Positions 1-64,000 of a stretch of DNA of 64,000 bases are shown here, in pieces. The stretch is from Burkholderia sp. USMB20 (GTDB taxonomy: Bacteria; Pseudomonadota; Gammaproteobacteria; Burkholderiales; Burkholderiaceae): assembly GCF_000949135.2 (NCBI RefSeq), contig NZ_JTAN02000005.1:399658-463657 (forward strand), written 5' to 3'. The position numbers were made by a program, and so were the translations under genes. The first letter of the stretch is position 1; each line of letters opens with the position of its first letter. The notes below the pieces were generated by a model that saw only the letters and a list, made by a program, of their open reading frames with translations, did no database searches and was not told where the DNA came from.

Positions 1-1
1 C

Positions 2-613
2 GCGAACACGCGGATCGCCGCGCTGGCCGATCGCCATCACGTGATCCTGGTGATGCCCGACGGCGGACACGAAAGCTGGTACATCGACAGCCCGTTCGAC
101 TCGGGCAGCCGCTACGAAACCTTCGTCGGCGACGAAGTCGTGTCGTATGTCGACATGCACTTCAGAACCATCGCGACCAAGGGCGCACGTGCGATCACCG
201 GGCTCAGCATGGGCGGCTTCGGCGCGCTGCGCATCGCGCTCGACCGGCCCGACACGTTCGGCGCGGTCGGCAGCATCAGCGGCGCGGTCGATCCGCGCTG
301 CTGCGAGGACGAGCCCGGCATCGACCACGTGTTCGGCGATCCCGTCCGCCATCCGTCGTTCTGGAACCGCAACGCGATCGTCGAAAGCGCGCGCTCGTTC
401 GTCCGTGCGCATCTCGACCTGACGATCGACTGCGGCCGCGACGACTCGTTCGTCGGCTCGAACCGCACGCTGCATCAACGACTCGTCGCACTCGGCGTGC
501 CGCACGACTATGCGGAGCGTCCGGGCGGTCACACGTGGGACTACTGGGCGCACGCGATCCGCTACCAGATGCAGTTCTTCGCGACGTCGTTCCAGCACGG
601 CGGCTACGCGTAG
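2..613 (+). CDS. Esterase-family alpha/beta hydrolase, 3' part
   Basis: The reading frame is open from the left edge, so the N-terminus lies outside the window; a GTG at 41 is internal because the upstream codons continue the same fold. The fragment carries the nucleophile elbow GLSMGG (Ser codon 206-208), a likely catalytic Asp in CGRDDSF and a catalytic His in GGHTWDYW (His codon 530-532). This is the layout of the esterase D / FrmB / antigen-85 family (PF00756), which hydrolyses acyl esters such as S-formylglutathione or short-chain esters. The substrate cannot be told from the sequence. No adjacent formaldehyde genes are visible, so an FrmB role is not supported by context. Confidence 0.85.
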   Translation, partial: ANTRIAALADRHHVILVMPDGGHESWYIDSPFDSGSRYETFVGDEVVSYVDMHFRTIATKGARAITGLSMGGFGALRIALDRPDTFGAVGSISGAVDPRCCEDEPGIDHVFGDPVRHPSFWNRNAIVESARSFVRAHLDLTIDCGRDDSFVGSNRTLHQRLVALGVPHDYAERPGGHTWDYWAHAIRYQMQFFATSFQHGGYA

Positions 614-757
614 GATCCGCCCACCCGTGTCGCGCGCCGTCCGGCCGGCGTGACGCGGACAGCCCGACGCGCATCGCGCTGCCGCGCCCGTGGGTCGTCG
701 CAGCGCGCGACGGACCCGATGGTAGGATGCGCAGGCATCGACCACCCGACTTCCTCC

Positions 758-1657
758 ATGCCGCGCGACAACTTTGCGGACCTGCTCGCCTTCATCGCCG
801 TCGCGCGCGAGCGCAGCTTCACGCGCGCGGCCGCCCGGCTCGGCGTGTCGCAATCCGCACTCAGCCATACGATCCGCTCGCTCGAGACGCGTCTCGGTGT
901 GCGGCTGCTCACGCGCACGACGCGCAGCGTGGCGCCGACCGAAGCCGGCGAGCGCCTGCTGCTCAACCTCGCGCCGCGCTTCGACGAAATCGAGGCCGAA
1001 CTGTCGGCGCTCGCGGAACTGCGCGACAAACCGGCCGGCACCGTGCGCATCAACGCGACCGACTACGTGATCCGCACGCTGCTGTGGCCGAAGCTGTCGC
1101 CGATCCTGCGCGACTACCGCGACCTCAAGGTCGAGTTCGTAACCGACTACGGGCTGTCCGACATCGTCGCGGAACGCTTCGACATCGGCGTGCGGCTGGG
1201 AGACCAGGTCGCGAAGGACATGATCGCGGTGCGCATCTCGCCCGACCTGAAAATGGCGATCGTCGGCGCGCCCGCGTATTTCGCGCAACGCGAGCACCCC
1301 GCGACGCCGCAGGATCTCGTCGCGCACGACTGCATCAACCTGCGGCTGCCGACGCACGGCGCGCTGTACGCGTGGGAACTCGCGCGCGGCGACGACACGC
1401 TGCAGGTGCGCGTCGACGGCCAGGTCACGTTCAACGGCACCTATGAAATGCTCGACGCGGCGCTCGCAGGCTACGGCCTTGCGTACGTGCCGGCCGAACT
1501 AGCCGCGCCGCACGTCGGTGCCGGCAGGCTCGTCAGCGTGCTCGACGACTGGTGTCCCACCTTTCCCGGCCACCACCTGTACTACGCGAGCCGGCGGCAA
1601 TCGTCGCGGGCTGTCGCGCTGATCGTCGACGCGCTGCGCCATCACGGCCACTCATGA
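758..1657 (+). CDS. LysR-family transcriptional regulator
   Basis: This 299-aa protein begins MPRDNFADLLAF and has the standard LysR layout: an N-terminal winged HTH (residues about 5-62, with SFTRAAARLGVSQSALSHTI) followed by a periplasmic-binding-like effector domain. The ATG at 758 was chosen because it puts the HTH at the usual distance from the N-terminus; upstream in-frame starts would add a low-complexity Arg-rich extension. The C-terminal half (LPTHGALYAWEL, GLAYVPAELAAPHV) resembles the group that often sits beside oxidoreductases. The next three genes (CMD protein, aldo/keto reductase) lie on the same strand and are plausible targets. The inducer is unknown. Confidence 0.93.
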   Translation: MPRDNFADLLAFIAVARERSFTRAAARLGVSQSALSHTIRSLETRLGVRLLTRTTRSVAPTEAGERLLLNLAPRFDEIEAELSALAELRDKPAGTVRINATDYVIRTLLWPKLSPILRDYRDLKVEFVTDYGLSDIVAERFDIGVRLGDQVAKDMIAVRISPDLKMAIVGAPAYFAQREHPATPQDLVAHDCINLRLPTHGALYAWELARGDDTLQVRVDGQVTFNGTYEMLDAALAGYGLAYVPAELAAPHVGAGRLVSVLDDWCPTFPGHHLYYASRRQSSRAVALIVDALRHHGHS

Positions 1658-1753
1658 ACCGGTTCGATAAGTGCATGCGCATTCCTGGGGATTATCGATA
1701 GGCGCGTCGGTGGCTACCATCGTCGATGTCTTCCACGTCCTCCGGAGCCCTCG

Positions 1754-2080
1754 ATGTCCGAACCGACTTCCGCCGCGCGCCAGGCCTTCGGCGCAATCGC
1801 GCCGGCTCTCGCCGACTACACCGACAACGTGTTGTTCGGCGACGTGTGGCAGCGCCCCGGCCTGTCGCCGCGCGATCGCAGCCTGATCACGGTCGCGAGC
1901 CTCGTCGCGCTGTATCGTGTGAACGAACTGCCGTTCCATCTGAAGAAGGCGCTCGACAACGGCATCACGCGCGACGAGCTGATCGAGGCGATCACGCATC
2001 TCGCGTTCTATTCGGGCTGGCCGACCGCCAGTTCGGCGCTACCGATCGCGCAGCGCGTGTTCGACGAAGCAGGCGTGTGA
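1754..2080 (+). CDS. Carboxymuconolactone decarboxylase-family protein
   Basis: This 108-aa all-helical protein has the CMD signature around DRSLITVASLVALYRVNELP and ends in ELIEAITHLAFYSGWP. It starts at ATG 1754 with GGAG a few bases upstream. The family includes gamma-carboxymuconolactone decarboxylases and AhpD-like peroxidase partners; this copy has no cysteine pair, so an AhpD-type redox role is unlikely. Many such Burkholderia proteins are stand-alone and of unknown substrate. It lies between a LysR regulator and an aldo/keto reductase on the same strand, 74 bp from the latter, so the two are probably co-transcribed. Confidence 0.9.
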   Translation: MSEPTSAARQAFGAIAPALADYTDNVLFGDVWQRPGLSPRDRSLITVASLVALYRVNELPFHLKKALDNGITRDELIEAITHLAFYSGWPTASSALPIAQRVFDEAGV

Positions 2081-2154
2081 GCGCCACATCCGGACCGCAC
2101 GCTCATTCAACCGACTTCAATCGACGCGGGCGCTCGCCCGCATGGAGCCTCACC

Positions 2155-3162
2155 ATGGATTACCGCTATCTCGGGCGCAGCGCGCTGAAAGTGTCGCCGC
2201 TGTGTCTCGGCGCGATGATGTTCGGCGGCGAGACCGACGAAGCGACGTCGACGCGCATCATCGACAAGGCGTTCGATCAGGGCATCAACTTCATCGACAC
2301 GGCCGACGTCTATCACGCCGGACGCTCGGAACAAATCGTCGGCCGTGCGATCGCGCGGCATCGCGACAGCTGGGTCGTCGCGACGAAGTTCGGCTTTCCG
2401 GCTGGTCCGGACGCGGGACCGAACCGTCAGGGCCAGTCGCGCAAATGGATCTACGAATCGGTCGACGCGAGCCTGAAGCGGCTCGGCACCGATTACATCG
2501 ATATCCTCTATTTCCACCGCACGCTGACCGATGCGCCGCTCGAAGAAGGGATGCGCGCGGTGGCAGACCTGATCCGGCAAGGCAAGGTGCGCTACGTCGG
2601 GCTGTCGAACTTCAAGGGCTGGCGCATCGCCGAGATCGTGCGCCTCGCCGACCAGCTCGGCATCGATCGCCCGGTGGCGAGCGAACCGCTGTACAACCTC
2701 GTCGATCGCACGGCCGAGGTCGAACAGTTGCCGGCGGCCGCGCATTACGGCATCGGCGTCGTGACGTACAGCCCGCTTGCGCGCGGCGTGCTGACCGGCA
2801 AATACGCGCCCGGCGCGCAGCCGCCCGCCGATTCGCGCGCGGGCCGTGGCGACCGGCGCATCCAGCAGACGGAATGGCGGCCCGAGTCGCTGCACATCGC
2901 GCGGCAGGTGGCCGAACACGCAGCCGCGCGCGGCACGACGTCGGTCGCGTTCGCACTCGCGTGGGTGATGAAGAACCGCATCGTCAGCTCGACGATCGCC
3001 GGGCCGCGCACCGAAGCGCACTGGGACAGCTACATCGATGCGTTGACGCTCGAACTCGGCCCCGACGACGAACGCTTCGTCGATTCGCTGGTGCCGCCCG
3101 GACATGCGTCGACACACGGATACACGGATCCCGGCTATCCGGTCGAAGGGCGGAAGGTTTGA
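2155..3162 (+). CDS. Aldo/keto reductase
   Basis: This 335-aa NADPH-dependent oxidoreductase starts MDYRYLGRSALKVSPLC. The AKR tetrad is visible: Asp and Tyr in FIDTADVYHAGRSE, Lys in VVATKFG and His in ILYFHRTLTD. The C-terminal NADP-binding loop region (IVSSTIAGPRTEAHW) is present. The ATG at 2155 gives the normal family N-terminus; the frame is open further upstream but encodes no recognisable domain. The family reduces aldehydes and ketones; the substrate cannot be deduced. The preceding CMD gene is probably in the same transcript. Confidence 0.93.
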   Translation: MDYRYLGRSALKVSPLCLGAMMFGGETDEATSTRIIDKAFDQGINFIDTADVYHAGRSEQIVGRAIARHRDSWVVATKFGFPAGPDAGPNRQGQSRKWIYESVDASLKRLGTDYIDILYFHRTLTDAPLEEGMRAVADLIRQGKVRYVGLSNFKGWRIAEIVRLADQLGIDRPVASEPLYNLVDRTAEVEQLPAAAHYGIGVVTYSPLARGVLTGKYAPGAQPPADSRAGRGDRRIQQTEWRPESLHIARQVAEHAAARGTTSVAFALAWVMKNRIVSSTIAGPRTEAHWDSYIDALTLELGPDDERFVDSLVPPGHASTHGYTDPGYPVEGRKV

Positions 3163-3248
3163 TGTTCGTCTGCTGAAACCGGGTGCGCGCCGCCCGACTG
3201 CACGATGCGACGGGTGTAATGGCCGGTTGGCGGAGGATGAGCGACTGA

Positions 3249-3274
3249 CATGCCGGACGTTGTCGTCCGGCATG
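3249..3274. terminator. Hairpin between convergent genes
   Basis: A perfect 11-bp inverted repeat (CATGCCGGACG / CGTCCGGCATG, loop TTGT) lies between the aldo/keto reductase and the convergent small gene ending at 3390. There is no clear U-tract on either side, so it may be a bidirectional or Rho-assisted terminator. Confidence 0.5.
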
Positions 3275-3389
3275 CTGGTACGTCGGCACGCCGACGAACG
3301 TCGCATGACGCGGCGAAACGATCAGAACGAAAGACGGAAGACAACCGCGGCCGAAGCGAAAGCAGAAGCCGCGAATTCAGTTCAGTTGT

Positions 3390-3620
3390 TCAGTTGCCGT
3401 GCGCGGCGTCGGCGCCCACCACGCGATCGAAGAATTCCTGCGCACGCGCCAGTTCGGCGAGCGCGCGATCGAGGCGCGACATCGCAAGTGCATAGTCGGC
3501 CGACGAGATGTCGTCGTCGCTTTCGCCGCGCACGGCGCGAAACGCCTGGTCGACGTTGCGCGTCGCCTCGACGAAGCGTTGCGCGGCCCGGGCTTCCCGC
3601 GAACAGGTGTGGGTCGACAT
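3390..3620 (-). CDS. Small conserved hypothetical protein
   Basis: This 76-aa protein begins MSTHTCSREARAAQRF. The ATG at 3620 is preceded by GAGGGAG at Shine-Dalgarno distance, which favours it over an in-frame start 63 bp upstream. The sequence is rich in Ala, Arg, Asp and Glu, predicted helical (SRLDRALAELARAQEFFDRVV), and has no signal peptide or membrane segment. A single Cys sits near the N-terminus. No family is recognised; it may be a helical-hairpin regulatory or stress protein. Confidence 0.6.
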   Translation of the reverse strand: MSTHTCSREARAAQRFVEATRNVDQAFRAVRGESDDDISSADYALAMSRLDRALAELARAQEFFDRVVGADAAHGN

Positions 3621-3909
3621 CGACACTTCTCCCTCAGGGTTGCTGTGTGAAGCAAGCCGACGCCCAGTGTGCGTGGTGCGCATGTCGGCGGCGTGAACGA
3701 CGGCAAGCAGCCTGTCGATGCACGGCCACCGCGCGGCACGCTTCGTGGCGATTGTCGCTCCGCACCCGCCGATCCGCTACGGCGAGATTGCAACAAATTC
3801 TTGCGCGCGCCGGGATGGCGGCCACACGCATGTGCGTCGACGCGCGTCGCTGCACGCGCATTCATCTGCCCTGCCTTGCGTCACGCGCCGCGCACCGGCG
3901 GCGCGAAAC

Positions 3910-4815
3910 TCATGCGCGCCCGATGCGCGGATGCGCGAGACCGCCGAACGCGGCCGCTTCGCCGGGCGACAGATCGAACAGATCGCCGGTGAGCTCGCCC
4001 GGATGCTCGGCCGCGGGCCGGCTGCGCAGCCGCGCGACATGCGTGGGCGCGACGTAGGCAGCCGCCGTTTCGATCGGCGGCACGTCGAACAGGTCGCGCG
4101 TGACGCCGCGCACGGCATCCGTCGGCGACTTTCCGCGCAGGCGCGCGACCAGTTCGACGAAGCGGTCGAAATCGCCGGCGCGCGTCGCCTTGTTCACTTC
4201 GGCGAGATCGCGCGCCTTCAGCACGCACGGCTGTGCGAGCCGCACGAAATACGGTGCCTCGAGTTCGACCGACAGCGCGAGCGGATAGCTCTTGCCGGTT
4301 TGTTCCTTCGCGCGCCCGATGCAGTCGACCACGGCCGCGCCCTGCGCGACGCCGAGCGGCTTGCCCGTGCTCACGCTGCGCAGGTGATCGGGGCACACGC
4401 GCAGTTGCGTGCCAACCGTCAGCGCGGTGGACGATGCGCAGACGAGCGCGTAGTGCTGTTCGCGACGCCGGCCCGACGGCAGCGTCGCGCGGCTTGCAAT
4501 GAACGTGTGCGGCGGCAGCGGCCGCACCTGGCCGCTGGCGTCGACCCAGGCGTTCCACAGCAGCGCGTCCTCGCGCTTGCGCTCGCCGGGCCGCGGACGC
4601 GACGCAACCGGCGAGAACAGCGCGAGCAGCGAGCCCGTGCGATGCGCGGCGACTTGCGCGCTGCTGCCGAGCGGCTGGTTGATGCCCCACAGAAAACGCC
4701 CGCCTCCGAGCCGGCGCTCCCATTCCTTGCGGAGCACGACGGTCGGCAGTTCCTCGCCGGACTCGGTACCGATCTTCGTCCAGCAGAACGTGGGAGGGAG
4801 GTGTTTCAGTGTCAT
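3910..4815 (-). CDS. Uncharacterised 301-aa protein, divergent from an HTH gene
   Basis: The protein begins MTLKHLPPTFCWTKIG from the ATG at 4815. The N-terminal ~45 residues (FCWTKIGTESGEEL ... GGGRFLWGINQPLG) are rich in Trp, Phe and Gly and look like a compact folded module, perhaps of the PUA/EVE-like type that reads modified nucleic acids; this is a guess from pattern only. The middle has regularly spaced Cys (VCASS, VCPDHL, VDCIG, QPCVLK). The C-terminus carries two LFDxxP/LFDLSP elements. There is no signal peptide or membrane segment. It is transcribed divergently from the small HTH gene at 4894, about 70 bp away, which suggests a controlled pair. Function unknown. Confidence 0.7.
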   Translation of the reverse strand: MTLKHLPPTFCWTKIGTESGEELPTVVLRKEWERRLGGGRFLWGINQPLGSSAQVAAHRTGSLLALFSPVASRPRPGERKREDALLWNAWVDASGQVRPLPPHTFIASRATLPSGRRREQHYALVCASSTALTVGTQLRVCPDHLRSVSTGKPLGVAQGAAVVDCIGRAKEQTGKSYPLALSVELEAPYFVRLAQPCVLKARDLAEVNKATRAGDFDRFVELVARLRGKSPTDAVRGVTRDLFDVPPIETAAAYVAPTHVARLRSRPAAEHPGELTGDLFDLSPGEAAAFGGLAHPRIGRA

Positions 4816-4857
4816 CAACTTTCTCGGGATACAGCCTCGCTGGTGACAGCAAGCCCA

Positions 4858-4887
4858 TTCAACAACCGTAACTGTATAGGTATAATG
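4858..4887 (+). promoter_or_regulatory. Promoter giving a possible leaderless mRNA
   Basis: A perfect -10 hexamer TATAAT (4881-4886) sits 17 bp after a weak -35 (TTCAAC, 4858-4863). The expected start site, about 4893-4894, coincides with an in-frame ATG at 4894. The same stretch contains CTGTATAGGTATAATG (4872-4887), whose left half resembles a LexA half-site but whose right half does not. Confidence 0.5.
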
Positions 4888-4893
4888 CATCGC

Positions 4894-5232
4894 ATGGAAG
4901 CCCCGGATCACGATTTTCCTGTACAAGACCTGTTACGCCGTCTGATGGCGGACACGCGCTCGTCCAGCGAAATCGCGCGACTTTCCGGGGTCAGCCAGCC
5001 GACCGTGTCGCGGCTGCGGCTGTCGAACGGGCATCGGCTGCGGCGCAGCGCGCCATTCAACAAGCTATGCAGTTTCTACGGCGTCGATACCGGCCCGGCG
5101 CGCCGCCGCTACAACGACCTGCTGCGCGACGCGATCGTCGACGCGTGGGACGGCTCCGACGAGCACGGGCGCGCACTGCTGGTCGTGATTCAAGGGTTGA
5201 AGGATCTGCAGGCGAAGGCGGATGACGGGTGA
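4894..5232 (+). CDS. Small helix-turn-helix DNA-binding protein
   Basis: This 112-aa protein starts MEAPDHDFPVQDLL. Residues about 15-45 (SSSEIARLSGVSQPTVSRLR) form a clear helix-turn-helix of the Cro/C1 or terminal-response type; the rest is helical with no ligand domain recognised. There is no ribosome-binding site upstream of ATG 4894 or of the alternative ATG 4885, but a consensus TATAAT places the transcript start at about 4893, so the mRNA may be leaderless and 4894 is preferred. It is divergent from the uncharacterised gene at 3910-4815 and probably controls it and itself. A strong terminator follows at 5285. Confidence 0.8.
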   Translation: MEAPDHDFPVQDLLRRLMADTRSSSEIARLSGVSQPTVSRLRLSNGHRLRRSAPFNKLCSFYGVDTGPARRRYNDLLRDAIVDAWDGSDEHGRALLVVIQGLKDLQAKADDG

Positions 5233-5284
5233 CGGCGCGCGCGGGCGTTCATCAATGGAAGGAAGACCGGGAGCATCCGGCGAG

Positions 5285-5321
5285 CGGGCGGTGACGAATA
5301 CGATTCGTCACCGCCCGTTTT
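5285..5321 (+). terminator. Rho-independent terminator
   Basis: A perfect 15-bp stem (CGGGCGGTGACGAAT / ATTCGTCACCGCCCG) with a 3-nt loop is followed by TTTTGCTT. It lies 52 bp after the small HTH gene and ends that transcript. Confidence 0.85.
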
Positions 5322-5519
5322 GCTTGGGGCGACGCTTCGAGATCGCGCCGTTTCGCAACTGGCTCGGCAGCAGTCGGCACGATGTGACCCGCCCTGCCGC
5401 ATTCGTTGCCGAGCCGGCTCCACGCCGCGATACGCGAAGCCTGCCTCCGCGCACGGCAACGCCACGTTCGCTAGAATGCGCGGCTCGACGTGACTCGAAT
5501 CAAAGCGAAAGGAAACGCC

Positions 5520-6773
5520 ATGAAACTCCCGTTCGAGTGGCAGATCGGCCTGCGCTATGCGCGCGGCGGCCGGCGCTCGGCCAGCGACGGCTTCGTGTCG
5601 TTCATCACCGGTGCCGCAATGGCCGGTATCGCGCTCGGCGTCGCAGCGCTGATCGTCGTGCTATCCGTGATGAACGGCTTTCGCACCGAAGTACGCGACC
5701 GGATGCTGTCGGTACTCGCGCACGTGGAAATCTTCTCGCCGTCCGGCACGCTGCCGGACTGGCAATTGACCGCGCACGAATCGTTAAAGAGCCCCTCGGT
5801 GCGCGCCGTCGCCCCCTATGTCGACGCACAGGCGCTGCTGACGAACGCAGGCAACGTAACTGGTGTCGCATTGCGCGGCATCGATCCCATGCTCGAGCCG
5901 CGCGTGTCCGACGTCGTGCGCAAGCTGAAGACCGGTCGTCTCGACGCGCTCATGCCAGGCGGGATGGGCATCGTGATTGGCTCGGCACTCGCGGACGCAC
6001 TGCACGTCAAGATCGGTGACCGCATCACGTTCTTCGCGCCCGGCAATCATGCGCGTGTCGACGACGCACTGCCACGGTTCCGCCAGTTCACCGTCGTAGG
6101 CACGTTCGAGTCAGGCCACTATCAGTACGACAGCGCGCTCGCATACATCCATCTCCAAGACGCACAAAAGCTGTCGAACGTGGCCGCGCCGACCGGCCTG
6201 CGGTTACGCATCGACGATCTGCAACGTGCGCCGGAAGTCGCGCAGGCGCTCGCGCGTTCATTGTCAGGCGAGCTTTACATCCGCGACTGGACGCGACAGA
6301 ACCGTACGTGGTTCGAGGCCGAGCGACTACAAAAGCGCATGCTGTCGTTGGTCCTGATGCTGATCGTCGCAGTCGCCGCATTCAATCTCGTGTCGTCGCT
6401 CGTGATGACCGTTACGCAGAAACAGGGCGACATCGCGATCCTGCGCACACTTGGCGCACCACCCGTGTCGATCACGAAGATTTTCGTCATCCAGGGGATG
6501 GCGATCGGCGTTGCCGGCACGTTGGCCGGCGTCGCGCTTGGTTGCACGATCGCGGCAAGCATCCCGACCGTGCTACCGGCCGTCGAACGGTTGCTCGGCA
6601 TCCACTTCCTGACACCCTCCGTGTATTTCCTCAGCGCACTGCCGGCGAAGCTCGCTGTGACCGACGTGATCACGATCGCCGCGACAGCATTCCTGATGTC
6701 GTGCGTCGCGACGCTCTACCCGAGCTGGCGCGCCGCGCGCGTCCGACCGGCCGAAGCGCTGCGCGACGAGTAA
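5520..6773 (+). CDS. lolC: LolC/LolE-type lipoprotein-releasing ABC permease
   Basis: This 417-aa inner-membrane permease starts MKLPFEWQIGLRYARGG, the typical LolCE N-terminus, at ATG 5520 after AAAGGAAA. It has one TM helix near residues 25-48, a large periplasmic domain, then three TM helices (about 270-300, 320-345, 375-400) ending in the MacB/FtsX-type YPSWRAARVRPAEALRDE. The family forms LolCDE with the ATPase LolD and passes outer-membrane lipoproteins to LolA. Neither lolD nor a second permease is adjacent. Codon choice (TTA, CTA, several A/T third positions) is a little less GC-biased than its neighbours, so this may be a second, orphan copy whose ATPase is encoded elsewhere. Confidence 0.88.
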   Translation: MKLPFEWQIGLRYARGGRRSASDGFVSFITGAAMAGIALGVAALIVVLSVMNGFRTEVRDRMLSVLAHVEIFSPSGTLPDWQLTAHESLKSPSVRAVAPYVDAQALLTNAGNVTGVALRGIDPMLEPRVSDVVRKLKTGRLDALMPGGMGIVIGSALADALHVKIGDRITFFAPGNHARVDDALPRFRQFTVVGTFESGHYQYDSALAYIHLQDAQKLSNVAAPTGLRLRIDDLQRAPEVAQALARSLSGELYIRDWTRQNRTWFEAERLQKRMLSLVLMLIVAVAAFNLVSSLVMTVTQKQGDIAILRTLGAPPVSITKIFVIQGMAIGVAGTLAGVALGCTIAASIPTVLPAVERLLGIHFLTPSVYFLSALPAKLAVTDVITIAATAFLMSCVATLYPSWRAARVRPAEALRDE

Positions 6774-7317
6774 GCGCGAAAGCCGACGCTCATGTCGCCA
6801 TTGGATGTGCACTCGACCGGCGCGCCGAGGCCGACGTGAGTGAGCCGCCAACTGTTTCGTCACCTCCACCAGCATCACAAAACTTTTTTACACGCAGTTA
6901 AAAAAGTTTGACACGCCGTTTTCGCTGAGATAACTTTTGCGCAAGCTTCCGGAAAGCAAACGCGAACCGGCAAGCCATCACGATGCGCGGCGCGGCCGAA
7001 ACCGCCGATCCGTTTCATTCCGTCGCCGCACGCGCGTCGCGTCGTGTTTTTTCGCAGCGCAGCACCGCAGCTCGCAACATCCCCGTCTCATCGAATGATG
7101 TCGTTCCGTTTCATCTGGAAGGACGCGTGGCACGCACGCATTTGATTCGCAGTCCTGCATGACAGCAATGCACTACCGCCGCTTTCCGGCCGGGATCGCG
7201 CCCGGCGTTGTCCCGATGGTGCAGTTTCCTCTTCGTCGCATGCAGTAATCGGCCCGGCCCGCAGGGGGCGTATCGCGGAACGGTCGTATCCACACAATCA
7301 AAAGAACGAGGTCGGCA
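6774..7317. other. Intergenic region with a long leader
   Basis: This 544-bp gap between the LolC-like gene and the lipoprotein peptidase has no supportable gene. It contains an AT-rich inverted repeat and promoter (6880-6936), then some 370 bp of probable untranslated leader. GAACGAGGTCGG just before ATG 7318 is the likely ribosome-binding site. Confidence 0.5.
6880..6936 (+). promoter_or_regulatory. Inverted repeat overlapping a sigma-70 promoter
   Basis: A perfect 11-bp inverted repeat (AAACTTTTTTA at 6880-6890, TAAAAAAGTTT at 6899-6909, 8-nt spacer) runs into a consensus -35 TTGACA (6908-6913). After a 17-bp spacer there is TAACTT (6931-6936) as a -10. The overlap suggests an operator for a repressor controlling the gene at 7318. 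Confidence 0.5.
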
Positions 7318-9273
7318 ATGCAATTTCATATCAGAGGATCGCGCAGCGCATGGCTACCCGCGCTCGTCGCGGCCGCGACGCTCGCCGCGTGCGGCGGTGA
7401 CGACGGCGGCAGCGTGGCAGGCGTCTCCGCGCTCGCGCAAAATCAACAGGACGAGGCCGCTGCATCGGCGGCGGCCGGCGCTCAATCGCTCGCAGCGCGC
7501 GTGTCGCCGTCCGGCGTCCCGTACGCGAACCCGGCGAGCGGCGGACGCTACAAACCGGTGATCAGCAACGGCCAGGTACAGCCGTCGCTGTCGGGCGGCA
7601 CGATCGAGGAAAACGCGTGGATCGACACGCCGGTCGACTCCGACGGCGACGGTACGCGCGACCGCATTCACGTGCGCGTCGTGCGTCCGTCCGAGACCGC
7701 CAGCGGCGCGCGCACGCCGGTCATCGTGCTCGCGAGCCCGTACTACGCGGGGCTTGCCGACAGCCCGAACCACGACGTCGACGTCGAACTCGACGGCTCG
7801 CCGCATCCCGTTGCGACGGCCGCCGCCCCCGGCGGCGCGTCCGCGCGGATCATGGCCGCCGCGCCGCAAGTGCGCATGCTGCAGCAGCTCGAAGCGGCCG
7901 CCGCCGGCCGTTCATGGATCGAAGGCTACTTCGTGCCGCGCGGCTTCACGATCGTCTATGCGGACTCGCTCGGCACCGCCGGCTCCGACGGCTGCCCGAC
8001 GATCCTCACGCGCGACGAATCCGTCGCGATGGCGTCGGTGATCCGCTGGCTCGGCCGCGATGCGACCGCGAAGGATGCGAGCGGCAAGGCAGTCGTCGCG
8101 AGCTGGTCGACGGGCCACGTCGGAATGTACGGCGTGTCGTACGACGGCACGCTGCCGAAGATGGTCGCGAGCCTGCGCACGCGCGGGCTCGATGCGATCG
8201 TGCCGATCGCCGGGTTGTCGAACATGTACGGCTACTATCGCTCGGGCGGCCTCGTGCGCGCGCCGGAAGGCTATCAAGGTGAGGACGTCGACGTCTATAT
8301 CAAGGCGCTGCTGACGAATGCGCATCCGGAGCGCTGCACGCACCTGGTCGACGAAGCGCTGCAGCAGGAAGACCGCAAGACGGGCGACTATTCGCCGTTC
8401 TGGGCCGCGCGCGACATCCCGACCGAGCACGCCGTCGCGCCGGCACTCGTCGCGCAAGGGTTGACCGACGACAACGTGCGCGTCGACCAGTCGACATCGT
8501 GGTATCTCGCGATGCGGCGCCAGGGCGTGCCGACGCAGCTGTGGCTGCATCGCCTGAAACACACCGACCCGACCCGCGTGCCGGCGATGGCCGATGCGTG
8601 GACCGCCGAGGTGAACCGCTGGTTCACGCGCTACCTGATCGGCGTCGACAACGGCGTCGAACGCGATCCGCGCGCGGTGGTCGCGCAGGCCGACGGCACG
8701 CTGCTGAAGGAAACCGACTGGGCCGCGCGGCGCGCCACGCCGGTCGCGTATTTCGCGGGCGGCGACGGCACGGGCACCGGCACGCTGTCGCGGCTGCCGA
8801 GCGGCGGCCCGCTCGCGCGCTTCACCGACGATGCGTCGATTCCCGCGCTCACGCTGGCGAACGCGCCGACCGGCGAGCATCGCAGCCGCTTCGAGACGAC
8901 TCCGTTCACGACCGCGACGCGCCTGTCCGGCTCCGCGACCGCCCGCGTGCGGCTGACCTTCACCGGCGTCGCGAACGTGACGGCGCTGCTGGTCGACCGC
9001 GCGCCGGACGGCACGGCGACGATCGTCTCGCGGGCATGGACCGATCCGCGCAACCGCGTGTCGGACTGGATCTCGGCGCCGGTGCTGCCGGGCATGCCGT
9101 ATGACCTCAAGCTGACGTTCATGCCGCGCGACTACACGCTCGAAGCGGGTCACAGGCTCGGCCTCGTCGTGCTGTCGAGCGACAACGAGGCGACGCTGCG
9201 GCCAGCACCGGGCACGGGGCTCGCGCTCGACCCGGCAGGAACGTCGGTGACGGTGCCGCTGGTGTCGTCCTGA
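7318..9273 (+). CDS. CocE/NonD-type serine hydrolase, Xaa-Pro peptidase-like lipoprotein
   Basis: This 651-aa protein has a lipoprotein signal with lipobox LAAC (Cys25), so it is probably membrane-anchored and faces the periplasm or surface. The middle is an S15/CocE alpha/beta hydrolase: nucleophile motif GMYGVSYDG (Ser about 274), likely Asp in TDDNVRVDQ and His in RLKHTDPTR. The C-terminal ~150 residues form the jelly-roll domain typical of X-prolyl dipeptidyl aminopeptidases (ending GHRLGLVVLSSDN). The family cleaves Xaa-Pro peptides or small esters. A Gly/Asp/Ala-rich linker follows the lipid anchor. It stands alone, with a hairpin at 9312 downstream. Confidence 0.85.
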   Translation: MQFHIRGSRSAWLPALVAAATLAACGGDDGGSVAGVSALAQNQQDEAAASAAAGAQSLAARVSPSGVPYANPASGGRYKPVISNGQVQPSLSGGTIEENAWIDTPVDSDGDGTRDRIHVRVVRPSETASGARTPVIVLASPYYAGLADSPNHDVDVELDGSPHPVATAAAPGGASARIMAAAPQVRMLQQLEAAAAGRSWIEGYFVPRGFTIVYADSLGTAGSDGCPTILTRDESVAMASVIRWLGRDATAKDASGKAVVASWSTGHVGMYGVSYDGTLPKMVASLRTRGLDAIVPIAGLSNMYGYYRSGGLVRAPEGYQGEDVDVYIKALLTNAHPERCTHLVDEALQQEDRKTGDYSPFWAARDIPTEHAVAPALVAQGLTDDNVRVDQSTSWYLAMRRQGVPTQLWLHRLKHTDPTRVPAMADAWTAEVNRWFTRYLIGVDNGVERDPRAVVAQADGTLLKETDWAARRATPVAYFAGGDGTGTGTLSRLPSGGPLARFTDDASIPALTLANAPTGEHRSRFETTPFTTATRLSGSATARVRLTFTGVANVTALLVDRAPDGTATIVSRAWTDPRNRVSDWISAPVLPGMPYDLKLTFMPRDYTLEAGHRLGLVVLSSDNEATLRPAPGTGLALDPAGTSVTVPLVSS

Positions 9274-9311
9274 CCCGGCGCGCGCAAAACGGGCGCGGTG
9301 ATCCGAAGGAT

Positions 9312-9341
9312 GCGCGTGCGATCGTGAACGATCGCACGCGC
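9312..9341 (+). terminator. Hairpin after the lipoprotein peptidase
   Basis: A perfect 13-bp stem (GCGCGTGCGATCG / CGATCGCACGCGC) with loop TGAA lies 39 bp after the stop at 9273. There is no U-tract, so termination may need Rho. Confidence 0.55.
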
Positions 9342-9734
9342 CCGAATCCACACGAAACGTACCCTGGGCGCCACGCGGCGATGCTGCACCGTTGCGTGGC
9401 GCCGTTCTTCATCGACAATGCGGCTCAGCCCGCCGCAAGACGCCTGGGCACGACATCCGGCCACAGGTTCGCGCGCTCGACGAGTTGATCGTTGCCGGTA
9501 TGTTCGCGGGAGTGGCGGCTCATCCCGCCGCGCCTCGGCACGAAGGGTACGGCAGCGATAGTCATCGATCGGCTCCATGAACGGCACACGTCCGGCATCG
9601 GCCGGACGGCATGGAGTGCGATGTCATTGCAGCGGGATCGACGTTCCGGCGCCGAATGGCCGGCCTTGATGCGAATTTTTCCGATTTTCGCGTGCGGGTT
9701 GCGGATACATGCCGGCGCGCCGCACGGACCACAC
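9342..9734. other. Intergenic stretch without a supportable gene
   Basis: This 393-bp stretch lies between two convergent genes. Short open frames exist, but none has a ribosome-binding site or a recognisable product. Confidence 0.4.
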
Positions 9735-10664
9735 TCACAGCGGCGTCAGCACCGCCTCCCCGGCGAAATATCGCGCCGCATTGTCGAGAAACTGCTGGAC
9801 CGAGCGATCGAGCGCCTCCGGCGACCAGCCGCCCATGTGCGGCGTCAGCACGATATTGTCGAGCGCCGTCAGCGCGCGCGGCGGCTCCGGCTCGCCTTCG
9901 TAGACGTCGAGCCCCGCGCCCGCGATGCGCCGTTCGCGCAGCGCATCCGCCAAAGCGGCGGTATCGACAACGCTGCCGCGCGACACGTTGACGAGAAACC
10001 CGCCGGGGCCGAGCGCATCGAGCACCGCGCGGTCGATGAGGTGACGCGTGCCCGCGCCGCCCGGCGTCGCGACGATCAGGAAATCGGCCCATTGCGCGAG
10101 CGCCTCGACGCGCTCGAAATAGCGATACGGAACATCCTTCCCGGAACGGTTGTGATAACCGATCTCGATGTCGAAGCCGGCCGCGCGCCGCGCGCACTTC
10201 TCGCCGATCTTGCCGAGCCCGACGATACCGAGCTTCTTGCCCGACACGTTCGGCGGCATCGGCAGCGCGTCGCGCCATACGCCCGCGCGGGTCTTCGCAT
10301 CGAGTTGCACGACGTTGCGCACCGCCGCCAGCAGCAGCGCGAACGCATGATCGGCGACGCAATCGTCGTTGGTGCCCGCGCCCGTCACCACGGTGATGCC
10401 GCGCGCCTTCGCATGCGCGACGTCGATGTGCTCGTAGCCGGCGCCGAGCGCGCTGACGAACGTGAGCTGCGGCAGACGGTCGATTTCAGCGGCTGTCAGG
10501 CCCGTGCTGCCGTTGGTCAACACCGCGCGAATCGTGCGGCCGTGTTCGGCGATCGCGCGCTCGCGTTCCTCGGCGGTCGGTGCATGGTGGACGTCGTACG
10601 ACGCGGCGATCTCGCGGTGCGCGTCGTCGCGCAGCGCGATAAGGACCAGTAGCTCGGGTTTCAT
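9735..10664 (-). CDS. D-2-hydroxyacid dehydrogenase
   Basis: This 309-aa NAD(P)-dependent enzyme has the Rossmann motif GLGKIG (in KKLGIVGLGKIGEK), catalytic Arg in VNVSRGSVVD, Glu in YEGEPEPP and His in LTPHMGG, the full D-2-hydroxyacid dehydrogenase set. The family reduces 2-keto acids such as glyoxylate, hydroxypyruvate or 2-ketogluconate. The N-terminal catalytic lid (ALGAGYEHID) fits the glyoxylate/hydroxypyruvate reductase branch. It is divergent from the osmoprotectant operon with a 166-bp shared upstream region. The substrate is not determined. Confidence 0.92.
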   Translation of the reverse strand: MKPELLVLIALRDDAHREIAASYDVHHAPTAEERERAIAEHGRTIRAVLTNGSTGLTAAEIDRLPQLTFVSALGAGYEHIDVAHAKARGITVVTGAGTNDDCVADHAFALLLAAVRNVVQLDAKTRAGVWRDALPMPPNVSGKKLGIVGLGKIGEKCARRAAGFDIEIGYHNRSGKDVPYRYFERVEALAQWADFLIVATPGGAGTRHLIDRAVLDALGPGGFLVNVSRGSVVDTAALADALRERRIAGAGLDVYEGEPEPPRALTALDNIVLTPHMGGWSPEALDRSVQQFLDNAARYFAGEAVLTPL

Positions 10665-10830
10665 GTCAGCAAGTGTCCGCAGGCGGGAATGCGCTCCAGT
10701 GTAACAACGGCGTGCGACGCATGCGGGTTACCCCCACGCGTGCTGTGGACGTGCCGCCGCACGCGGTTTGCCAAAGCCGACTCAGTCAAGTAACTTTCGG
10801 CGTACGTCCCCGTTCTGGAGAAAGGCCCCG

Positions 10831-11754
10831 ATGAAGCTCGCCCTGCCCGCCCGCATCCTGGGCCTCGCGTTCGCCGCCGCAGTCGTCGCACCCGGCGCGC
10901 ACGCCGACACGCCCGTCGTGGTGTCATCGAAAATCGACACCGAAGGCAACCTGCTCGGCAACGTCATCGCACAGGTGCTGAAGGCCCACGGCATCCCCGT
11001 CACCGAAAAGATCGCGCTCGGCACGACCCCGATCGTGCGCAAGGCGCTCACGAGCGGCGAGATCGACATCTACCCCGAATACACGGGCAACGCGGCGTTC
11101 TTCTTCAACAAGGCCGACGATCCCCTGTGGAAGAACGCGAGCCAGGGCTACGACACCGCGAAGAAGCTCGACTACGCGGCGAACCATCTCGTCTGGCTGA
11201 CGCCGGCGCCCGCGAACAACACGTGGGGCGTCGCCGTGCTCGCGCCGGTCGCGCAAGCGCAGCACCTGAAGACCTTCTCCGACTTCGGCAAGTGGATCGC
11301 GGGCGGCGGCAAGCTGAAGCTCGCGGCATCGGCCGAGTTCGTGAACAGCGCATCCGCGCTGCCGTCGTTCGAAAAGGCATACGGCTTCAAGCTGAAACCC
11401 GATCAGCTCGTCGTGCTGTCGGGCGGCGACACGGCCGCGACGATCAAGGCCGCCGCGAACCAGACCGACGGCGTGAACGCGGCGATGGTGTACGGCACCG
11501 ACGGCGGCATCTCGTCGAGCGGCCTCGTCGTGCTCGACGACGACAAGCACGTGCAGCCCGTCTATGCGCCGACGCCGGTGATTCGCGAAGCCGTGCTGAA
11601 CGCGCATCCGCAAATCGCCGACTTCCTGAAACCCGTGTTCGCGAGCCTCGACCTGAAGACGCTGCAGACGCTGAACGCGCGCATCCAGATCAACGGCGAA
11701 CCGGCGGCCGGCGTGGCCAAAAGCTACCTGAAGTCGAAAGGCTTCGTTAAGTGA
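10831..11754 (+). CDS. yehZ: Osmoprotectant ABC transporter, substrate-binding protein
   Basis: This 307-aa secreted protein starts MKLALPARILGLAFA with a Sec signal ending AHA; GGAGAAAGG precedes ATG 10831. The mature part is the OpuAC/OsmF type: VVSSKIDTEGNLLGNVIAQVL, DIYPEYTGN and DGVNAAMVYGTDGGI. It should capture a quaternary amine such as glycine betaine and deliver it to the membrane permeases. It is gene 1 of a four-gene operon in the same order as E. coli yehZYXW and overlaps the next gene by 4 nt. An in-frame upstream start was rejected because the signal peptide and ribosome-binding site fit 10831. Confidence 0.9.
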   Translation: MKLALPARILGLAFAAAVVAPGAHADTPVVVSSKIDTEGNLLGNVIAQVLKAHGIPVTEKIALGTTPIVRKALTSGEIDIYPEYTGNAAFFFNKADDPLWKNASQGYDTAKKLDYAANHLVWLTPAPANNTWGVAVLAPVAQAQHLKTFSDFGKWIAGGGKLKLAASAEFVNSASALPSFEKAYGFKLKPDQLVVLSGGDTAATIKAAANQTDGVNAAMVYGTDGGISSSGLVVLDDDKHVQPVYAPTPVIREAVLNAHPQIADFLKPVFASLDLKTLQTLNARIQINGEPAAGVAKSYLKSKGFVK

Positions 11755-12925
11755 CGGGTCGCGCGGTGGCGTCCGCGCGGCGCATCACGCTCGACAAGGT
11801 CGGTATCCTGATCGGTGTCCTGACGATCGTGGCGGTGTTCGGCATGCCGTTCATGGTGCTGCGGCCGAACCGTATCGCGGCCGGCACGGGGCTGTCGGTA
11901 TTCGCCGCGCTGCCCGCCGTGCAGGGTGCCGCGCTCGCCGCGCTGTGGCTCGTCGGCGCGTTGTGGGCGATGACGGCGAGCCGTCCCGCATGGCGGCTCG
12001 CGGCCGGCTGCACGTGGCTCGCGACGCTGGCCTACGCGGTCGGTGCGGCGGCGACGCACGCCGTCGCCCCCGCCGACGAGCGCTCGCACCGTGTCGCCCC
12101 GGCGGCGTGTGCTGCTGCTGTTCGCGTGGGCGTGCCTCGTCGCCGAACGCGCTCGCGCGGCTCGGCCTTCGGCCCGTGGCGGCCGCTCTTCGCGCTCGCC
12201 GTCGCCGTGGCAGCGATAATCGCTGCCGGCTCGCGAGCGGCTGGTGGACGGCTGTCCGTGATGCGCGAATACGCGGTGCGCAGCGACGACTTCTGGCGGG
12301 CGAGGCGATCCGGCACGTCGCGCTCGCGCGGCTCGGTCGCGGCGCGCTCGTCGCGGCCTGCCGCTCGGATCGCATGCGCGCGGTCGCGCCGGTGCGCACC
12401 GTCGTGATGCCGGTGCTCAATATCGTGCAGACGATCCCGAGCATCGCGATGTACGGGCTGATGATGGCGCCGCTCGGCCTGCTCGCCGCGCACGTGCCGC
12501 TCGCGGCCGCGCTCGGCATCCGCGGGATCGGCGTCGCGCCGGCCGTGCTCGCGCTGTTTCTCTACTCGCTGCTGCCGATCGCGTCGAGCGTCGTGGTCGG
12601 GCTCGAACAGGTGCCGCCGCACGTGACCGAAGCAGCACGCGCGATGGGCATGACGCGCGCGCAGCGGCTGCTGCGCGTCGATCTCGTGCTCGCGTTGCCG
12701 GTGATCCTGAGCGGCGTGCGCATCGTGCTGGTGCAGAACATCGGCCTGACCGCGGTCGCCGCGCTGATCGGCGGCGGCGGGTTCGGCATCTTCATCTTCC
12801 AGGGAATCGGGCAATCGGCCGCCGATCTCGTGCTGCTCGGCGCGATCCCGACGATCGCGCTCGCGCTGGCGGCCGCCGTCGTGTTCGAAGCCGCGACCAC
12901 GCTCGCGAAGGAACGTACCGCATGA
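11751..12925 (+). pseudogene. yehY: Osmoprotectant ABC permease (YehY-type), multiply frameshifted
   Basis: The N-terminus (MTGRAVASARRITLDK and following TM segments) is in one frame, and the C-terminal permease domain (LNIVQTIPSIAMYGLMM ... EAARAMGMTRAQRL ... GGGGFGIFIFQGIG) ends in another at 12925. Between about 12085 and 12305 the protein-like sequence jumps among all three frames: VLLLLFAWACLVAE (frame of 12109), ALARLGLRPV (12146), GPWRPLFALAVAVAAIIAA (12171), LASGWWTA (12230), LSVMREYAVRSDDFW (12252), EAIRHVALA (12302). No single frame encodes a full-length permease. The flanking binding protein, ATPase and second permease are intact. Either the gene is inactivated or the assembly has several single-base errors here. 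Confidence 0.8.
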
Positions 12926-13860
12926 TCGAGATCGAACGCATCGGCAAACGCTTCGGCGACGTCGTCGCCGTCGACGACGTATCGATGACGATGAAGCAAG
13001 GCACGATCACCGCGCTCGTCGGCGCATCGGGCAGCGGCAAGTCGACGCTGCTGCGGATGATCAACCGGCTGATCGCGCCGACCGGCGGCACGATCCGCAT
13101 CGACGGCGTCGACACCGCGAGCGTGCCGCCCGAGCAGTTGCGGCGGCGCATCGGCTACGTGATCCAGGGGCACGGCCTGTTCCCGCACTGGAGCGTCGCG
13201 CGCAATATCGCGACCGTGCCGCGCCTGCTCGGCTGGCCGGCCGAGCGCATCGACGCGCGCGTGCGCGAACTGCTCGACCTGTTTCATCTCGCGCCGTCCG
13301 AATTCGCGGACAAGCTGCCGCACGAACTGTCGGGCGGCCAGCAGCAGCGCGTCGGCGTCGCGCGCGCGCTCGCGGCCGAGCCCGCGATGCTGCTGATGGA
13401 CGAGCCGTTCGGCGCCCTCGATCCGATCATCCGCAACAAGGCGCAGGACGATCTGTACGCATTGCAGCGCCGCCTCGGCATCACGGTCGTGATCGTCACG
13501 CACGATATCGAGGAAGCGCTGAAGCTCGGCGACACGATCGCGGTGATGGACGGCGGACGGCTGCTGCAGGTCGCGTCGCCGGCCGAGATTCTCGGCAAGC
13601 CGGCGGCGGGTGTCGTCGAGCAGCTCGTCGCCGGCGTCGACCGGCCGCTGCGCCTGCTCGCGCTGACGCCGATCGACGCGGTGGCCGAGCCCGGCCACGC
13701 CGACGGCGAACCGATCGCCGCGACACGCACGCTGCGCGACGCGGTGTCCGAGCTGCTGTGGCGCGGAGCGGACGCATTGCCGGTCGAAGGCGGCAACGGG
13801 CCCGACGTGCGCCGCATCACGCTCGACGCGATCCGCGCGCACGCGAGGAAGCCCGCATGA
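12922..13860 (+). CDS. yehX: Osmoprotectant ABC transporter, ATPase
   Basis: This 312-aa ATPase has Walker A GASGSGKST, Q-loop VIQGHGLFPHW, signature LSGGQQQRVGVARAL, Walker B LLMDEPFGALD and the H-loop VTHDIEEA, all intact. The C-terminal ~70 residues look like a partial CBS-type regulatory tail. It powers glycine-betaine-type uptake with the permeases on either side. Its ATG overlaps the stop of the preceding permease (ATGA) and its own stop overlaps the next start, so the four genes are translationally coupled. Confidence 0.93.
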   Translation: MIEIERIGKRFGDVVAVDDVSMTMKQGTITALVGASGSGKSTLLRMINRLIAPTGGTIRIDGVDTASVPPEQLRRRIGYVIQGHGLFPHWSVARNIATVPRLLGWPAERIDARVRELLDLFHLAPSEFADKLPHELSGGQQQRVGVARALAAEPAMLLMDEPFGALDPIIRNKAQDDLYALQRRLGITVVIVTHDIEEALKLGDTIAVMDGGRLLQVASPAEILGKPAAGVVEQLVAGVDRPLRLLALTPIDAVAEPGHADGEPIAATRTLRDAVSELLWRGADALPVEGGNGPDVRRITLDAIRAHARKPA

Positions 13861-14630
13861 CGACGCGGCCCGCGCGTTCGCATTCGCCCCGGCCGCGGCG
13901 GCTGCCCGCGCATGTCGCACGCGCGGCCGCGCTCGCGCTGCTGCTCGTGCTGCTGTTGCGCCCCGCGTGGCTGCAGGGCGTGTTCGCGCCGTTCGCGGAC
14001 AACGGCGCGCCGGTCATCTACGACCGCGCGAGCCTGCTCGATCTCACGCTCGCGCATCTCGGCACCGTCGCGCTGTCGAGCCTGCTCGGCACGCTGGTCG
14101 CGGTCGCGGCCGGGATCGCGGTCACGCGGCCGGCCGGCGCGGATTTCCTGCCGGTCGCGCGCAGCGTCGTCGACATCGGCCAGACCTTTCCGCCCGTCGC
14201 GGTGCTCGCGCTCGCGGTACCGGCCGTCGGCTTCGGGTTGAAACCGGTGCTGATCGCGCTCGTGCTGTACGGGCTCCTGCCGGTTTTCGAGAGCACGATC
14301 GCGGGGCTCGAGGACGTGCCGCGCGACGTCGTCGACGCCGCGCGCGGGATGGGGATGAGCGGCTGGCAGCAGCTGGTGTCGGTCGAGCTGCCGCTCGCGT
14401 TTCCGGTGATCGTGAACGGCATCCGGCTCGCGGTCGTGATCAATCTCGGCACCGCGACGATCGGCTCGACGGTTGCCGCGCGCGGGCTCGGCGACGTGAT
14501 CATCGCGGGCCTGCAGACGTCGAACACCGCGTTCGTGCTGCAGGGCGGCGTGATCGTCGGGCTGCTCGCGGTGCTGGTCAGCGATGCGATCGGGGCGATC
14601 GCGCGAGTGGCGGGCGCGCGGCGGGCGTAG
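13857..14630 (+). CDS. yehW: Osmoprotectant ABC transporter, second permease
   Basis: This 257-aa permease starts MTTRPARSHSP at ATG 13857, overlapping the ATPase stop. After a basic N-terminus there are about five or six TM helices. The BPD_transp_1 EAA-type loop is DVVDAARGMGMSGWQQL, and the C-terminus has the usual IGSTVAARGLGDVIIAGL. It pairs with the YehY-type permease to form the membrane channel. If that partner is truly broken, this subunit would be non-functional or would have to homodimerise. Confidence 0.9.
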   Translation: MTTRPARSHSPRPRRLPAHVARAAALALLLVLLLRPAWLQGVFAPFADNGAPVIYDRASLLDLTLAHLGTVALSSLLGTLVAVAAGIAVTRPAGADFLPVARSVVDIGQTFPPVAVLALAVPAVGFGLKPVLIALVLYGLLPVFESTIAGLEDVPRDVVDAARGMGMSGWQQLVSVELPLAFPVIVNGIRLAVVINLGTATIGSTVAARGLGDVIIAGLQTSNTAFVLQGGVIVGLLAVLVSDAIGAIARVAGARRA

Positions 14631-14862
14631 CACGCGGCAGGCGGATTACGCACCCGCAGTCGTTGCGTCGCGGGAGAACAAGGGGGCGCAAAAAAAACGG
14701 GCGCGCTTCATCCGGACTCCGATGCGTGTTCGTGCAACGATCCTGTCTGCGCACCGCGCGCATCGATACAAGCCTACATCGTGCTTTCATTCGAGCCTGC
14801 GCTCGAACGCGCACGACGATTGGCCGATATACTATGCGCCTCTCATTTCCCCGCACTCCACC

Positions 14863-15531
14863 ATGCGACGACGGTTTCTCTGGCTGATCGTGCTTTCGCT
14901 CGGCATTGCGCAACAGGCGTCGGCGCAGCAGGCGCCCACCCTGCCTGCCTCCGCGCCCGAAGCGGCCGCATCCGCGCCGAGCATGGCCTCCGCACCGCTC
15001 GCGAACGATCAGCCGAACGAAGAAAACCGCCGCATCACGTCGTACCTGACCAGGAAATTCGGTGTCGCGAAAGAGCGCGCCGCGAAGCTCGCCGATATCG
15101 TGAGCGTCACTGCGACGAAATATTCACTGCCTCCGGCACTCGTTTACGCGATTATCTCGATCGAATCGCGCTTCCAGGAAAAGGCGCGCGGCCAGCACGG
15201 CGCGACCGGGCTGATGCAGGTCGTGCCGTCCGCGCACCGCGGCATGCTGCGCGACGTGAAGGACCTCACCGAGCCGAATGCGAACGTCGAAGCGGGCTCC
15301 AAAATCCTGTCGGGCTATGTGCGGGCGGCCGGCGGCAACGTGCAAGCCGGGCTGAGGAGTTATGGCGGCTCCAACGCGTATGCGGCGAAGGTGATGCAGC
15401 GGGTCGACGCGTTCCGCTTCGTGCTCGAACCGGAAGACGGCGCGAAAGGCTCGAACGACACGAACCCGCGCATGGTGCCGGTCAGCGATCCGTCGACCGC
15501 GGCGCCCGCCGCGAGCCGCAACGCAAAGTAG
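14863..15531 (+). CDS. Lytic transglycosylase, SLT domain
   Basis: This 222-aa exported protein has a Sec signal (MRRRFLWLIVLSLGIAQQASA), an Ala/Pro/Ser linker (about 22-50) and an SLT lysozyme-like domain. The catalytic Glu is in AIISIESRFQEKARG, followed by GATGLMQVVPSA and the substrate-cleft motifs ANVEAGSKIL and GLRSYGGSNAYAAKV. It cleaves peptidoglycan glycan strands in the periplasm. The ATG at 14863 is the one giving a signal peptide. It ends 14 bp from the convergent hipA gene. No secretion-system genes are nearby. Confidence 0.9.
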   Translation: MRRRFLWLIVLSLGIAQQASAQQAPTLPASAPEAAASAPSMASAPLANDQPNEENRRITSYLTRKFGVAKERAAKLADIVSVTATKYSLPPALVYAIISIESRFQEKARGQHGATGLMQVVPSAHRGMLRDVKDLTEPNANVEAGSKILSGYVRAAGGNVQAGLRSYGGSNAYAAKVMQRVDAFRFVLEPEDGAKGSNDTNPRMVPVSDPSTAAPAASRNAK

Positions 15532-15545
15532 GCGCACCGCGCGCG

Positions 15546-16898
15546 TCAGAGCAGCTCGACGTTGACCTTGGGCACCATGGGCGCAATCCGCAGGACGCGC
15601 TCGGCCTGAGCTCGCACGTACTCCGAAATACGGTGTACCCATGCACGCTCGTCGCCTGCGTACACGCCGGATTCCGCCAGTTCGGGAGCCAGCTTCCCGG
15701 CCAGCGTCGCCATCCGCGTCATTTCACGCGCAACGAGCGCCGGCCGGATCCGCACACGATGCGCGAAGTCCGCGAGCGCGAAAGCCGTGAGCTCCTCGGT
15801 GCGAAACACATCGCCGTACGCCATCGCCATGTCCTGCACATAGGCGTCGCCGTAGACATTCACGCACACCAGGTCGTAAAGCGGCGCCGGATCGAGCCCG
15901 CCGCTGCTGACGAAAAACGAAATGTTCTTGCCGTGCGCGTCGCTGTTGCCGATCAGCAGCTGCAACAACGCCCAGCGCAACATGGCCGAACGCGCGGCGG
16001 CGGGCGTCTCGAGAAACGGCGTCAGCGAAAACAGCTTTTCGAAGCTCACGCCTTCGCGGATATTGCGTACGTCCGCATTGTTGCCGAGATTGCGTTCGTA
16101 TTTGAGTGTCGCCGGCAAGTCGAGGGCCTGGCATCCATCGATGACATGAAGTCGCCGCACCGCGCTCACGCGCTGCGGATCCTCCGGATCGGTCGTCACG
16201 ACCCGGTCGAATCGTTCGATCAGCAGAATTGGTTCGGGGATGCGCCGAATCTCGACATGCGCGACCGGCAAGCCCATGCGGGCCGCCAGCGTCATGCAGA
16301 AATGCTCGTTGGCCACCATGAACGGCGCCTGCGGGCTGCGCGACTCAGGCTTCAGAATGTGCGAACTGCTGAGCGCCCCGTCGACAAGCGCATACCGTTC
16401 ACCCTCGACGAGCACCTGCAGTTTGTCCTGATGGCCGGCGATCGACAGGCGTACCTGATCGTCCCACACGGGAAACGGAATCGCATCGCGCTTGCGGATA
16501 CGATCGGTCAGTTCCTCCGCGGAGATCGGTCGGCGCACGGGTTCGAGGGTTTCAGGCGCCCGTGCGGGCGAACCGTCGTCCGGAACGAAGCTCAACGCAC
16601 CGACGGGCTCCTTGCCGAGCATTCGAATCAGGCCGAAAACGTTGTCCTTCGACATCTGATACATCGAGGCGGCCACGTCGAGTGCACGGCCCTCGGGCAG
16701 CAGGTTGCCCACGAAGCGCTGGATCGCGCCCGACGGCGGGATTCCCCCGTCGAGCGGAATGCACGGCGACAGCGCAAACGCATCGCCGCGTGCCAGCCAC
16801 GCCGGATCGTAGGAAAAGCCGTAGTCGTCGCGGCGGGCATCGTAAGTCAACTGCCCGACCGGCGAGCCATCGGCCGAAATGCGCAGACGATGGATCAT
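15546..16898 (-). CDS. hipA: HipA-family toxin (Ser/Thr kinase)
   Basis: This 450-aa protein has the HipA N-terminal subdomain (DGSPVGQLTYD ... GAIQRFVGNLLPEGR) and kinase core: P-loop RLSIAGHQDK with Ser152 at the place of the E. coli autophosphorylation site Ser150, ATP-binding Lys183 in HILKPE, catalytic loop IGNSDAHGKN (Asp320) and metal-binding Asp342 in LYDLV. All key residues are kept, so an active kinase is expected; in E. coli the target is glutamyl-tRNA synthetase. Start ATG 16898 overlaps the hipB stop as TGATG; a GTG three bases upstream is less likely. HipB should neutralise it and repress the operon. Confidence 0.93.
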   Translation of the reverse strand: MIHRLRISADGSPVGQLTYDARRDDYGFSYDPAWLARGDAFALSPCIPLDGGIPPSGAIQRFVGNLLPEGRALDVAASMYQMSKDNVFGLIRMLGKEPVGALSFVPDDGSPARAPETLEPVRRPISAEELTDRIRKRDAIPFPVWDDQVRLSIAGHQDKLQVLVEGERYALVDGALSSSHILKPESRSPQAPFMVANEHFCMTLAARMGLPVAHVEIRRIPEPILLIERFDRVVTTDPEDPQRVSAVRRLHVIDGCQALDLPATLKYERNLGNNADVRNIREGVSFEKLFSLTPFLETPAAARSAMLRWALLQLLIGNSDAHGKNISFFVSSGGLDPAPLYDLVCVNVYGDAYVQDMAMAYGDVFRTEELTAFALADFAHRVRIRPALVAREMTRMATLAGKLAPELAESGVYAGDERAWVHRISEYVRAQAERVLRIAPMVPKVNVELL

Positions 16899-17233
16899 CA
16901 CGGGCCCTCGGGCAAACCGGACGAGCCTGGCAAAGCGGCGCGCACCGTCGCGGTGTCACGCAATGCGTTGCGCGCCGCCGGGACGTCGCGTTTCGGCACG
17001 ACGAGCAAATTGAGGCCGAAGCCGTCCAGTACCTTGAACAGCTTGTCGAGACTCACCGCGCGGCCGTTTTCGAGCCGCGACAGGACGTCCTTGGAGACGC
17101 CGAGCATGTCGGCCGCATCGTCGATCCGCATCTGGTTCTGCGCGCGCCGGTTGCGCACGAGCGCGCCCAGGGCGGCAAGGTCCGGTGCGAACGGGTCGGG
17201 TGCCGCGATGGGTTGCGGTAAGGTTCGGGCCAT
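16898..17233 (-). CDS. hipB: HipB-family antitoxin, HTH repressor
   Basis: This 111-aa protein starts MARTLPQPIAAPDPF and has a Cro/C1-type HTH (ALVRNRRAQNQMRIDDAADMLGVSKDVLSRLENG, about residues 25-58). A beta strand, LNLLVVPKRD, is typical of HipB dimerisation. It forms the first gene of hipBA, with the toxin start overlapping its stop. Upstream lie four TTCC-N9-GGAA-type sites (17236-17399), the first reaching to within 3 bp of the start codon, so strong autorepression is expected. The C-terminal tail of about 25 residues is rich in Ala, Pro and Gly and may be the flexible protease-sensitive part. Confidence 0.92.
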   Translation of the reverse strand: MARTLPQPIAAPDPFAPDLAALGALVRNRRAQNQMRIDDAADMLGVSKDVLSRLENGRAVSLDKLFKVLDGFGLNLLVVPKRDVPAARNALRDTATVRAALPGSSGLPEGP

Positions 17234-17235
17234 AA

Positions 17236-17399
17236 TTCCGAAATTTCAGGAACAAAGCGCCGTCACAGGCAGCTGACGGCATAGTTACGTAAATATCGGA
17301 ATTATAATGGTTCAACGGCCGAACGGCCAATTGTTCCGGTATTTCAGGAATAAAATCGAGAACGGCACGTGACCGTCGATTATTCGCATATTTCAGGAA
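17236..17399 (-). promoter_or_regulatory. hipBA operator array: four sites at 49-bp intervals
   Basis: Four 17-bp sites of the form TTCC-N9-GGAA lie at 17236-17252 (TTCCGAAATTTCAGGAA), 17285-17301 (TTAC...GGAA), 17334-17350 (TTCC...GGAA) and 17383-17399 (TTCG...GGAA). Start-to-start spacing is exactly 49 bp each time, and flanks are also alike (GGAATTATAA after sites 2 and 4), so the array may derive from 49-bp tandem duplications. On the minus strand TATAAT (within 17301-17306) preceded 18 bp upstream by TTGGCC is a candidate hipBA promoter embedded in the array. E. coli HipB binds four TATCC-N8-GGATA sites, so these are the likely HipB operators. Confidence 0.7.
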
Positions 17400-17411
17400 T
17401 TATAAATGGAA

Positions 17412-17435
17412 ACGGCGACGCCTCCGCGCCGCCGT
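17412..17435 (-). terminator. Terminator of the sdaA-sox-folB operon
   Basis: On the minus strand ACGGCG ... CGCCGT forms a 6-bp stem followed by TTTCCATTTAT. It lies about 40 bp after the folB stop (17474) and separates that operon from hipBA. Confidence 0.5.
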
Positions 17436-17473
17436 CTCGCACTGACCGGATCCCGCCGACCAGCCCTACCCGC

Positions 17474-17914
17474 TCAAAGCTGCCCCGCCGCCCCCGTCCA
17501 CCGCAGGTAATCCCCGCGCGTCCAGTCGAGCGACACGCCCACGCGCTTCGTCCCCGGCCGGATCTTCGGCTTGTACATCGACAGCGTCAGCGACTCCAGC
17601 GCGGGCCATTCGCGGAACGACAGCACCGCGAGATCGGCGACGAGCGTCTCCAGCAGCCGCGTATGCGGCTTGTGCGACAGGAACGACGCGACGCGCGCGC
17701 AGTAGCCGTCGTAGTCGATCCACTCGCCCTGCTCGCTCGGCTCGCAGCGATACCCGAGCCGCGCATCGATCACGATCGGCTGCGGCGCCTCGTGCTCGTG
17801 CGCGTGGATGCCGATCCGCGCGGGCACCTTCAGTTCGTCGACGAACACGCTCCAGCCGCGCCCGCGCAGGCGCGGCGCGTCGATCGCCACGAACGGTTCG
17901 TCGAACGGCTTCAT
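17474..17914 (-). CDS. folB: Dihydroneopterin aldolase-like protein (FolB) in the sox operon
   Basis: This 146-aa protein has the FolB pattern: a substrate Glu in IGIHAHEHE, IDYDGY in place of the usual LSYADI, Glu in LLETLVADLA and the catalytic Lys in MYKPKIRPGTKRVGV. FolB converts dihydroneopterin to hydroxymethyl-dihydropterin in folate synthesis. A copy at the end of the sarcosine oxidase operon makes sense because that enzyme transfers the methyl carbon to tetrahydrofolate. Its start overlaps soxG by 4 nt, so it is coupled to the operon. It is somewhat longer than E. coli FolB owing to N- and C-terminal extensions. A specialised pterin role is possible. Confidence 0.88.
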   Translation of the reverse strand: MKPFDEPFVAIDAPRLRGRGWSVFVDELKVPARIGIHAHEHEAPQPIVIDARLGYRCEPSEQGEWIDYDGYCARVASFLSHKPHTRLLETLVADLAVLSFREWPALESLTLSMYKPKIRPGTKRVGVSLDWTRGDYLRWTGAAGQL

Positions 17915-18540
17915 GATGCGAGCGGCGCCGCGGCGTCGAGCATGATGCGCACGAAATAGTCGGCGAAGCTGCGGCGCAGGACGATCTCGAACGTATCGTC
18001 GCCGGTCGGGATCAGCGTGATCGGCGACTTGAAGTAGTGCGACTGCGCGCACTGGCCCGGCTTGAGCACACGCGGATGCAGGTCGAGCGGGCAGCCGCGC
18101 GCGATCACGTCGCGCACGCGTTCGCCGCTGACCTCGACGACCGTGTAGCCGCTGCCGACGTCGACGGCCGCCGCATACGAACCCTGCACGGCCTCCGCGA
18201 GCTGCGCCTCGAGCACGCCCGCCTGCACGGGCCCGTTCGAGCGCACGAGCCACTCGTCGGGACCGAGCCACAGCACGTCGTACTCGGCGCCGCGCGCGAC
18301 CGTGTTCGGCACCGCCGGCGGCCGGCAGCCGACCACGCGCTCGAACGCGCTGACGAATGCCGGGTCGCTCAGCTCGCCGCGCACGTTCACGAGATCGAGG
18401 AACGGCCGCTCGCGCAGCGTGAACTTCTTCGATGCGCGCGCCTGGTGCAGCTTCAGCACATCGGCCGCGCCGACGAACGGCGATTCAAGCGTCACGCCCG
18501 CGCCCGCCACCGGCGTCTGGTTTCTCGTTTCATTCCACAT
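17911..18540 (-). CDS. soxG: Sarcosine oxidase gamma subunit
   Basis: This 209-aa protein matches the gamma subunit of heterotetrameric sarcosine oxidase: GVTLESPFVGAADVL near the N-terminus, then a GcvT-like fold with DVLWLGPDEWLV, VDVGSGYTVVEVSG and HYFKSPITLIP. It helps hold the FAD/FMN and tetrahydrofolate sites of SoxBDAG, which oxidises sarcosine to glycine. It overlaps soxA by 11 nt upstream and folB by 4 nt downstream. Confidence 0.93.
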   Translation of the reverse strand: MWNETRNQTPVAGAGVTLESPFVGAADVLKLHQARASKKFTLRERPFLDLVNVRGELSDPAFVSAFERVVGCRPPAVPNTVARGAEYDVLWLGPDEWLVRSNGPVQAGVLEAQLAEAVQGSYAAAVDVGSGYTVVEVSGERVRDVIARGCPLDLHPRVLKPGQCAQSHYFKSPITLIPTGDDTFEIVLRRSFADYFVRIMLDAAAPLAS

Positions 18541-21500
18541 GCTGGCGCACCCCTTCGGTATCGTAGAAAACCGGGCTCGAGATCTTCGCGGTGATGCGCT
18601 TGCCGTTGGCCAGCGGAATCACGACGCTCTCGCCCATCTTGTTCAGGCCGCCCTTCACCACCGCCAGCGCAATCGAGCGCTTCAGGATCGGGCTGTAATA
18701 ACTCGACGTCACGTGGCCGATCATCGGCGTCGGATCGACCGCCGACACCTGCGTGTCCTTCGCGATGATCTGCGCGCCTTCCGGCAGCACGAACTGTTCG
18801 TCCTCGGTCAGCAGGCCGACGAACTGCTTGCGGCCTTCCTTCGACGTATCGGAGCGCGACAGCGAACGCTTGCCGAGGAAGTCCTTCGACTTCGCGACGA
18901 GCCCGCCCATCCCGAGGTCGTACGGCGTGATCGAGCCGTCGGTGTCCTGGCCGACGATGATGTAGCCCTTCTCCGCGCGCAGCACGTGCATCGTTTCCGT
19001 GCCGTACGGCGTGATGTCGAACTCGGCACCGGCTGCCATCAGCGCTTCCCACACCGCGCGGCCCGCGTTGGCCGGCACGTTCACTTCATAGGCGAGCTCG
19101 CCCGAGAAGCTGATCCGCATCACGCGCGCCTTCGCGCCCGCGACGGTGCCGTTCCGGTAGCTCATGAACGGGAACGCGTCGTTGCCGAAGTCGATGTCCT
19201 GGCAGACCTTCTGCACGACCTTGCGGCTCTTCGGGCCGACCACCGCGAACGTCGCCCAGTGATCGGTGACGGACGCGAGCCGCACCTTCATGTCGGGCCA
19301 TTCGGTCTGCAGCCAGCGCTCGAGCCACGTGAGCACGCGCGCCGCGCCGCCGGTGGTCGTCGTCATCATGAAATGCTGGTCGGCGAGGCGCACCGTCACG
19401 CCGTCGTCGAACACCATCCCGTTTTCGTCGAGCATCAGCCCGTAGCGGCACTTGCCGATCTCGAGCTTGTTCCACGGGTTCGTGTACATCCAGTTCAGCA
19501 GCTTCACCGCGTCCGGGCCCTGGATGTCGATCTTGCCGAGCGTCGACGCGTCGAGGATGCCGACGCCGTTGCGCACCGCGAGGCATTCGCGCTTCACGGC
19601 CGCATGCAGGTCCTCGCCCTTCTTCGGGAAGTACCACGGCCGCTTCCAGTTGCCGACGTCCTCGAACATCGCACCGTGCTCGACGTGCCATTCGTGCACG
19701 GCCGTCTTGCGGATCGGGTCGAGGAAGTCGCCCGTCTCGCGGCCCGCGAACGTACCGAACGACACGGGCGTGTAGTTCGGGCGGAACGTCGTCGTGCCCG
19801 TTTCCGGAATCGTCTTGCCGAGCGCCTGCGCGAGGATCGCCATCCCGTTGATGTTGCCGAGCTTGCCCTGGTCGGTGCCGAAGCCCATCGCGGTGTAGCG
19901 CTTCACGTGCTCGACCGACTCGAAGCCTTCACGCGCGGCCAGCAGGATGTCGGCGGCCGCCACGTCGTTCTGGAAGTCGACGAACTGCTTCGGCCCGCGT
20001 GCGGCGGCCTCGCGGCTGCCGACGAGCCACAACGGCTGCAGCGCACCTTCGACGGTTTCCGCGACCTGCGGCGCGACGGGGCGCTGCGCGGCCGTGAAGC
20101 CCGCGGCCTTCGCCGCTTCGGCGCCCGCGTCGACCGCGAGCCGCAGCGCACGGGCGAGACCGAACTCGCCCGCGGCCGCACCGACGCTCGCTTCGGCCTG
20201 CACGGGCTTGCCCGGCAGGAAGCACGCCTTCTCGTCGCTCCAGCACGCCTTGCCGCCCGACTGCGCGAACAGGTGCAGCACCGGGCTGAAGCCGCCCGAC
20301 ATCGCGACGAGGTCGCACGGCAGCGACTGCAGCTTGCCGCCGGTCTGGCCGTTCGAGTAGGACGCGACGTCGACCGACGATACGCGCCACTTGCCCGAAG
20401 CGGCCGTCACGACCGCACCGCTCATCACCGTCACGCCCTGCCGCTTCGCGGCCGCGGGCAGCGCGCCGTTCGACGACGCACGCGAATCGACGACGGTCAC
20501 CTTCGCGCCGCATGCCTTCAGGTCGAGCGCGGTCTGGTACGCACGGTCGTTGTTCGTGAACACGACCACGTTGCGGCCCGGCAGCACGCCGTAGCGATGC
20601 ACGTAGGTGGACACCGCGCCGGCGAGCATCACGCCCGGCAGGTCGTTGTTGCCGAACACGATCGGACGCTCGTGCGCGCCGGTCGCGAGGATCACGCGCT
20701 TCGCGCGGACCTTCCACAGCAGCTCGCGCGTGCCCTTGCGCATCGACACCGGCTGGTGATCGGTCAGGCGCTGCGTGACCGTCACGAGGTTGTGGTCCTG
20801 GTAGCCGAACGCCGTGCTGCGCGACAGGATCGTCACGTCGGGCAGCTTGCGCAGCTCGGCCTCGATCTTCTCGACCCACTGCAGCGCGGGCTTCGCGTCG
20901 ATTTCCGCGCGGCACGACAGCAGGCTGCCGCCGAGTTCGCGCTGGTCGTCGACGAGGATCACGCGTGCGCCGGCGATCGCTGCCGCATGCGCGGCGGCGA
21001 GGCCCGACGGGCCACCGCCGACCACGAGCACGTCGCAGTGCGCGTAGCATTTGTCGTAGCGATCGGCGTCGAGCACTTCGGGCGCCTTGCCGAGGCCGGC
21101 GGCCTCACGGATCTTCTCTTCGTACTTCGGCCACATGTTGCGCGGCCACATGAAGGTCTTGTAGTAGAAGCCCGCCGGCATGAAGCGCGAGAACTTCTGG
21201 TTGATCGCGTACTTGTCGTTCTCGAGCGACGGCTCGGCGTTCACGCTCGTCGCGACGAGGCCCTGGTACAGCTCGATCTCGGTCGCGCGCGCGTTCGGCA
21301 CCGTGTACGGGCCGGTTTCGAGCTGCACGACGGCATTCGGTTCCGCGACGTCCGCCGTCACGATCCCGCGCGGACGGTGGTACTTGAAGCTGCGCGCGAC
21401 GAAGTGCACGCCGTTCGCGAGCAGCGCGGACGCGAGCGTGTCGCCCTGGAAGCCCTGGTACGTGCGGCCGTTGAACGTGAACGTCAGCGGAATCGCGCGA

Positions 21501-21541
21501 TTGATGCGGCCACCGGTGCCGAGGCGGTCTTTCTGGCTCAT
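18530..21541 (-). CDS. soxA: Sarcosine oxidase alpha subunit
   Basis: This 1003-aa protein begins MSQKDRLGTGGRINRAIP. Domains in order: an N-terminal 2Fe-2S-like fold (FNGRTYQGFQGDTLASALL), an FAD/NAD-binding region (VLVVGGGPSGLAAAHAAAIAGA, then VILATGAHERPIVFGNNDLPG), and a C-terminal GcvT-type folate domain (about 620-1003, with GVGILDASTLGKIDIQGPDA and SFSGELAYEVNVP). Length and order are those of the family. It binds NAD and tetrahydrofolate and releases 5,10-methylene-THF. The ATG at 21541 overlaps the soxD stop, and an upstream in-frame extension was rejected. Confidence 0.95.
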   Translation of the reverse strand: MSQKDRLGTGGRINRAIPLTFTFNGRTYQGFQGDTLASALLANGVHFVARSFKYHRPRGIVTADVAEPNAVVQLETGPYTVPNARATEIELYQGLVATSVNAEPSLENDKYAINQKFSRFMPAGFYYKTFMWPRNMWPKYEEKIREAAGLGKAPEVLDADRYDKCYAHCDVLVVGGGPSGLAAAHAAAIAGARVILVDDQRELGGSLLSCRAEIDAKPALQWVEKIEAELRKLPDVTILSRSTAFGYQDHNLVTVTQRLTDHQPVSMRKGTRELLWKVRAKRVILATGAHERPIVFGNNDLPGVMLAGAVSTYVHRYGVLPGRNVVVFTNNDRAYQTALDLKACGAKVTVVDSRASSNGALPAAAKRQGVTVMSGAVVTAASGKWRVSSVDVASYSNGQTGGKLQSLPCDLVAMSGGFSPVLHLFAQSGGKACWSDEKACFLPGKPVQAEASVGAAAGEFGLARALRLAVDAGAEAAKAAGFTAAQRPVAPQVAETVEGALQPLWLVGSREAAARGPKQFVDFQNDVAAADILLAAREGFESVEHVKRYTAMGFGTDQGKLGNINGMAILAQALGKTIPETGTTTFRPNYTPVSFGTFAGRETGDFLDPIRKTAVHEWHVEHGAMFEDVGNWKRPWYFPKKGEDLHAAVKRECLAVRNGVGILDASTLGKIDIQGPDAVKLLNWMYTNPWNKLEIGKCRYGLMLDENGMVFDDGVTVRLADQHFMMTTTTGGAARVLTWLERWLQTEWPDMKVRLASVTDHWATFAVVGPKSRKVVQKVCQDIDFGNDAFPFMSYRNGTVAGAKARVMRISFSGELAYEVNVPANAGRAVWEALMAAGAEFDITPYGTETMHVLRAEKGYIIVGQDTDGSITPYDLGMGGLVAKSKDFLGKRSLSRSDTSKEGRKQFVGLLTEDEQFVLPEGAQIIAKDTQVSAVDPTPMIGHVTSSYYSPILKRSIALAVVKGGLNKMGESVVIPLANGKRITAKISSPVFYDTEGVRQHVE

Positions 21542-21837
21542 TTGCTCGTGCCCTCTTCGTGTGCGTTGCCGGTGGCAGCCCCACCGAACTTTTCGTAGCC
21601 CTTGATATCGTAGGTCACCGTGTCGCGCGTCACCTTGAACCAGCGGCGGCAGCCCTGCGTGTGCAGCCATTGCTCCTTGTGCAGGCCGCGCTTGTTCTCG
21701 CGCATGAACACGTATTCGCCCCATTCGCGGTCGGTCATGGTCTCGTTCGCGACCGGGCGCACGATGTCGGCTTCACCGCCGCACGTGAACTCGGATTCGG
21801 CGCGCGGCCCGCACCACGGACATTCGATCAGCAACAT
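21538..21837 (-). CDS. soxD: Sarcosine oxidase delta subunit
   Basis: This 99-aa protein has the delta-subunit zinc site: ECPWCGPR near the N-terminus, then FTCGGE, and the conserved EWGEYVFMRENKRG ... EQWLHTQGCRRWFKV. It is a small structural subunit of SoxBDAG. It overlaps soxA by 4 nt and starts 26 bp after soxB. The AGAAAGAAAC before ATG 21837 is a modest ribosome-binding site. Confidence 0.95.
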   Translation of the reverse strand: MLLIECPWCGPRAESEFTCGGEADIVRPVANETMTDREWGEYVFMRENKRGLHKEQWLHTQGCRRWFKVTRDTVTYDIKGYEKFGGAATGNAHEEGTSK

Positions 21838-21863
21838 GTTTCTTTCTCCAATGGTCGTCGGGT

Positions 21864-23108
21864 TTAGTGCGCAACGGCGGCAGCGCCGTGTTCGTCGATC
21901 AGGTGGCCCGTGTAGAAGCGGTCGAGCGCGAACGGGGCGTTCAGCGGATGCGGTTCGTCGCGGGCGATCGTGTGCGCGAACACCCAGCCCGAGCCCGGCG
22001 TCGCCTTGAAGCCGCCGGTACCCCAGCCGCAGTTGAAATAGAGGCCCTTCACGTCGGTCTTGGTGATGATCGGGCAGGCGTCCGGCGACACGTCGACGAT
22101 GCCGCCCCACTGGCGGTTCATCCGCACGCGCGAGAACACCGGGAACATCTCGATGATCGCCTGCAGCGTGCTTTCGATGATGTGGAAGCTGCCGCGCTGG
22201 CCGAAGCCCGTGTACTGGTCGATACCGGCGCCGATCACGAGGTCGCCCTTGTCGGACTGGCTGATGTACGCGTGCACCGCGTTCGACATGATCACCGAGT
22301 TCACCACCGGCTTGATCGGCTCGGACACGAGTGCCTGCAGCGGGTGGCTTTCGATCGGCAGGCGCACGCCGGCCATGTCGGCGAGCGTCGTCGTGTTGCC
22401 GGCCGCGACCACCGCGACCTTCTTCGCCTTGATGAAGCCCTTCACCGTGTCGACGCCGACCACCGCGCCGCCTTCGCGGCGAATCCCCGTCACCTGGCAG
22501 TTCTGGATGATGTCGACACCGGCGCGGTCGGCGCCGCGCGCGAAGCCCCAGGCCACCGCGTCGTGACGCGCGACGCCCGCACGGCGCTGGATCGATGCGC
22601 CGAGCACCGGGTAGCGGCTGTTCAGGTTGATGGTCGGCTCGATTTCCTTGATCTGCGCGGGCGTCAGGAATTCGGCGTCGACGCCGTTCAGGCGGTTCGC
22701 GTTCACGCGACGCTCGGTGTCACGCACGTCCTGCAGCGTGTGCGCGAGGTTCATCACGCCGCGCTGGCTGAACATCACGTTGTAGTTGAGGTCCTGCGAC
22801 AGCCCTTCCCACAGCTTCATCGCCTTCTCGTACAGCGCGGCCGATTCGTCCCACAGGTAGTTCGAGCGCACGATCGTCGTGTTGCGCGCGGTGTTGCCGC
22901 CGCCGATCCAGCCCTTCTCGAGGATCGCGACGTTCGTGATGCCGTGCTCCTTCGCGAGGTAGTACGCGGTCGCGAGGCCGTGGCCGCCGCCGCCGACGAT
23001 CACGACGTCGTATTCCTTCTTCGGTTCCGGGCTCTTCCACTGCTTTTCCCAGTTCTCGTGATACGAGAGGCCGTTGCGGAACAGGCTGAATATCGAGTAG
23101 CGGCTCAT
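21864..23108 (-). CDS. soxB: Sarcosine oxidase beta subunit
   Basis: This 414-aa flavoprotein begins [20 protein letters not shown]. It has the DAO-type FAD motif [22 protein letters not shown] (GxGxxG-like) and the covalent-FMN region [14 protein letters not shown] with nearby His. The C-terminus has [16 protein letters not shown] and [15 protein letters not shown]. It is the catalytic subunit that oxidises sarcosine. The gene lies 15 bp downstream of sdaA and begins the soxBDAG run. Confidence 0.96.
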
Positions 23109-23123
23109 GTTAGTGATCCTTCG

Positions 23124-24509
<1,386 letters not shown>

Positions 24510-24750
24510 CTGGCTTCCTCTGGGTGGGCGTACGTGAAATGTCGTTGGCATCAGTACATCAAAGCGTAAAATTGGCAGATAGAACAAAAACGGCATCGGC
24601 GTGGGATACCGCCGCCAAGCCCCGCGCAGGACGGCCGGAAAGTGCGTTTTGACGATGATCGGCGACGCAAAACCACAAGTCGGCCGGCGCGCCCGCAAGC
24701 AGAGTGCAACAAGTGAGACCCGCCTTCCCGGCGTGACGAGATTGACCGCG

Positions 24751-25824
24751 ATGACACCCGACGTACCCGCTTTCCCCCTCGCCGAACCTGCGCCGCGGCG
24801 CATCCGCTTCGGCATCGTGCTGCTGCCGAACTTCACGCTCACGGCCTTCTCGGGTTTCGTCGACATGCTGCGGCTGTCGGCCGACGACGGCGACTACAGC
24901 AAGCCGGTGCGCTGCGCGTGGAGCGTGATCGGCGAAACGCTGGCGCCGGTGCGCGCGAGCTGCGGGATCCAGATCACGCCGTGGGAAACCTTCGAGAGCG
25001 CCGAGCCGTTCGACTACGTGGTCGTGGTCGGCGGGCTGCTGCATTCGGGGCCGCAAGCCGGCCCCGAAACGCTCGAGTTCGTGCGCCGCGCGGCGGCGGA
25101 CGGCGCGACGGTCGTCGGCATCTGCACGGGCGTGTTCACGCTGATGCGCGCGAACGTGCTCGACGGCTACCGCACCTGCGTGAGCTGGTTCCACTATTGG
25201 GATTTCATCGAGCGCTTCCCGAACGCCGATCCGGACCTGCTGATTGCCGACCGCCTGTTCGTGATCGACCGGCGCCGGATCACCTGCTCGGGCGGCCGCG
25301 CGTCGATCGACGTCGCCGCCGCGATCCTGCTGCGCCATTTCGACCATGCGACCGTGCAGAAGGCGCTGCGCATCCTGCTGGTCGGCGAGATGCAGAAAGG
25401 CAATGCGCCGCAGCCGCATCCGCCGGGTCTCGAGCCGGCCACGCATCCGAAGGTCAAGCGCGCGATTCTCCTGATGGAACAGCATGTCGGGCGTGCGCTG
25501 CCGCTCGAGGAACTCGCGTGCAAGCTGGACATGTCGACCCGCCAGCTCGAGCGGCTGTTCAAGGCCGAGACGGGCAAGAGCCCGCAGGCATTCGCGAAGC
25601 AGGTGCGGCTGCGCACGGCCGCGTGGCTGCTGACCAGTTCCGACCGCACCGTCGCCGATATCGCGTCGAGCTGCGGGTTCGCCGACGCGTCGCACCTCGG
25701 CCGCGAGTTCCGCAAGCAGTTCGGCGTGCCGCCGGCGACGTATCGCGAGCGCGGCGGGGAAGTCGCGGAAGGCGGTATGTCGGCGGCGACCGATCCGGAC
25801 CCCGTCGAAGACATCGCCGAGTGA
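24751..25824 (+). CDS. GlxA-family AraC-type regulator of the sarcosine operon
   Basis: This 357-aa regulator starts [15 protein letters not shown]. It has a DJ-1/PfpI-like domain (about 20-190, with [10 protein letters not shown] and the elbow [11 protein letters not shown]) and a C-terminal AraC HTH pair (about 235-330: [27 protein letters not shown], then [21 protein letters not shown]). It is divergent from sdaA-soxBDAG-folB across 241 bp and is the likely activator of that operon. By role it resembles SouR or GbdR of Pseudomonas, but the GbdR-like gene here is the one at 44234 beside the choline transporter, so this may be the sarcosine-sensing member. The upstream region contains two TTGGCA direct repeats (24545, 24572). 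Confidence 0.88.
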
Positions 25825-25876
25825 TTGACGGTCGCGCGCGCCGCCGGCGCGCGCTTCGTTCTTCGGCTTCGCGTCC

Positions 25877-25932
25877 GCCCTCCGCCCTCCGCCCTCCGCC
25901 TTTCGCCTTTCGCCTTTCGCCTTTCGCCCTCC
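25877..25932 (+). repeat. Heptanucleotide tandem repeat, 8 units
   Basis: Eight 7-bp units of GCCYTYC run without interruption: three GCCCTCC, four GCCTTTC, one GCCCTCC. The array is intergenic, 53 bp after the GlxA-type regulator, and is all-pyrimidine except one G per unit, so it is prone to slippage. Confidence 0.9.
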
Positions 25933-25999
25933 CTTCCCCCTTCGCTCGCCCTCCAACAGCGCATCGAACTCGGCACAATCGCCATATTTCGCTGTCGAT

Positions 26000-26013
26000 T
26001 GGAACCGGTTCCA
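26000..26013. promoter_or_regulatory. Palindrome TGGAACCGGTTCCA
   Basis: A perfect 14-bp palindrome lies 105 bp upstream of the FadR-type regulator. It looks like a LacI/GalR- or TetR-type operator; the binding protein is not known. Confidence 0.4.
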
Positions 26014-26078
26014 GTCAATTTGACCGACGTTGCCACGCGTTGATCGAGGGTTATTCCGGATGCTGACGCACCTTCAAA

Positions 26079-26107
26079 TTTGTATGATGACCACATCACC
26101 TTACAAA
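26079..26107. promoter_or_regulatory. Probable autoregulatory operator of the FadR-type regulator
   Basis: TTTGTA (26079-26084) and TACAAA (26102-26107) flank TGATG-ACCA-CATCA, a perfect inner inverted repeat. TATGAT (26083-26088) inside the site is a good -10. The site ends 10 bp before the regulator ATG, so binding would block its own transcription, as in many GntR/FadR proteins. Confidence 0.55.
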
Positions 26108-26117
26108 CCAGAGCGCC

Positions 26118-26822
26118 ATGTTCGAGAAAATTCCCGCCCGTGCGATGAGCGACCACGTCGCGCAGCAACTGCTGAAGCAGATCGAAGCCGGCAGTTTCTC
26201 GGCCACCGGCAAGCTGCCGACGGAAGCCGTGCTCGCGCAGGAATTCGGCGTGAGCCGCACCGTGATCCGCGAGGCGATCTCGCGCCTGAAGAACGAAGGC
26301 GTGGTCGAGCCGCGCCAGGGCAGCGGCGTGTACGTGAACCAGCACGGCGCGATCCGCCCGCTGCGGATCGACTACGCGGAAGCCGTCGAGGCGAGCTCGC
26401 TGCCGCACCTGCTCGCGGTGCGCCGCGCGATCGAGGCTGAAGTCGCAGCCGAAGCCGCGCTGCATCACACCGCCGACGACATGGCCGACATCGACGACGC
26501 GCTGCGCAAGATCGACGACGCGGTGGCCGAAGGGCGCGACGGTGTCGCGGAAGACGTCGCGTTCCACCGCACGATCGCGGCCGTCACCGGCAACCCGTAT
26601 TTCCTGAAGACGCTGCAGTTCCTGAACCAGTACCTCGAGGCCGGCGTGAAGGTCACGCGGCGCAACGAAGCGACGCGCGAGGATTTCTCGCGGCAGGTGC
26701 GCGACGAACACGCGGCGATCGCCGACGCGATCCGCGCACGCGACCCGATGGCAGCGCGCAACGCGGCGCGCACGCACATGTACAACGCCGCGCGCCGCCT
26801 CGCGGAAGCCGGCATCTGTTGA
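26118..26822 (+). CDS. FadR/GntR-family regulator of the threonate/erythronate cluster
   Basis: This 234-aa protein has an N-terminal GntR winged HTH (GKLPTEAVLAQEFGVSRTVIREAISRLKNEGVVEPRQGSGVYV) and a C-terminal FCD helical ligand domain (about 80-230) with the acidic/His metal-binding pattern FHRTIAAVTGNPY and ARTHMYNAARRL. It heads the operon ltnD-otnK-otnC-MFS-otnI-denD. FCD proteins commonly repress sugar-acid genes until the acid binds. A palindromic site overlaps its promoter. The effector is probably threonate, erythronate or a pathway intermediate, inferred only from context. Confidence 0.92.
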   Translation: MFEKIPARAMSDHVAQQLLKQIEAGSFSATGKLPTEAVLAQEFGVSRTVIREAISRLKNEGVVEPRQGSGVYVNQHGAIRPLRIDYAEAVEASSLPHLLAVRRAIEAEVAAEAALHHTADDMADIDDALRKIDDAVAEGRDGVAEDVAFHRTIAAVTGNPYFLKTLQFLNQYLEAGVKVTRRNEATREDFSRQVRDEHAAIADAIRARDPMAARNAARTHMYNAARRLAEAGIC

Positions 26823-26898
26823 TGAACGAATGCGGCGGCCCGGGCCGAACCGGTGCCGTCGTTGTCCCGAACCTTTTCCGAATCGATCAAGGTTGACC

Positions 26899-27789
26899 AT
26901 GTCACGAAATGTTGGAGTCATCGGCCTCGGCGCGATGGGCCTCGGCGTCGCCCGCTCGCTGCTGCGCGCGGGGTTCCGCGTGCACGCCTGCGACGTGCGC
27001 GACACCGTGCTGCAGGCATTCGCGGCCGACGGCGGCGTGGCCTGCGCGAACCCGGCCGAACTCGGCGCGCGGTGCGACGTCGTCGTCACGCTCGTCGTCA
27101 ATGCCGCGCAGACCGAAACGGTGCTGTTCGGCGAGCACGGCGCGGTCGCGGCGATGAAGCCGGGCGGCGTCGTGATCGCGAGTGCGACCGTCGCGCCCGA
27201 CTTCGCGGTCGCGCTCGGCACGCGCATCGAGGCCGCAGGCCTGCAGATGCTCGATGCGCCGGTGTCCGGCGGCGCCGCACGCGCGGCCTCCGGCGAGATG
27301 ACGATGATGACGTCGGGCCCCGCCGCCGCGTATGCAGCTTGCGACGACGTGCTCGCCGCGATCGCCGGCAAGGTGTATCGCCTCGGCGACGCGCACGGCA
27401 TCGGCTCGAAGGTGAAGATCATCAACCAGCTGCTGGCCGGCGTGCATATCGCGGCGGCCGCCGAGGCGATGGCGCTGGGCCTGCGCGAAGGCGTCGACGC
27501 CGACGCGCTGTACGACGTGATCACGCACAGCGCCGGCAACTCGTGGATGTTCGAGAACCGCGTGCCGCACATCCTGAACGGCGACTACACGCCGCTGTCG
27601 GCCGTCGACATCTTCGTGAAGGATCTCGGCCTCGTGCTCGATACCGCGCGCCGCAGCAAGTTCCCGCTGCCGCTGTCGGCCACCGCGCACCAGATGTTCA
27701 TGAGCGCATCGAGCGCCGGCCACGGCGGCGAGGACGATTCCGCCGTGATCAAGACTTTCCCCGGCATCACGCTGCCGCCCGCCCGCTGA
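26899..27789 (+). CDS. ltnD: L-threonate dehydrogenase
   Basis: This 296-aa 3-hydroxyisobutyrate-dehydrogenase-type enzyme has the NAD motif GVIGLGAMGLGVARSLL, substrate-binding DAPVSGGAARAASGEM and the catalytic Lys in GSKVKIINQLLAG. In Ralstonia and related bacteria LtnD oxidises L-threonate to 2-oxo-tetronate and sits with OtnK and OtnC, exactly as here. ATG 26899 (MSRNVGVIG) gives the normal N-terminus; an earlier in-frame start adds an Arg/Pro-rich stretch. The next gene begins 19 bp downstream. Confidence 0.9.
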   Translation: MSRNVGVIGLGAMGLGVARSLLRAGFRVHACDVRDTVLQAFAADGGVACANPAELGARCDVVVTLVVNAAQTETVLFGEHGAVAAMKPGGVVIASATVAPDFAVALGTRIEAAGLQMLDAPVSGGAARAASGEMTMMTSGPAAAYAACDDVLAAIAGKVYRLGDAHGIGSKVKIINQLLAGVHIAAAAEAMALGLREGVDADALYDVITHSAGNSWMFENRVPHILNGDYTPLSAVDIFVKDLGLVLDTARRSKFPLPLSATAHQMFMSASSAGHGGEDDSAVIKTFPGITLPPAR

Positions 27790-27808
27790 TTCGAACGACG
27801 TTCCCGCC

Positions 27809-29095
27809 ATGACCGCTTCCGCTTCCCGCCCCCTGCTCGGCTGCATCGCCGACGATTTCACCGGCGCGACCGATCTCGCGAACATGCTCGTCAAGAGCGG
27901 CATGCGTACCGTGCAGACGATCGGCGTGCCCGCCGGCGGCACCGCAATCGATGCCGACGCGATCGTCGTCGCGCTGAAGTCGCGCACGATTCCCGCCGCC
28001 GACGCCGTCGCGCAGTCGCTTGCCGCCTACGAATGGTTGCGCGCGCAAGGGTGCCGCCAGTTCTTCTTCAAGTATTGCTCGACGTTCGATTCGACCGATG
28101 CGGGCAACATCGGGCCGGTGGCCGACGCGCTGCTCGATGCGGCCGGCGGCGACTTCACGATTGCGTGCCCGGCGTTCCCGGAGAACGGCCGCACGATCTA
28201 TCGCGGCCACCTGTTCGTCGGCGACGTGCTGCTGAACGAATCGGGGATGGAGAACCACCCGCTCACGCCGATGAAGGACGCTAACCTCGTGCGCGTGCTG
28301 CAGCGGCAGACGAAGTCGCAAGTCGGCCTGATCCGCTACGACACGATCGCGCTGGGTGCGGCCGCCGTGCGCGAGCGGATCGAGCAGCTGCGCGCGGAAG
28401 GCGCGCGCTTCGCGATCGCGGACGCGCTGTCGGATCACGACCTCTACGTGCTCGGCGAAGCGTGCGCGGGCCTGCCGCTCGTCACCGGCGGCTCGGGCGT
28501 CGCGCTCGGCCTGCCCGCGAATTTCCGCCGTGTGGACCAACTGCCCGAGCGCGACAACGCGGCCTCGCTGCCGCAGATCGACGGATCGTCGGCGGTGCTC
28601 GCCGGCAGCGCATCGAAGGCGACCAACGCACAGGTCGCCGCGTGGCGCGAAAACCGGCCGAGCTTCCGGATCGATCCGCTCGCGGCCTCGCGCGGCGAAC
28701 CCGTCGTCGACGCGGCACTCGCGTTCGCACGCTCGCACCTGCCGCAGCCCGTGCTGATCTACGCGACCGCGACGCCCGACGAAGTGAAGGCCGTCCAGCA
28801 GGCGCTCGGCGTCGAAGCAGCCGGCCATCTCGTCGAAAGCACGCTCGCGGCGATCGCCCGCGGCCTGCGCGACCTCGGCGTGCGCAAGTTCGTCGTGGCC
28901 GGCGGCGAGACGTCCGGCGCGGTCGTGCAGGCGCTCGACGTGAAATCGCTGCAGATCGGCGCGCAGATCGATCCGGGCGTGCCGGCGACGGCCACCGTGG
29001 ACGCGCAGCCGCTCGGCCTCGCGCTGAAATCCGGCAACTTCGGCACGGTGGACTTTTTCGACAAGGCGCTGCGCGCACTCGACGGAGCCGCATGA
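27809..29095 (+). CDS. otnK: 3-oxo-tetronate kinase (DUF1537 family)
   Basis: This 428-aa kinase has the N-terminal DUF1537 substrate motif GCIADDFTGATDLANML and the C-terminal nucleotide-binding part (VVAGGETSGAVVQAL; IGAQIDPGVPATATV). It phosphorylates 3-oxo-tetronate at O4, the step shared by the L-threonate and D-erythronate routes. Its stop overlaps the start of otnC (ATGATGA). The length and both motifs match the family, so function is confident. Confidence 0.93.
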   Translation: MTASASRPLLGCIADDFTGATDLANMLVKSGMRTVQTIGVPAGGTAIDADAIVVALKSRTIPAADAVAQSLAAYEWLRAQGCRQFFFKYCSTFDSTDAGNIGPVADALLDAAGGDFTIACPAFPENGRTIYRGHLFVGDVLLNESGMENHPLTPMKDANLVRVLQRQTKSQVGLIRYDTIALGAAAVRERIEQLRAEGARFAIADALSDHDLYVLGEACAGLPLVTGGSGVALGLPANFRRVDQLPERDNAASLPQIDGSSAVLAGSASKATNAQVAAWRENRPSFRIDPLAASRGEPVVDAALAFARSHLPQPVLIYATATPDEVKAVQQALGVEAAGHLVESTLAAIARGLRDLGVRKFVVAGGETSGAVVQALDVKSLQIGAQIDPGVPATATVDAQPLGLALKSGNFGTVDFFDKALRALDGAA

Positions 29096-29733
29096 TGAGT
29101 CACGAAGCGACACTGCGCGAAGAGATCTGCGTCGTCGGCGCGAGCCTGTATGCGCGCGGCCATGCGGTCGGCAGCGCCGGCAACATCAGCGCGCGCCTGG
29201 ACGACGGCTGGTTGATCACGCCGACCGACGCGTGCCTCGGCCGCCTCGACCCGAACGACATCGCAAAGGTCGGCCTCGACGGCCAGCCGGTATCGGGCGG
29301 CAGGCCGTCGAAGACGCTTGCGCTGCATCGCGGGATCTACGCGCGCAACGCGCAAGCGCACGGCATCGTCCATACGCATTCGACGCACCTCGTCGCGCTG
29401 ACGCTCGCGGGCGTGTGGCGCGACACCGACGTGCTGCCGCCGCTCACGCCGTACTACGTGATGAAGGTCGGCCACATTCCGCTGATCCGCTATCGCCGCC
29501 CCGGCGACCCGGCCGTCGCGGCCGAAGTCGCGGCGCTCGCCGACCAGGTGCGCGGCGTGCTGCTCGACCGCCTCGGCCCGGTGATGTGGGGTCCGTCGGT
29601 GTCGCACGCATCGTATGCGCTCGAGGAACTCGAGGAAACCGCGCGGCTGTGGCTGATGACGGACCCGAAGCCCGAGCCGCTGTCCGACGCGGCGCTCGAC
29701 GAACTGCGCCAGGCCTTCGGCGCGCGCTGGTAA
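29092..29733 (+). CDS. otnC: 3-oxo-tetronate 4-phosphate decarboxylase (class II aldolase fold)
   Basis: This 213-aa protein is a class II aldolase/adducin member: substrate motif AVGSAGNISARLDDG, then the zinc-binding His run IVHTHSTHLVALT and a third His later (WGPSVSHASYALEELEETA). In this pathway it decarboxylates 3-oxo-tetronate 4-phosphate to dihydroxyacetone phosphate. It starts inside the otnK stop and is translationally coupled. It precedes the MFS transporter by 140 bp, the longest gap in the operon. Confidence 0.92.
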   Translation: MMSHEATLREEICVVGASLYARGHAVGSAGNISARLDDGWLITPTDACLGRLDPNDIAKVGLDGQPVSGGRPSKTLALHRGIYARNAQAHGIVHTHSTHLVALTLAGVWRDTDVLPPLTPYYVMKVGHIPLIRYRRPGDPAVAAEVAALADQVRGVLLDRLGPVMWGPSVSHASYALEELEETARLWLMTDPKPEPLSDAALDELRQAFGARW

Positions 29734-29873
29734 CGCAACGCGTCGCGTATACGAATCACGCAGGACTCCATAACGATTCCCATGCCCGCCGTGTGCGCGG
29801 GCCCTTCCGTCAGCACACACACACGATCCGGCGGCCTACGCGCTGCCGGCACACGACATCTCTGGAGACGACG

Positions 29874-31199
29874 ATGACTGCTCTCGACGCGGCCGCAAGC
29901 CGCTCGCCCGCCGCGCCCGCCCAATCGGCCGAGCTCGACCGCACCTACAGGAAAGTGTTCTGGCGCATCGTGCCGTTCCTGATGCTCTGCTACGTGGTCG
30001 CGTATCTCGACCGCGTGAACGTCGGCTTCGCGAAGCTTCAGATGTCGCAGGACCTCGCGTTCAGCGAAACCGTGTTCGGCCTCGGCGCCGGCATCTTCTT
30101 CCTCGGCTACTTCCTGTTCGAGCTGCCGAGCAATCTGCTGATGCACCGCATCGGCGCGCGCATCTGGATCGCGCGAATTATGATCACGTGGGGCCTGCTG
30201 TCCGCGGTGTTCGCGTTCGTGAAGACGCCGACGCAGTTCTACGTGCTGCGCTTCCTGCTCGGCCTCGCGGAAGCCGGCTTCTATCCGGGCGTGATCCTCT
30301 ACCTCACGTACTGGTTCCCGTCGCATCGGCGCGCGAAGATCATCGCGGTGTTCATGTCCGCGATTCCGGTGTCGGGCATCTTCGGCAACCCGCTGTCCGG
30401 CTGGATCATGGAGCGCTTCCACGGCGGCTCGGGCTTTCACGGCTGGCAATGGATGTTCGTGATCGAAGCCGTGCCGGCGCTGCTCGTCGGTATCGCGACG
30501 ATCCTGTATCTCGACAACGGCATCCGCAGCGCGAAGTGGCTCGACGCGCGCGAGAAGCAGCTGCTCGAGGACGAAATCGCCGCGCAGCCGCAGGAACAGC
30601 AGCAGCACGGCCATTCGCTGAAGGCCGTGTTCGCCGACCCGCGCATGTGGTGGATGTCGTTGATCTACTTCGCGTTCGTCACCGGCCAGTACGGCCTCAC
30701 GTTCTGGATGCCGACCCTCGTGAAATCGACCGGCATCACCGATACGCTCCAGATCGGCCTGCTGTCGGCGATCCCGTTCGTCGTCGCGATCGTCGTGATG
30801 AACCTGTTCGGCCACAGCGCGGACAAGCGCCGCGAACGCCGCTGGCACCTGATCGTGCCGGCGCTGATGGGCGCGGTCGGGTTTGCGGTCGCCGCGTCGT
30901 ACTCGCACAATACGGCGGTGTCGATCGTGTTCCTGTCGCTCGCGGCGGGCGGCGTGCTGACCTGCGCACCGCTGTTCTGGTCGCTGCCGACCGCGTTCCT
31001 CGCCGGCTCCGCCGCGGCCGCCGGGATCGCGATCATCAACTCGGTCGGCAACCTCGCCGGGTTCGCGAGCCCGTACGTGATCGGCTACCTGAAGGACGTC
31101 ACGCACAGCACGTCGTCCGGCATGTACGTGCTGGCCGGCATGCTCGTGATCGGCGCGATCGCCGTGTGGCTCACGCCCGCGAAACTCGTGAACCGCTGA
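29874..31199 (+). CDS. MFS transporter, sugar-acid (ACS) type
   Basis: This 441-aa protein has 12 predicted TM helices and the anion:cation symporter signatures: [46 protein letters not shown] and [24 protein letters not shown] cytoplasmic loop between TM6 and TM7 is rich in Gln and Glu. ATG 29874 follows TGGAGACGACG. Lying inside the operon, it is the likely importer of L-threonate and/or D-erythronate, coupled to protons. The substrate is inferred from context only. Confidence 0.9.
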
Positions 31200-31258
31200 C
31201 CCTTCATTCGACGCGGGGCGCCGGGCGCCCCGCCCCATTCATTCACCGGACCGCTGCC

Positions 31259-32035
31259 ATGCCCCGCTTCGCCGCCAACCTCTCGATGATGTACACCGAG
31301 CACGCGTTCCTCGAACGCTTCGCCGCTGCCTCGCACGACGGCTTCAAGGCCGTCGAGTACCTGTTCCCGTACGACTTCGCCGCCGAGGACATCCGCGCGC
31401 GCCTCGACGCGCACGACCTCGAGCAGGCGCTGTTCAACGCGCCGCCCGGCGACTGGGCCGCCGGCGAACGCGGGATCGCATCGCTGCCGGGCCGCGAGGA
31501 CGAGTTCCGGCGCGGCATCGACCAGGCGCTCGATTATGCGCGCGTGCTCGGCAACAAGAAGCTGCACGTGATGGCCGGGATGGTCGCGCCGGGCGCAGAC
31601 CGCGCGCGCCATCGCGACACCTACGTGGCGAACCTGCGGCATGCGGCGCAGGCGGCCTCCGCGCACGGCATCACGATCCTGATCGAGCCGATCAACCAGC
31701 GCGACATGCCCGGCTATTTCCTGAGCCGCCAGGACGATGCGCACGACATCCGCGCCGAAGTCGGCGCGCCGAACCTGAAGGTGCAGTTCGACTGCTATCA
31801 CTGCCAGATCGTCGAGGGCGACCTCGCGATGAAGCTCAAGCGCGATTTCGCGGGCATCGGCCACATCCAGATCGCCGGCGTGCCCGAGCGTCACGAGCCG
31901 GACATCGGCGAACTCAATTACCCGTATCTGTTCGCGCTGATCGACGCGCTCGGCTACGACGGCTGGATCGGCTGCGAGTATCGCCCGAAGGCCGGCACGT
32001 CCGAGGGCCTCGGCTGGCTCAGGCCGTACCTGTAA
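31259..32035 (+). CDS. otnI: 2-oxo-tetronate isomerase
   Basis: This 258-aa TIM-barrel enzyme resembles hydroxypyruvate isomerase: N-terminus [21 protein letters not shown], catalytic Glu in [15 protein letters not shown], metal ligands in [11 protein letters not shown] and [18 protein letters not shown], and the final Glu in WIGCEYRPK. OtnI interconverts 2-oxo- and 3-oxo-tetronate so that the LtnD and DenD products both reach OtnK. A 9-bp GC hairpin (31214-31232) lies between it and the MFS gene and might reduce readthrough. Confidence 0.92.
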
Positions 32036-32063
32036 TTTCCGTATTCCTCAGAGGGCAAAGAAC

Positions 32064-33035
32064 ATGAAAGTACTGATCACCGGCGGCGCCGGCTTTCTCG
32101 GCCAGCGTCTCGCGCGCAAGCTGTTCGAACGCGGCGAGCTGACCGGCCCCGACGGCCGGAGCAGCAGGATCGACGAGCTGGTGCTTCTCGACGTCGTCGA
32201 GGGCAGCGATTTCGGCGACGCGCGCGTGACGTCGATCGTCGGCGACATCGCCGATCGCGCGGTGCTCGAAAGCGCGATCGACACGCAGACAGGCGCGATC
32301 TTCCACCTCGCGGCGATCGTCAGCGGGCAGGCCGAAGCCGATTTCGATCTCGGCATGCGGATCAACCTCGACGCATCGCGCACGCTGCTCGAAGTGTGCC
32401 GCGCGCGCGGCCATCGTCCGCGCGTCGTGTTCACGAGTTCGGTGGCCGTCTACGGCGGCGTGCTGCCCGACGTCGTGCGGGACGATACCGCGCTGAATCC
32501 GCAATCGTCGTACGGCGCGGAAAAGGCGATCGCCGAGCTGCTGCTCTGCGACTACGCGCGCCGCGGCTTCGTCGACGGCCGCGTGCTGCGGCTGCCGACC
32601 ATCAGCGTGCGGCCGGGCCGCCCGAACGCGGCTGCGTCGTCGTTCGCGAGCGGCATCATCCGCGAGCCGCTGAACGGCGAGGAAAGCGTGTGCCCGGTGC
32701 CGGGGTCGACGCGGCTGTGGCTGCTGTCGCCGCGCGGCGCGATCGACGCGCTCGTCGCCGGTTGCGAGCTCGACAGCGAGAAGCTCGGCAACAAGCGCGT
32801 GATCAACCTGCCCGGCCTGTCGGTGTCGGTCGACGAGATGATCGCGGCGCTGCGCGAAGTCGCGGGCGACGAGGTCGTGAAGCTGATCCGCCATGCACCG
32901 GACGAACGCGTCGAGAAGATCGTCGGCAGCTGGCCGGGCCGCTGGGACACGACGCGCGCGGAAGCGCTCGGGCTGAAGGGCGACACGTCGTTCGCGGACG
33001 TCATCCGCAGCCATCTCGCCGACGAACGGCGTTGA
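32064..33035 (+). CDS. denD: D-erythronate dehydrogenase
   Basis: This 323-aa extended-type SDR has the NAD motif MKVLITGGAGFLGQRLA, the conserved FTSSVAVYGG and the catalytic YGAEK (Tyr-x-x-x-Lys). The core LPTISVRPGRPN is typical of the DenD/LtnD-linked family. It oxidises D-erythronate to 3-oxo-tetronate. It is the last gene of the cluster, 28 bp after otnI, and converges on hpnL. With ltnD and otnKCI present, the organism should use both acids. Confidence 0.92.
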   Translation: MKVLITGGAGFLGQRLARKLFERGELTGPDGRSSRIDELVLLDVVEGSDFGDARVTSIVGDIADRAVLESAIDTQTGAIFHLAAIVSGQAEADFDLGMRINLDASRTLLEVCRARGHRPRVVFTSSVAVYGGVLPDVVRDDTALNPQSSYGAEKAIAELLLCDYARRGFVDGRVLRLPTISVRPGRPNAAASSFASGIIREPLNGEESVCPVPGSTRLWLLSPRGAIDALVAGCELDSEKLGNKRVINLPGLSVSVDEMIAALREVAGDEVVKLIRHAPDERVEKIVGSWPGRWDTTRAEALGLKGDTSFADVIRSHLADERR

Positions 33036-33074
33036 CGGCCGCGCCGCCCGGCAGGCCGGCAACGTCGGGCTGCA

Positions 33075-34163
33075 TCAGCGCGGCCCGGCGGACTCCCCGA
33101 CGTGCATCGATGCGCGCTTCGCGCCGGATGGCGAGCGCGCCGCGCCGGCCGCATGCTGCCACGCGAGCAATCCGGGCAGATAGAACAGCAGATCGCGCAC
33201 TCGTCGCGCGCCGGCGAGCGCCAGACAGGTCGGCGCATCGAACCCGAGCAGCCCGCCGATCAGCACGAACCCGCCCTCCTGCACGCCCAGCCCGCCCGGC
33301 ATCAGGAACGCGATGCTGCTCAGCAGCTGGATCAGCGCTTCGATCGCGAGCGCCTGCGCGAACGTCGGATCGGCGCCGAGGAAACGCAGCGCGAGCCAGA
33401 TTTCCAGCGCATAGCCGGCGAACTGCAGCGTCTGCCAGATCACCAGATAGCGGACGACGATACCCGTCTTGCGCCAGATCACAAGGATCGACTGATCGGT
33501 GCGTGCCGATTCGCCGACCAGCGCCACCACCTTGCCGCTCGTGACGCGGTTGACCACGCGCATCGCGCGCTCGAACGGCCGCGCGTGCTGAACCAGTGCG
33601 AACAGCAGCAGCACCGGCACCAGCGCCGCCATGCCGATGGCGAGGCGCGCGGCCACCTGCGCGGCATCGGACGATACGTGTTCGAGCACGTAGCCGATCG
33701 CGACCAGCGCGAACACGAGCTGGCTGATCAACGTCAGCTGCATGTCGGCGACGAGGCTCGCCACGGCGGTCGCCGGGCGTACGCCCGCCTGCCGCAGCAG
33801 GCCGAACGACACGATCTCGCCGCCGATTCGCGCGACCGGCAACAATCCGTTGATCGATTCGCGGATCCACACGAGCTTGAGCATCGTCGCGAACGACGGC
33901 CGGCGCGGGCCGCGGATCAGCATCCGCCAGTCCCACGCATTCGCGAGCATCGGCAGGATGTGGGCCAGCGCGGCGACCAGCAACCCGGCGCCGGCGATCC
34001 TCAGCCGGTGCAGGATCTCCAGCGGATGCTCGCGCCAGACGAGCCACACCGCGAGCACCAGCCCGGCCAGCGCCGCCGCGCGCCCCGCTTGCCGCAGGCG
34101 CGCGTCGCGACGCGCGGACCGCCGGTCCGCGCCTTCGAGGTCGGCATGCGTGTCGTGCGTCAT
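33075..34163 (-). CDS. hpnL: HpnL-like flippase-domain membrane protein
   Basis: This 362-aa protein has 8 or so TM helices and belongs to the LPG_synthase_TM / lysyl-PG-synthase-like flippase family (family knowledge). Recognisable elements are RESINGLLPVARIGGEIV and FLMPGGLGVQEGGFVLIGG. ATG 34163 gives a cytoplasmic Arg-rich N-terminus (SARRDARLRQAGRAA) before the first TM helix. It overlaps hpnI by 4 nt, so the two are coupled. In hopanoid clusters HpnL is a membrane protein of unproven function, possibly moving glycosylated hopanoids or other lipids. Confidence 0.85.
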   Translation of the reverse strand: MTHDTHADLEGADRRSARRDARLRQAGRAAALAGLVLAVWLVWREHPLEILHRLRIAGAGLLVAALAHILPMLANAWDWRMLIRGPRRPSFATMLKLVWIRESINGLLPVARIGGEIVSFGLLRQAGVRPATAVASLVADMQLTLISQLVFALVAIGYVLEHVSSDAAQVAARLAIGMAALVPVLLLFALVQHARPFERAMRVVNRVTSGKVVALVGESARTDQSILVIWRKTGIVVRYLVIWQTLQFAGYALEIWLALRFLGADPTFAQALAIEALIQLLSSIAFLMPGGLGVQEGGFVLIGGLLGFDAPTCLALAGARRVRDLLFYLPGLLAWQHAAGAARSPSGAKRASMHVGESAGPR

Positions 34164-35329
34164 GATTTCCCCGCGGGCGACAGCAAGCCCTCGCGGTCGA
34201 CGCGAAAGCGCGTGCCGCGCCAGACGACGTGCGACGAGAAGAAGCTCGACACGAACACCACGAACTGCAGGAAATCGACGAACGGCAACCAGAGCGCGCC
34301 GCGCAGACCCGCGCCGGTGGCGCGGCTCGTCTTCAACATCAGCAACGCCCGCGCGACGAGCGCCGCGAACGCCAGCCCCCAGGCGGCGAGCGTGCCGCCG
34401 GAAAACAGCACGGCCAGCACCGCCAGCGGCAACGGGTGCATCAACACCGACCCGGCATGACCGAGCCGGTCCGCCGCGCGGATCGTGCAGCTCCAGCGCA
34501 ATTCGTGCGCGTACAGCGTGGCGAACGTCGCTTCGACACAGGCGTGCCCGACGACCAACGGCGGGACGACGACCTGCGCGCCGACCTGCCGCACCGCTTC
34601 GCCGAGCGCGTGATCCTCGGCCAGGTGATGCGCGAAACGCGCGAGCCCGCCGATGCGTTCGAGCGTCGCGCGCGTGATCGCAATCGTCTGGCCAAAGCAC
34701 GGACGGGCGCGCCCGATGAAAAGCCCGGTGATGACGCCCGGCAGGAAATGGTAGTTCGTCATCGCGACGGCGACACCGGGCCAGAAGCCCGGCGACGCGA
34801 TGCCGCGATACACGCTCGTCACGATGCCGACTTCCGACTGCTGCAGCGCGCCGACGACGGCACGCAGATAATCGCGCTCGACCAGCACGTCGCTGTCGGC
34901 AAGACACAGCACTGAATGTTCCGCGTGTTCGAGCATGTTGACGAGATTCGCGATCTTGCGGTTCGGCCCGTACAGCCGCGCGTCGGCGACGACCTTGATG
35001 TTCGCGTCCGGATGGCGCCTGCGCAACGTTTCGACGGCCGCAAGCGCCGCGTCGCCCGCATCGTGCACGCCGAACAGATGCTGCACCGGCCCCGGATAAT
35101 CCTGCACGAAGAAGCTTTCGAGATGCTGTACGAGATTCCATTCGTCGCCGTGCAGCGGCTTCGCGACGGTCACGCCCGGATAATCGCACGGCACCGCCCG
35201 CGCGCGGGAAAAGAACCGGCCGACCAGCACGCTGGCCGTGACCGTGTAGGCAATGCCGAGCAACACGCCCAGTCCGCATGCGATCGACATTGCGCCGGCC
35301 AGCGCGTGCAGCAGATGCAGCAAGATCAT
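34160..35329 (-). CDS. hpnI: HpnI hopanoid glycosyltransferase
   Basis: This 389-aa GT2-type enzyme starts MILLHLLHALAGAMS at ATG 35329 after GGGGAGAAG. It has an N-terminal TM helix, a GT-A domain with CLADSDVLV (DxD-type) and LAEDHALGE, an acceptor motif HELRWSCTIR and C-terminal TM helices. HpnI adds N-acetylglucosamine to bacteriohopanetetrol (family knowledge). It is followed by hpnL. Other hopanoid genes (hpnH, hpnK, hpnJ, shc) are not in this window. An upstream in-frame extension is rejected because it has no ribosome-binding site or domain. Confidence 0.88.
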   Translation of the reverse strand: MILLHLLHALAGAMSIACGLGVLLGIAYTVTASVLVGRFFSRARAVPCDYPGVTVAKPLHGDEWNLVQHLESFFVQDYPGPVQHLFGVHDAGDAALAAVETLRRRHPDANIKVVADARLYGPNRKIANLVNMLEHAEHSVLCLADSDVLVERDYLRAVVGALQQSEVGIVTSVYRGIASPGFWPGVAVAMTNYHFLPGVITGLFIGRARPCFGQTIAITRATLERIGGLARFAHHLAEDHALGEAVRQVGAQVVVPPLVVGHACVEATFATLYAHELRWSCTIRAADRLGHAGSVLMHPLPLAVLAVLFSGGTLAAWGLAFAALVARALLMLKTSRATGAGLRGALWLPFVDFLQFVVFVSSFFSSHVVWRGTRFRVDREGLLSPAGKS

Positions 35330-35580
35330 GCTTCTCCCCAGTGGTGGCCCAATGACCGCGACGCGCCGGCCGGCACGCGCGAACGCGCGCTCACCCGGAC
35401 ACGCCGCCGTGTCGATTCCCGTTGAGCCGGATATCAAGGACGACCAACCGACGGTACGCGCAATCAGATGACACGACTACCGTACGGCGATCGATTCCGG
35501 TCATGCGCACATAGCCGCGAACGCCCGCGGCCCTGAACGCCGCGTGGGCCACCTTACGGGCCGACAGGATCGCGGTCGCG
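35330..35580. other. Intergenic DNA upstream of hpnI
   Basis: About 250 bp between the hpnI start and the kinase remnant. No gene is supported; short frames on both strands lack ribosome-binding sites. It must hold the hpnI promoter, but no convincing -35/-10 pair is seen. Confidence 0.3.
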
Positions 35581-35895
35581 ATGACGGTCCGGATGCGGAA
35601 TGTCATCGCCGTGAAAGACGCTTCGGGTACGCTCGGCGCAAACAGCGCAGCCGGCACGACACATCCCCTGGTGGCGCTCGCAACCGACGATCCGGCGCAC
35701 AAGCAGCCCGGCAGCGGGCCCGGGCTGTCGATCGTCGGGCGCATCGCGCGATGGTTCGGCGGCCGCGTGCGGTTCGGGCCCGGCATCGGCGGATACGGCC
35801 CCGGCGTCGCGATCGTGTTGCCGTCGGCCGACGCCGCCCGGATCGAGAGCGCGCATGCGTTACGGGGCGAATCCGATGCGCGGCCGCACGCTTAA
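35581..35895 (+). pseudogene. Remnant of a sensor histidine kinase C-terminus
   Basis: The 104-codon frame contains QPGSGPGLSIVGRIARWFGG, which matches the G2 ATP-binding box (GxGLGL) and following helix of a HATPase_c domain, with Pro in place of the central Leu. It is followed by RVRFGPGIGGYGPGVAIVLP, the last strands of that domain. The N-box, G1 box, His box and sensor are absent, and no response regulator is adjacent. It looks like a decayed two-component fragment. Confidence 0.45.
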
Positions 35896-35965
35896 CGTTT
35901 TGTTAAGGATTCGGCCGTAGAATCCTCCGGAAGATACGGTCCCCACCCGCTTGCCAGGAGCTTCC

Positions 35966-36493
35966 ATGTCTACCTCCGCCCGATACGATGCAGTCGCACG
36001 CCTTCTCCACTGGCTGATCGTGGCGCTCGTCGTCGCGCAGTATGCGATCGGCTGGACGATGCCCGACGTGCATCGCGATACGCAACCGGTCGGCCTGATC
36101 GCCGCGCACCTGATCGTGGGCACCGCGCTGCTCGCCGCGATGGCTTGCCGCGTACTCTGGCGCGTGACGCATCGTCCGCCCGCCGACCAGCTGTCGCCGG
36201 CGATGCGCGCCGTGTCCGGCGCAACGCACTTCGGGCTCTACGCGCTGCTGATCGTGGTGCCGTTGCTCGGCTGGATCAATGCGTCATCGCGTGCCTGGGC
36301 CGTGACGCTGCTCGGCATCGTGCCGCTGCCTGCGCTGTCGGCGGCCGGATCGGGATTCGGGCATGCGATGGGCGACGTGCACGGCATCCTCGCGTGGGTG
36401 CTGTTCGGCGGCATCTGCCTTCACGTCGCGGCCGCGGTCGCACATCGTTTCATCCTGCGCGACCAGGTCATGCAGCGGATGATGCCCTGGTAA
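35966..36493 (+). CDS. Cytochrome b561 family protein
   Basis: This 175-aa membrane protein has four TM helices and the b561 haem-ligand pattern: RLLHWLIVALVVAQY (His in TM1), GLIAAHLIVGTALLAA, GATHFGLYALLIVVPLLGW and DVHGILAWVLFGGICLHVAAAVAHRF. The motif RDQVMQRMMP ends the protein, as usual. ATG 35966 is preceded by CAGGAG. It is likely a quinone-linked electron carrier of the inner membrane. It stands alone. Confidence 0.92.
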   Translation: MSTSARYDAVARLLHWLIVALVVAQYAIGWTMPDVHRDTQPVGLIAAHLIVGTALLAAMACRVLWRVTHRPPADQLSPAMRAVSGATHFGLYALLIVVPLLGWINASSRAWAVTLLGIVPLPALSAAGSGFGHAMGDVHGILAWVLFGGICLHVAAAVAHRFILRDQVMQRMMPW

Positions 36494-36758
36494 TCTCGCC
36501 GCCGGCATCGCTGCGGTCATCGCGGACAGCAGTCCGCCGATGACGGATCGCATCTCGCCCGCATCACTGCTCATCCCGCGATCCACCTGCGCGCCCAACG
36601 GAAGCGGGCAACGAGACGATCGCGGCGCCGCGCGAAGCGGCGCGCGATCGACGGCCTGGCCGTCCGTGCCGTTCGACCGGGCCGCGTGCCGCGAACGGCA
36701 TGCGTATCGCCATACCGCGAACACGGCGGGCTGAAGACACACACGTACATGTCGGCTC

Positions 36759-37073
<315 letters not shown>

Positions 37074-37144
37074 CATCAACTCCTTCAATGTTGCGTGCCG
37101 ATCAACCTTCGTGAATGTCGAACCCGCCGCGGCGGTCCGCTGCG

Positions 37145-37489
37145 TCAGCTTCCGAAATACGGCGTGCAAAAGCTCTCGGGGCCGACGCATGCGGCCGGGC
37201 GCGGACGGGTCGGTTGCGCCGCCGGCCTGCCCGCATCGGACGTCCCCGCCGGATCGCCGCCGACCGCGGTTTCGGCCTGATGCCGAGGCAGTTGCCCGGC
37301 CTGCTGCTGGAACAGCGGACTTACGTCCGGATACGACGTATCGGTCACGAAGCGCAGCCCGTTGGTTTCGGCGTCGATCAGTTGCTGCCTGACCTGCGCG
37401 CGCGTCAGTGCCTGTGCCGACGCAGGCGTCGCGACACTCGCGACGGACATCGCCGCCACCGTGGCGGCCACCAGCCAATGCGTATTCAT
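37145..37489 (-). CDS. DUF4148 family exported protein
   Basis: This 114-aa protein has a Sec signal (MNTHWLVAATVAAMSVASVATPASAQ) and the DUF4148 core ALTRAQVRQQLIDAETNGLRF. The C-terminus (PRPAACVGPESFCTPYFGS) has a Cys pair that could form a disulfide in the periplasm. AGGAGTGGAGC precedes the ATG. It is in tandem with the related gene at 36759, probably an old duplication. Function is unknown. Confidence 0.88.
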   Translation of the reverse strand: MNTHWLVAATVAAMSVASVATPASAQALTRAQVRQQLIDAETNGLRFVTDTSYPDVSPLFQQQAGQLPRHQAETAVGGDPAGTSDAGRPAAQPTRPRPAACVGPESFCTPYFGS

Positions 37490-37693
37490 GCTCCACTCCT
37501 TCGGAAGTCAACGAAACGAGGTGCTACACCCGTATGACGACGCGGGGCGTACGTTTATTCCCGGAATGCCGGAGCGCTCGCACCGGACCTTCACCGATCT
37601 GTCATTCTTTCGTCAGCCGGCGTAACCTGACGTAACGCAGGCCCCACCGCGCGTGGGGCAGACTGACGACACCTTGTGGATCGCCCCTCGATC

Positions 37694-38383
37694 ATGTCCG
37701 TCGCTTACGACTATGCAGCCGGCCTGCTTCGCACGCTGTACGACCGCCATCTCGACGGCGGCGCCGTGCTCGATACGGCCGCGTTTCCCGACGCCGAGCG
37801 ATTCGTTCGTGCGTGGCCGGCCATTCGCGCGGAAGCGCTGGCCGTCGCGCGCGACCTGCCGCGCATCCCGCGCTTCCACGAGATCATGCGCGAGCAGCAC
37901 GACATCTCGGCCAACGATGCGCGCGACTGGCGGATGTTCATCATGCAGGCTTACGGCCAGCCGTTCCCGCGCAACCTGTCGCGCTGCCCGACCGTCGAAT
38001 CGATCGTCGCGGCGTCGCCGGACGTGCTGTCCGCGTCGCTGTCGTTCCTCGCGCCCGGCAAACACATCCCGCCGCATCGCGGGCCGTTCCGCGGCATCCT
38101 GCGCGGTTATCTGGTGCTGTCGATGCCGAAGCGCGCGGATGGCACGCCGGCCGCCGTGCTGAAGGTCGACGGCCGCGACTACCGGCTCGACGAAGGCTGC
38201 TTCCTGCTGTGGGACGACACCTTCGTGCACGAAGTGTGGAACGACAGTGACGAAGTGCGGATCGTGCTGCTGCTCGATATCCGCCGGCGCGGCATGCCGC
38301 GCTTGCTGATGTGGCTGTCGAATGCGGTGATCGGCGTCGTGCGGCTCGGAATCAGGGTGCGGGGGCGGTCGATTCCGGTTTAG
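37694..38383 (+). CDS. Aspartyl/asparaginyl beta-hydroxylase-family dioxygenase
   Basis: This 229-aa protein has the Asp_Arg_Hydrox core: iron ligand His in PPHRGPFRGILRGYL and second His in WDDTFVHEVWNDSDEVRIVLL, with the 2-oxoglutarate Arg in the same strand. The C-terminal ~30 residues (LLMWLSNAVIGVVRLGIRVRG) are hydrophobic and may anchor the protein to the membrane, as in LpxO-type enzymes that hydroxylate lipid A acyl chains. A protein target is the alternative. ATG 37694 (MSVAYDY) is used; an in-frame start 18 bp upstream is possible. Confidence 0.85.
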   Translation: MSVAYDYAAGLLRTLYDRHLDGGAVLDTAAFPDAERFVRAWPAIRAEALAVARDLPRIPRFHEIMREQHDISANDARDWRMFIMQAYGQPFPRNLSRCPTVESIVAASPDVLSASLSFLAPGKHIPPHRGPFRGILRGYLVLSMPKRADGTPAAVLKVDGRDYRLDEGCFLLWDDTFVHEVWNDSDEVRIVLLLDIRRRGMPRLLMWLSNAVIGVVRLGIRVRGRSIPV

Positions 38384-38411
38384 CAACCCGCCCGGCGCAC
38401 GCGCGTTGCGG

Positions 38412-39353
38412 TCAATCCTCGCGCGCAAGCCGCGTCAGCACCTCGGTGAGCGCTTGAATCGCGGGTTGAGCGGCGCGCTGCACCGGGTACACGAGGTAAT
38501 AGCCCAGACCGTTGCGCACCACCTCCGGAAACGGCGCGACCAGCGCGCCGGCTTCCAGCCGATCCGCCGCCATGCGCGGATCGCCGATCGCGACGCCGTG
38601 CCCGTCCGACGCGGCCGTCAATGTCAGCTCGAGCGTATCGAACACGAGCCCGGTTCCCGGGTCGACCTGCGTTGCGCCGACGGCGTCCAGCCAGCATCGC
38701 CATTCGTCGCGATTGCTGGCGGGATGCAGCAGTGTCGCCCGCGCGAGATCGGCGATCGACTTCAACGCCGCGCCCGTCTCGCGCGTACACATCGGCGTGA
38801 GGCATTCGTCGAACAGCGGCACGGCCACCATGCCCGCCCAGCTTCCGCTGCCGCGCACGACGATCGCATCGAAACCGGCGTCGGTGAAGTCCGGCGTGTC
38901 GTCCGCCGACGTGTGAATGCGCAACTCCGTGCGCGGCAACGCATGATTGAGCGCCGACAGCCGCGGCAGCAGCCAGCGTATCGCGAACGTGGAGGGCAAG
39001 CGCAATGTGAGGGTCGACGCGGCATGCGCATGCGCGCGCGCGTGTTGCGCCAGTTGCGAGAGTACGTCGACGGCCACCGTCAGCAATGCGCCGCCTTCCG
39101 CGGTCAACGTCAATCCCGACGCATGACGGACGAACAACGCACACCGGTAATGCGCTTCCAGTTGCTGCACCTGACGGCTCACCGCACCCTGGGTCCGGCA
39201 CAGATGCTCGGCAGCGCGATTGAAGCTGCCGAGTTCGGCGGCGGCGACGAACGCCTGGAATGCCGTCAGCGGCGGCAGCGCACGGGTGAGATCCGCGAGC
39301 GGATATGCGCGGGCGGCATACCCGGGTTGCGGATTATTCGTTTGTTCGGTCAT
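38412..39353 (-). CDS. LysR-family regulator (GcvA-like)
   Basis: This 313-aa regulator has an N-terminal HTH (AFQAFVAAAELGSFNRAAEHLCRTQGAVSRQVQQLE) followed by a substrate-binding domain (about 105-300). It is divergent from the NTF2-like gene across 78 bp, so that gene is its most likely target. A GAACCGGTTC palindrome lies in the shared region. The inducer is unknown. Confidence 0.92.
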   Translation of the reverse strand: MTEQTNNPQPGYAARAYPLADLTRALPPLTAFQAFVAAAELGSFNRAAEHLCRTQGAVSRQVQQLEAHYRCALFVRHASGLTLTAEGGALLTVAVDVLSQLAQHARAHAHAASTLTLRLPSTFAIRWLLPRLSALNHALPRTELRIHTSADDTPDFTDAGFDAIVVRGSGSWAGMVAVPLFDECLTPMCTRETGAALKSIADLARATLLHPASNRDEWRCWLDAVGATQVDPGTGLVFDTLELTLTAASDGHGVAIGDPRMAADRLEAGALVAPFPEVVRNGLGYYLVYPVQRAAQPAIQALTEVLTRLARED

Positions 39354-39374
39354 CGCTGCATCGCTATCGTGGTT

Positions 39375-39384
39375 GAACCGGTTC
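39375..39384. promoter_or_regulatory. Palindrome in the LysR/NTF2 divergent promoter
   Basis: GAACCGGTTC is a perfect 10-bp palindrome 22 bp upstream of the LysR start and 47 bp upstream of the NTF2-like start. It is a candidate binding site for the regulator. Confidence 0.35.
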
Positions 39385-39431
39385 GCGACGGCTGTCGTGG
39401 CCGGCTCGTCAACAATCAGCGGAGAAATACC

Positions 39432-39830
39432 ATGGTCTCGTCGTCCGACGCACTATACACGCGGCAGGTCGATACCTACCTCAAAGCGCTCGAGAGCGGC
39501 GACGTCGCCGCGATCTGCGCATTGTTCACGCCGGATGCGCAGATATTTTCGCCGTTCCTCGGCTGGATGTCGCCACGGCCCTTCTTCGAAAAAGTCGCGG
39601 CGGCCTCCGGACCAAGCCGGATCACGCCGATCGACATCTGCGTCAGCGCCACGGGCGCACGTCGGGCCACCGGCTATTTCGTCTACGACTGGGGACTGAA
39701 GGACGGCACCGCGGTGCAATTCGAGTGTGTCGACGTCTTCGAATTCGACGACGACGCGCGCATCGAGCGCATGATCATCGTCTACGACACCTATCCGATC
39801 CGCAGTACGGTCGGCGACAAGTACGCATAG
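39432..39830 (+). CDS. NTF2-like / SnoaL-type protein
   Basis: This 132-aa protein has the cone-shaped NTF2 pattern: YTRQVDTYLKALESGDVAAICALFTPDAQIFSP, GWMSPRPFFEKVAAA, and ends with VDVFEFDDDARIERMIIVYDTYPIR. GGAGAAATACC precedes ATG 39432. Such proteins are small isomerases, hydrolases or ligand carriers; the activity cannot be assigned. It is divergent from a LysR gene that probably controls it. Confidence 0.88.
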   Translation: MVSSSDALYTRQVDTYLKALESGDVAAICALFTPDAQIFSPFLGWMSPRPFFEKVAAASGPSRITPIDICVSATGARRATGYFVYDWGLKDGTAVQFECVDVFEFDDDARIERMIIVYDTYPIRSTVGDKYA

Positions 39831-39974
39831 CGCAGCGACAGGATCGGGCGCCCCGGCCGTTGCGCGGCGCAGCAACGGCGCCGCGCCGCCGGCCGCACGG
39901 CAATGTCGCTGCCGGCCCGATCGATCGCCTACACTACAGACCGTCCCCCCGCACGGCTCCTGCCAGCCACCGCC

Positions 39975-40244
39975 ATGGCACACCTCTTCTTCGCGGCGTC
40001 GATCCAGCGCCATATCGACACGCCCGAGCGCGACATCGACGCACGGACGCTCGGCGAAGCGCTTGAAACCGTCTTCGGCGAACAGCCGCGGCTGCGCGGC
40101 TATATCGTCGATGACCAGGGCGCGCTGCGAAAGCACCTGTCGGTGTTCATCGACGGCCAGCCGGTACGCGACCGGCAACATCTGTCCGATCCGCTCGGTA
40201 ACGGCAGCCGCGTGTACGTCGTGCAGGCGCTGTCCGGCGGATAA
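39975..40244 (+). CDS. MoaD/ThiS-family ubiquitin-like protein
   Basis: This 89-aa protein begins MAHLFFAASIQRHID and ends in LSGG. The beta-grasp pattern (GEALETVFGEQPRLRGYIVDDQGALRKHLSVFIDGQPV) and the terminal Gly-Gly match sulfur carriers such as MoaD and ThiS, which are thiocarboxylated at that position. The moaE, thiG, or E1-like genes are absent nearby; instead a BNR-repeat protein follows 56 bp downstream. The pair recurs in Burkholderia as far as I recall, and its role is unsettled. Confidence 0.85.
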   Translation: MAHLFFAASIQRHIDTPERDIDARTLGEALETVFGEQPRLRGYIVDDQGALRKHLSVFIDGQPVRDRQHLSDPLGNGSRVYVVQALSGG

Positions 40245-40300
40245 AGGGACGCATCGCCATCCAAACGAGCGCGCGGCCGCGCCCACAGGAGACATCCGAC

Positions 40301-41449
40301 ATGAACGATCGACTGCTCGTCGCGACCCGCAAGGGCCTGTTCGTGCTGCACGCCGACGGCAACGGCGGCTGGGCGCTCGGCGAGCCGCACTTCGTCGGCG
40401 AACCGGTCAGCATGGCGCTGGCCGACCCGCGCGACGGCACGCTGTATGCGGCGCTCAATCTCGGCCATTTCGGGGTCAAGCTGCACCGCAGGCGTGCCGG
40501 TGCCGCCGAATGGGAAGAATGTGCGGTCCCCGTCTATCCGCCGCAGCCCGCCGACGAACCGCGCGCCGACGTCAGCGCCCATGCCGGCACCGGCGACGCG
40601 CACGACGAAGCGCCCACCCCGCCCCGCCCGCCGTGGACGCTTCAGCAGATCTGGTCACTCGAAACCGGCGGCGCGGACGAACCGGGCGTATTGTGGGCCG
40701 GCACGATCCCGGGCGGCCTCTTCCGCTCCGACGACGGCGGCGATTCGTGGGCGCTCAACCGCTCGCTGTGGGATCGCCCGGAGCGCCCCGAGTGGTTCGG
40801 CGGCGGCTACGATGCGCCGGGCATCCATTCGGTGATGGTCGATCCGCGCGACAGCCGGCACGTGACGATCGGCATCTCGTGCGGCGGCGTCTGGCAGACC
40901 TTCGACGGCGGTGCGACCTGGCGAGTGAGCGCCGACGGCATGGAGGCCGACTACATGCCGCCCGAGCGGCGCGGCGAACCCAACGTGCAGGACCCGCATC
41001 GCGTCGTCCAGTGCGCGGCCAACCCCGACGTACTGTGGACCCAGCATCACTGCGCGATCTTCCGCTCGACCGACGGTGCCTCGCACTGGCAGCGGATCGA
41101 AGCGCAGCCGTCGAGCTTCGGCTTCGCGGTCGCCGTGCATCCGGCAGACCCCGACACTGCGTGGTTCGTCCCCGCCGTGAAGGATGCGTGCCGGATTCCG
41201 GTGAACGGCCGCTTCGTCGTCACGCGCACGCGCGACGGCGGCCGCAGCTTCGAGAGCCTGTCGAACGGGTTGCCGCCTGCGCCGGCCTACGATCTCGTCT
41301 ATCGGCACGGGCTCGCGGTGGACGACTCCGGCACGCGTCTCGCGATGGCGTCGACGACGGGCGGGTTATGGACCTCCGCGGACGGCGGCGAAAACTGGCG
41401 GCAGGTCTCCGCGCATCTGCCGCCGGTGTATTGCGTACGCTTCGGATAA
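40301..41449 (+). CDS. BNR/Asp-box repeat (sialidase-like propeller) protein
   Basis: This 382-aa protein contains four Asp-box-like motifs: SDDGGDSW, FDGGATW, TRDGGRSF and SADGGENW, spaced as in beta-propellers. It has no signal peptide, so it is probably cytoplasmic, and it lacks the sialidase Arg triad and FRIP motif. It is probably a ligand- or protein-binding propeller rather than a sialidase. It follows a MoaD/ThiS-like gene and is likely in the same operon; the propeller may bind or be the partner of that carrier (inference). Confidence 0.85.
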   Translation: MNDRLLVATRKGLFVLHADGNGGWALGEPHFVGEPVSMALADPRDGTLYAALNLGHFGVKLHRRRAGAAEWEECAVPVYPPQPADEPRADVSAHAGTGDAHDEAPTPPRPPWTLQQIWSLETGGADEPGVLWAGTIPGGLFRSDDGGDSWALNRSLWDRPERPEWFGGGYDAPGIHSVMVDPRDSRHVTIGISCGGVWQTFDGGATWRVSADGMEADYMPPERRGEPNVQDPHRVVQCAANPDVLWTQHHCAIFRSTDGASHWQRIEAQPSSFGFAVAVHPADPDTAWFVPAVKDACRIPVNGRFVVTRTRDGGRSFESLSNGLPPAPAYDLVYRHGLAVDDSGTRLAMASTTGGLWTSADGGENWRQVSAHLPPVYCVRFG

Positions 41450-41499
41450 CGAACGACTCACACGCAGCGCGCGCCGACGGCAAGCGCCCGCCCGTTGCG

Positions 41500-42423
41500 T
41501 TACGTCGGCGGCGCGATCCGCGCGACCGCGTCGCGCGTCTGCATGATTTCCGCTTCGAGCCAGTCGAGAAACCGCCGGACCCGCGGCTCGCGCTCTCGCC
41601 CGGGCCGGCACAGCGCGACGAAACGCGCGCCGGCGAGCCGCACCGATGCATCGATCGGCGTCAGCGCGTCGCGTTCGACGTGCTCGGCGGCCAGCACCGA
41701 ACTGAGCAGCCCGACACCCTGGCCGTGCAGCACGGCCTGCAGCGCGTAATGCTCGTCGTCGTAATGGCGGAACACCGCGCGCTCGAGCCACGCTTCGCGG
41801 CCGGCCGCACGGCACCACGACGCCCAGTCGACCGACACGGGAAGCGGCGTATCCCAGGTGGTCTCGATCAGCTCGATACGCTCGTTCGCGCGCCCGACGT
41901 CGAGGCCGCGCGCCGCATACGCGCCGAAATACTCGTCGATCAGCGCGATCTCGTGCAGCGCGGGAAACGTGCGCGACGTCGCGCGGATCGCGAGATCGAC
42001 CCGCGCGTCGCGTTCGAGATCGACGAGCGCGTTGCCGGTTTCGACCTTGATGTGCAACTGCGGATCGACGCGCCGGAACCGGCCGAGCCGCGGAATCAGC
42101 CACATCGCGGCGAACGCGGGCGTGGTGGTCAGCACCAGCGTGCGCGCATCGGTCGTCGCGGGCCGCAGCGCATCGAGCCCGCGGCTCATGCCGAGCAGCG
42201 CGTCGTGACACGCGCGAAACAGTTGCTCGCCCTCGTCCGTCAACCGCACGCCGCTCGCGCCGCGCTCGAACAGCAGTACGCCGAGCCGGCTTTCGAGCGA
42301 CTTGATCTGGTGCGACACGGCCGCCGGCGTCACGGACAGTTCGTCGGCGGCCGCCTTGAACGTGCCGAGCCGCGCGCACGACTCGAATACACGCAATGCG
42401 GTCAGGGGAATTTTCGAGAACAC
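41500..42423 (-). CDS. LysR-family regulator (GcvA-like)
   Basis: This 307-aa protein begins MFSKIPLTALRVFESCARLGTF with an HTH (KAAADELSVTPAAVSHQIKSLESRLGVLLFERG). The ligand domain spans about 95-295. It is divergent from the PACE efflux gene at 42613, as in the AceR/AceI arrangement known for that family. A palindromic TTGAAT-TCG-ATTCAA lies 29 bp upstream of its start. It is the likely regulator of the pump. Confidence 0.92.
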   Translation of the reverse strand: MFSKIPLTALRVFESCARLGTFKAAADELSVTPAAVSHQIKSLESRLGVLLFERGASGVRLTDEGEQLFRACHDALLGMSRGLDALRPATTDARTLVLTTTPAFAAMWLIPRLGRFRRVDPQLHIKVETGNALVDLERDARVDLAIRATSRTFPALHEIALIDEYFGAYAARGLDVGRANERIELIETTWDTPLPVSVDWASWCRAAGREAWLERAVFRHYDDEHYALQAVLHGQGVGLLSSVLAAEHVERDALTPIDASVRLAGARFVALCRPGREREPRVRRFLDWLEAEIMQTRDAVARIAPPT

Positions 42424-42451
42424 GACGCCTCGCGGGCCGGATCCGGCCGGG

Positions 42452-42466
42452 TTGAATTCGATTCAA
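42452..42466. promoter_or_regulatory. Candidate LysR-type box
   Basis: TTGAAT-TCG-ATTCAA is a perfect interrupted palindrome containing the T-N11-A pattern of LysR sites. It lies between the LysR gene and the divergent PACE transporter gene. Confidence 0.5.
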
Positions 42467-42612
42467 TCCGCGTGAGATTAGGTGAATTGAGGCACGCGCG
42501 CAACGCGGGTAGCCTTCCGGGACGTCGCGGCACGGCGGCCGCTGCACGCAGCAGCGGCCAACCCACCGCCCAACCATCGACGAACCGACGACCGTCGAAC
42601 CGGAGAACCAAC

Positions 42613-43038
42613 GTGCAAGGCCTACCGCGCAGGATCACGCAGGCGGTGCTCTACGAAGCGATCGCCATTTCCTGCATCGCGCCCGCGATCGCGGCGTTCT
42701 TCAAGCAGGGTCTGGTCTATTCGGGCGCGCTGTCCGCGACGATGTCGGCGATCGCGCTGCTGTGGAACATGATCTTCAACGCGCTGTTCGAGCGCTGGGA
42801 AGCGTCGCGCCGGCAGCCTGCGCGCACGCTCGCGCGACGGATCCTGCATGCGACCGGCTTCGAGGGCGGGCTCATCTTCATCCTCGTGCCGGTCGTATCG
42901 TGGTGGCTCGACGTCTCGTGGTTCGACGCGTTCGTCGTCGACATCGGGCTGTTCGCGTTCTTCTTCTGCTACGCGTTCGTGTTCCAGTGGGCGTTCGATC
43001 GCGTCTTCGACGTGCCGGCGGCGACGAAGGAATCGTGA
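42613..43038 (+). CDS. PACE-family efflux transporter
   Basis: This 141-aa membrane protein starts with GTG (42613) after CGGAGAACCAAC. It has two tandem bacterial transmembrane pair domains, four TM helices in all: RRITQAVLYEAIAISCIAP, SATMSAIALLWNMIFNALFERWE, and RRILHATGFEGGLIFILVPV, FFFCYAFVFQWAFDRVFD. The Glu in the first helix and the WN-NxxFE pattern are those of AceI-type chlorhexidine/biocide exporters. A LysR gene lies divergently upstream, the standard genetic context. Confidence 0.9.
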   Translation: MQGLPRRITQAVLYEAIAISCIAPAIAAFFKQGLVYSGALSATMSAIALLWNMIFNALFERWEASRRQPARTLARRILHATGFEGGLIFILVPVVSWWLDVSWFDAFVVDIGLFAFFFCYAFVFQWAFDRVFDVPAATKES

Positions 43039-43090
43039 CGGGGTGTTCGCGGCCCGGCTGCGCGCCGATCGACGCGCAGCCCGAAAGCAA

Positions 43091-43125
43091 CGCGGCCCGC
43101 CCGCACGATACGGGAGGGCCGCGTT
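43091..43125. terminator. Bidirectional hairpin terminator
   Basis: ACGCGGCCC / GGGCCGCGT (9 bp) encloses a further CCCG / CGGG pair, and is followed by TTTCATC on the plus strand. It separates the convergent PACE gene and choX. Confidence 0.65.
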
Positions 43126-43175
43126 TCATCACGCCGGCGCGCCGCCGTCGGCGAGCGCGCCGGTCACGTCGACGC

Positions 43176-44123
43176 TCAGTGCACGCCGAGATACGCCTTC
43201 ACCGCCGGCAGGCCCGGCTTGCCGTCGAGCGTCGTCACGCCGGCCAGCCACTTGTCGAGCGCCTGCGGGTTCGCCTTCAGCCACTCGGCGGCGGCCTTGT
43301 TCGGGTCTTCCTTGTTCATGATCGGCAACATCACGTGGTTCTCGATCGACGTCGTGAACTGCAGGTTCGACACGAACTTCGCGACGTTCGGGCAACGCTG
43401 CGCGTAGTCCGGCGGCGTGGCCGTCAGCACCTTCGCCTCGCCGTAGTTCGGGCCGAACACGTCGTCGCCGCCGCTCAGGTAGTCGATCTTCATCTGCACG
43501 TTCATCGGATGCGGTTCCCAGCCGAGGAACACGATCCACTGCTTGTCGCGGATCGCGCGGTTCACCTCGACCAGCATCCCGGCCTCGCTCGACTCGACCA
43601 TCTTGAACTTGCCGAGGCCGAACTGGTTGCCGTCGATCATCTTCTTGATCAGCAGGTTGCCGTCGTTGCCCGGTTCGATCCCGTAGATCTTGCCGTTGAG
43701 CTTGTCGGCGTACTTCTGGATGTCGGCGAACGATTTCAGGCCGCCCTGGTACACGTAGTCGGGCACCGCGAGCGTATATTTCGCGCCGGTCAGGTTGGGC
43801 GTGGCGAGCACCTTGATCGTGCCGGCCTTCGTGAACGGCTGGATGATCGGGTCCATCGTCGGCGACCAGTAGCCGAGGAACACGTCGATCTGCTTGCTCT
43901 TGATGCCCGCAAACGTGATCGGCACCGACGCGATCGTCTTGGTCGGCGCGTAGCCGAGCCCCTGCAGCATCGTCGCAGCAAGGCCGGTGGTGGCCGCGAT
44001 GTCGGTCCAGCCGACGTCCGCGAAGCGCACGTTCTTGCACACGGGCGCGTCAGCCGCATAAACCGCCGACATCGGCGCAGCCATCCCGATCCCGCATACC
44101 GCTGCGATCAATTGGCGCTTCAT
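43176..44123 (-). CDS. choX: Choline/betaine ABC transporter, substrate-binding protein
   Basis: This 315-aa protein has a Sec signal (MKRQLIAAVCGIGMAAPMSAVYAA) and the ChoX/OpuAC pattern: VRFADVGWTDIAATT, VFLGYWSPTMDPII, VFLGWEPHPMNVQM. Aromatic residues Trp and Tyr in those motifs form the quaternary-amine cage. It delivers choline or betaine to the ChoV/ChoW complex. It lies downstream of gbdR on the same strand, separate from choVW, so ChoX may have its own promoter in the 110-bp gap. Confidence 0.92.
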   Translation of the reverse strand: MKRQLIAAVCGIGMAAPMSAVYAADAPVCKNVRFADVGWTDIAATTGLAATMLQGLGYAPTKTIASVPITFAGIKSKQIDVFLGYWSPTMDPIIQPFTKAGTIKVLATPNLTGAKYTLAVPDYVYQGGLKSFADIQKYADKLNGKIYGIEPGNDGNLLIKKMIDGNQFGLGKFKMVESSEAGMLVEVNRAIRDKQWIVFLGWEPHPMNVQMKIDYLSGGDDVFGPNYGEAKVLTATPPDYAQRCPNVAKFVSNLQFTTSIENHVMLPIMNKEDPNKAAAEWLKANPQALDKWLAGVTTLDGKPGLPAVKAYLGVH

Positions 44124-44233
44124 CTGTCTTCTCCTCAAAGTGACGTCGTTTTTCATGGGGGCGGGATCGATGGTTGAAGCCGCGCGCCGCGATCCCGGCG
44201 GCGTCGCGGACCGAATGGTTCGCGCGGGTGGCG

Positions 44234-45235
44234 TCAGCGCCCCGGCAACCGTCGCTCGTAGCTCGGCGCGTGACCGAACTGCGCGCGATACGCCTTGCTG
44301 AAGTGACACGGCGAATGGAATCCGCACGTCGTCGTCACGCGCGCGATCGACGCATCCGTCGTGCGCAGCAGGTCACGCGCGCGTTTCAGCCGAAGCGTCA
44401 GGTAATAGTGAGTGGGCGACACGTTCAGGTACACCTTGAACATTCGCTGCAGGTGACGCTGCGACAGCCGCACGAGCCGCGCGAGTTCCTCGAGCGACAG
44501 CGGCTCCTCGATGTTCGCTTCCATCAGCCGCACCACTTCGATCAGTTCCGCGCGCGAGAAGCCGACGCGCGCATCGACGGGGATCGGCTGCGTATCGGTC
44601 GAGCTGCGGATGCGTTCGAGGATGAACTGCTCGGACACCTGCGCGGCGAGCTGCTGGCCGAAACGCATGCCGACGAGATTCAGCATCAGGTCGAGCGGCG
44701 CGGTGCCGCCGGTGCAGGTGAGCCGGTCGCGATCGACGACGAACAGTTCGTCGGCGAACCCCACCTGCGGAAACTCCGCATGCAGAGCGGACAGGTTCTC
44801 CCAGTGCACGGTGCAGCGATAGCCGTCGAGCAGGCCACCCGACATCAGCGCATACGCGCCGGTGCAGATGCCGCCCAGCGGCAGCCCGCGTTCGGCGAGC
44901 GCCGCGAGCGTGTCGCGCGCGCCGTCGTCGACCACCTCGCGGATGTGAATCCCGCCGCACACGATCATCACGTCGGGCAGGTTCGTGTAGTCGAGCGCCT
45001 GGGTCGGCCGCACCGCGATGCCGTTGCTGGCCCGCACGGGGGCGCCGTCGAGCGAATAGATCGACCACTGGTAGTGATCGGCACGCCCGACGTAGTTCGC
45101 CATCCGAAGCACTTCGACCGCGCTCGAGAACGCGATCATCGAGAAGTGCGGCAGCGTCAGGAAGCCGAAATGGGCAAGGGACGAAACCGGTGAAACGCGA
45201 GCGGCGGGCACGGCGGCAGCGGCGGCGGACGTCAC
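44234..45235 (-). CDS. gbdR: GlxA/AraC-type regulator, GbdR-like
   Basis: This 333-aa regulator starts with GTG at 45235, 7 nt after AGGAG; the ATG at 45289 has no ribosome-binding site. It has a DJ-1-like domain (VMIVCGGIHIREV, LGGICTGAYALMSGG) and a C-terminal AraC HTH pair (LSLEELARLVRLSQRHLQRMFKVYLNVSPTHYY; IARVTTTCGFHSPCHFSKAYRAQFG). Position inside the choline transporter locus matches GbdR, the glycine-betaine sensor of Pseudomonas that activates betaine and sarcosine catabolism. It probably controls this locus and may also act on the sox operon. Confidence 0.88.
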   Translation of the reverse strand: MTSAAAAAVPAARVSPVSSLAHFGFLTLPHFSMIAFSSAVEVLRMANYVGRADHYQWSIYSLDGAPVRASNGIAVRPTQALDYTNLPDVMIVCGGIHIREVVDDGARDTLAALAERGLPLGGICTGAYALMSGGLLDGYRCTVHWENLSALHAEFPQVGFADELFVVDRDRLTCTGGTAPLDLMLNLVGMRFGQQLAAQVSEQFILERIRSSTDTQPIPVDARVGFSRAELIEVVRLMEANIEEPLSLEELARLVRLSQRHLQRMFKVYLNVSPTHYYLTLRLKRARDLLRTTDASIARVTTTCGFHSPCHFSKAYRAQFGHAPSYERRLPGR

Positions 45236-45320
45236 ATCGAGCTCCTGGCGAACGGTTGAGCAGGTTGCACGCAGCCAGCCCCGTGGCAAACGCCACGGAA
45301 GCCGGTATCGAATCGGAAGA

Positions 45321-45346
45321 GGCGGCCGGAAGTCGAACCGGCCGCC
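45321..45346 (-). terminator. Hairpin between choW and gbdR
   Basis: GGCGGCCGG / CCGGCCGCC (9 bp, 8-nt loop) lies 7 bp after the choW stop. There is no U-tract; it may attenuate readthrough into gbdR. Confidence 0.5.
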
Positions 45347-45352
45347 GGTTGC

Positions 45353-46249
45353 TTACGCTTGCGCGGGCGCGGCCTTCGCGCGGAACAGCTGCTTCAGGCC
45401 CGAGAACAGCGGTGCTTTCGCGGTGCCCGGCGCGCGGCCGAAGCTCTCGGTGATGCGGTCGAGAATGATCGCGAGCAGCACGACCGACAGACCGCTTTCG
45501 AAGCCGAGGCCGATGTCGAGGCGCTGGATACTTGCGAGCACGTCGTTGCCGAGGCCGCCCGCGCCGACCATCGACGCGATGATCACCATCGACAGCGCCA
45601 TCATGATGGTCTGGTTCACGCCCTGCATGATCGACGGCAGCGCGTTCGGGAACTGCACCTTGTACAGCAGCTGCCACGGCGTGCAGCCGAATGCCTGGCC
45701 GGCTTCGACGATCTCGCGGTTCACGTGACGGATGCCGAGGCTCGTCAGGCGCACAGCCGGCGGCATCGCGAAGATCACCGTCGACAGGATCCCCGGCACG
45801 CGGCCGAGACCGAACAGCATCGCGGCCGGAATCAGGTAGACGAACGCGGGCATCGTCTGCATCAGGTCGAGGATCGGACGCACGATCGCGGCGACCCACT
45901 TGCTCTTCGCGGCCCAGATGCCGAGCGGAATGCCGAGCACGAGGCTGATGATCGTCGACGACAGCGTGAGGCCGAGCGTGATGACCGTCTGGTCCCAGAA
46001 GCCCGTCGCGAAGATCAGCAGCAGCGACGCGGTGGTGAACAGCGCGAAGCGCCAGCCCACGCGCCACAAGCCAACGCCGATGAAGATCGCCATCATCAGC
46101 CACATCGGGATCGCCTGCAGGCTGTGCTCGACGAAGGCGGCGAGCCCCTCGATCGCGCGGCCGATCGCATCGAACGTCGCCGCGTCATGATCGAGCAGGT
46201 AGTGAACGGACTGGTCGACCCAGGTACCGAGCGGAATCATTTCAGACAT
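45353..46249 (-). CDS. choW: Choline/betaine ABC transporter, permease
   Basis: This 298-aa permease starts MSEMIPLGTWVDQSVHYLL. It has about 6 TM helices and the BPD_transp_1 loop EIVEAGQAFGCTPWQLLYKVQFP, followed by GVNQTIMMALSMVIIASMVGAGGLG, the betaine-type C-terminus. It forms the channel for the ChoX cargo. It overlaps the choV stop by 8 nt, so choV and choW are coupled. Confidence 0.94.
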   Translation of the reverse strand: MSEMIPLGTWVDQSVHYLLDHDAATFDAIGRAIEGLAAFVEHSLQAIPMWLMMAIFIGVGLWRVGWRFALFTTASLLLIFATGFWDQTVITLGLTLSSTIISLVLGIPLGIWAAKSKWVAAIVRPILDLMQTMPAFVYLIPAAMLFGLGRVPGILSTVIFAMPPAVRLTSLGIRHVNREIVEAGQAFGCTPWQLLYKVQFPNALPSIMQGVNQTIMMALSMVIIASMVGAGGLGNDVLASIQRLDIGLGFESGLSVVLLAIILDRITESFGRAPGTAKAPLFSGLKQLFRAKAAPAQA

Positions 46250-47411
46250 GGGAGCCTCGCGAACGCGTGATGGCCTTCAGGATAAGAGCGCGGTCGACCG
46301 AGCCGCAGTAGCAGCCGTCGTCGTCGACAACGGGCAGTGCATTCGGGCTCGCGACGACGCGCGCGACGACATGTTCGAGCGACGCATCGCGCCGGATGCT
46401 TTCGATCGGCCGCACCGACGGCGTGTCCTGACCGATCGCCTCGCGCGTGACGAAGCCGCGGATCTTGCGTGCGGCGTCGAGCACGAACGCATATTCGGCA
46501 CTGCCGTTCAGCGTCGCCGCGACGTTCGCGGCGTCGCACTTCGACATGGTCGGCACGGCGCCCGTCTGCATCAGGTCGCCCGCGGTCAGATAGCGGCTCG
46601 TGTCGATGCCGTCGAAGAACGCGCGCACGTAGTCGTCGGCCGGGTTCGCGATGATGTCCTGCGGCGTGCCGACCTGCACGAGCCGGCCGCCTTCCATGAT
46701 CGCGATGCGGTTGCCGATGCGCAGCGCCTCTTCCAAATCGTGCGACACGAACATGATCGTGCGGCGCTGTTCCTTCTGCAGTTGCAGCAGCACGTCCTGC
46801 ATTTCGCGGCGCTTGAGCGGATCGAGCGCGGAGAACGCCTCGTCCATGATCATCAGCGACGGGTTCACGGCCAGCGCGCGGGCCAGGCCGACGCGCTGCT
46901 GCATGCCGCCCGACAGCTCGGACGGCAGCTTGTGCGCGAACGGTGCGAGGCCGACCTGCTCGAGCACCTCCATCGCACGGCGTTCGCGTTCCTTCTTGCC
47001 GACGCCCGCGACCTCGAGGCCGAATGCGGCATTCGACACCACGGTGCGATGCGGCATCAGCGCGAACGACTGGAACACCATGCTCATGTCCTTGCGGCGC
47101 AGCGCGGTCAGCGCCGAGCGGCGTGCCGACGCGACATCGAGCCCGTCGATCAGCACCTTGCCGGCGCTCGGATCGACCAGCCGGTTCACGAGGCGGATCA
47201 GCGTGGATTTGCCGGAGCCGGACAGGCCCATCAGCACGAATATTTCGCCTTCCTGCACGTCGAACGATACGTTGTGCACACCGACGACCTGACCGGTACG
47301 CTTGAGCACATCGTCTTTCGTTGCGCCGGCGGCGAGCATGTCGAGCGCCTGCTGCGGGTTGCTTCCAAATACCTTGCACAGACCTTCGACTACGACCTTG
47401 GGGGCATCCAT
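46242..47411 (-). CDS. choV: Choline/betaine ABC transporter, ATPase with CBS tail
   Basis: This 389-aa protein has Walker A GLSGSGKST, signature LSGGMQQRVGLARAL, Walker B LMIMDEAFSALDP and VSHDLEEAL. The N-terminal extension (FGSNPQQALDMLAAGATKDDVL) and C-terminal CBS pair (about 290-385) are typical of ProV/ChoV ATPases, in which CBS domains sense ionic strength. ATG 47411 is the family start; an in-frame extension upstream has no domain. It is the first gene of choV-choW-gbdR-choX. Confidence 0.94.
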   Translation of the reverse strand: MDAPKVVVEGLCKVFGSNPQQALDMLAAGATKDDVLKRTGQVVGVHNVSFDVQEGEIFVLMGLSGSGKSTLIRLVNRLVDPSAGKVLIDGLDVASARRSALTALRRKDMSMVFQSFALMPHRTVVSNAAFGLEVAGVGKKERERRAMEVLEQVGLAPFAHKLPSELSGGMQQRVGLARALAVNPSLMIMDEAFSALDPLKRREMQDVLLQLQKEQRRTIMFVSHDLEEALRIGNRIAIMEGGRLVQVGTPQDIIANPADDYVRAFFDGIDTSRYLTAGDLMQTGAVPTMSKCDAANVAATLNGSAEYAFVLDAARKIRGFVTREAIGQDTPSVRPIESIRRDASLEHVVARVVASPNALPVVDDDGCYCGSVDRALILKAITRSRGSHV

Positions 47412-48010
47412 CGAAACCTTCTCCTCGTGTAGCGGGGACTCACGCGTGTGACTCAACGTGCCTACATAGTTGCCAGAAAAAACCCCGACCTGCCGACGAA
47501 TTACGACAAACGCTTGCGCAAATACGACACACCCCGCAGGCCCGCCCGGCGGGGCGCGGCGCTCGGCGGCCCCCGATTGCGGCAACGCAATACGCGCACA
47601 GCCAGCACCGGCGGGCATCGCGGGCGTGACTTGTGCGCAGCAGCGCGACGCGCGAGCGGCGGCGTTTTGCGACAACCCGCAAAAACCGCGCGTCGCTTTG
47701 CGACAATTCCACGTCCGATCGGGCCGTCTCGCCTGCCCGGCGCCGGCAAAAAGAATGGTCGTACGAAAACAGGCGCCGCGAACGCGCGACAGCCATGCTT
47801 CGCGACCCGCCCGCAACCCAGAAAATCCCCCATGGCCATTGTGATACATTCCGGCAAACACGCCGATCGCGACGTCGCCTTGCGCCTTGCGCGTGGCGCT
47901 GCGCCGGCAGTCCGCGCATGCCGGTTCGCCTGCCGGCCATGCGGAAACAGCCTCGATCGGGCCACGCGACGATCGAAGGACGATAACGAAATGAGAGAGG
48001 GAGCAAGGCG
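47412..48010. other. Divergent intergenic region, choV and DUF2339 gene
   Basis: 599 bp without a supportable gene. Direct repeats are visible: TACGACA at 47502 and 47523 (21 bp apart), and TTTGCGACAA at 47666 and 47697 (31 bp apart). AraC-type regulators such as GbdR bind direct half-sites about 21 bp apart, so these are candidate GbdR sites for choVW. AAGGAT- and GAGAGAGGGAG-like sequences near 47990-48005 are the probable ribosome-binding site of the next gene. Confidence 0.4.
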
Positions 48011-51000
48011 ATGAATTGGGCTTTTGCCGCAATCGGTTTCATCGTGGGCGGTATCGCCGCATTGTTCGGGGATTTCTCCGCCGCCAACGGCACGCTGCTC
48101 GGTGCGGCGGCCGGGTTCTGCATCGGCTACGCGCTGCAGCAACGCAAGCGCACGCACGGCGGTACGCCCCCCGACGCGTTCGCGATTTCCGCGACGCCGC
48201 AACCCGCTCCCGTGCCGCTCGCCGATCGCGTCGCGCGCCTCGAAGCGACGGTCGACGCGCTCACGCGCGAGCTCGACGTGCTGCGCGCCAGCTCGCCGGC
48301 GCGAAGGCCGGTGCCGCGACGACCGGCAGCGCCGCGCAGGTGCCGTCGACACCGCCCTCCACCATCACGCCGGCGCCCGCCGCGATCCCGCCTCGACCAT
48401 CCGTGCAGCCTGCGTCGCGAGCGCCGGCGTGCCGTCGTCGACGTCCGCGCCCGCTCCCGCGCGGCAGTCGCCATGCGGACGAGCGCCGCACCGGCCGCCG
48501 CCGGCGCACCGACGCGTGCGCCCGCAACGACCACGCCGCCGGCCCCACCCGCCCCGCCCGAACCCCGCGAATCCGGTATCGCCGAACGCGCGCTCCGCGC
48601 CGCGCGCGACTGGCTGCTCGGCGGCAACACGGTCGTGCGCGTCGGCATCATCGTGCTGTTCTTCGGCGTCGCGTTCCTGCTCAAGTACGCGGCCGACAAC
48701 GACATGCTGCCGATCGAATTCCGCCTGGCCGGCACGGCGCTCGCCGCGGCCGCGCTGCTCGCGATCGGCTGGCGCGTGCGTGCGCGCCGCGCGGCGTACG
48801 GTCTCGTGCTGCAGGGTGGCGGCATCGGCATCCTGTACCTGACGATCTTCGCCGCGACCAAGCTCTACACGCTGCTGCCGGTCGGCGCGGCGTTCCCGCT
48901 GATGGTCGCGGTGTGCGCGCTGAGCGCGTTCCTCGCGGTGAAGCAGAACGCGCTGCCGCTCGCGTTCATGGGCAGCGCGGGCGGCTTTCTCGCGCCGGTG
49001 CTGCTGTCGACCGGCCATGGCAGCCATGTCGCGCTGTTCAGCTACTACGCACTGCTGAACGCAGGCATCTTCGCGATCGCGTGGTTCAAGGCCTGGCGTC
49101 CGCTGAACCTGCTCGGCTTCGTGTTCACGTTCACGATCGGCTCGGCGTGGGGCGTGACGGCGTACCGCCCCGCGCTGTTCGCGACCACCGAGCCGTTCCT
49201 GATCCTGTTCTTCCTGATGTATGTCGGCATCGCGCTGCTGTACGCGGTGAAACGCGAGCTGGCGCTGCGCCACTATGTCGACGGCACGCTCGTGTTCGGC
49301 ACGCCGATCGTCGCGACCGCGCTGCAGGCGTCGCTCGTGAAGGACATGCCGTTCGGGCTAGCATGGAGCGCGGTCGCGCTGTCGGCGTTCTACGTCGCGA
49401 TCGCCGCCTGGCTCGCGCGGCGCCGCGATCGTCTCGCGCTGCTGTTCGAAGCGATGCTCGCGCTCGCGGTGATCTTCGCGACGCTCGCGGTGCCGCTCGC
49501 GTTCTCGGGCCCGACGACCAGTGCCGCGTGGGCGATCGAAGGCGCGGCGATCGTGTGGGTCGGCGTGCGCGAGAAGCGCCTTGCGCCGTTCGGCTTCGGC
49601 CTGCTGATGCAGATCGCCGCGGCCGGCGCATTCTTCACGAGCCTGCTCGGCCCGGCCGACACGAACACGCTGCCGGTGCTCAACAGCGCATACATCGCGA
49701 TGCTGCTGATCGCGCTCGCCGGGCTGTTCACGGGCTGGTGGCTGCACGGACGCGACGAAGCGCGCACGTGGCACGCGTGGATGCCGGACGTCGGCGCGGC
49801 CGCCGCGGCGTGGGGGCTGCTGTGGTGGCTGAGCGGCGGACTGCACGAGATCCTCGTCTACGCGGGCCGTCACGTCGACCTGCATGCGGACCGGTTCGTC
49901 GTCGACGCGACCGCGCTGTTCGCCGCCGGCACCGCGTGGCTCGCGCACGTCGCGCGCCGCAAGCTCGCGTGGCCGATCGCCGAATGGCCGGCGCTCGCGC
50001 TGACGCCGGTGCTCGCGCTGCTCGCGTTGCGCGCGTTCGATTCGCACGAGGCGCCGCTGTCGGGCATGGGCGCGTTCGCGTGGCCGATCGCCGTCATCGC
50101 ATGCTATGCACTGCTGCTGCGGCAGTCGCGCGGCACGGCGGCCGCCGGTCCGGCGGCGAGCGTGGCGGGCGCGACGGGCACGTCGGCCGTGGCGGCCATC
50201 CCCGCCCCCGTGATCGCGCCGCTGCACACGCTGATGTTCTGGACGTTGTGCGGGCTGTTCTCGCTCGAGGGCTTCTCGCGCCTGCGTGCGTTCGTCCCCG
50301 AAGGCGCGTGGAGCTGGAGCGCGTGGGCCTACGGTTTCGGCGCGCTGCTTCTGCTGGTGTCGGGCCCCGGCTCGCGCCTGCGCTGGCCGGTCGCCGCGTT
50401 CCCGCGCGCGTATCAGGTATGGGGGGCCGCGCCGCTCGCCGCGCTGCTGTGGCTGTGGAGCATCGCCAGCGTGACGAGCGACGGCGATGCGTCGCCGCTG
50501 TTCTGGCTGCCGCTGCTCAATCCGCTGGACGTCGCGCAACTGCTGATCTTCGTCGCGTTCGCCACCTGGCTGCGCCGCCTGAAGACGCTCGGGGTCACCT
50601 GGCATCCGCTGGCGGCCGACCTCGCCGCGCTCGCGACCGTGTTCCTGTGGTTCAACGCGCTGCTGCTGCGCACGCTGCATCAGCGTTTCCACCTGGCCTA
50701 CGACATCGACACCGTGCTGTCGTCGTTCGGCATCCAGCAGGTGTTCATGGTCGGCTGGAGCCTGTTCGCATTCGCCGGCATGTGGCTGACGCGCCGCAAC
50801 GGCATCGCGCGCGTGTGCGCGCTGGCGTCGCTGCCGCTGATCGTCGTGATGTGGGCCTGGACCTTCTACGCGAACTTCACGCAGGACGGCGGCAGCTGGG
50901 CGCGCATTCCTCTGCTCAATCCGCTCGACCTCGTGCTGGTGGTGGTCTATGCGCTCGCCGCGTCGTGGTTCGTGCGCGCACGCACGCTCGGCTGGCCGTT

Positions 51001-51406
51001 CGACAACTATCGCGTCGAACTGCTCGGCGCGGCCGGCGCAACGGCCTTCCTGTGGCTGAACGCGATCCTGCTGCGCACGCTGCATCACTGGACCGGCGTG
51101 CCGTACGCATTCGACGCGATGGCGGAATCGACGCTCGTTCAGGCGTCGGTCTCCGTGTACTGGACGCTCTGCGCGCTCGCGACGATGATCTGGGCCACGC
51201 GCCGCGGCTTGCGTCCGCTGTGGTTCGTCGGCGCCGCGCTCCTCGCGCTCACGGTGATCAAGCTGTTCCTGTTCGACCTGTCGCACGTCACCGGCATCGA
51301 ACGCATCGTGTCGTTCATCGGCATCGGCATCCTGCTGCTGTTGATCGGCTATTTCTCGCCGCTGCCGCCGAAGGCCGCGGCCCAACCGGGCGACACCCAA
51401 CCATGA
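48011..51406 (+). CDS. DUF2339 multi-TM membrane protein
   Basis: This 1131-aa protein starts MNWAFAAIGFIVGGIAALFGD and has some 25 or more TM helices, with the DUF2339 core from about residue 190 (DWLLGGNTVVRVGIIVLFFGVAFLLKYA ... LQGGGIGILYLTIFAATKLY). Residues about 97-155 are an Arg/Pro-rich linker that reads oddly; the other two frames give a normal Ala/Pro/Thr linker (48300-48470), so compensating frameshifts are likely here. The C-terminus overlaps the DUF3999 gene by 4 nt. The DUF2339-DUF3999 pair is conserved in proteobacteria; the function is unknown, perhaps envelope-related. Confidence 0.85.
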   Translation: MNWAFAAIGFIVGGIAALFGDFSAANGTLLGAAAGFCIGYALQQRKRTHGGTPPDAFAISATPQPAPVPLADRVARLEATVDALTRELDVLRASSPARRPVPRRPAAPRRCRRHRPPPSRRRPPRSRLDHPCSLRRERRRAVVDVRARSRAAVAMRTSAAPAAAGAPTRAPATTTPPAPPAPPEPRESGIAERALRAARDWLLGGNTVVRVGIIVLFFGVAFLLKYAADNDMLPIEFRLAGTALAAAALLAIGWRVRARRAAYGLVLQGGGIGILYLTIFAATKLYTLLPVGAAFPLMVAVCALSAFLAVKQNALPLAFMGSAGGFLAPVLLSTGHGSHVALFSYYALLNAGIFAIAWFKAWRPLNLLGFVFTFTIGSAWGVTAYRPALFATTEPFLILFFLMYVGIALLYAVKRELALRHYVDGTLVFGTPIVATALQASLVKDMPFGLAWSAVALSAFYVAIAAWLARRRDRLALLFEAMLALAVIFATLAVPLAFSGPTTSAAWAIEGAAIVWVGVREKRLAPFGFGLLMQIAAAGAFFTSLLGPADTNTLPVLNSAYIAMLLIALAGLFTGWWLHGRDEARTWHAWMPDVGAAAAAWGLLWWLSGGLHEILVYAGRHVDLHADRFVVDATALFAAGTAWLAHVARRKLAWPIAEWPALALTPVLALLALRAFDSHEAPLSGMGAFAWPIAVIACYALLLRQSRGTAAAGPAASVAGATGTSAVAAIPAPVIAPLHTLMFWTLCGLFSLEGFSRLRAFVPEGAWSWSAWAYGFGALLLLVSGPGSRLRWPVAAFPRAYQVWGAAPLAALLWLWSIASVTSDGDASPLFWLPLLNPLDVAQLLIFVAFATWLRRLKTLGVTWHPLAADLAALATVFLWFNALLLRTLHQRFHLAYDIDTVLSSFGIQQVFMVGWSLFAFAGMWLTRRNGIARVCALASLPLIVVMWAWTFYANFTQDGGSWARIPLLNPLDLVLVVVYALAASWFVRARTLGWPFDNYRVELLGAAGATAFLWLNAILLRTLHHWTGVPYAFDAMAESTLVQASVSVYWTLCALATMIWATRRGLRPLWFVGAALLALTVIKLFLFDLSHVTGIERIVSFIGIGILLLLIGYFSPLPPKAAAQPGDTQP

Positions 51407-52754
51407 AACGACTCGCAGCCCTGCTCGGCCTGAGCCTGCTGACGTCGTTCGCGACGGCCGACGGCGCACCCGGCGCGGAACGCGTCGCGCGGCGCTTCTC
51501 GCTCGATCTTGACGGCAGCGCCGCGTATTACCAGCTCACCGTGCCGCAGGCCGTCTATGCGGCCAGCCGGCGCGACGATCTCGGCGACGTGCGCGTGTTC
51601 AACGGCGCCGGCGAGCCCGTGCCGTATTCGCTCGATGCGCCTGCGGCGGCCGCCGTGCCGCCGGCGCGCACGCCGGTGCACTGGTTCCCGCTGCCGCCCG
51701 CGCGCGCCGACGACGGTCAGGCGCCGCTCGGCGTGTCGGTCGCGCCGGACGGCTCGCTGCGCGCGGCCGTCACCGCACCGGCTCGCGCGAAGCATGCGGC
51801 CGATCTCGTCGACCTGTCGCATGCGGACGGCGAGGTCGACGCGCTGCTCGTGCATGTGAGCGACGACAGCTACCAGGGCCGTGTCGCCGTCGAAGCGAGC
51901 GACGACCTGCGCAGCTGGCGCTCGCTCGGCAGCACGCAACTGCTGAAGGTCGGCCGCGGCGGCGACCTGCTGGTGCAGGAACGCATCGCGCTCGAGGGCG
52001 CGGGGCCGCGCTACCTGCGGCTCGACTGGCTCGACGGCGCGCCCGCGATCGGATCGATCGAGATCGAAACGCAACCGCACGATGCGCGCACGACGGACTC
52101 CGCTGCCGTGCCGCGTCAATGGCGCGCTGCCGTACACGTGCGGGCCGGCGGCGCGCCCGGCGAGTATCTGTTCGATACCGACGGCGCCTATCCGGTCGAC
52201 CGCGTGCGCATCGACCTGCCGCAACCGAATACGGTTGCGCGCGCAACGCTGCAGAGTCGCCCCGACGCGCAGGCGCCGTGGCGCGAGGTCGCCGGTGCCG
52301 TGCTGTTCCGGCTGCAGGGCAAGGCGGGCGAGCAGCGCAACCGCCGCTGGCGTTTGCGTCGAATCCCGATCGCGCGTGGCGAATCGTCGTCGACATGCGC
52401 AACGGCGGGCTCGGCGGCGGCCAGCCGGCCGTCGCGGTCGGCTGGCATCCGGCCGCCCTGACCTTCGTGGCGCGCGGCACGCCGCCGTTCACGCTCGGTG
52501 TCGGCAATGCGTCGCTGCCGTCGTCGGCCGTGAGCCGCGATGCGCTGCTGGTCGGAATGGCGCCGGAGGTGCGGCCCGCGCGCGTCGGTGCGGCGCTGCC
52601 GGCGTCGGCGGTCCCGCCCGGGCCCGCAGCCGATACGGATGCGGCCCGCCGTTACGTGCTGTGGGGTGCGCTGGTCGTCGCGGTCGGCGTGCTCGGCACG
52701 ATCGCATGGCGCCTCGCACGCGGCGGCGGCGACACGCCTGCTCGCGACGAGTAG
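51403..52754 (+). pseudogene. DUF3999 family protein, frameshifted
   Basis: The N-terminal ~310 codons (MKRLAALLGLSLLTSF signal; FSLDLDGSAAYYQLTVPQAVY; YPVDRVRIDLPQPNTVA) are in one frame, which stops at 52461 after nonsense. From about 52340 the next frame resumes family-like sequence (PPLAFASNPDRAWRIVV ... VARGTPPFTLGVGNAS) and ends with a TM helix (YVLWGALVVAVGVLGTIAWRLA) at 52754. A single-base change near 52335-52345 would restore one ~450-aa exported, C-terminally anchored DUF3999 protein. Sequence error and real decay cannot be told apart from the window. Confidence 0.8.
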
Positions 52755-52782
52755 GACCACGCCACCACGCCGGTACACCGAA

Positions 52783-53655
52783 TCAGGCCGGTGCCGCGCG
52801 CACCGTTTGCACCGTTTGCACCGTTTGCACCGTTTGCACCGTTTGCACCGTTTGCACCGTTTGCACCGTTTGCACCGTTCGCGCCGCGACGCGGCCGTGC
52901 GGACGCGGACGCCACGGCGACGAGCGGCAGCTGGCCGCGCCGGCCGCCCCCATCGCCGGCGAGCGCGTACCGCGACGCGCACGCCAGTCGGCCCGGATCG
53001 CCGCGATCGCGCGAAGCGCCCATGATTGCGCCATCACGACAGGCCGCACGCCCCGCCGCGATGCCGGCGACATGCGACGCGCGACGCATGCAACGGGACG
53101 CCTGCACAGGATCGCGCTGTCATAGCGCTTGCCGGCGAAGCGCACGATATCGACGACGTCGAAGCCCTGGGCCCGGTAGAACGCCAGCAGATGCGACGCG
53201 GGATGCGGCGTATCGAGCGCGAGCAGCGAATAACCGCGCAACGCGGCCCACTGCCCGGCAAACGCGAGCAGCGTCGCACCGATCCCGCCGCCTTGCCAGC
53301 CGGGATCGACGGCCACCTGCCGCACGCTCGCGACGCCGTCGCGACGGTACAGCGAACACGGCGACGACGGATCGGTGGCGTAGAGCGTCATCGTGCCGAC
53401 GACGCGACCGCCCGACACCGCGACATGGCATTCACCCGCTTCCGCGCGGCGACGCGTGACCTCCTCGGCCTGGTCGACACACGTACAGTTGAGCCCCATC
53501 GCGCCGAGTCGCGCGAACGCACGGTGCAGCAGCGCGGTGAGCTGCGTGTAGCTGTCGACTGCCGGATCGAAGCGCCGCACGATGACCCGGTCGGCGCGCA
53601 CGGCAGGCGGCGCGGCGGGTGAACGTTCGGCGATCGTGTTCCGGGATATCGACAT
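52783..53655 (-). CDS. GNAT-family N-acetyltransferase with repeat-bearing tail
   Basis: The N-terminal ~185 residues form a GNAT domain: VIVRRFDPAVDSYTQL, HVAVSGGRVVGTMTLYA, and the acetyl-CoA loop VRQVAVDPGWQGGGIGATLL, ending near KRYDSAILCRRP. The frame then stays open for about 100 more residues of unrelated Arg/Ala-rich sequence and a (Thr-Val-Gln)n tail encoded by the 9-bp repeat at 52800-52880. A normal GNAT would stop near 53105, so the tail may be a lost-stop extension or the true coding end may differ. The substrate is unknown. Confidence 0.75.
   Translation of the reverse strand: MSISRNTIAERSPAAPPAVRADRVIVRRFDPAVDSYTQLTALLHRAFARLGAMGLNCTCVDQAEEVTRRRAEAGECHVAVSGGRVVGTMTLYATDPSSPCSLYRRDGVASVRQVAVDPGWQGGGIGATLLAFAGQWAALRGYSLLALDTPHPASHLLAFYRAQGFDVVDIVRFAGKRYDSAILCRRPVACVARRMSPASRRGVRPVVMAQSWALRAIAAIRADWRARRGTRSPAMGAAGAASCRSSPWRPRPHGRVAARTVQTVQTVQTVQTVQTVQTVQTVQTVRAAPA
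52800..52880. repeat. 9-bp tandem repeat, nine units
   Basis: Eight perfect GCACCGTTT units are followed by one GCACCGTTC. The unit length is a multiple of three, so copy-number change keeps the frame of any gene reading through it. It lies between the DUF3999 gene and the GNAT domain. Confidence 0.95.
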
Positions 53656-53977
53656 GGCAGCGCTCCGTGGTCAGGATGACCGAAGTCTAGGAGCGCGCCG
53701 CGAGGCGTCGCAAGAAAAAATGTCGTAAAAAAGACGAGAAATCGAAGCGAGGCGATGGCGCGGCGGTGTGCATTTTCATGCGTTCGGCGCCTTCGGACCC
53801 GTGGTCGCACATACCGATCGTTGTGCCTGCAAGCAATACGTGACGCGCACTTCGTCGCCGACACCATGCCGCGCGATTCCGGACTCGCGATGCCCCGCGC
53901 GAGCGCCCCGCATCGTCGTTGACACACCCGGCGACGCGCTCCAGACTCGCTGATCCTCCACCGCACCGCGAGCACCC
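53656..53977. other. Intergenic region between GNAT and NIPSNAP genes
   Basis: 322 bp without a supportable gene. On the minus strand an A/T-rich patch (near 53710-53735, with TTTTTTACGACATTTTTTC) just upstream of the GNAT start probably contains its promoter. Nothing else is recognised. Confidence 0.35.
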
Positions 53978-54283
53978 ATGGTCACCTGCTTCCTTCGCTA
54001 CGTCATCGATCCGTACAAACTCGAGCAGTTCGAAATCTACGGCAAGATGTGGATTCCGCTCGTCGAGCAATTCGGCGGCACGCACCACGGCTACTTCCTG
54101 CCTTCCGAGGGCGCCAGCAACATCGCGCTCGCGATGTTCTCGTTCCCGAGTCTCGCCGAGTACGAGCGCTATCGCAAACGCTCGAAGGCCGATCCCGCGT
54201 GCCAGGCCGCGTTCCGGTATGCAGAGGAAACGCGCTGCATCGTCAGCTACGAGCGCAGCTTCTTCCGGCCGGTGTTCGAGTAA
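53978..54283 (+). CDS. NIPSNAP family protein
   Basis: This 101-aa protein has the NIPSNAP pattern: FLRYVIDPYKLEQFEIYGKMWIPLVEQFGG at the start, HGYFLPSEGASNIALAMFSFPSLAEYERYR, then ending RSFFRPVF. It is a ferredoxin-like dimeric fold; bacterial members are of unknown role, some near stress or redox genes. The sRNA terminator hairpin lies 43 bp downstream on the other strand. Confidence 0.9.
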   Translation: MVTCFLRYVIDPYKLEQFEIYGKMWIPLVEQFGGTHHGYFLPSEGASNIALAMFSFPSLAEYERYRKRSKADPACQAAFRYAEETRCIVSYERSFFRPVFE

Positions 54284-54317
54284 CCCCGCGCATCGCGCCC
54301 CCTTTCCGGCGCCGGAC

Positions 54318-54387
54318 GAAAAAAAGCCCCGCCTGCATCCGCGCGGCGGGGCCAACCCATGTCAGTAGAGACATTTATGGAGGAGAC
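54318..54387 (-). ncRNA. Candidate ~70-nt small RNA with anti-Shine-Dalgarno 5' end
   Basis: On the minus strand a promoter (54394-54422) predicts a start at about 54387. The transcript would begin GUCUCCUCCAUAAAU, form a small hairpin (AUGUC / GACAU, 54359-54374), then a strong terminator (GGCGGGG-type stem, 54326-54352: GGCCCCGCC loop GGCGGGGC) ending in seven U. No gene on that strand precedes the terminator, so it is not a gene end. CUCCUCC at the 5' end is complementary to Shine-Dalgarno sequences, a known sRNA seed type. Confidence 0.6.
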
Positions 54388-54393
54388 GGGCCC

Positions 54394-54422
54394 ATCTTAT
54401 CGAGCGCGGCTCGCCGTCCCAA
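54394..54422 (-). promoter_or_regulatory. Sigma-70 promoter of the candidate sRNA
   Basis: On the minus strand TTGGGA (complement of 54417-54422) and TAAGAT (complement of 54394-54399) are separated by exactly 17 bp. Four of six bases match consensus in each hexamer. Confidence 0.5.
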
Positions 54423-54584
54423 CCAAGCATTTCTGCTATCCATCTGCGTCGCCGCGCGCACGCGCGCCCCGCGTGCCTGGCATATCGATAGAACGAAAAG
54501 TCGTTTTCAGAGTGGCGGCGGGGTCGTTACCATCTGGTTTTAAGCCTGTGCTTAGCCGGGCAAGCCATCCCCAAGGAGCGCCCT

Positions 54585-55235
54585 TTGACTGCATTCGACC
54601 AACACCGCCGCCCGTTCGTGGTCGGCATCGGCGGCACCACCCGGGCCGCATCGTCGACCGAGCGCGCACTGTCGTTCGCGCTGCGCGGCGCGCAAGCCGC
54701 CGGCGCACGCACGCGCCTGTTCGACGGCCCGTTCCTGCATACGCTGCCGCACTACGCCCCCGAACACAAGACGCTGACCGACGCGCAGCGAGAACTGATC
54801 GACACCGTGCGCGAAGCCGACGCGATCATCATCGCGACGCCCGGCTATCACGGCGGCGTGTCCGGCCTCGTGAAGAACGCGCTCGACACGCTCGAGGAAC
54901 TGCGCGCCGACGAGCGCCCGTACCTCGACGGTCGCGCGGTCGGCCTGATCGTCACGGCCTACGGCTGGCAAGCCGCCGGCACCGTGCTGACGTCGCTCCG
55001 GTCGATCGTCCACGCGCTGCGCGGCTGGCCGACCCCGTTCGGCGCCACCGTGAACACGCTCGAAACGCGCTTCGAAAGCGCCGACAGCTGCTCGGATCCG
55101 AAGGTCGTCGCACAGCTCGAGACCGTCGGCTCGCAGGCAGCCGAATTCGCGCTCGCGTTCGCATCGCATCGCGCGGCCACGCACGCCGCATCGGTCGACG
55201 CGCTCGCGCCCGTGCTGAAGATCGCCAACCAGTAA
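54585..55235 (+). CDS. NADPH-dependent FMN reductase
   Basis: This 216-aa flavodoxin-like protein uses a TTG start (54585), 8 nt after AAGGAG. The phosphate-binding loop is GIGGTTRAASSTERAL, and the flavin motif TPGYHGGVSGLVKNALDTLEEL is typical of SsuE/ChrR-type reductases. It reduces FMN or quinones with NADPH. It stands alone, with the sRNA region upstream. Confidence 0.9.
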   Translation: MTAFDQHRRPFVVGIGGTTRAASSTERALSFALRGAQAAGARTRLFDGPFLHTLPHYAPEHKTLTDAQRELIDTVREADAIIIATPGYHGGVSGLVKNALDTLEELRADERPYLDGRAVGLIVTAYGWQAAGTVLTSLRSIVHALRGWPTPFGATVNTLETRFESADSCSDPKVVAQLETVGSQAAEFALAFASHRAATHAASVDALAPVLKIANQ

Positions 55236-55459
55236 TCCCCGCCTCCCCGCAGCCCGCGCCCGGCCGACGACGTTCGCCGCGCGCGGGCTGCGCGCATCCG
55301 GCCGTCCGGCGCGCATCGCAGCGCTGCCGCCTGCTTCATGTCGGCGCCCCACCCCGATAACGATCCGGCCCGCCACGTGATTTGCATTGGCCGAAAGATT
55401 GGTTCACGCGGGCCGCGGGTTTTCGTACGCTGAAAGCCCGAACCTTCCATGCGCACGCC

Positions 55460-55678
55460 ATGAACCGCACGATCCGTTACAAGGGCTACGAAGTCGCCCC
55501 CGCCGCCGCCCGGCTGCCGAACGGGCTGTTCGCCGCGAACCTGACGATCGAGAAGGCAAGCGGCGGCCCGTCGCCGCGCGCCGTATCGTTCGACGCAATC
55601 GATTTCTTCTTCGAAGAGGAACACGCGCTCGCGTATGCGTCCCGCTGGGGACGCCTCTGGGTCGATACACAGGCCTGA
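55460..55678 (+). CDS. Small conserved hypothetical protein
   Basis: This 72-aa protein starts MNRTIRYKGYEVAPAAAR and reads RYKGYEV-pap-AARLPNGLFAANLTIEKA, then AIDFFFEEEHALAYASRWGRLWVD. The pattern of an N-terminal beta strand and a Phe/Glu-rich segment suggests a compact fold similar to small Burkholderia proteins, but no named family is recognised. No signal peptide. ATG 55460 is chosen because the upstream in-frame start adds nothing conserved. Confidence 0.6.
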   Translation: MNRTIRYKGYEVAPAAARLPNGLFAANLTIEKASGGPSPRAVSFDAIDFFFEEEHALAYASRWGRLWVDTQA

Positions 55679-55770
55679 GCGCGGCACCCGGCAGCGCAGG
55701 GCTGCTCGAAAATGCGCGATTACGGAAGCTATGCAAGAATCTTTCGTCTCGTAATCGCATAACAACAGCC

Positions 55771-56673
55771 ATGTCCGACACGCTGCAGGAAGACCATGCA
55801 GCGGCAGATCACGCCATGCGCAACTGGACTTTCGAACGTCAAGGTCCGGTCAGGATCGGTTCCGATGCGCACAGGCAAATGTTCTGCCGCATGCTGCTCG
55901 ATACGCACAACCCGTACAAACCGGCCGTCATCGACTGGCCGCCGCTCAAGCCCGACGAACTCAAGCGGCTCACGTCGCTGCCGATCTGGGACATCGCCGT
56001 GCAGACCGAAGGCCGCGCGTCGATCCGCGTCGCCACCTTCGCCGCAACCGTCGGCGATCCGCTGCTGCGCCAGGCGCTCGAGATGGACGGCGCCGAGGAG
56101 GCTCGGCACAAGGTCGTGCTGTCGAAGCTGGTCCAGGCATACGGCATCAAGCTCGCGCCCGAACCGGCCTATCCTGCTCCGAAGGACCCCGAGTGGTCGT
56201 GGATGGTGACCGGCTTCAGCGAATGCATCGACAGCTTCTTCGCGTTCGGTCTGTTCCGCTCCGCGCAGCGCTCCGGCTATTTCCCGCCCGAACTCGTCGA
56301 CACCTTCGAGCCCGTGATCCAGGAGGAAGGCCGGCACATCCTGTTCTTCGTGAACTGGTATGCGTGGTACTGGCGGAGTTTGCCGTGGTGGCGCCGGCCG
56401 TGGTTCTTCGCGCGGGTGGCGGCCGTGTGGGCATTCCTGATCCGGGAACGCATCGGCATCGCGCGCGGGATCGATGCGGACGGCGTCGCGCACGACGCGA
56501 ACTTTCCGGCGACGAGCACCGCCGACATCGGCGATGCGCTGAACCCGCGCGAACTGATCGAACTGTGTGTCAGCGAGAACGACCGGCGCATGGCCGGGTA
56601 CGACAAACGGCTGCTGCGCCCGATGTTCGTGCCGCGCATGGCGCGCCTCGCGCTGCGATTCATGCGGAAATAA
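55771..56673 (+). CDS. Ferritin-like domain protein
   Basis: This 300-aa protein has the four-helix diiron pattern: FAATVGDPLLRQALEMDGAEEARHKVVLSKL and later FEPVIQEEGRHILFFVNWYAWY, each with E-x-x-H, plus ECIDSFFAFGLF. Two hydrophobic stretches (WRSLPWWRRPWFFARVAAVWAFLI) suggest membrane association. The family includes diiron oxidases of unknown substrate. ATG 55771 starts MSDTLQEDHAAADHAM. It is the last gene before the AT-rich region. Confidence 0.85.
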   Translation: MSDTLQEDHAAADHAMRNWTFERQGPVRIGSDAHRQMFCRMLLDTHNPYKPAVIDWPPLKPDELKRLTSLPIWDIAVQTEGRASIRVATFAATVGDPLLRQALEMDGAEEARHKVVLSKLVQAYGIKLAPEPAYPAPKDPEWSWMVTGFSECIDSFFAFGLFRSAQRSGYFPPELVDTFEPVIQEEGRHILFFVNWYAWYWRSLPWWRRPWFFARVAAVWAFLIRERIGIARGIDADGVAHDANFPATSTADIGDALNPRELIELCVSENDRRMAGYDKRLLRPMFVPRMARLALRFMRK

Positions 56674-57807
56674 GGCTACGGCGGCGGGTTGCCGGCGGTG
56701 CAGGCCGGCCGCCGGCGCATTGTCCGGGACGATGTACTGGGCCGCCCGGACCGGGTGGCAGAACCGGGGCGCGTCGCCGCGACTGCCATCCTCATCGCGA
56801 TTCCCCCTTCCGGACGAGAACGAACCACACCCCGGCTCGCATCCGGCGATTTGGGCGCGGCATCACGCCAGCCAACGGACACCCATCAGCCTGACGGTGC
56901 TCCTCCGACGCGCTTGCGTATCGTCTTTCTCTCCCGCGGAATGCGCCCTTGCCAGCACGGTCGAGTCACCGTGAAGCAGATCCGGGTTTCCTGCTCGCGG
57001 CTCCCCGTTGCTCCCTATCGTTCGCGTCTTCGGCCGTCATCGTGGACGCCCCGCCACCTCATCGCAACGACTCCGGTTGCAAGACTGCCCGGCGCGGGCG
57101 ATCTGGCACCTCGTCTCCCCCTGCCCCAACCCGTCATATGAAGTACGTCAATTGAACAGATTCCGAACTGGAATCCCAATCGCCGTACCAATGCACCTGT
57201 AGCACTTTTTTACAACTTTGTGAAACCGGCGCCGGGGAAGGCCCGCCCCACGGGCGCGCGCGGCCGATGAGATGCGCAAACCAGCATAGTCAGACAATCC
57301 GTGGCTCATGTTTTTTTGATTTACCGGCAAACCAATAAATACAATTAAAAATTCACATCAAATCTCGTATTAATAAATTAACAAGAGCCTCGAATGCATA
57401 CGAGCCAGCGTCCCGCCTGACATTACAACTCAGAAAGGCAAACGTTTGCCGCAAACGTTTGTCGTTACATTTGTCTTACTTTTTGGGTTAACCAATGTGT
57501 GGCGCCACACACAAAACCACGTCACTACGTTGATTTTTATGGTTTTTTTCATCCATCACCGCATCCGCACGAGACCTTCACTCCACCTTCAAATCATTTT
57601 CAACTTTCTTACACGCCAACAGCTCAAAACACGATCTATTAACCATCTTTTAACTTCCAAAACCTTCGATTTATCACTGTTTGTCAATCTCAAAATATCG
57701 CCTCAAATAAACTCCGCCCATCAATTTTAAGATTCGCGCGAGCGCACGGCAGATTCCTCTAACGAAAGAGACCGGTGTGTGGCGTGCTTATTTGGAGGTA
57801 GTAGGAC
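56674..57807. other. Long AT-rich intergenic region upstream of the adhesin
   Basis: 1.1 kb with no supportable gene. From about 57160 to 57730 the base composition is clearly more A/T-rich than the rest of the window, a pattern often bound by H-NS-like silencers upstream of adhesins. It contains two tandem CAAACGTTTG palindromes (57437-57462). The GGAGGT at 57794-57799 is the ribosome-binding site of the adhesin. Confidence 0.6.
57437..57462. promoter_or_regulatory. Tandem palindromes upstream of the adhesin
   Basis: GGCAAACGTTTGCC (57437-57450) is a perfect 14-bp palindrome, immediately followed by GCAAACGTTTGT, so CAAACGTTTG occurs twice, 13 bp apart. This looks like a double operator for a LacI- or TetR-type regulator of the adhesin. 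Confidence 0.45.
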
Positions 57808-60800
57808 ATGAACCGCACGTACCGCTCGATCTGGAACGAAGCTCTTGGCGCCTGGGTCGCGGCATCCGAACACGATTCGGCACGGGGCAAGCCGAACAAG
57901 TCGGCCGTCGTGAAGGCCGTGGCAACCGTTGCGCTCGTCGCGGGGGCGACCGTCGGCAACGTCGCGCACGCACAGTACTCCGCAGGCGGCGCAGGCGGCT
58001 CGGTCATAGCCTCGGGCGCCCAGGCGATCGCCATCGGCGGCAACTCGGGCAGTACGACCACGGCCAGCGGCGCAACGTCGATCGCGATCGGCGCGAACGC
58101 GACCGCATCGGGCAGCTATTCACAGGCGTTCGGCCAGCGTTCCGTAGCCACCGGGTCAAGCGCGATCGGCATCGGCTCCGGCTCGACCGCGCTCAATACC
58201 GGCGCCACTGCGGTCGGCAACGACGCGACGGCATCGGGCACCAGCTCAATCGCGCTCGGCGGCGGCAACAGCTCGGGCACGGGCGGCGCCATCGCTGCGG
58301 GCACCAACGCAATCGCGATCGGCCGGTTCTCGAACGTCAACGCCGCGACGACGTCGGGCATTGCGATCGGCGCGAATGCGACCGTCACGTCGACTGGTAC
58401 CAATGGCACCGCGCTCGGTTCGGGCGCCACCGCTGCCGGCTCCGGCGCATCCGCCATCGGCAATGGCGCAACGGCAACGGGCGCCAATGCGATCGCGCTC
58501 GGCGGCACGGCCAACTACGCATCCAGCGTCGCGATCGGTGCCGGCAGCGTGACCGGCGCGGCAGCGCCGACGGGAACGGGTTATCTGACGGGCAGCGCCG
58601 CGCCGACATCGGAAGTGTCGGTCGGCAGCGCGACGGCCCTGCGTCGCATCACGAACGTCGCCGACGGCTCGGCACCGCAGGACGCGGTCACGGTGGCCCA
58701 GCTCAGCACCGGAATGAGCACGACGACGAGCGCGATCAGCAGCCTGTCGACGTCGGCGTCGACGGGACTCTCGTCGGCTAACAGCTCGATCAGCTCGCTG
58801 TCCACCTCGACTTCGACGGGCATCAACTCGCTGTCCACCGGCCTGAGCTCGACCAACAGCTCGGTCGCGTCGCTGTCGACCTCCACGTCGACCGGACTCT
58901 CGTCGGCTAACAGCTCGATCGGCTCGCTTTCCACTTCGACCTCGACGGGCATCAATTCGCTGTCCACGGGCCTGAGCTCGACCAACAGCTCGGTTACGTC
59001 GCTGTCGTCGTCCACGTCGACCGGTCTGTCGTCGGCTAACAGTTCGATCGGCTCGTTGTCCACCTCGACCTCGACGGGGATCAACTCGCTGTCCACGGGC
59101 CTGAGCTCAACCAACAGCTCGGTCGCGTCGCTGTCGACTTCCACGTCGACCGGTCTGTCGTCGGCTAACAGCTCGATCAGCTCGCTGTCCACCTCGACCT
59201 CGACGGGCATCAACTCGCTGTCGACGGGTCTCAGCTCGACCAATAGCTCGGTTACGTCGCTTTCGTCGTCCACGTCGACCGGCCTGTCGTCGGCTAACAG
59301 CTCGATCAGCTCGCTGTCCACCTCGACTTCGACCGGCATCAACTCGCTGTCCACGGGCCTGAGCTCGACCAATAGCTCGGTTACGTCGATTTCGTCGTCC
59401 ACGTCGACCGGCCTGTCGTCGGCTAATAGCTCGATCAGTTCGCTGTCCACCTCGACCTCGACGGGCATCAACTCGCTGTCCACTGGCCTGAGCTCGACCA
59501 ACAGCTCGGTTACGTCGCTTTCGTCGTCCACGTCGACCGGCCTCTCATCGGCCAACAGCTCGATCAGCTCGCTCTCGACCGGCCTCAGCTCGACCAACAG
59601 CTCGGTCGCTTCGCTGTCATCTTCCACGTCGACGGGTCTGTCGTCGGCTAACAGCTCGATCAGCTCGCTGTCCACCTCGACTTCGACGGGCATCAATTCG
59701 CTGTCCACGGGCCTCAGCTCGACCAACAGCTCGGTCGCTTCGCTGTCGTCGTCCACGTCGACCGGTCTGTCGTCGGCAACCAGCTCGATCAGTTCGCTGT
59801 CCACCTCGACCTCGACGGGCATCAACTCGCTGTCCACGGGCCTGAGCTCGACCAATAGCTCGGTTACGTCGCTTTCGTCGTCCACGTCGACCGGCCTGTC
59901 GTCGGCTAACAGTTCGATCAGCTCGCTGTCCACCTCGACTTCGACCGGCATCAACTCGCTGTCCACGGGCCTGAGCTCGACCAATAGCTCGGTTACGTCG
60001 CTTTCGTCGTCCACGTCGACCGGTCTGTCGTCGGCTAACAGCTCGATCAGTTCGCTGTCCACCTCAACCTCGACGGGGATTAGCTCGCTGTCCACCGGCC
60101 TGAGCTCGACCAACAGCTCGGTCGCGTCGTTGTCGACTTCCACGTCGACCGGCATCAACTCGCTGTCCACTGGCCTGAGCTCGACCAACAGCTCGGTCGC
60201 TTCGCTGTCGTCATCCACATCGACCGGCCTGTCGTCGGCAAACAGCTCGATCGGCTCGCTGTCCACTTCGACTTCGACCGGCATCAACTCGCTTTCCACC
60301 GGCCTGAGCTCGACCAACAGCTCAGTCGCGTCCCTGTCGACCTCCACGTCAACCGGCCTCTCGTCGGCAAACAGCTCGATCGGCTCGCTGTCCACTTCGA
60401 CTTCGACCGGCATCAACTCGCTGTCCACGGGCCTGAGCTCGACCAACAGCTCAGTCGCGTCCCTGTCGACCTCCACGTCGACCGGCCTCTCGTCGGCAAA
60501 CAGCTCGATCGGCTCGCTGTCGACCGGCCTGAGTTCGACCAACAGCTCGGTCGCTTCGCTGTCGTCGTCCACGTCGACGGGCCTGTCGTCGGCTAATAGC
60601 TCGATCGGCTCGCTGTCCACTTCGACCTCGACGGGCATCAACTCGCTTTCCACGGGCCTGAGCTCGACCAACAGCTCGGTTACGTCGCTTTCGTCGTCCA
60701 CGTCGACCGGCCTCTCATCGGCCAACAGCTCGATCAGCTCGCTCTCGACCGGCCTCAGCTCGACCAACAGCTCGGTGGCTTCGCTGTCGTCGTCCACGTC

Positions 60801-63800
60801 GACCGGCCTGTCGTCGGCTAACAGCTCGATCAGCTCGCTGTCCACTTCGACCTCGACGGGGATCAACTCGCTGTCCACCGGCCTGAGCTCGACCAACAGT
60901 TCGGTCGCGTCGCTGTCGACGTCCACGTCGACCGGCCTCTCGTCGGCAAACAGCTCGATTTCGTCGCTCTCCACCTCGACCTCGACCGGCATCAACTCAC
61001 TGTCCACCGGCCTCAGCACGGTCACGACCAAGACCGACAATCTCGGCACCAGCACGGCCTCCGCCCTCGGCGGCGGTGCGAAGTACGATCCGACGACCGG
61101 AACGGTTTCCGCTCCGGCGTACACGACGTACAACGCGAATGGCACGACGTCGACCGCCAGCAGCGTCGGCTCGGCGATCGACAGCATCAACAGCGAGGGC
61201 ATCAAGTACTTCCACGCGAAGTCGACGGCAGCCGACAGCCAGGCGCTCGGCACCGACTCGGTCGCGATCGGCCCGAATGCCATCGCCAACAACACCGGCG
61301 ACGTCGCACTCGGCAGCGGCTCCGTCACCGACACGCCCCACGCGACGCCAACGGGTACCGTCGGCGGCGTGACCGCCACGTTCGCGGGCGGCAATCCGAG
61401 CAGCGTGGTGAGCGTCGGCGACGCGGCCACGGGCACCACGCGTCAGATCAGCAACGTCGCAGCAGGTCAGATCACGCCGACCAGCACGGACGCGATCAAC
61501 GGCTCCCAACTCTTCGCGACCAATTCCATCGTGGATTCGCTGTCGACGACAGTGTCGTCGTCCAGCAGCGCAATCTCGTCGCTGTCGACCGGCATCACTT
61601 CGTTGTCCACGGGCCTCAGCTCGACCGATAGCTCGGTCGCTTCGCTGTCGACCTCCACGTCGACTGGCCTCTCGTCGGCTAACAGCTCGATCAGCTCGTT
61701 GTCCACGTCGACTTCGACCGGCATCAGCTCGCTGTCGACGGGCCTGAGCTCGACCGATAGCTCGGTCGCTTCGCTGTCGACGTCGACGTCGACTGGCCTC
61801 TCGTCGGCAACCAGCTCGATTTCGTCGCTGTCCACCTCGACCTCGACCGGCCTGTCGTCGGCTAACAGTTCGATCAGCTCGTTGTCCACGTCGACCTCGA
61901 CGGGTATCAGCTCGTTGTCGACGGGCCTCAGCTCGACCGATAGCTCGGTCGCTTCGCTGTCGACTTCCACGTCGACCGGCCTCTCGTCAGCAACCAGCTC
62001 GATCAGTTCGCTGTCCACGTCGACCTCGACCGGCATCAGCTCGTTGTCGACCGGCCTGAGCTCGACCGATAGCTCGGTGGCTTCGCTGTCGACCTCCACG
62101 TCGACTGGCCTGTCCTCGGCTAACAGCTCGATCGGCTCGCTGTCCACCTCGACCTCGACGGGTATCAGCTCGCTGTCGACCGGCCTGAGCTCGACCGATA
62201 GCTCGGTCGCTTCGCTGTCGACCTCCACGTCGACTGGCCTGTCCTCGGCTAACAGCTCAATCGGCTCGTTGTCCACTTCGACTTCGACAGGGATCAGCTC
62301 GCTGTCGACGGGCCTGAGCTCGACCGATAGCTCGGTGGCTTCGCTGTCGACGTCGACGTCGACTGGCCTCTCGTCGGCAACCAGCTCGATCAGCTCGTTG
62401 TCCACCTCGACCTCGACGGGGATCAGCTCGTTGTCGACCGGCCTGAGCTCGACCGATAGCTCAGTGGCTTCGCTGTCGACGTCCACGTCGACCGGCTTGT
62501 CGTCGGCAACCAGCTCGATCGGCTCGTTGTCCACGTCGACCTCGACCGGTATCAGCTCGCTGTCGACCGGCCTCAGCTCGACCGATAGCTCGGTCGCCTC
62601 GCTGTCGACTTCCACGTCGACTGGCCTCTCGTCAGCAACCAGCTCGATCAGTTCGCTGTCCACGTCGACCTCGACCGGCATCAGCTCGTTGTCGACCGGC
62701 CTGAGCTCGACCGATAGCTCGGTCGCTTCGCTGTCGACTTCCACGTCGACCGGCTTGTCCTCGGCGACCAGCTCGATTTCGTCGCTGTCCACGTCGACTT
62801 CGACGGGTATCAGCTCGCTGTCGACCGGTCTGAGCTCGACCGATAGCTCGGTGGCTTCGCTCTCGACTTCGACGTCGACCGGCCTGTCGTCGGCAAACAG
62901 CTCGATCAGCTCACTGTCCACCTCGACATCGACCGGCATCAGCTCGCTGTCGACCGGCCTGAGCTCGACCGATAGCTCGGTGGCTTCGCTCTCGACGTCG
63001 ACGTCGACCGGCCTGTCGTCGGCTAACAGCTCGATCAGCTCGCTGTCCACCTCGACTTCGACGGGTATCAGCTCGTTGTCGACGGGCCTCAGCTCGACCG
63101 ATAGCTCGGTCGCTTCGCTGTCGACCTCGACGTCGACTGGCCTGTCGTCGGCAAACAGCTCGATCAGCTCGCTGTCCACGTCGACCTCGACCGGCATCGG
63201 CTCGCTGTCGACCGGCCTGAGCTCGACCGATAGCTCGGTCGCTTCACTCTCGACTTCGACGTCGACCGGCTTGTCCTCAGCAACCAGCTCGATCAGCTCG
63301 CTGTCCACCTCGACTTCGACGGGTATCGGCTCGTTGTCGACCGGCCTCAGCTCGACCGACAGCTCGGTGGCGTCGCTGTCGACCTCGACGTCGACTGGCC
63401 TGTCGTCGGCAACCAGCTCGATTAGCTCGTTGTCTACCTCGACCTCGACCGGCATCAGCTCGTTGTCGACCGGCCTGAGCTCGACCGATAGCTCGGTCGC
63501 TTCGCTGTCGACCTCGACGTCGACCGGCTTGTCGTCGGCAACCAGCTCGATCGGCTCGCTGTCCACCTCGACTTCGACCGGTATCAGCTCGCTGTCGACG
63601 GGCCTGAGCTCGACCGATAGCTCGGTCGCCTCGCTGTCGACCTCCACGTCGACGGGCCTCTCGTCGGCAACCAGCTCGATCGGCTCGCTGTCCACTTCGA
63701 CTTCGACGGGGATCAGCTCGCTGTCGACGGGCCTCAGCTCGACCGATAGCTCGGTCGCTTCGCTGTCGACCTCCACGTCGACTGGCCTCTCGTCAGCAAC

Positions 63801-64000
63801 CAGCTCGATTAGCTCGTTGTCTACCTCGACTTCGACGGGGATCAGCTCGCTGTCGACGGGCCTGAGCTCGACCGATAGCTCGGTCGCTTCGCTGTCGACC
63901 TCCACGTCGACTGGCCTCTCGTCGGCAACCAGCTCGATTTCGTCGCTGTCCACCTCGACCTCGACCGGCCTGTCGTCGGCTAACAGTTCGATCAGCTCGT
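57808..64000 (+). CDS. Trimeric autotransporter adhesin (YadA-type), 5' part
   Basis: The frame is open from ATG 57808 to the window edge, at least 2064 codons; the C-terminal beta-barrel anchor lies beyond it. Order: ESPR-type extended signal (MNRTYRSIWNEALGAW, cleavage likely after AHA55), head of YadA-like beta-roll repeats (about 57-275: SIAIGANATASGSYSQAFGQ, SAIGIGSGSTA), neck ALRRITNVADGSAPQDAVTVAQL (about 277-300), first Ser/Thr-rich stalk (to about 1068), a second head/neck module (about 1069-1236, AADSQALGTDSVAIGPNAIA, ISNVAAGQITPTSTDAINGSQ), then a second stalk. The protein should be secreted as a trimer and mediate adhesion. GGAGGT precedes the start. Confidence 0.93.
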   Translation, partial: MNRTYRSIWNEALGAWVAASEHDSARGKPNKSAVVKAVATVALVAGATVGNVAHAQYSAGGAGGSVIASGAQAIAIGGNSGSTTTASGATSIAIGANATASGSYSQAFGQRSVATGSSAIGIGSGSTALNTGATAVGNDATASGTSSIALGGGNSSGTGGAIAAGTNAIAIGRFSNVNAATTSGIAIGANATVTSTGTNGTALGSGATAAGSGASAIGNGATATGANAIALGGTANYASSVAIGAGSVTGAAAPTGTGYLTGSAAPTSEVSVGSATALRRITNVADGSAPQDAVTVAQLSTGMSTTTSAISSLSTSASTGLSSANSSISSLSTSTSTGINSLSTGLSSTNSSVASLSTSTSTGLSSANSSIGSLSTSTSTGINSLSTGLSSTNSSVTSLSSSTSTGLSSANSSIGSLSTSTSTGINSLSTGLSSTNSSVASLSTSTSTGLSSANSSISSLSTSTSTGINSLSTGLSSTNSSVTSLSSSTSTGLSSANSSISSLSTSTSTGINSLSTGLSSTNSSVTSISSSTSTGLSSANSSISSLSTSTSTGINSLSTGLSSTNSSVTSLSSSTSTGLSSANSSISSLSTGLSSTNSSVASLSSSTSTGLSSANSSISSLSTSTSTGINSLSTGLSSTNSSVASLSSSTSTGLSSATSSISSLSTSTSTGINSLSTGLSSTNSSVTSLSSSTSTGLSSANSSISSLSTSTSTGINSLSTGLSSTNSSVTSLSSSTSTGLSSANSSISSLSTSTSTGISSLSTGLSSTNSSVASLSTSTSTGINSLSTGLSSTNSSVASLSSSTSTGLSSANSSIGSLSTSTSTGINSLSTGLSSTNSSVASLSTSTSTGLSSANSSIGSLSTSTSTGINSLSTGLSSTNSSVASLSTSTSTGLSSANSSIGSLSTGLSSTNSSVASLSSSTSTGLSSANSSIGSLSTSTSTGINSLSTGLSSTNSSVTSLSSSTSTGLSSANSSISSLSTGLSSTNSSVASLSSSTSTGLSSANSSISSLSTSTSTGINSLSTGLSSTNSSVASLSTSTSTGLSSANSSISSLSTSTSTGINSLSTGLSTVTTKTDNLGTSTASALGGGAKYDPTTGTVSAPAYTTYNANGTTSTASSVGSAIDSINSEGIKYFHAKSTAADSQALGTDSVAIGPNAIANNTGDVALGSGSVTDTPHATPTGTVGGVTATFAGGNPSSVVSVGDAATGTTRQISNVAAGQITPTSTDAINGSQLFATNSIVDSLSTTVSSSSSAISSLSTGITSLSTGLSSTDSSVASLSTSTSTGLSSANSSISSLSTSTSTGISSLSTGLSSTDSSVASLSTSTSTGLSSATSSISSLSTSTSTGLSSANSSISSLSTSTSTGISSLSTGLSSTDSSVASLSTSTSTGLSSATSSISSLSTSTSTGISSLSTGLSSTDSSVASLSTSTSTGLSSANSSIGSLSTSTSTGISSLSTGLSSTDSSVASLSTSTSTGLSSANSSIGSLSTSTSTGISSLSTGLSSTDSSVASLSTSTSTGLSSATSSISSLSTSTSTGISSLSTGLSSTDSSVASLSTSTSTGLSSATSSIGSLSTSTSTGISSLSTGLSSTDSSVASLSTSTSTGLSSATSSISSLSTSTSTGISSLSTGLSSTDSSVASLSTSTSTGLSSATSSISSLSTSTSTGISSLSTGLSSTDSSVASLSTSTSTGLSSANSSISSLSTSTSTGISSLSTGLSSTDSSVASLSTSTSTGLSSANSSISSLSTSTSTGISSLSTGLSSTDSSVASLSTSTSTGLSSANSSISSLSTSTSTGIGSLSTGLSSTDSSVASLSTSTSTGLSSATSSISSLSTSTSTGIGSLSTGLSSTDSSVASLSTSTSTGLSSATSSISSLSTSTSTGISSLSTGLSSTDSSVASLSTSTSTGLSSATSSIGSLSTSTSTGISSLSTGLSSTDSSVASLSTSTSTGLSSATSSIGSLSTSTSTGISSLSTGLSSTDSSVASLSTSTSTGLSSATSSISSLSTSTSTGISSLSTGLSSTDSSVASLSTSTSTGLSSATSSISSLSTSTSTGLSSANSSISS
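58840..61011 (+). repeat. Adhesin stalk repeat array 1, mostly 129-bp units
   Basis: Units of 43 codons beginning GLSSTNSSVASLSTST repeat head to tail; the first starts at 58840 and the second at 58969. Shortened units of 96 nt (59485-59581, 60430-60526) and 75 nt (60097-60172) occur. The array is marked by Thr-Asn in each unit (TNSS). Confidence 0.9.
61612..64000 (+). repeat. Adhesin stalk repeat array 2, mostly 129-bp units
   Basis: Similar 43-codon units beginning GLSSTDSSVASLSTST (61612, 61741, then a 183-nt unit to 61924) continue to the window edge. The array is marked by Thr-Asp (TDSS) and ISSL where array 1 has TNSS and INSL. Confidence 0.9.

Follow-up and report, generated by a model that had tools for sequence, protein, structure and literature searches.

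Small RNAs of the Rfam family RF02278 (Betaproteobacteria toxic small RNA), which include the Burkholderia cenocepacia double-hairpin RNAs ncS03, ncS05, ncS27, and ncS62, are thought to block translation of genes for nutrient uptake and metabolism. Toxicity on cloning in E. coli and attenuated growth on overexpression have been published for members of this group (PMC4603805, PMC5688073); for ncS27, overexpression attenuated growth (PMC5688073), and effects on genes for catabolism and carbohydrate transport are described in a review (PMC10987360). In Bordetella pertussis, S17, a relative by its 5' end, is reported to repress a target reporter in an Hfq-dependent manner, with direct repression of the reporter in an E. 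coli strain provided with B. pertussis Hfq and without similar toxicity (PMC11722255).

The window analyzed here, a stretch of 64,000 nucleotides from Burkholderia sp. USMB20, contains on its minus strand a segment whose layout resembles that of these RNAs. The predicted sRNA is 69 nt long (54319 to 54387, minus strand) and runs from a 5' GUCUCCUCC through to a run of seven U. It is preceded by a -35-like TTGGGA (54417 to 54422) and a -10 TAAGAT (54394 to 54399) on the same strand, with a spacer of 17 nt between the two and six bases between TAAGAT and the start of GUCUCCUCC at 54387. These elements, as well as the GC-rich stem before the seven U, lie in the sequence as a sequence-only reading of the window had described them. 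That reading had also placed no minus-strand gene between or upstream; the flanking genes, which are context and lie outside the RNA, are both on the plus strand, although minus-strand open reading frames called mechanically overlap the flanks of the locus on both sides. The convergent neighbor (53978 to 54283) encodes a NIPSNAP protein (PF07978, E 8.7e-18), and the divergent neighbor (54585 to 55235) a flavin reductase (PF03358, E 3.1e-24), the latter reaching no family cut-off in NCBIfam. Elsewhere in the window, a nine-base tandem repeat of GCACCGTTT with 8.9 perfect copies was seen at 52800 to 52879, in the 3' end of a minus-strand open reading frame with a GNAT domain. The closest genome in the comparison set has 24% of sampled 31-mers in common with the window, and the named flavin reductase loci listed first are from B. 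ambifaria and B. cenocepacia.

Using a generic promoter scan at 9 of 12 consensus positions, no promoters were found in the window, while pairs resembling a promoter at 8 of 12 positions are frequent there (10 sites), and thus the promoter call rests on conservation and not on consensus match. The terminator of the sRNA was absent from the list of a generic terminator scan; the tool permits loops of 3 to 8, and this loop is longer. With a wider rule (8-bp stem, at least six G-C pairs, loop of 3 to 14, six T of eight), it was the sole match on both strands of the 64 kb, and the same rule found none in 17 of 20 first-order Markov windows and one in each of the other three. The complement of the seed occurs once in the window, on the opposite strand of the sRNA itself. 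The decisive evidence beyond chance for the putative sRNA gene is comparative.

At the Rfam gathering cut-off, no family was found in the window, and none in a set of 12 loci that includes 10 with the RNA; the family was therefore found with a lax threshold only. Under that threshold, 54319 to 54388 matched RF02278 at 38.3 bits (model positions 1 to 64 of 64, E 1.3e-6), short of the gathering cut-off of 50 bits and approximately 18 bits ahead of the next Rfam family in the window, the weaker matches being to anti-hemB (20.4 bits) and sX13 (19.9 bits). All 10 of the other orthologues scanned also matched RF02278, at 31.8 to 42.5 bits (E 0.018 or better), with none reaching 50. The first 10 nt of the sRNA are those of the RF02278 copies, and the GAUAUGG/GACAUGG element and its spacing are alike. 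A search of 12 genomes with RF02278 identified, for each of 10 Burkholderia genomes, three or four copies that pass the cut-off. Like the sRNA locus, these copies have GUCUCCUCC as well as the first stem and terminator; the locus itself was a sub-threshold match in nine of the 10 genomes and absent as a match in G051. Reciprocally, a covariance model built from 56 distinct orthologues, the window included (model R2), had its sole match in the window at 54318 to 54387 (60.5 bits) and recovered 29 of the 30 loci from the RF02278 search, missing L041, itself sub-threshold. Three weak extra matches to R2 (13.2 to 20.6 bits) adjoin copies of one paralogue and look like ordinary terminator region.

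From these comparisons, the predicted sRNA is a divergent, sub-threshold relative of the RF02278 double-hairpin sRNAs. The description of the RNA as an orphan in the sequence-only reading would be wrong in the sense of unrelated, as the layout is common to copies in the same genomes. It is quite unlikely that this is an unrelated sRNA whose layout is convergent, C/U-rich seeds against Shine-Dalgarno sequences and terminators being common: the sequence is short and simple and the weak anti-hemB and sX13 matches indicate that the score is partly generic, but the lead of RF02278 over them, the identical 5' end, the shared element with its spacing, and the reciprocal R2 matches argue against convergence. 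The locus is instead read as a conserved gene for an sRNA of known type, hidden by the family cut-off, with its function assigned by analogy and its transcript predicted.

To examine conservation, a 171-base query was compared with the genome set. Of 61 Burkholderia genomes it matched 60 (the exception, G058, has no match, and G045 matches over the 3' half only), and it matched no genome among the 40 from other genera. The upstream half (54415 to 54584) matched 37 of 37 Burkholderia genomes and, over one short stretch, one of 24 others. Loci were then taken from the best 80 of 339 relatives found by a contig scan with the flavin reductase. The pattern of seed and terminator, with one seed change allowed, was present at 74 of the 80 named loci, in Burkholderia and Paraburkholderia (75 with the window), and L090 carries a single change within the seed. 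Among the six loci without the pattern, the contig ends in L071, and L093 has kept the 3' half and lost the seed; no sRNA was found in the 420 to 520 bases examined at L105, L126, L131, and L140 (one Paraburkholderia, two Caballeronia, and one Trinickia). L093, from Burkholderia sp. Ac-20379, retains the terminator and 3' half upstream of the reductase and is a natural case of decay. In a search of 150 genomes of the family with the orthologue model, under stricter filters, the matches listed include 25 genomes at 60 bits or more: all 15 of the Burkholderia genomes listed and 10 of the 13 from Paraburkholderia (g60). With the next listed match at 47.7 bits, the locus can be told apart from its paralogues. 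Overall, it looks like an sRNA gene that has been conserved in Burkholderia and in many Paraburkholderia.

The 3' neighbor of the sRNA locus changes between genomes. A homologue of the NIPSNAP gene was present at 22 of the 80 named loci (in L080 it is approximately 2 kb off, and the stretches available at L067, L071, and L073 are too short for a judgement). This distribution bears on whether the segment is a cis element only, serving the neighboring genes as leader or terminator or controlling them by antisense. The intergenic position between two genes, adjoining the conserved leader of the reductase, would suit such an element; we nevertheless consider it most unlikely, as both neighbors are on the opposite strand, the U-run is found on the minus strand only, and the NIPSNAP homologue is far less widespread than the seed and terminator. 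A separate sRNA gene remains the preferred reading.

Across the 35 Burkholderia rows aligned besides the window (L071 was dropped as too short), majority-base means were high for the seed (0.978), hairpin 1 (0.955), and the linker and terminator (0.968), against 0.642 for the 3' flank and 0.713 for the NIPSNAP coding end. The promoter-like hexamers were likewise conserved, at 0.948 for TTGGGA and 0.962 for TAAGAT, compared with 0.748 for the spacer and 0.800 from the -10 to the start; many Paraburkholderia have TATGAT as the -10. The conservation of promoter, seed, and terminator among relatives, by which the earlier reading proposed to judge itself, was thus found, and it supports well the proposed short sRNA gene that would act in trans through an anti-Shine-Dalgarno 5' seed. 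Directly upstream, a box of CAGATGGATAGCAGAAATGCTTGG (54423 to 54446, minus strand; mean 0.949) is near-invariant in Burkholderia and contains an AGCA-GAAA-TGCT inverted repeat, while many Paraburkholderia have another box sequence, with GATAAGCATATGG. The box may be where an activator of the sRNA binds. Because the flavin reductase leader is conserved too (0.897), either gene could account for the conservation of the box taken by itself. Within that leader, at 54470 to 54510, a conserved CGACTTTTCGTTCTATCGATATG (minus strand) was also observed, and L131 (Trinickia), a locus at which no sRNA was seen, has a similar sequence.

The seed GUCUCCUCC (54379 to 54387, minus strand) is complementary to GGAGGAGAC and unchanged in 54 of the 56 distinct orthologues, in agreement with the claim that the 5' end is complementary to Shine-Dalgarno sequences. 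Hairpin 1 (54356 to 54381, minus strand) reads CCAUAAAUG in the window and CCAUGAUG in most Burkholderia rows. The AUGUC/GACAU hairpin noted earlier is present in 11 of 16 distinct Burkholderia rows, but the pairing kept across both genera is CCAUG/CAUGG, with 97.9% of cells paired. The internal AUG frame is broken by one-base indels between orthologues, which argues against a conserved peptide. In the predicted folds there are two hairpins, the second of which is the rho-independent terminator (54319 to 54353, minus strand), a GC stem followed by U7 that is supported by the folds, the wider-rule scan, and changes on both sides at 4 of 10 stem pairs. The folding z score was -2.99 for the window copy and -1.95 to -4.72 for the 12 orthologues folded, all of which were below the shuffle mean, with at most 6 of 200 shuffles folding as well. 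In the predicted fold, the mean unpaired probability of nt 1 to 7 was 0.87 in the window and 0.68 in L096.

Using RNAalifold on the plain alignment, a poor consensus of six pairs, none with changes on both sides, was obtained because the terminator stem lengths differ. The structure was therefore set by hand, and pair counts lean towards it: terminator cells with both-side changes numbered 39 against 13.9 in shuffles, exceeding all 500, whereas changed pairs were not in excess (4 against 3.7 in shuffles, with slid controls reaching up to 5). Hairpin 1 is near-invariant and has no covariation support.

The loop of hairpin 1, UCUACU (54364 to 54369, minus strand), stands at the place of the second CU-rich seed of RF02278, whose copies carry a second UCUCC there. 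This seed is eroded in Burkholderia, where 11 of 16 distinct rows have UCUCUACU at the position, while CUCCU is retained in 37 of 40 distinct rows on the Paraburkholderia side. Together with the predicted free 5' seed, the eroded loop suggests that the Burkholderia copy has one working seed. Erosion of the second seed, the sub-threshold scores of all scanned copies, and the lost seed of L093 could also be expected of a decaying, vestigial RF02278 copy, perhaps still transcribed, whose regulatory function has been lost in Burkholderia. Such decay is unlikely, however, given a 5' seed, hairpin, and terminator that are near-invariant across two genera while the flanks drift. If the Burkholderia copy is instead functional, it may tentatively be proposed that it became a single-seed member of a double-hairpin set present in several copies, its own conserved activator box providing a separate signal into a shared anti-Shine-Dalgarno regulon and repressing only those targets for which the 5' seed alone is enough. 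The eroded loop seed offers a natural test of the role of each seed.

To identify candidate targets, three genomes were scanned for GGAGGAGAC followed by ATG at 3 to 9 nt, giving 15, 10, and 8 sites and none when read backwards; the 15 matches in G018 are 14 distinct sites, one being counted twice (two ATG). The control GGAGGAGCA, with the last three letters permuted, gave 8, 4, and 8 sites (3, 2, and 2 backwards). The enrichment of seed sites is thus weak, with two genomes showing a modest excess and G189 none, and 6 of 30 fetched sites head frames under 60 amino acids. When 10 of the 14 sites in G018 were scanned, a Pfam family was found in nine proteins: MFS (three), OmpW, lactate permease, CoA-transferase III, aldehyde dehydrogenase, fatty acid hydroxylase, and a dioxygenase-like protein, with one protein lacking a family. 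Nine duplexes with the 5' 12 nt had energies of -19.3 to -21.9 kcal/mol, compared with -9.3 to -10.3 for the 16S anti-Shine-Dalgarno segment; as the sites were picked for complementarity, these energies illustrate the pairing and do not test it.

Taken together, 54319 to 54387 (minus strand) is probably an independently transcribed gene for a trans-acting sRNA, a divergent further member of the RF02278 group, whose 5' GUCUCCUCC would block GGAGGAGAC-like ribosome-binding sites with Hfq at U7. The basis for this in the present analysis is sequence, conservation, family resemblance, and predicted 5' accessibility, and transcription, Hfq dependence, repression, and target class are inferred from relatives. 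By that analogy, the RNA would be transcribed from its own promoter-like pair and Hfq would be held at the U7 tail. The unpaired 5' end would then pair with the ribosome-binding sites of several mRNAs, presumably mainly of transporters and catabolic genes, and the pairing would block ribosome entry. Repression at such sites is supported by the published work on ncS27 and S17.

The locus was then compared with the RNAs published for B. cenocepacia. The assembly G004 has four RF02278 matches above the cut-off, with the sRNA locus the fifth at 42.5 bits. We take G004 to be B. cenocepacia NCTC13227 (L062, L025), that is, the J2315 strain. Two above-cut-off copies on one of its contigs have 258,127 bases between them, and the published positions of ncS03 and ncS05 are 258,126 apart (PMC4603805), a spacing that fits this strain. 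The 63.8-bit copy on contig C2 is probably ncS62, judged from score, length, and elimination. ncS35 was ruled out as the sRNA, since its primer site on contig C15 (597412) is 414,671 bases away from the sRNA (182741). Estimated from that site, the sRNA would lie near 2.719 Mb on chromosome 2 of J2315, minus strand, if the two are collinear, and ncS62, published at 2,089,713 on chromosome 2, is far from this position. In Table 1 of PMC5688073 and Table 2 of PMC10987360, no entry was present at approximately 2.719 Mb. Burkholderia genomes are stated to hold three to five double-hairpin RNAs (PMC5688073, which also has a supplementary list of 148 starts), and the legend of Fig. 3 in PMC11722255 names J2315 sequences from all three chromosomes; the sRNA locus may already be tabulated or counted in print. 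A sixth, weaker RF02278-like site was observed in L188 (1501 to 1553, minus strand; G004:C1:26628-26680) at 29.3 bits, with GUGUGACACCUCCUUGACUGGGAUU and a terminator and without the usual 5' seed, and the same locus may account for the 32.2-bit matches in G001:C4 and G018:C1.

A conserved locus masked by the Rfam cut-off is thereby added to a family credited with metabolic shutdown on nutrient deprivation, and the results of knocking out single members would need another interpretation where a further copy has the same seed. Among described systems, the Neisseria NmsR tandem sRNAs, likened here by description, are similar in having CU-rich unpaired stretches against ribosome-binding sites and differ in their tandem copies and TCA-cycle targets (PMC5688073). 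B. pertussis S17 is alike in its C/U-rich 5' seed against ribosome-binding sites, its U-tailed terminator, and its 67-nt short form; however, that form, S17S, is described as arising from a longer RNA by RNase E processing and as having two conserved sites, whereas the sRNA locus has a promoter-like pair directly upstream (PMC11722255). Compared with the RF02278 double-hairpin RNAs ncS03, ncS05, ncS27, and ncS62, the predicted sRNA falls under the gathering cut-off, has an eroded loop seed in Burkholderia, and has its own putative promoter and upstream box at a locus apart from the four published, but it is of similar length, occurs in the same genomes, and has in common with them the 5' GUCUCCUCC, the short CCA.../...UGG hairpin, and the GC terminator with its U-run.
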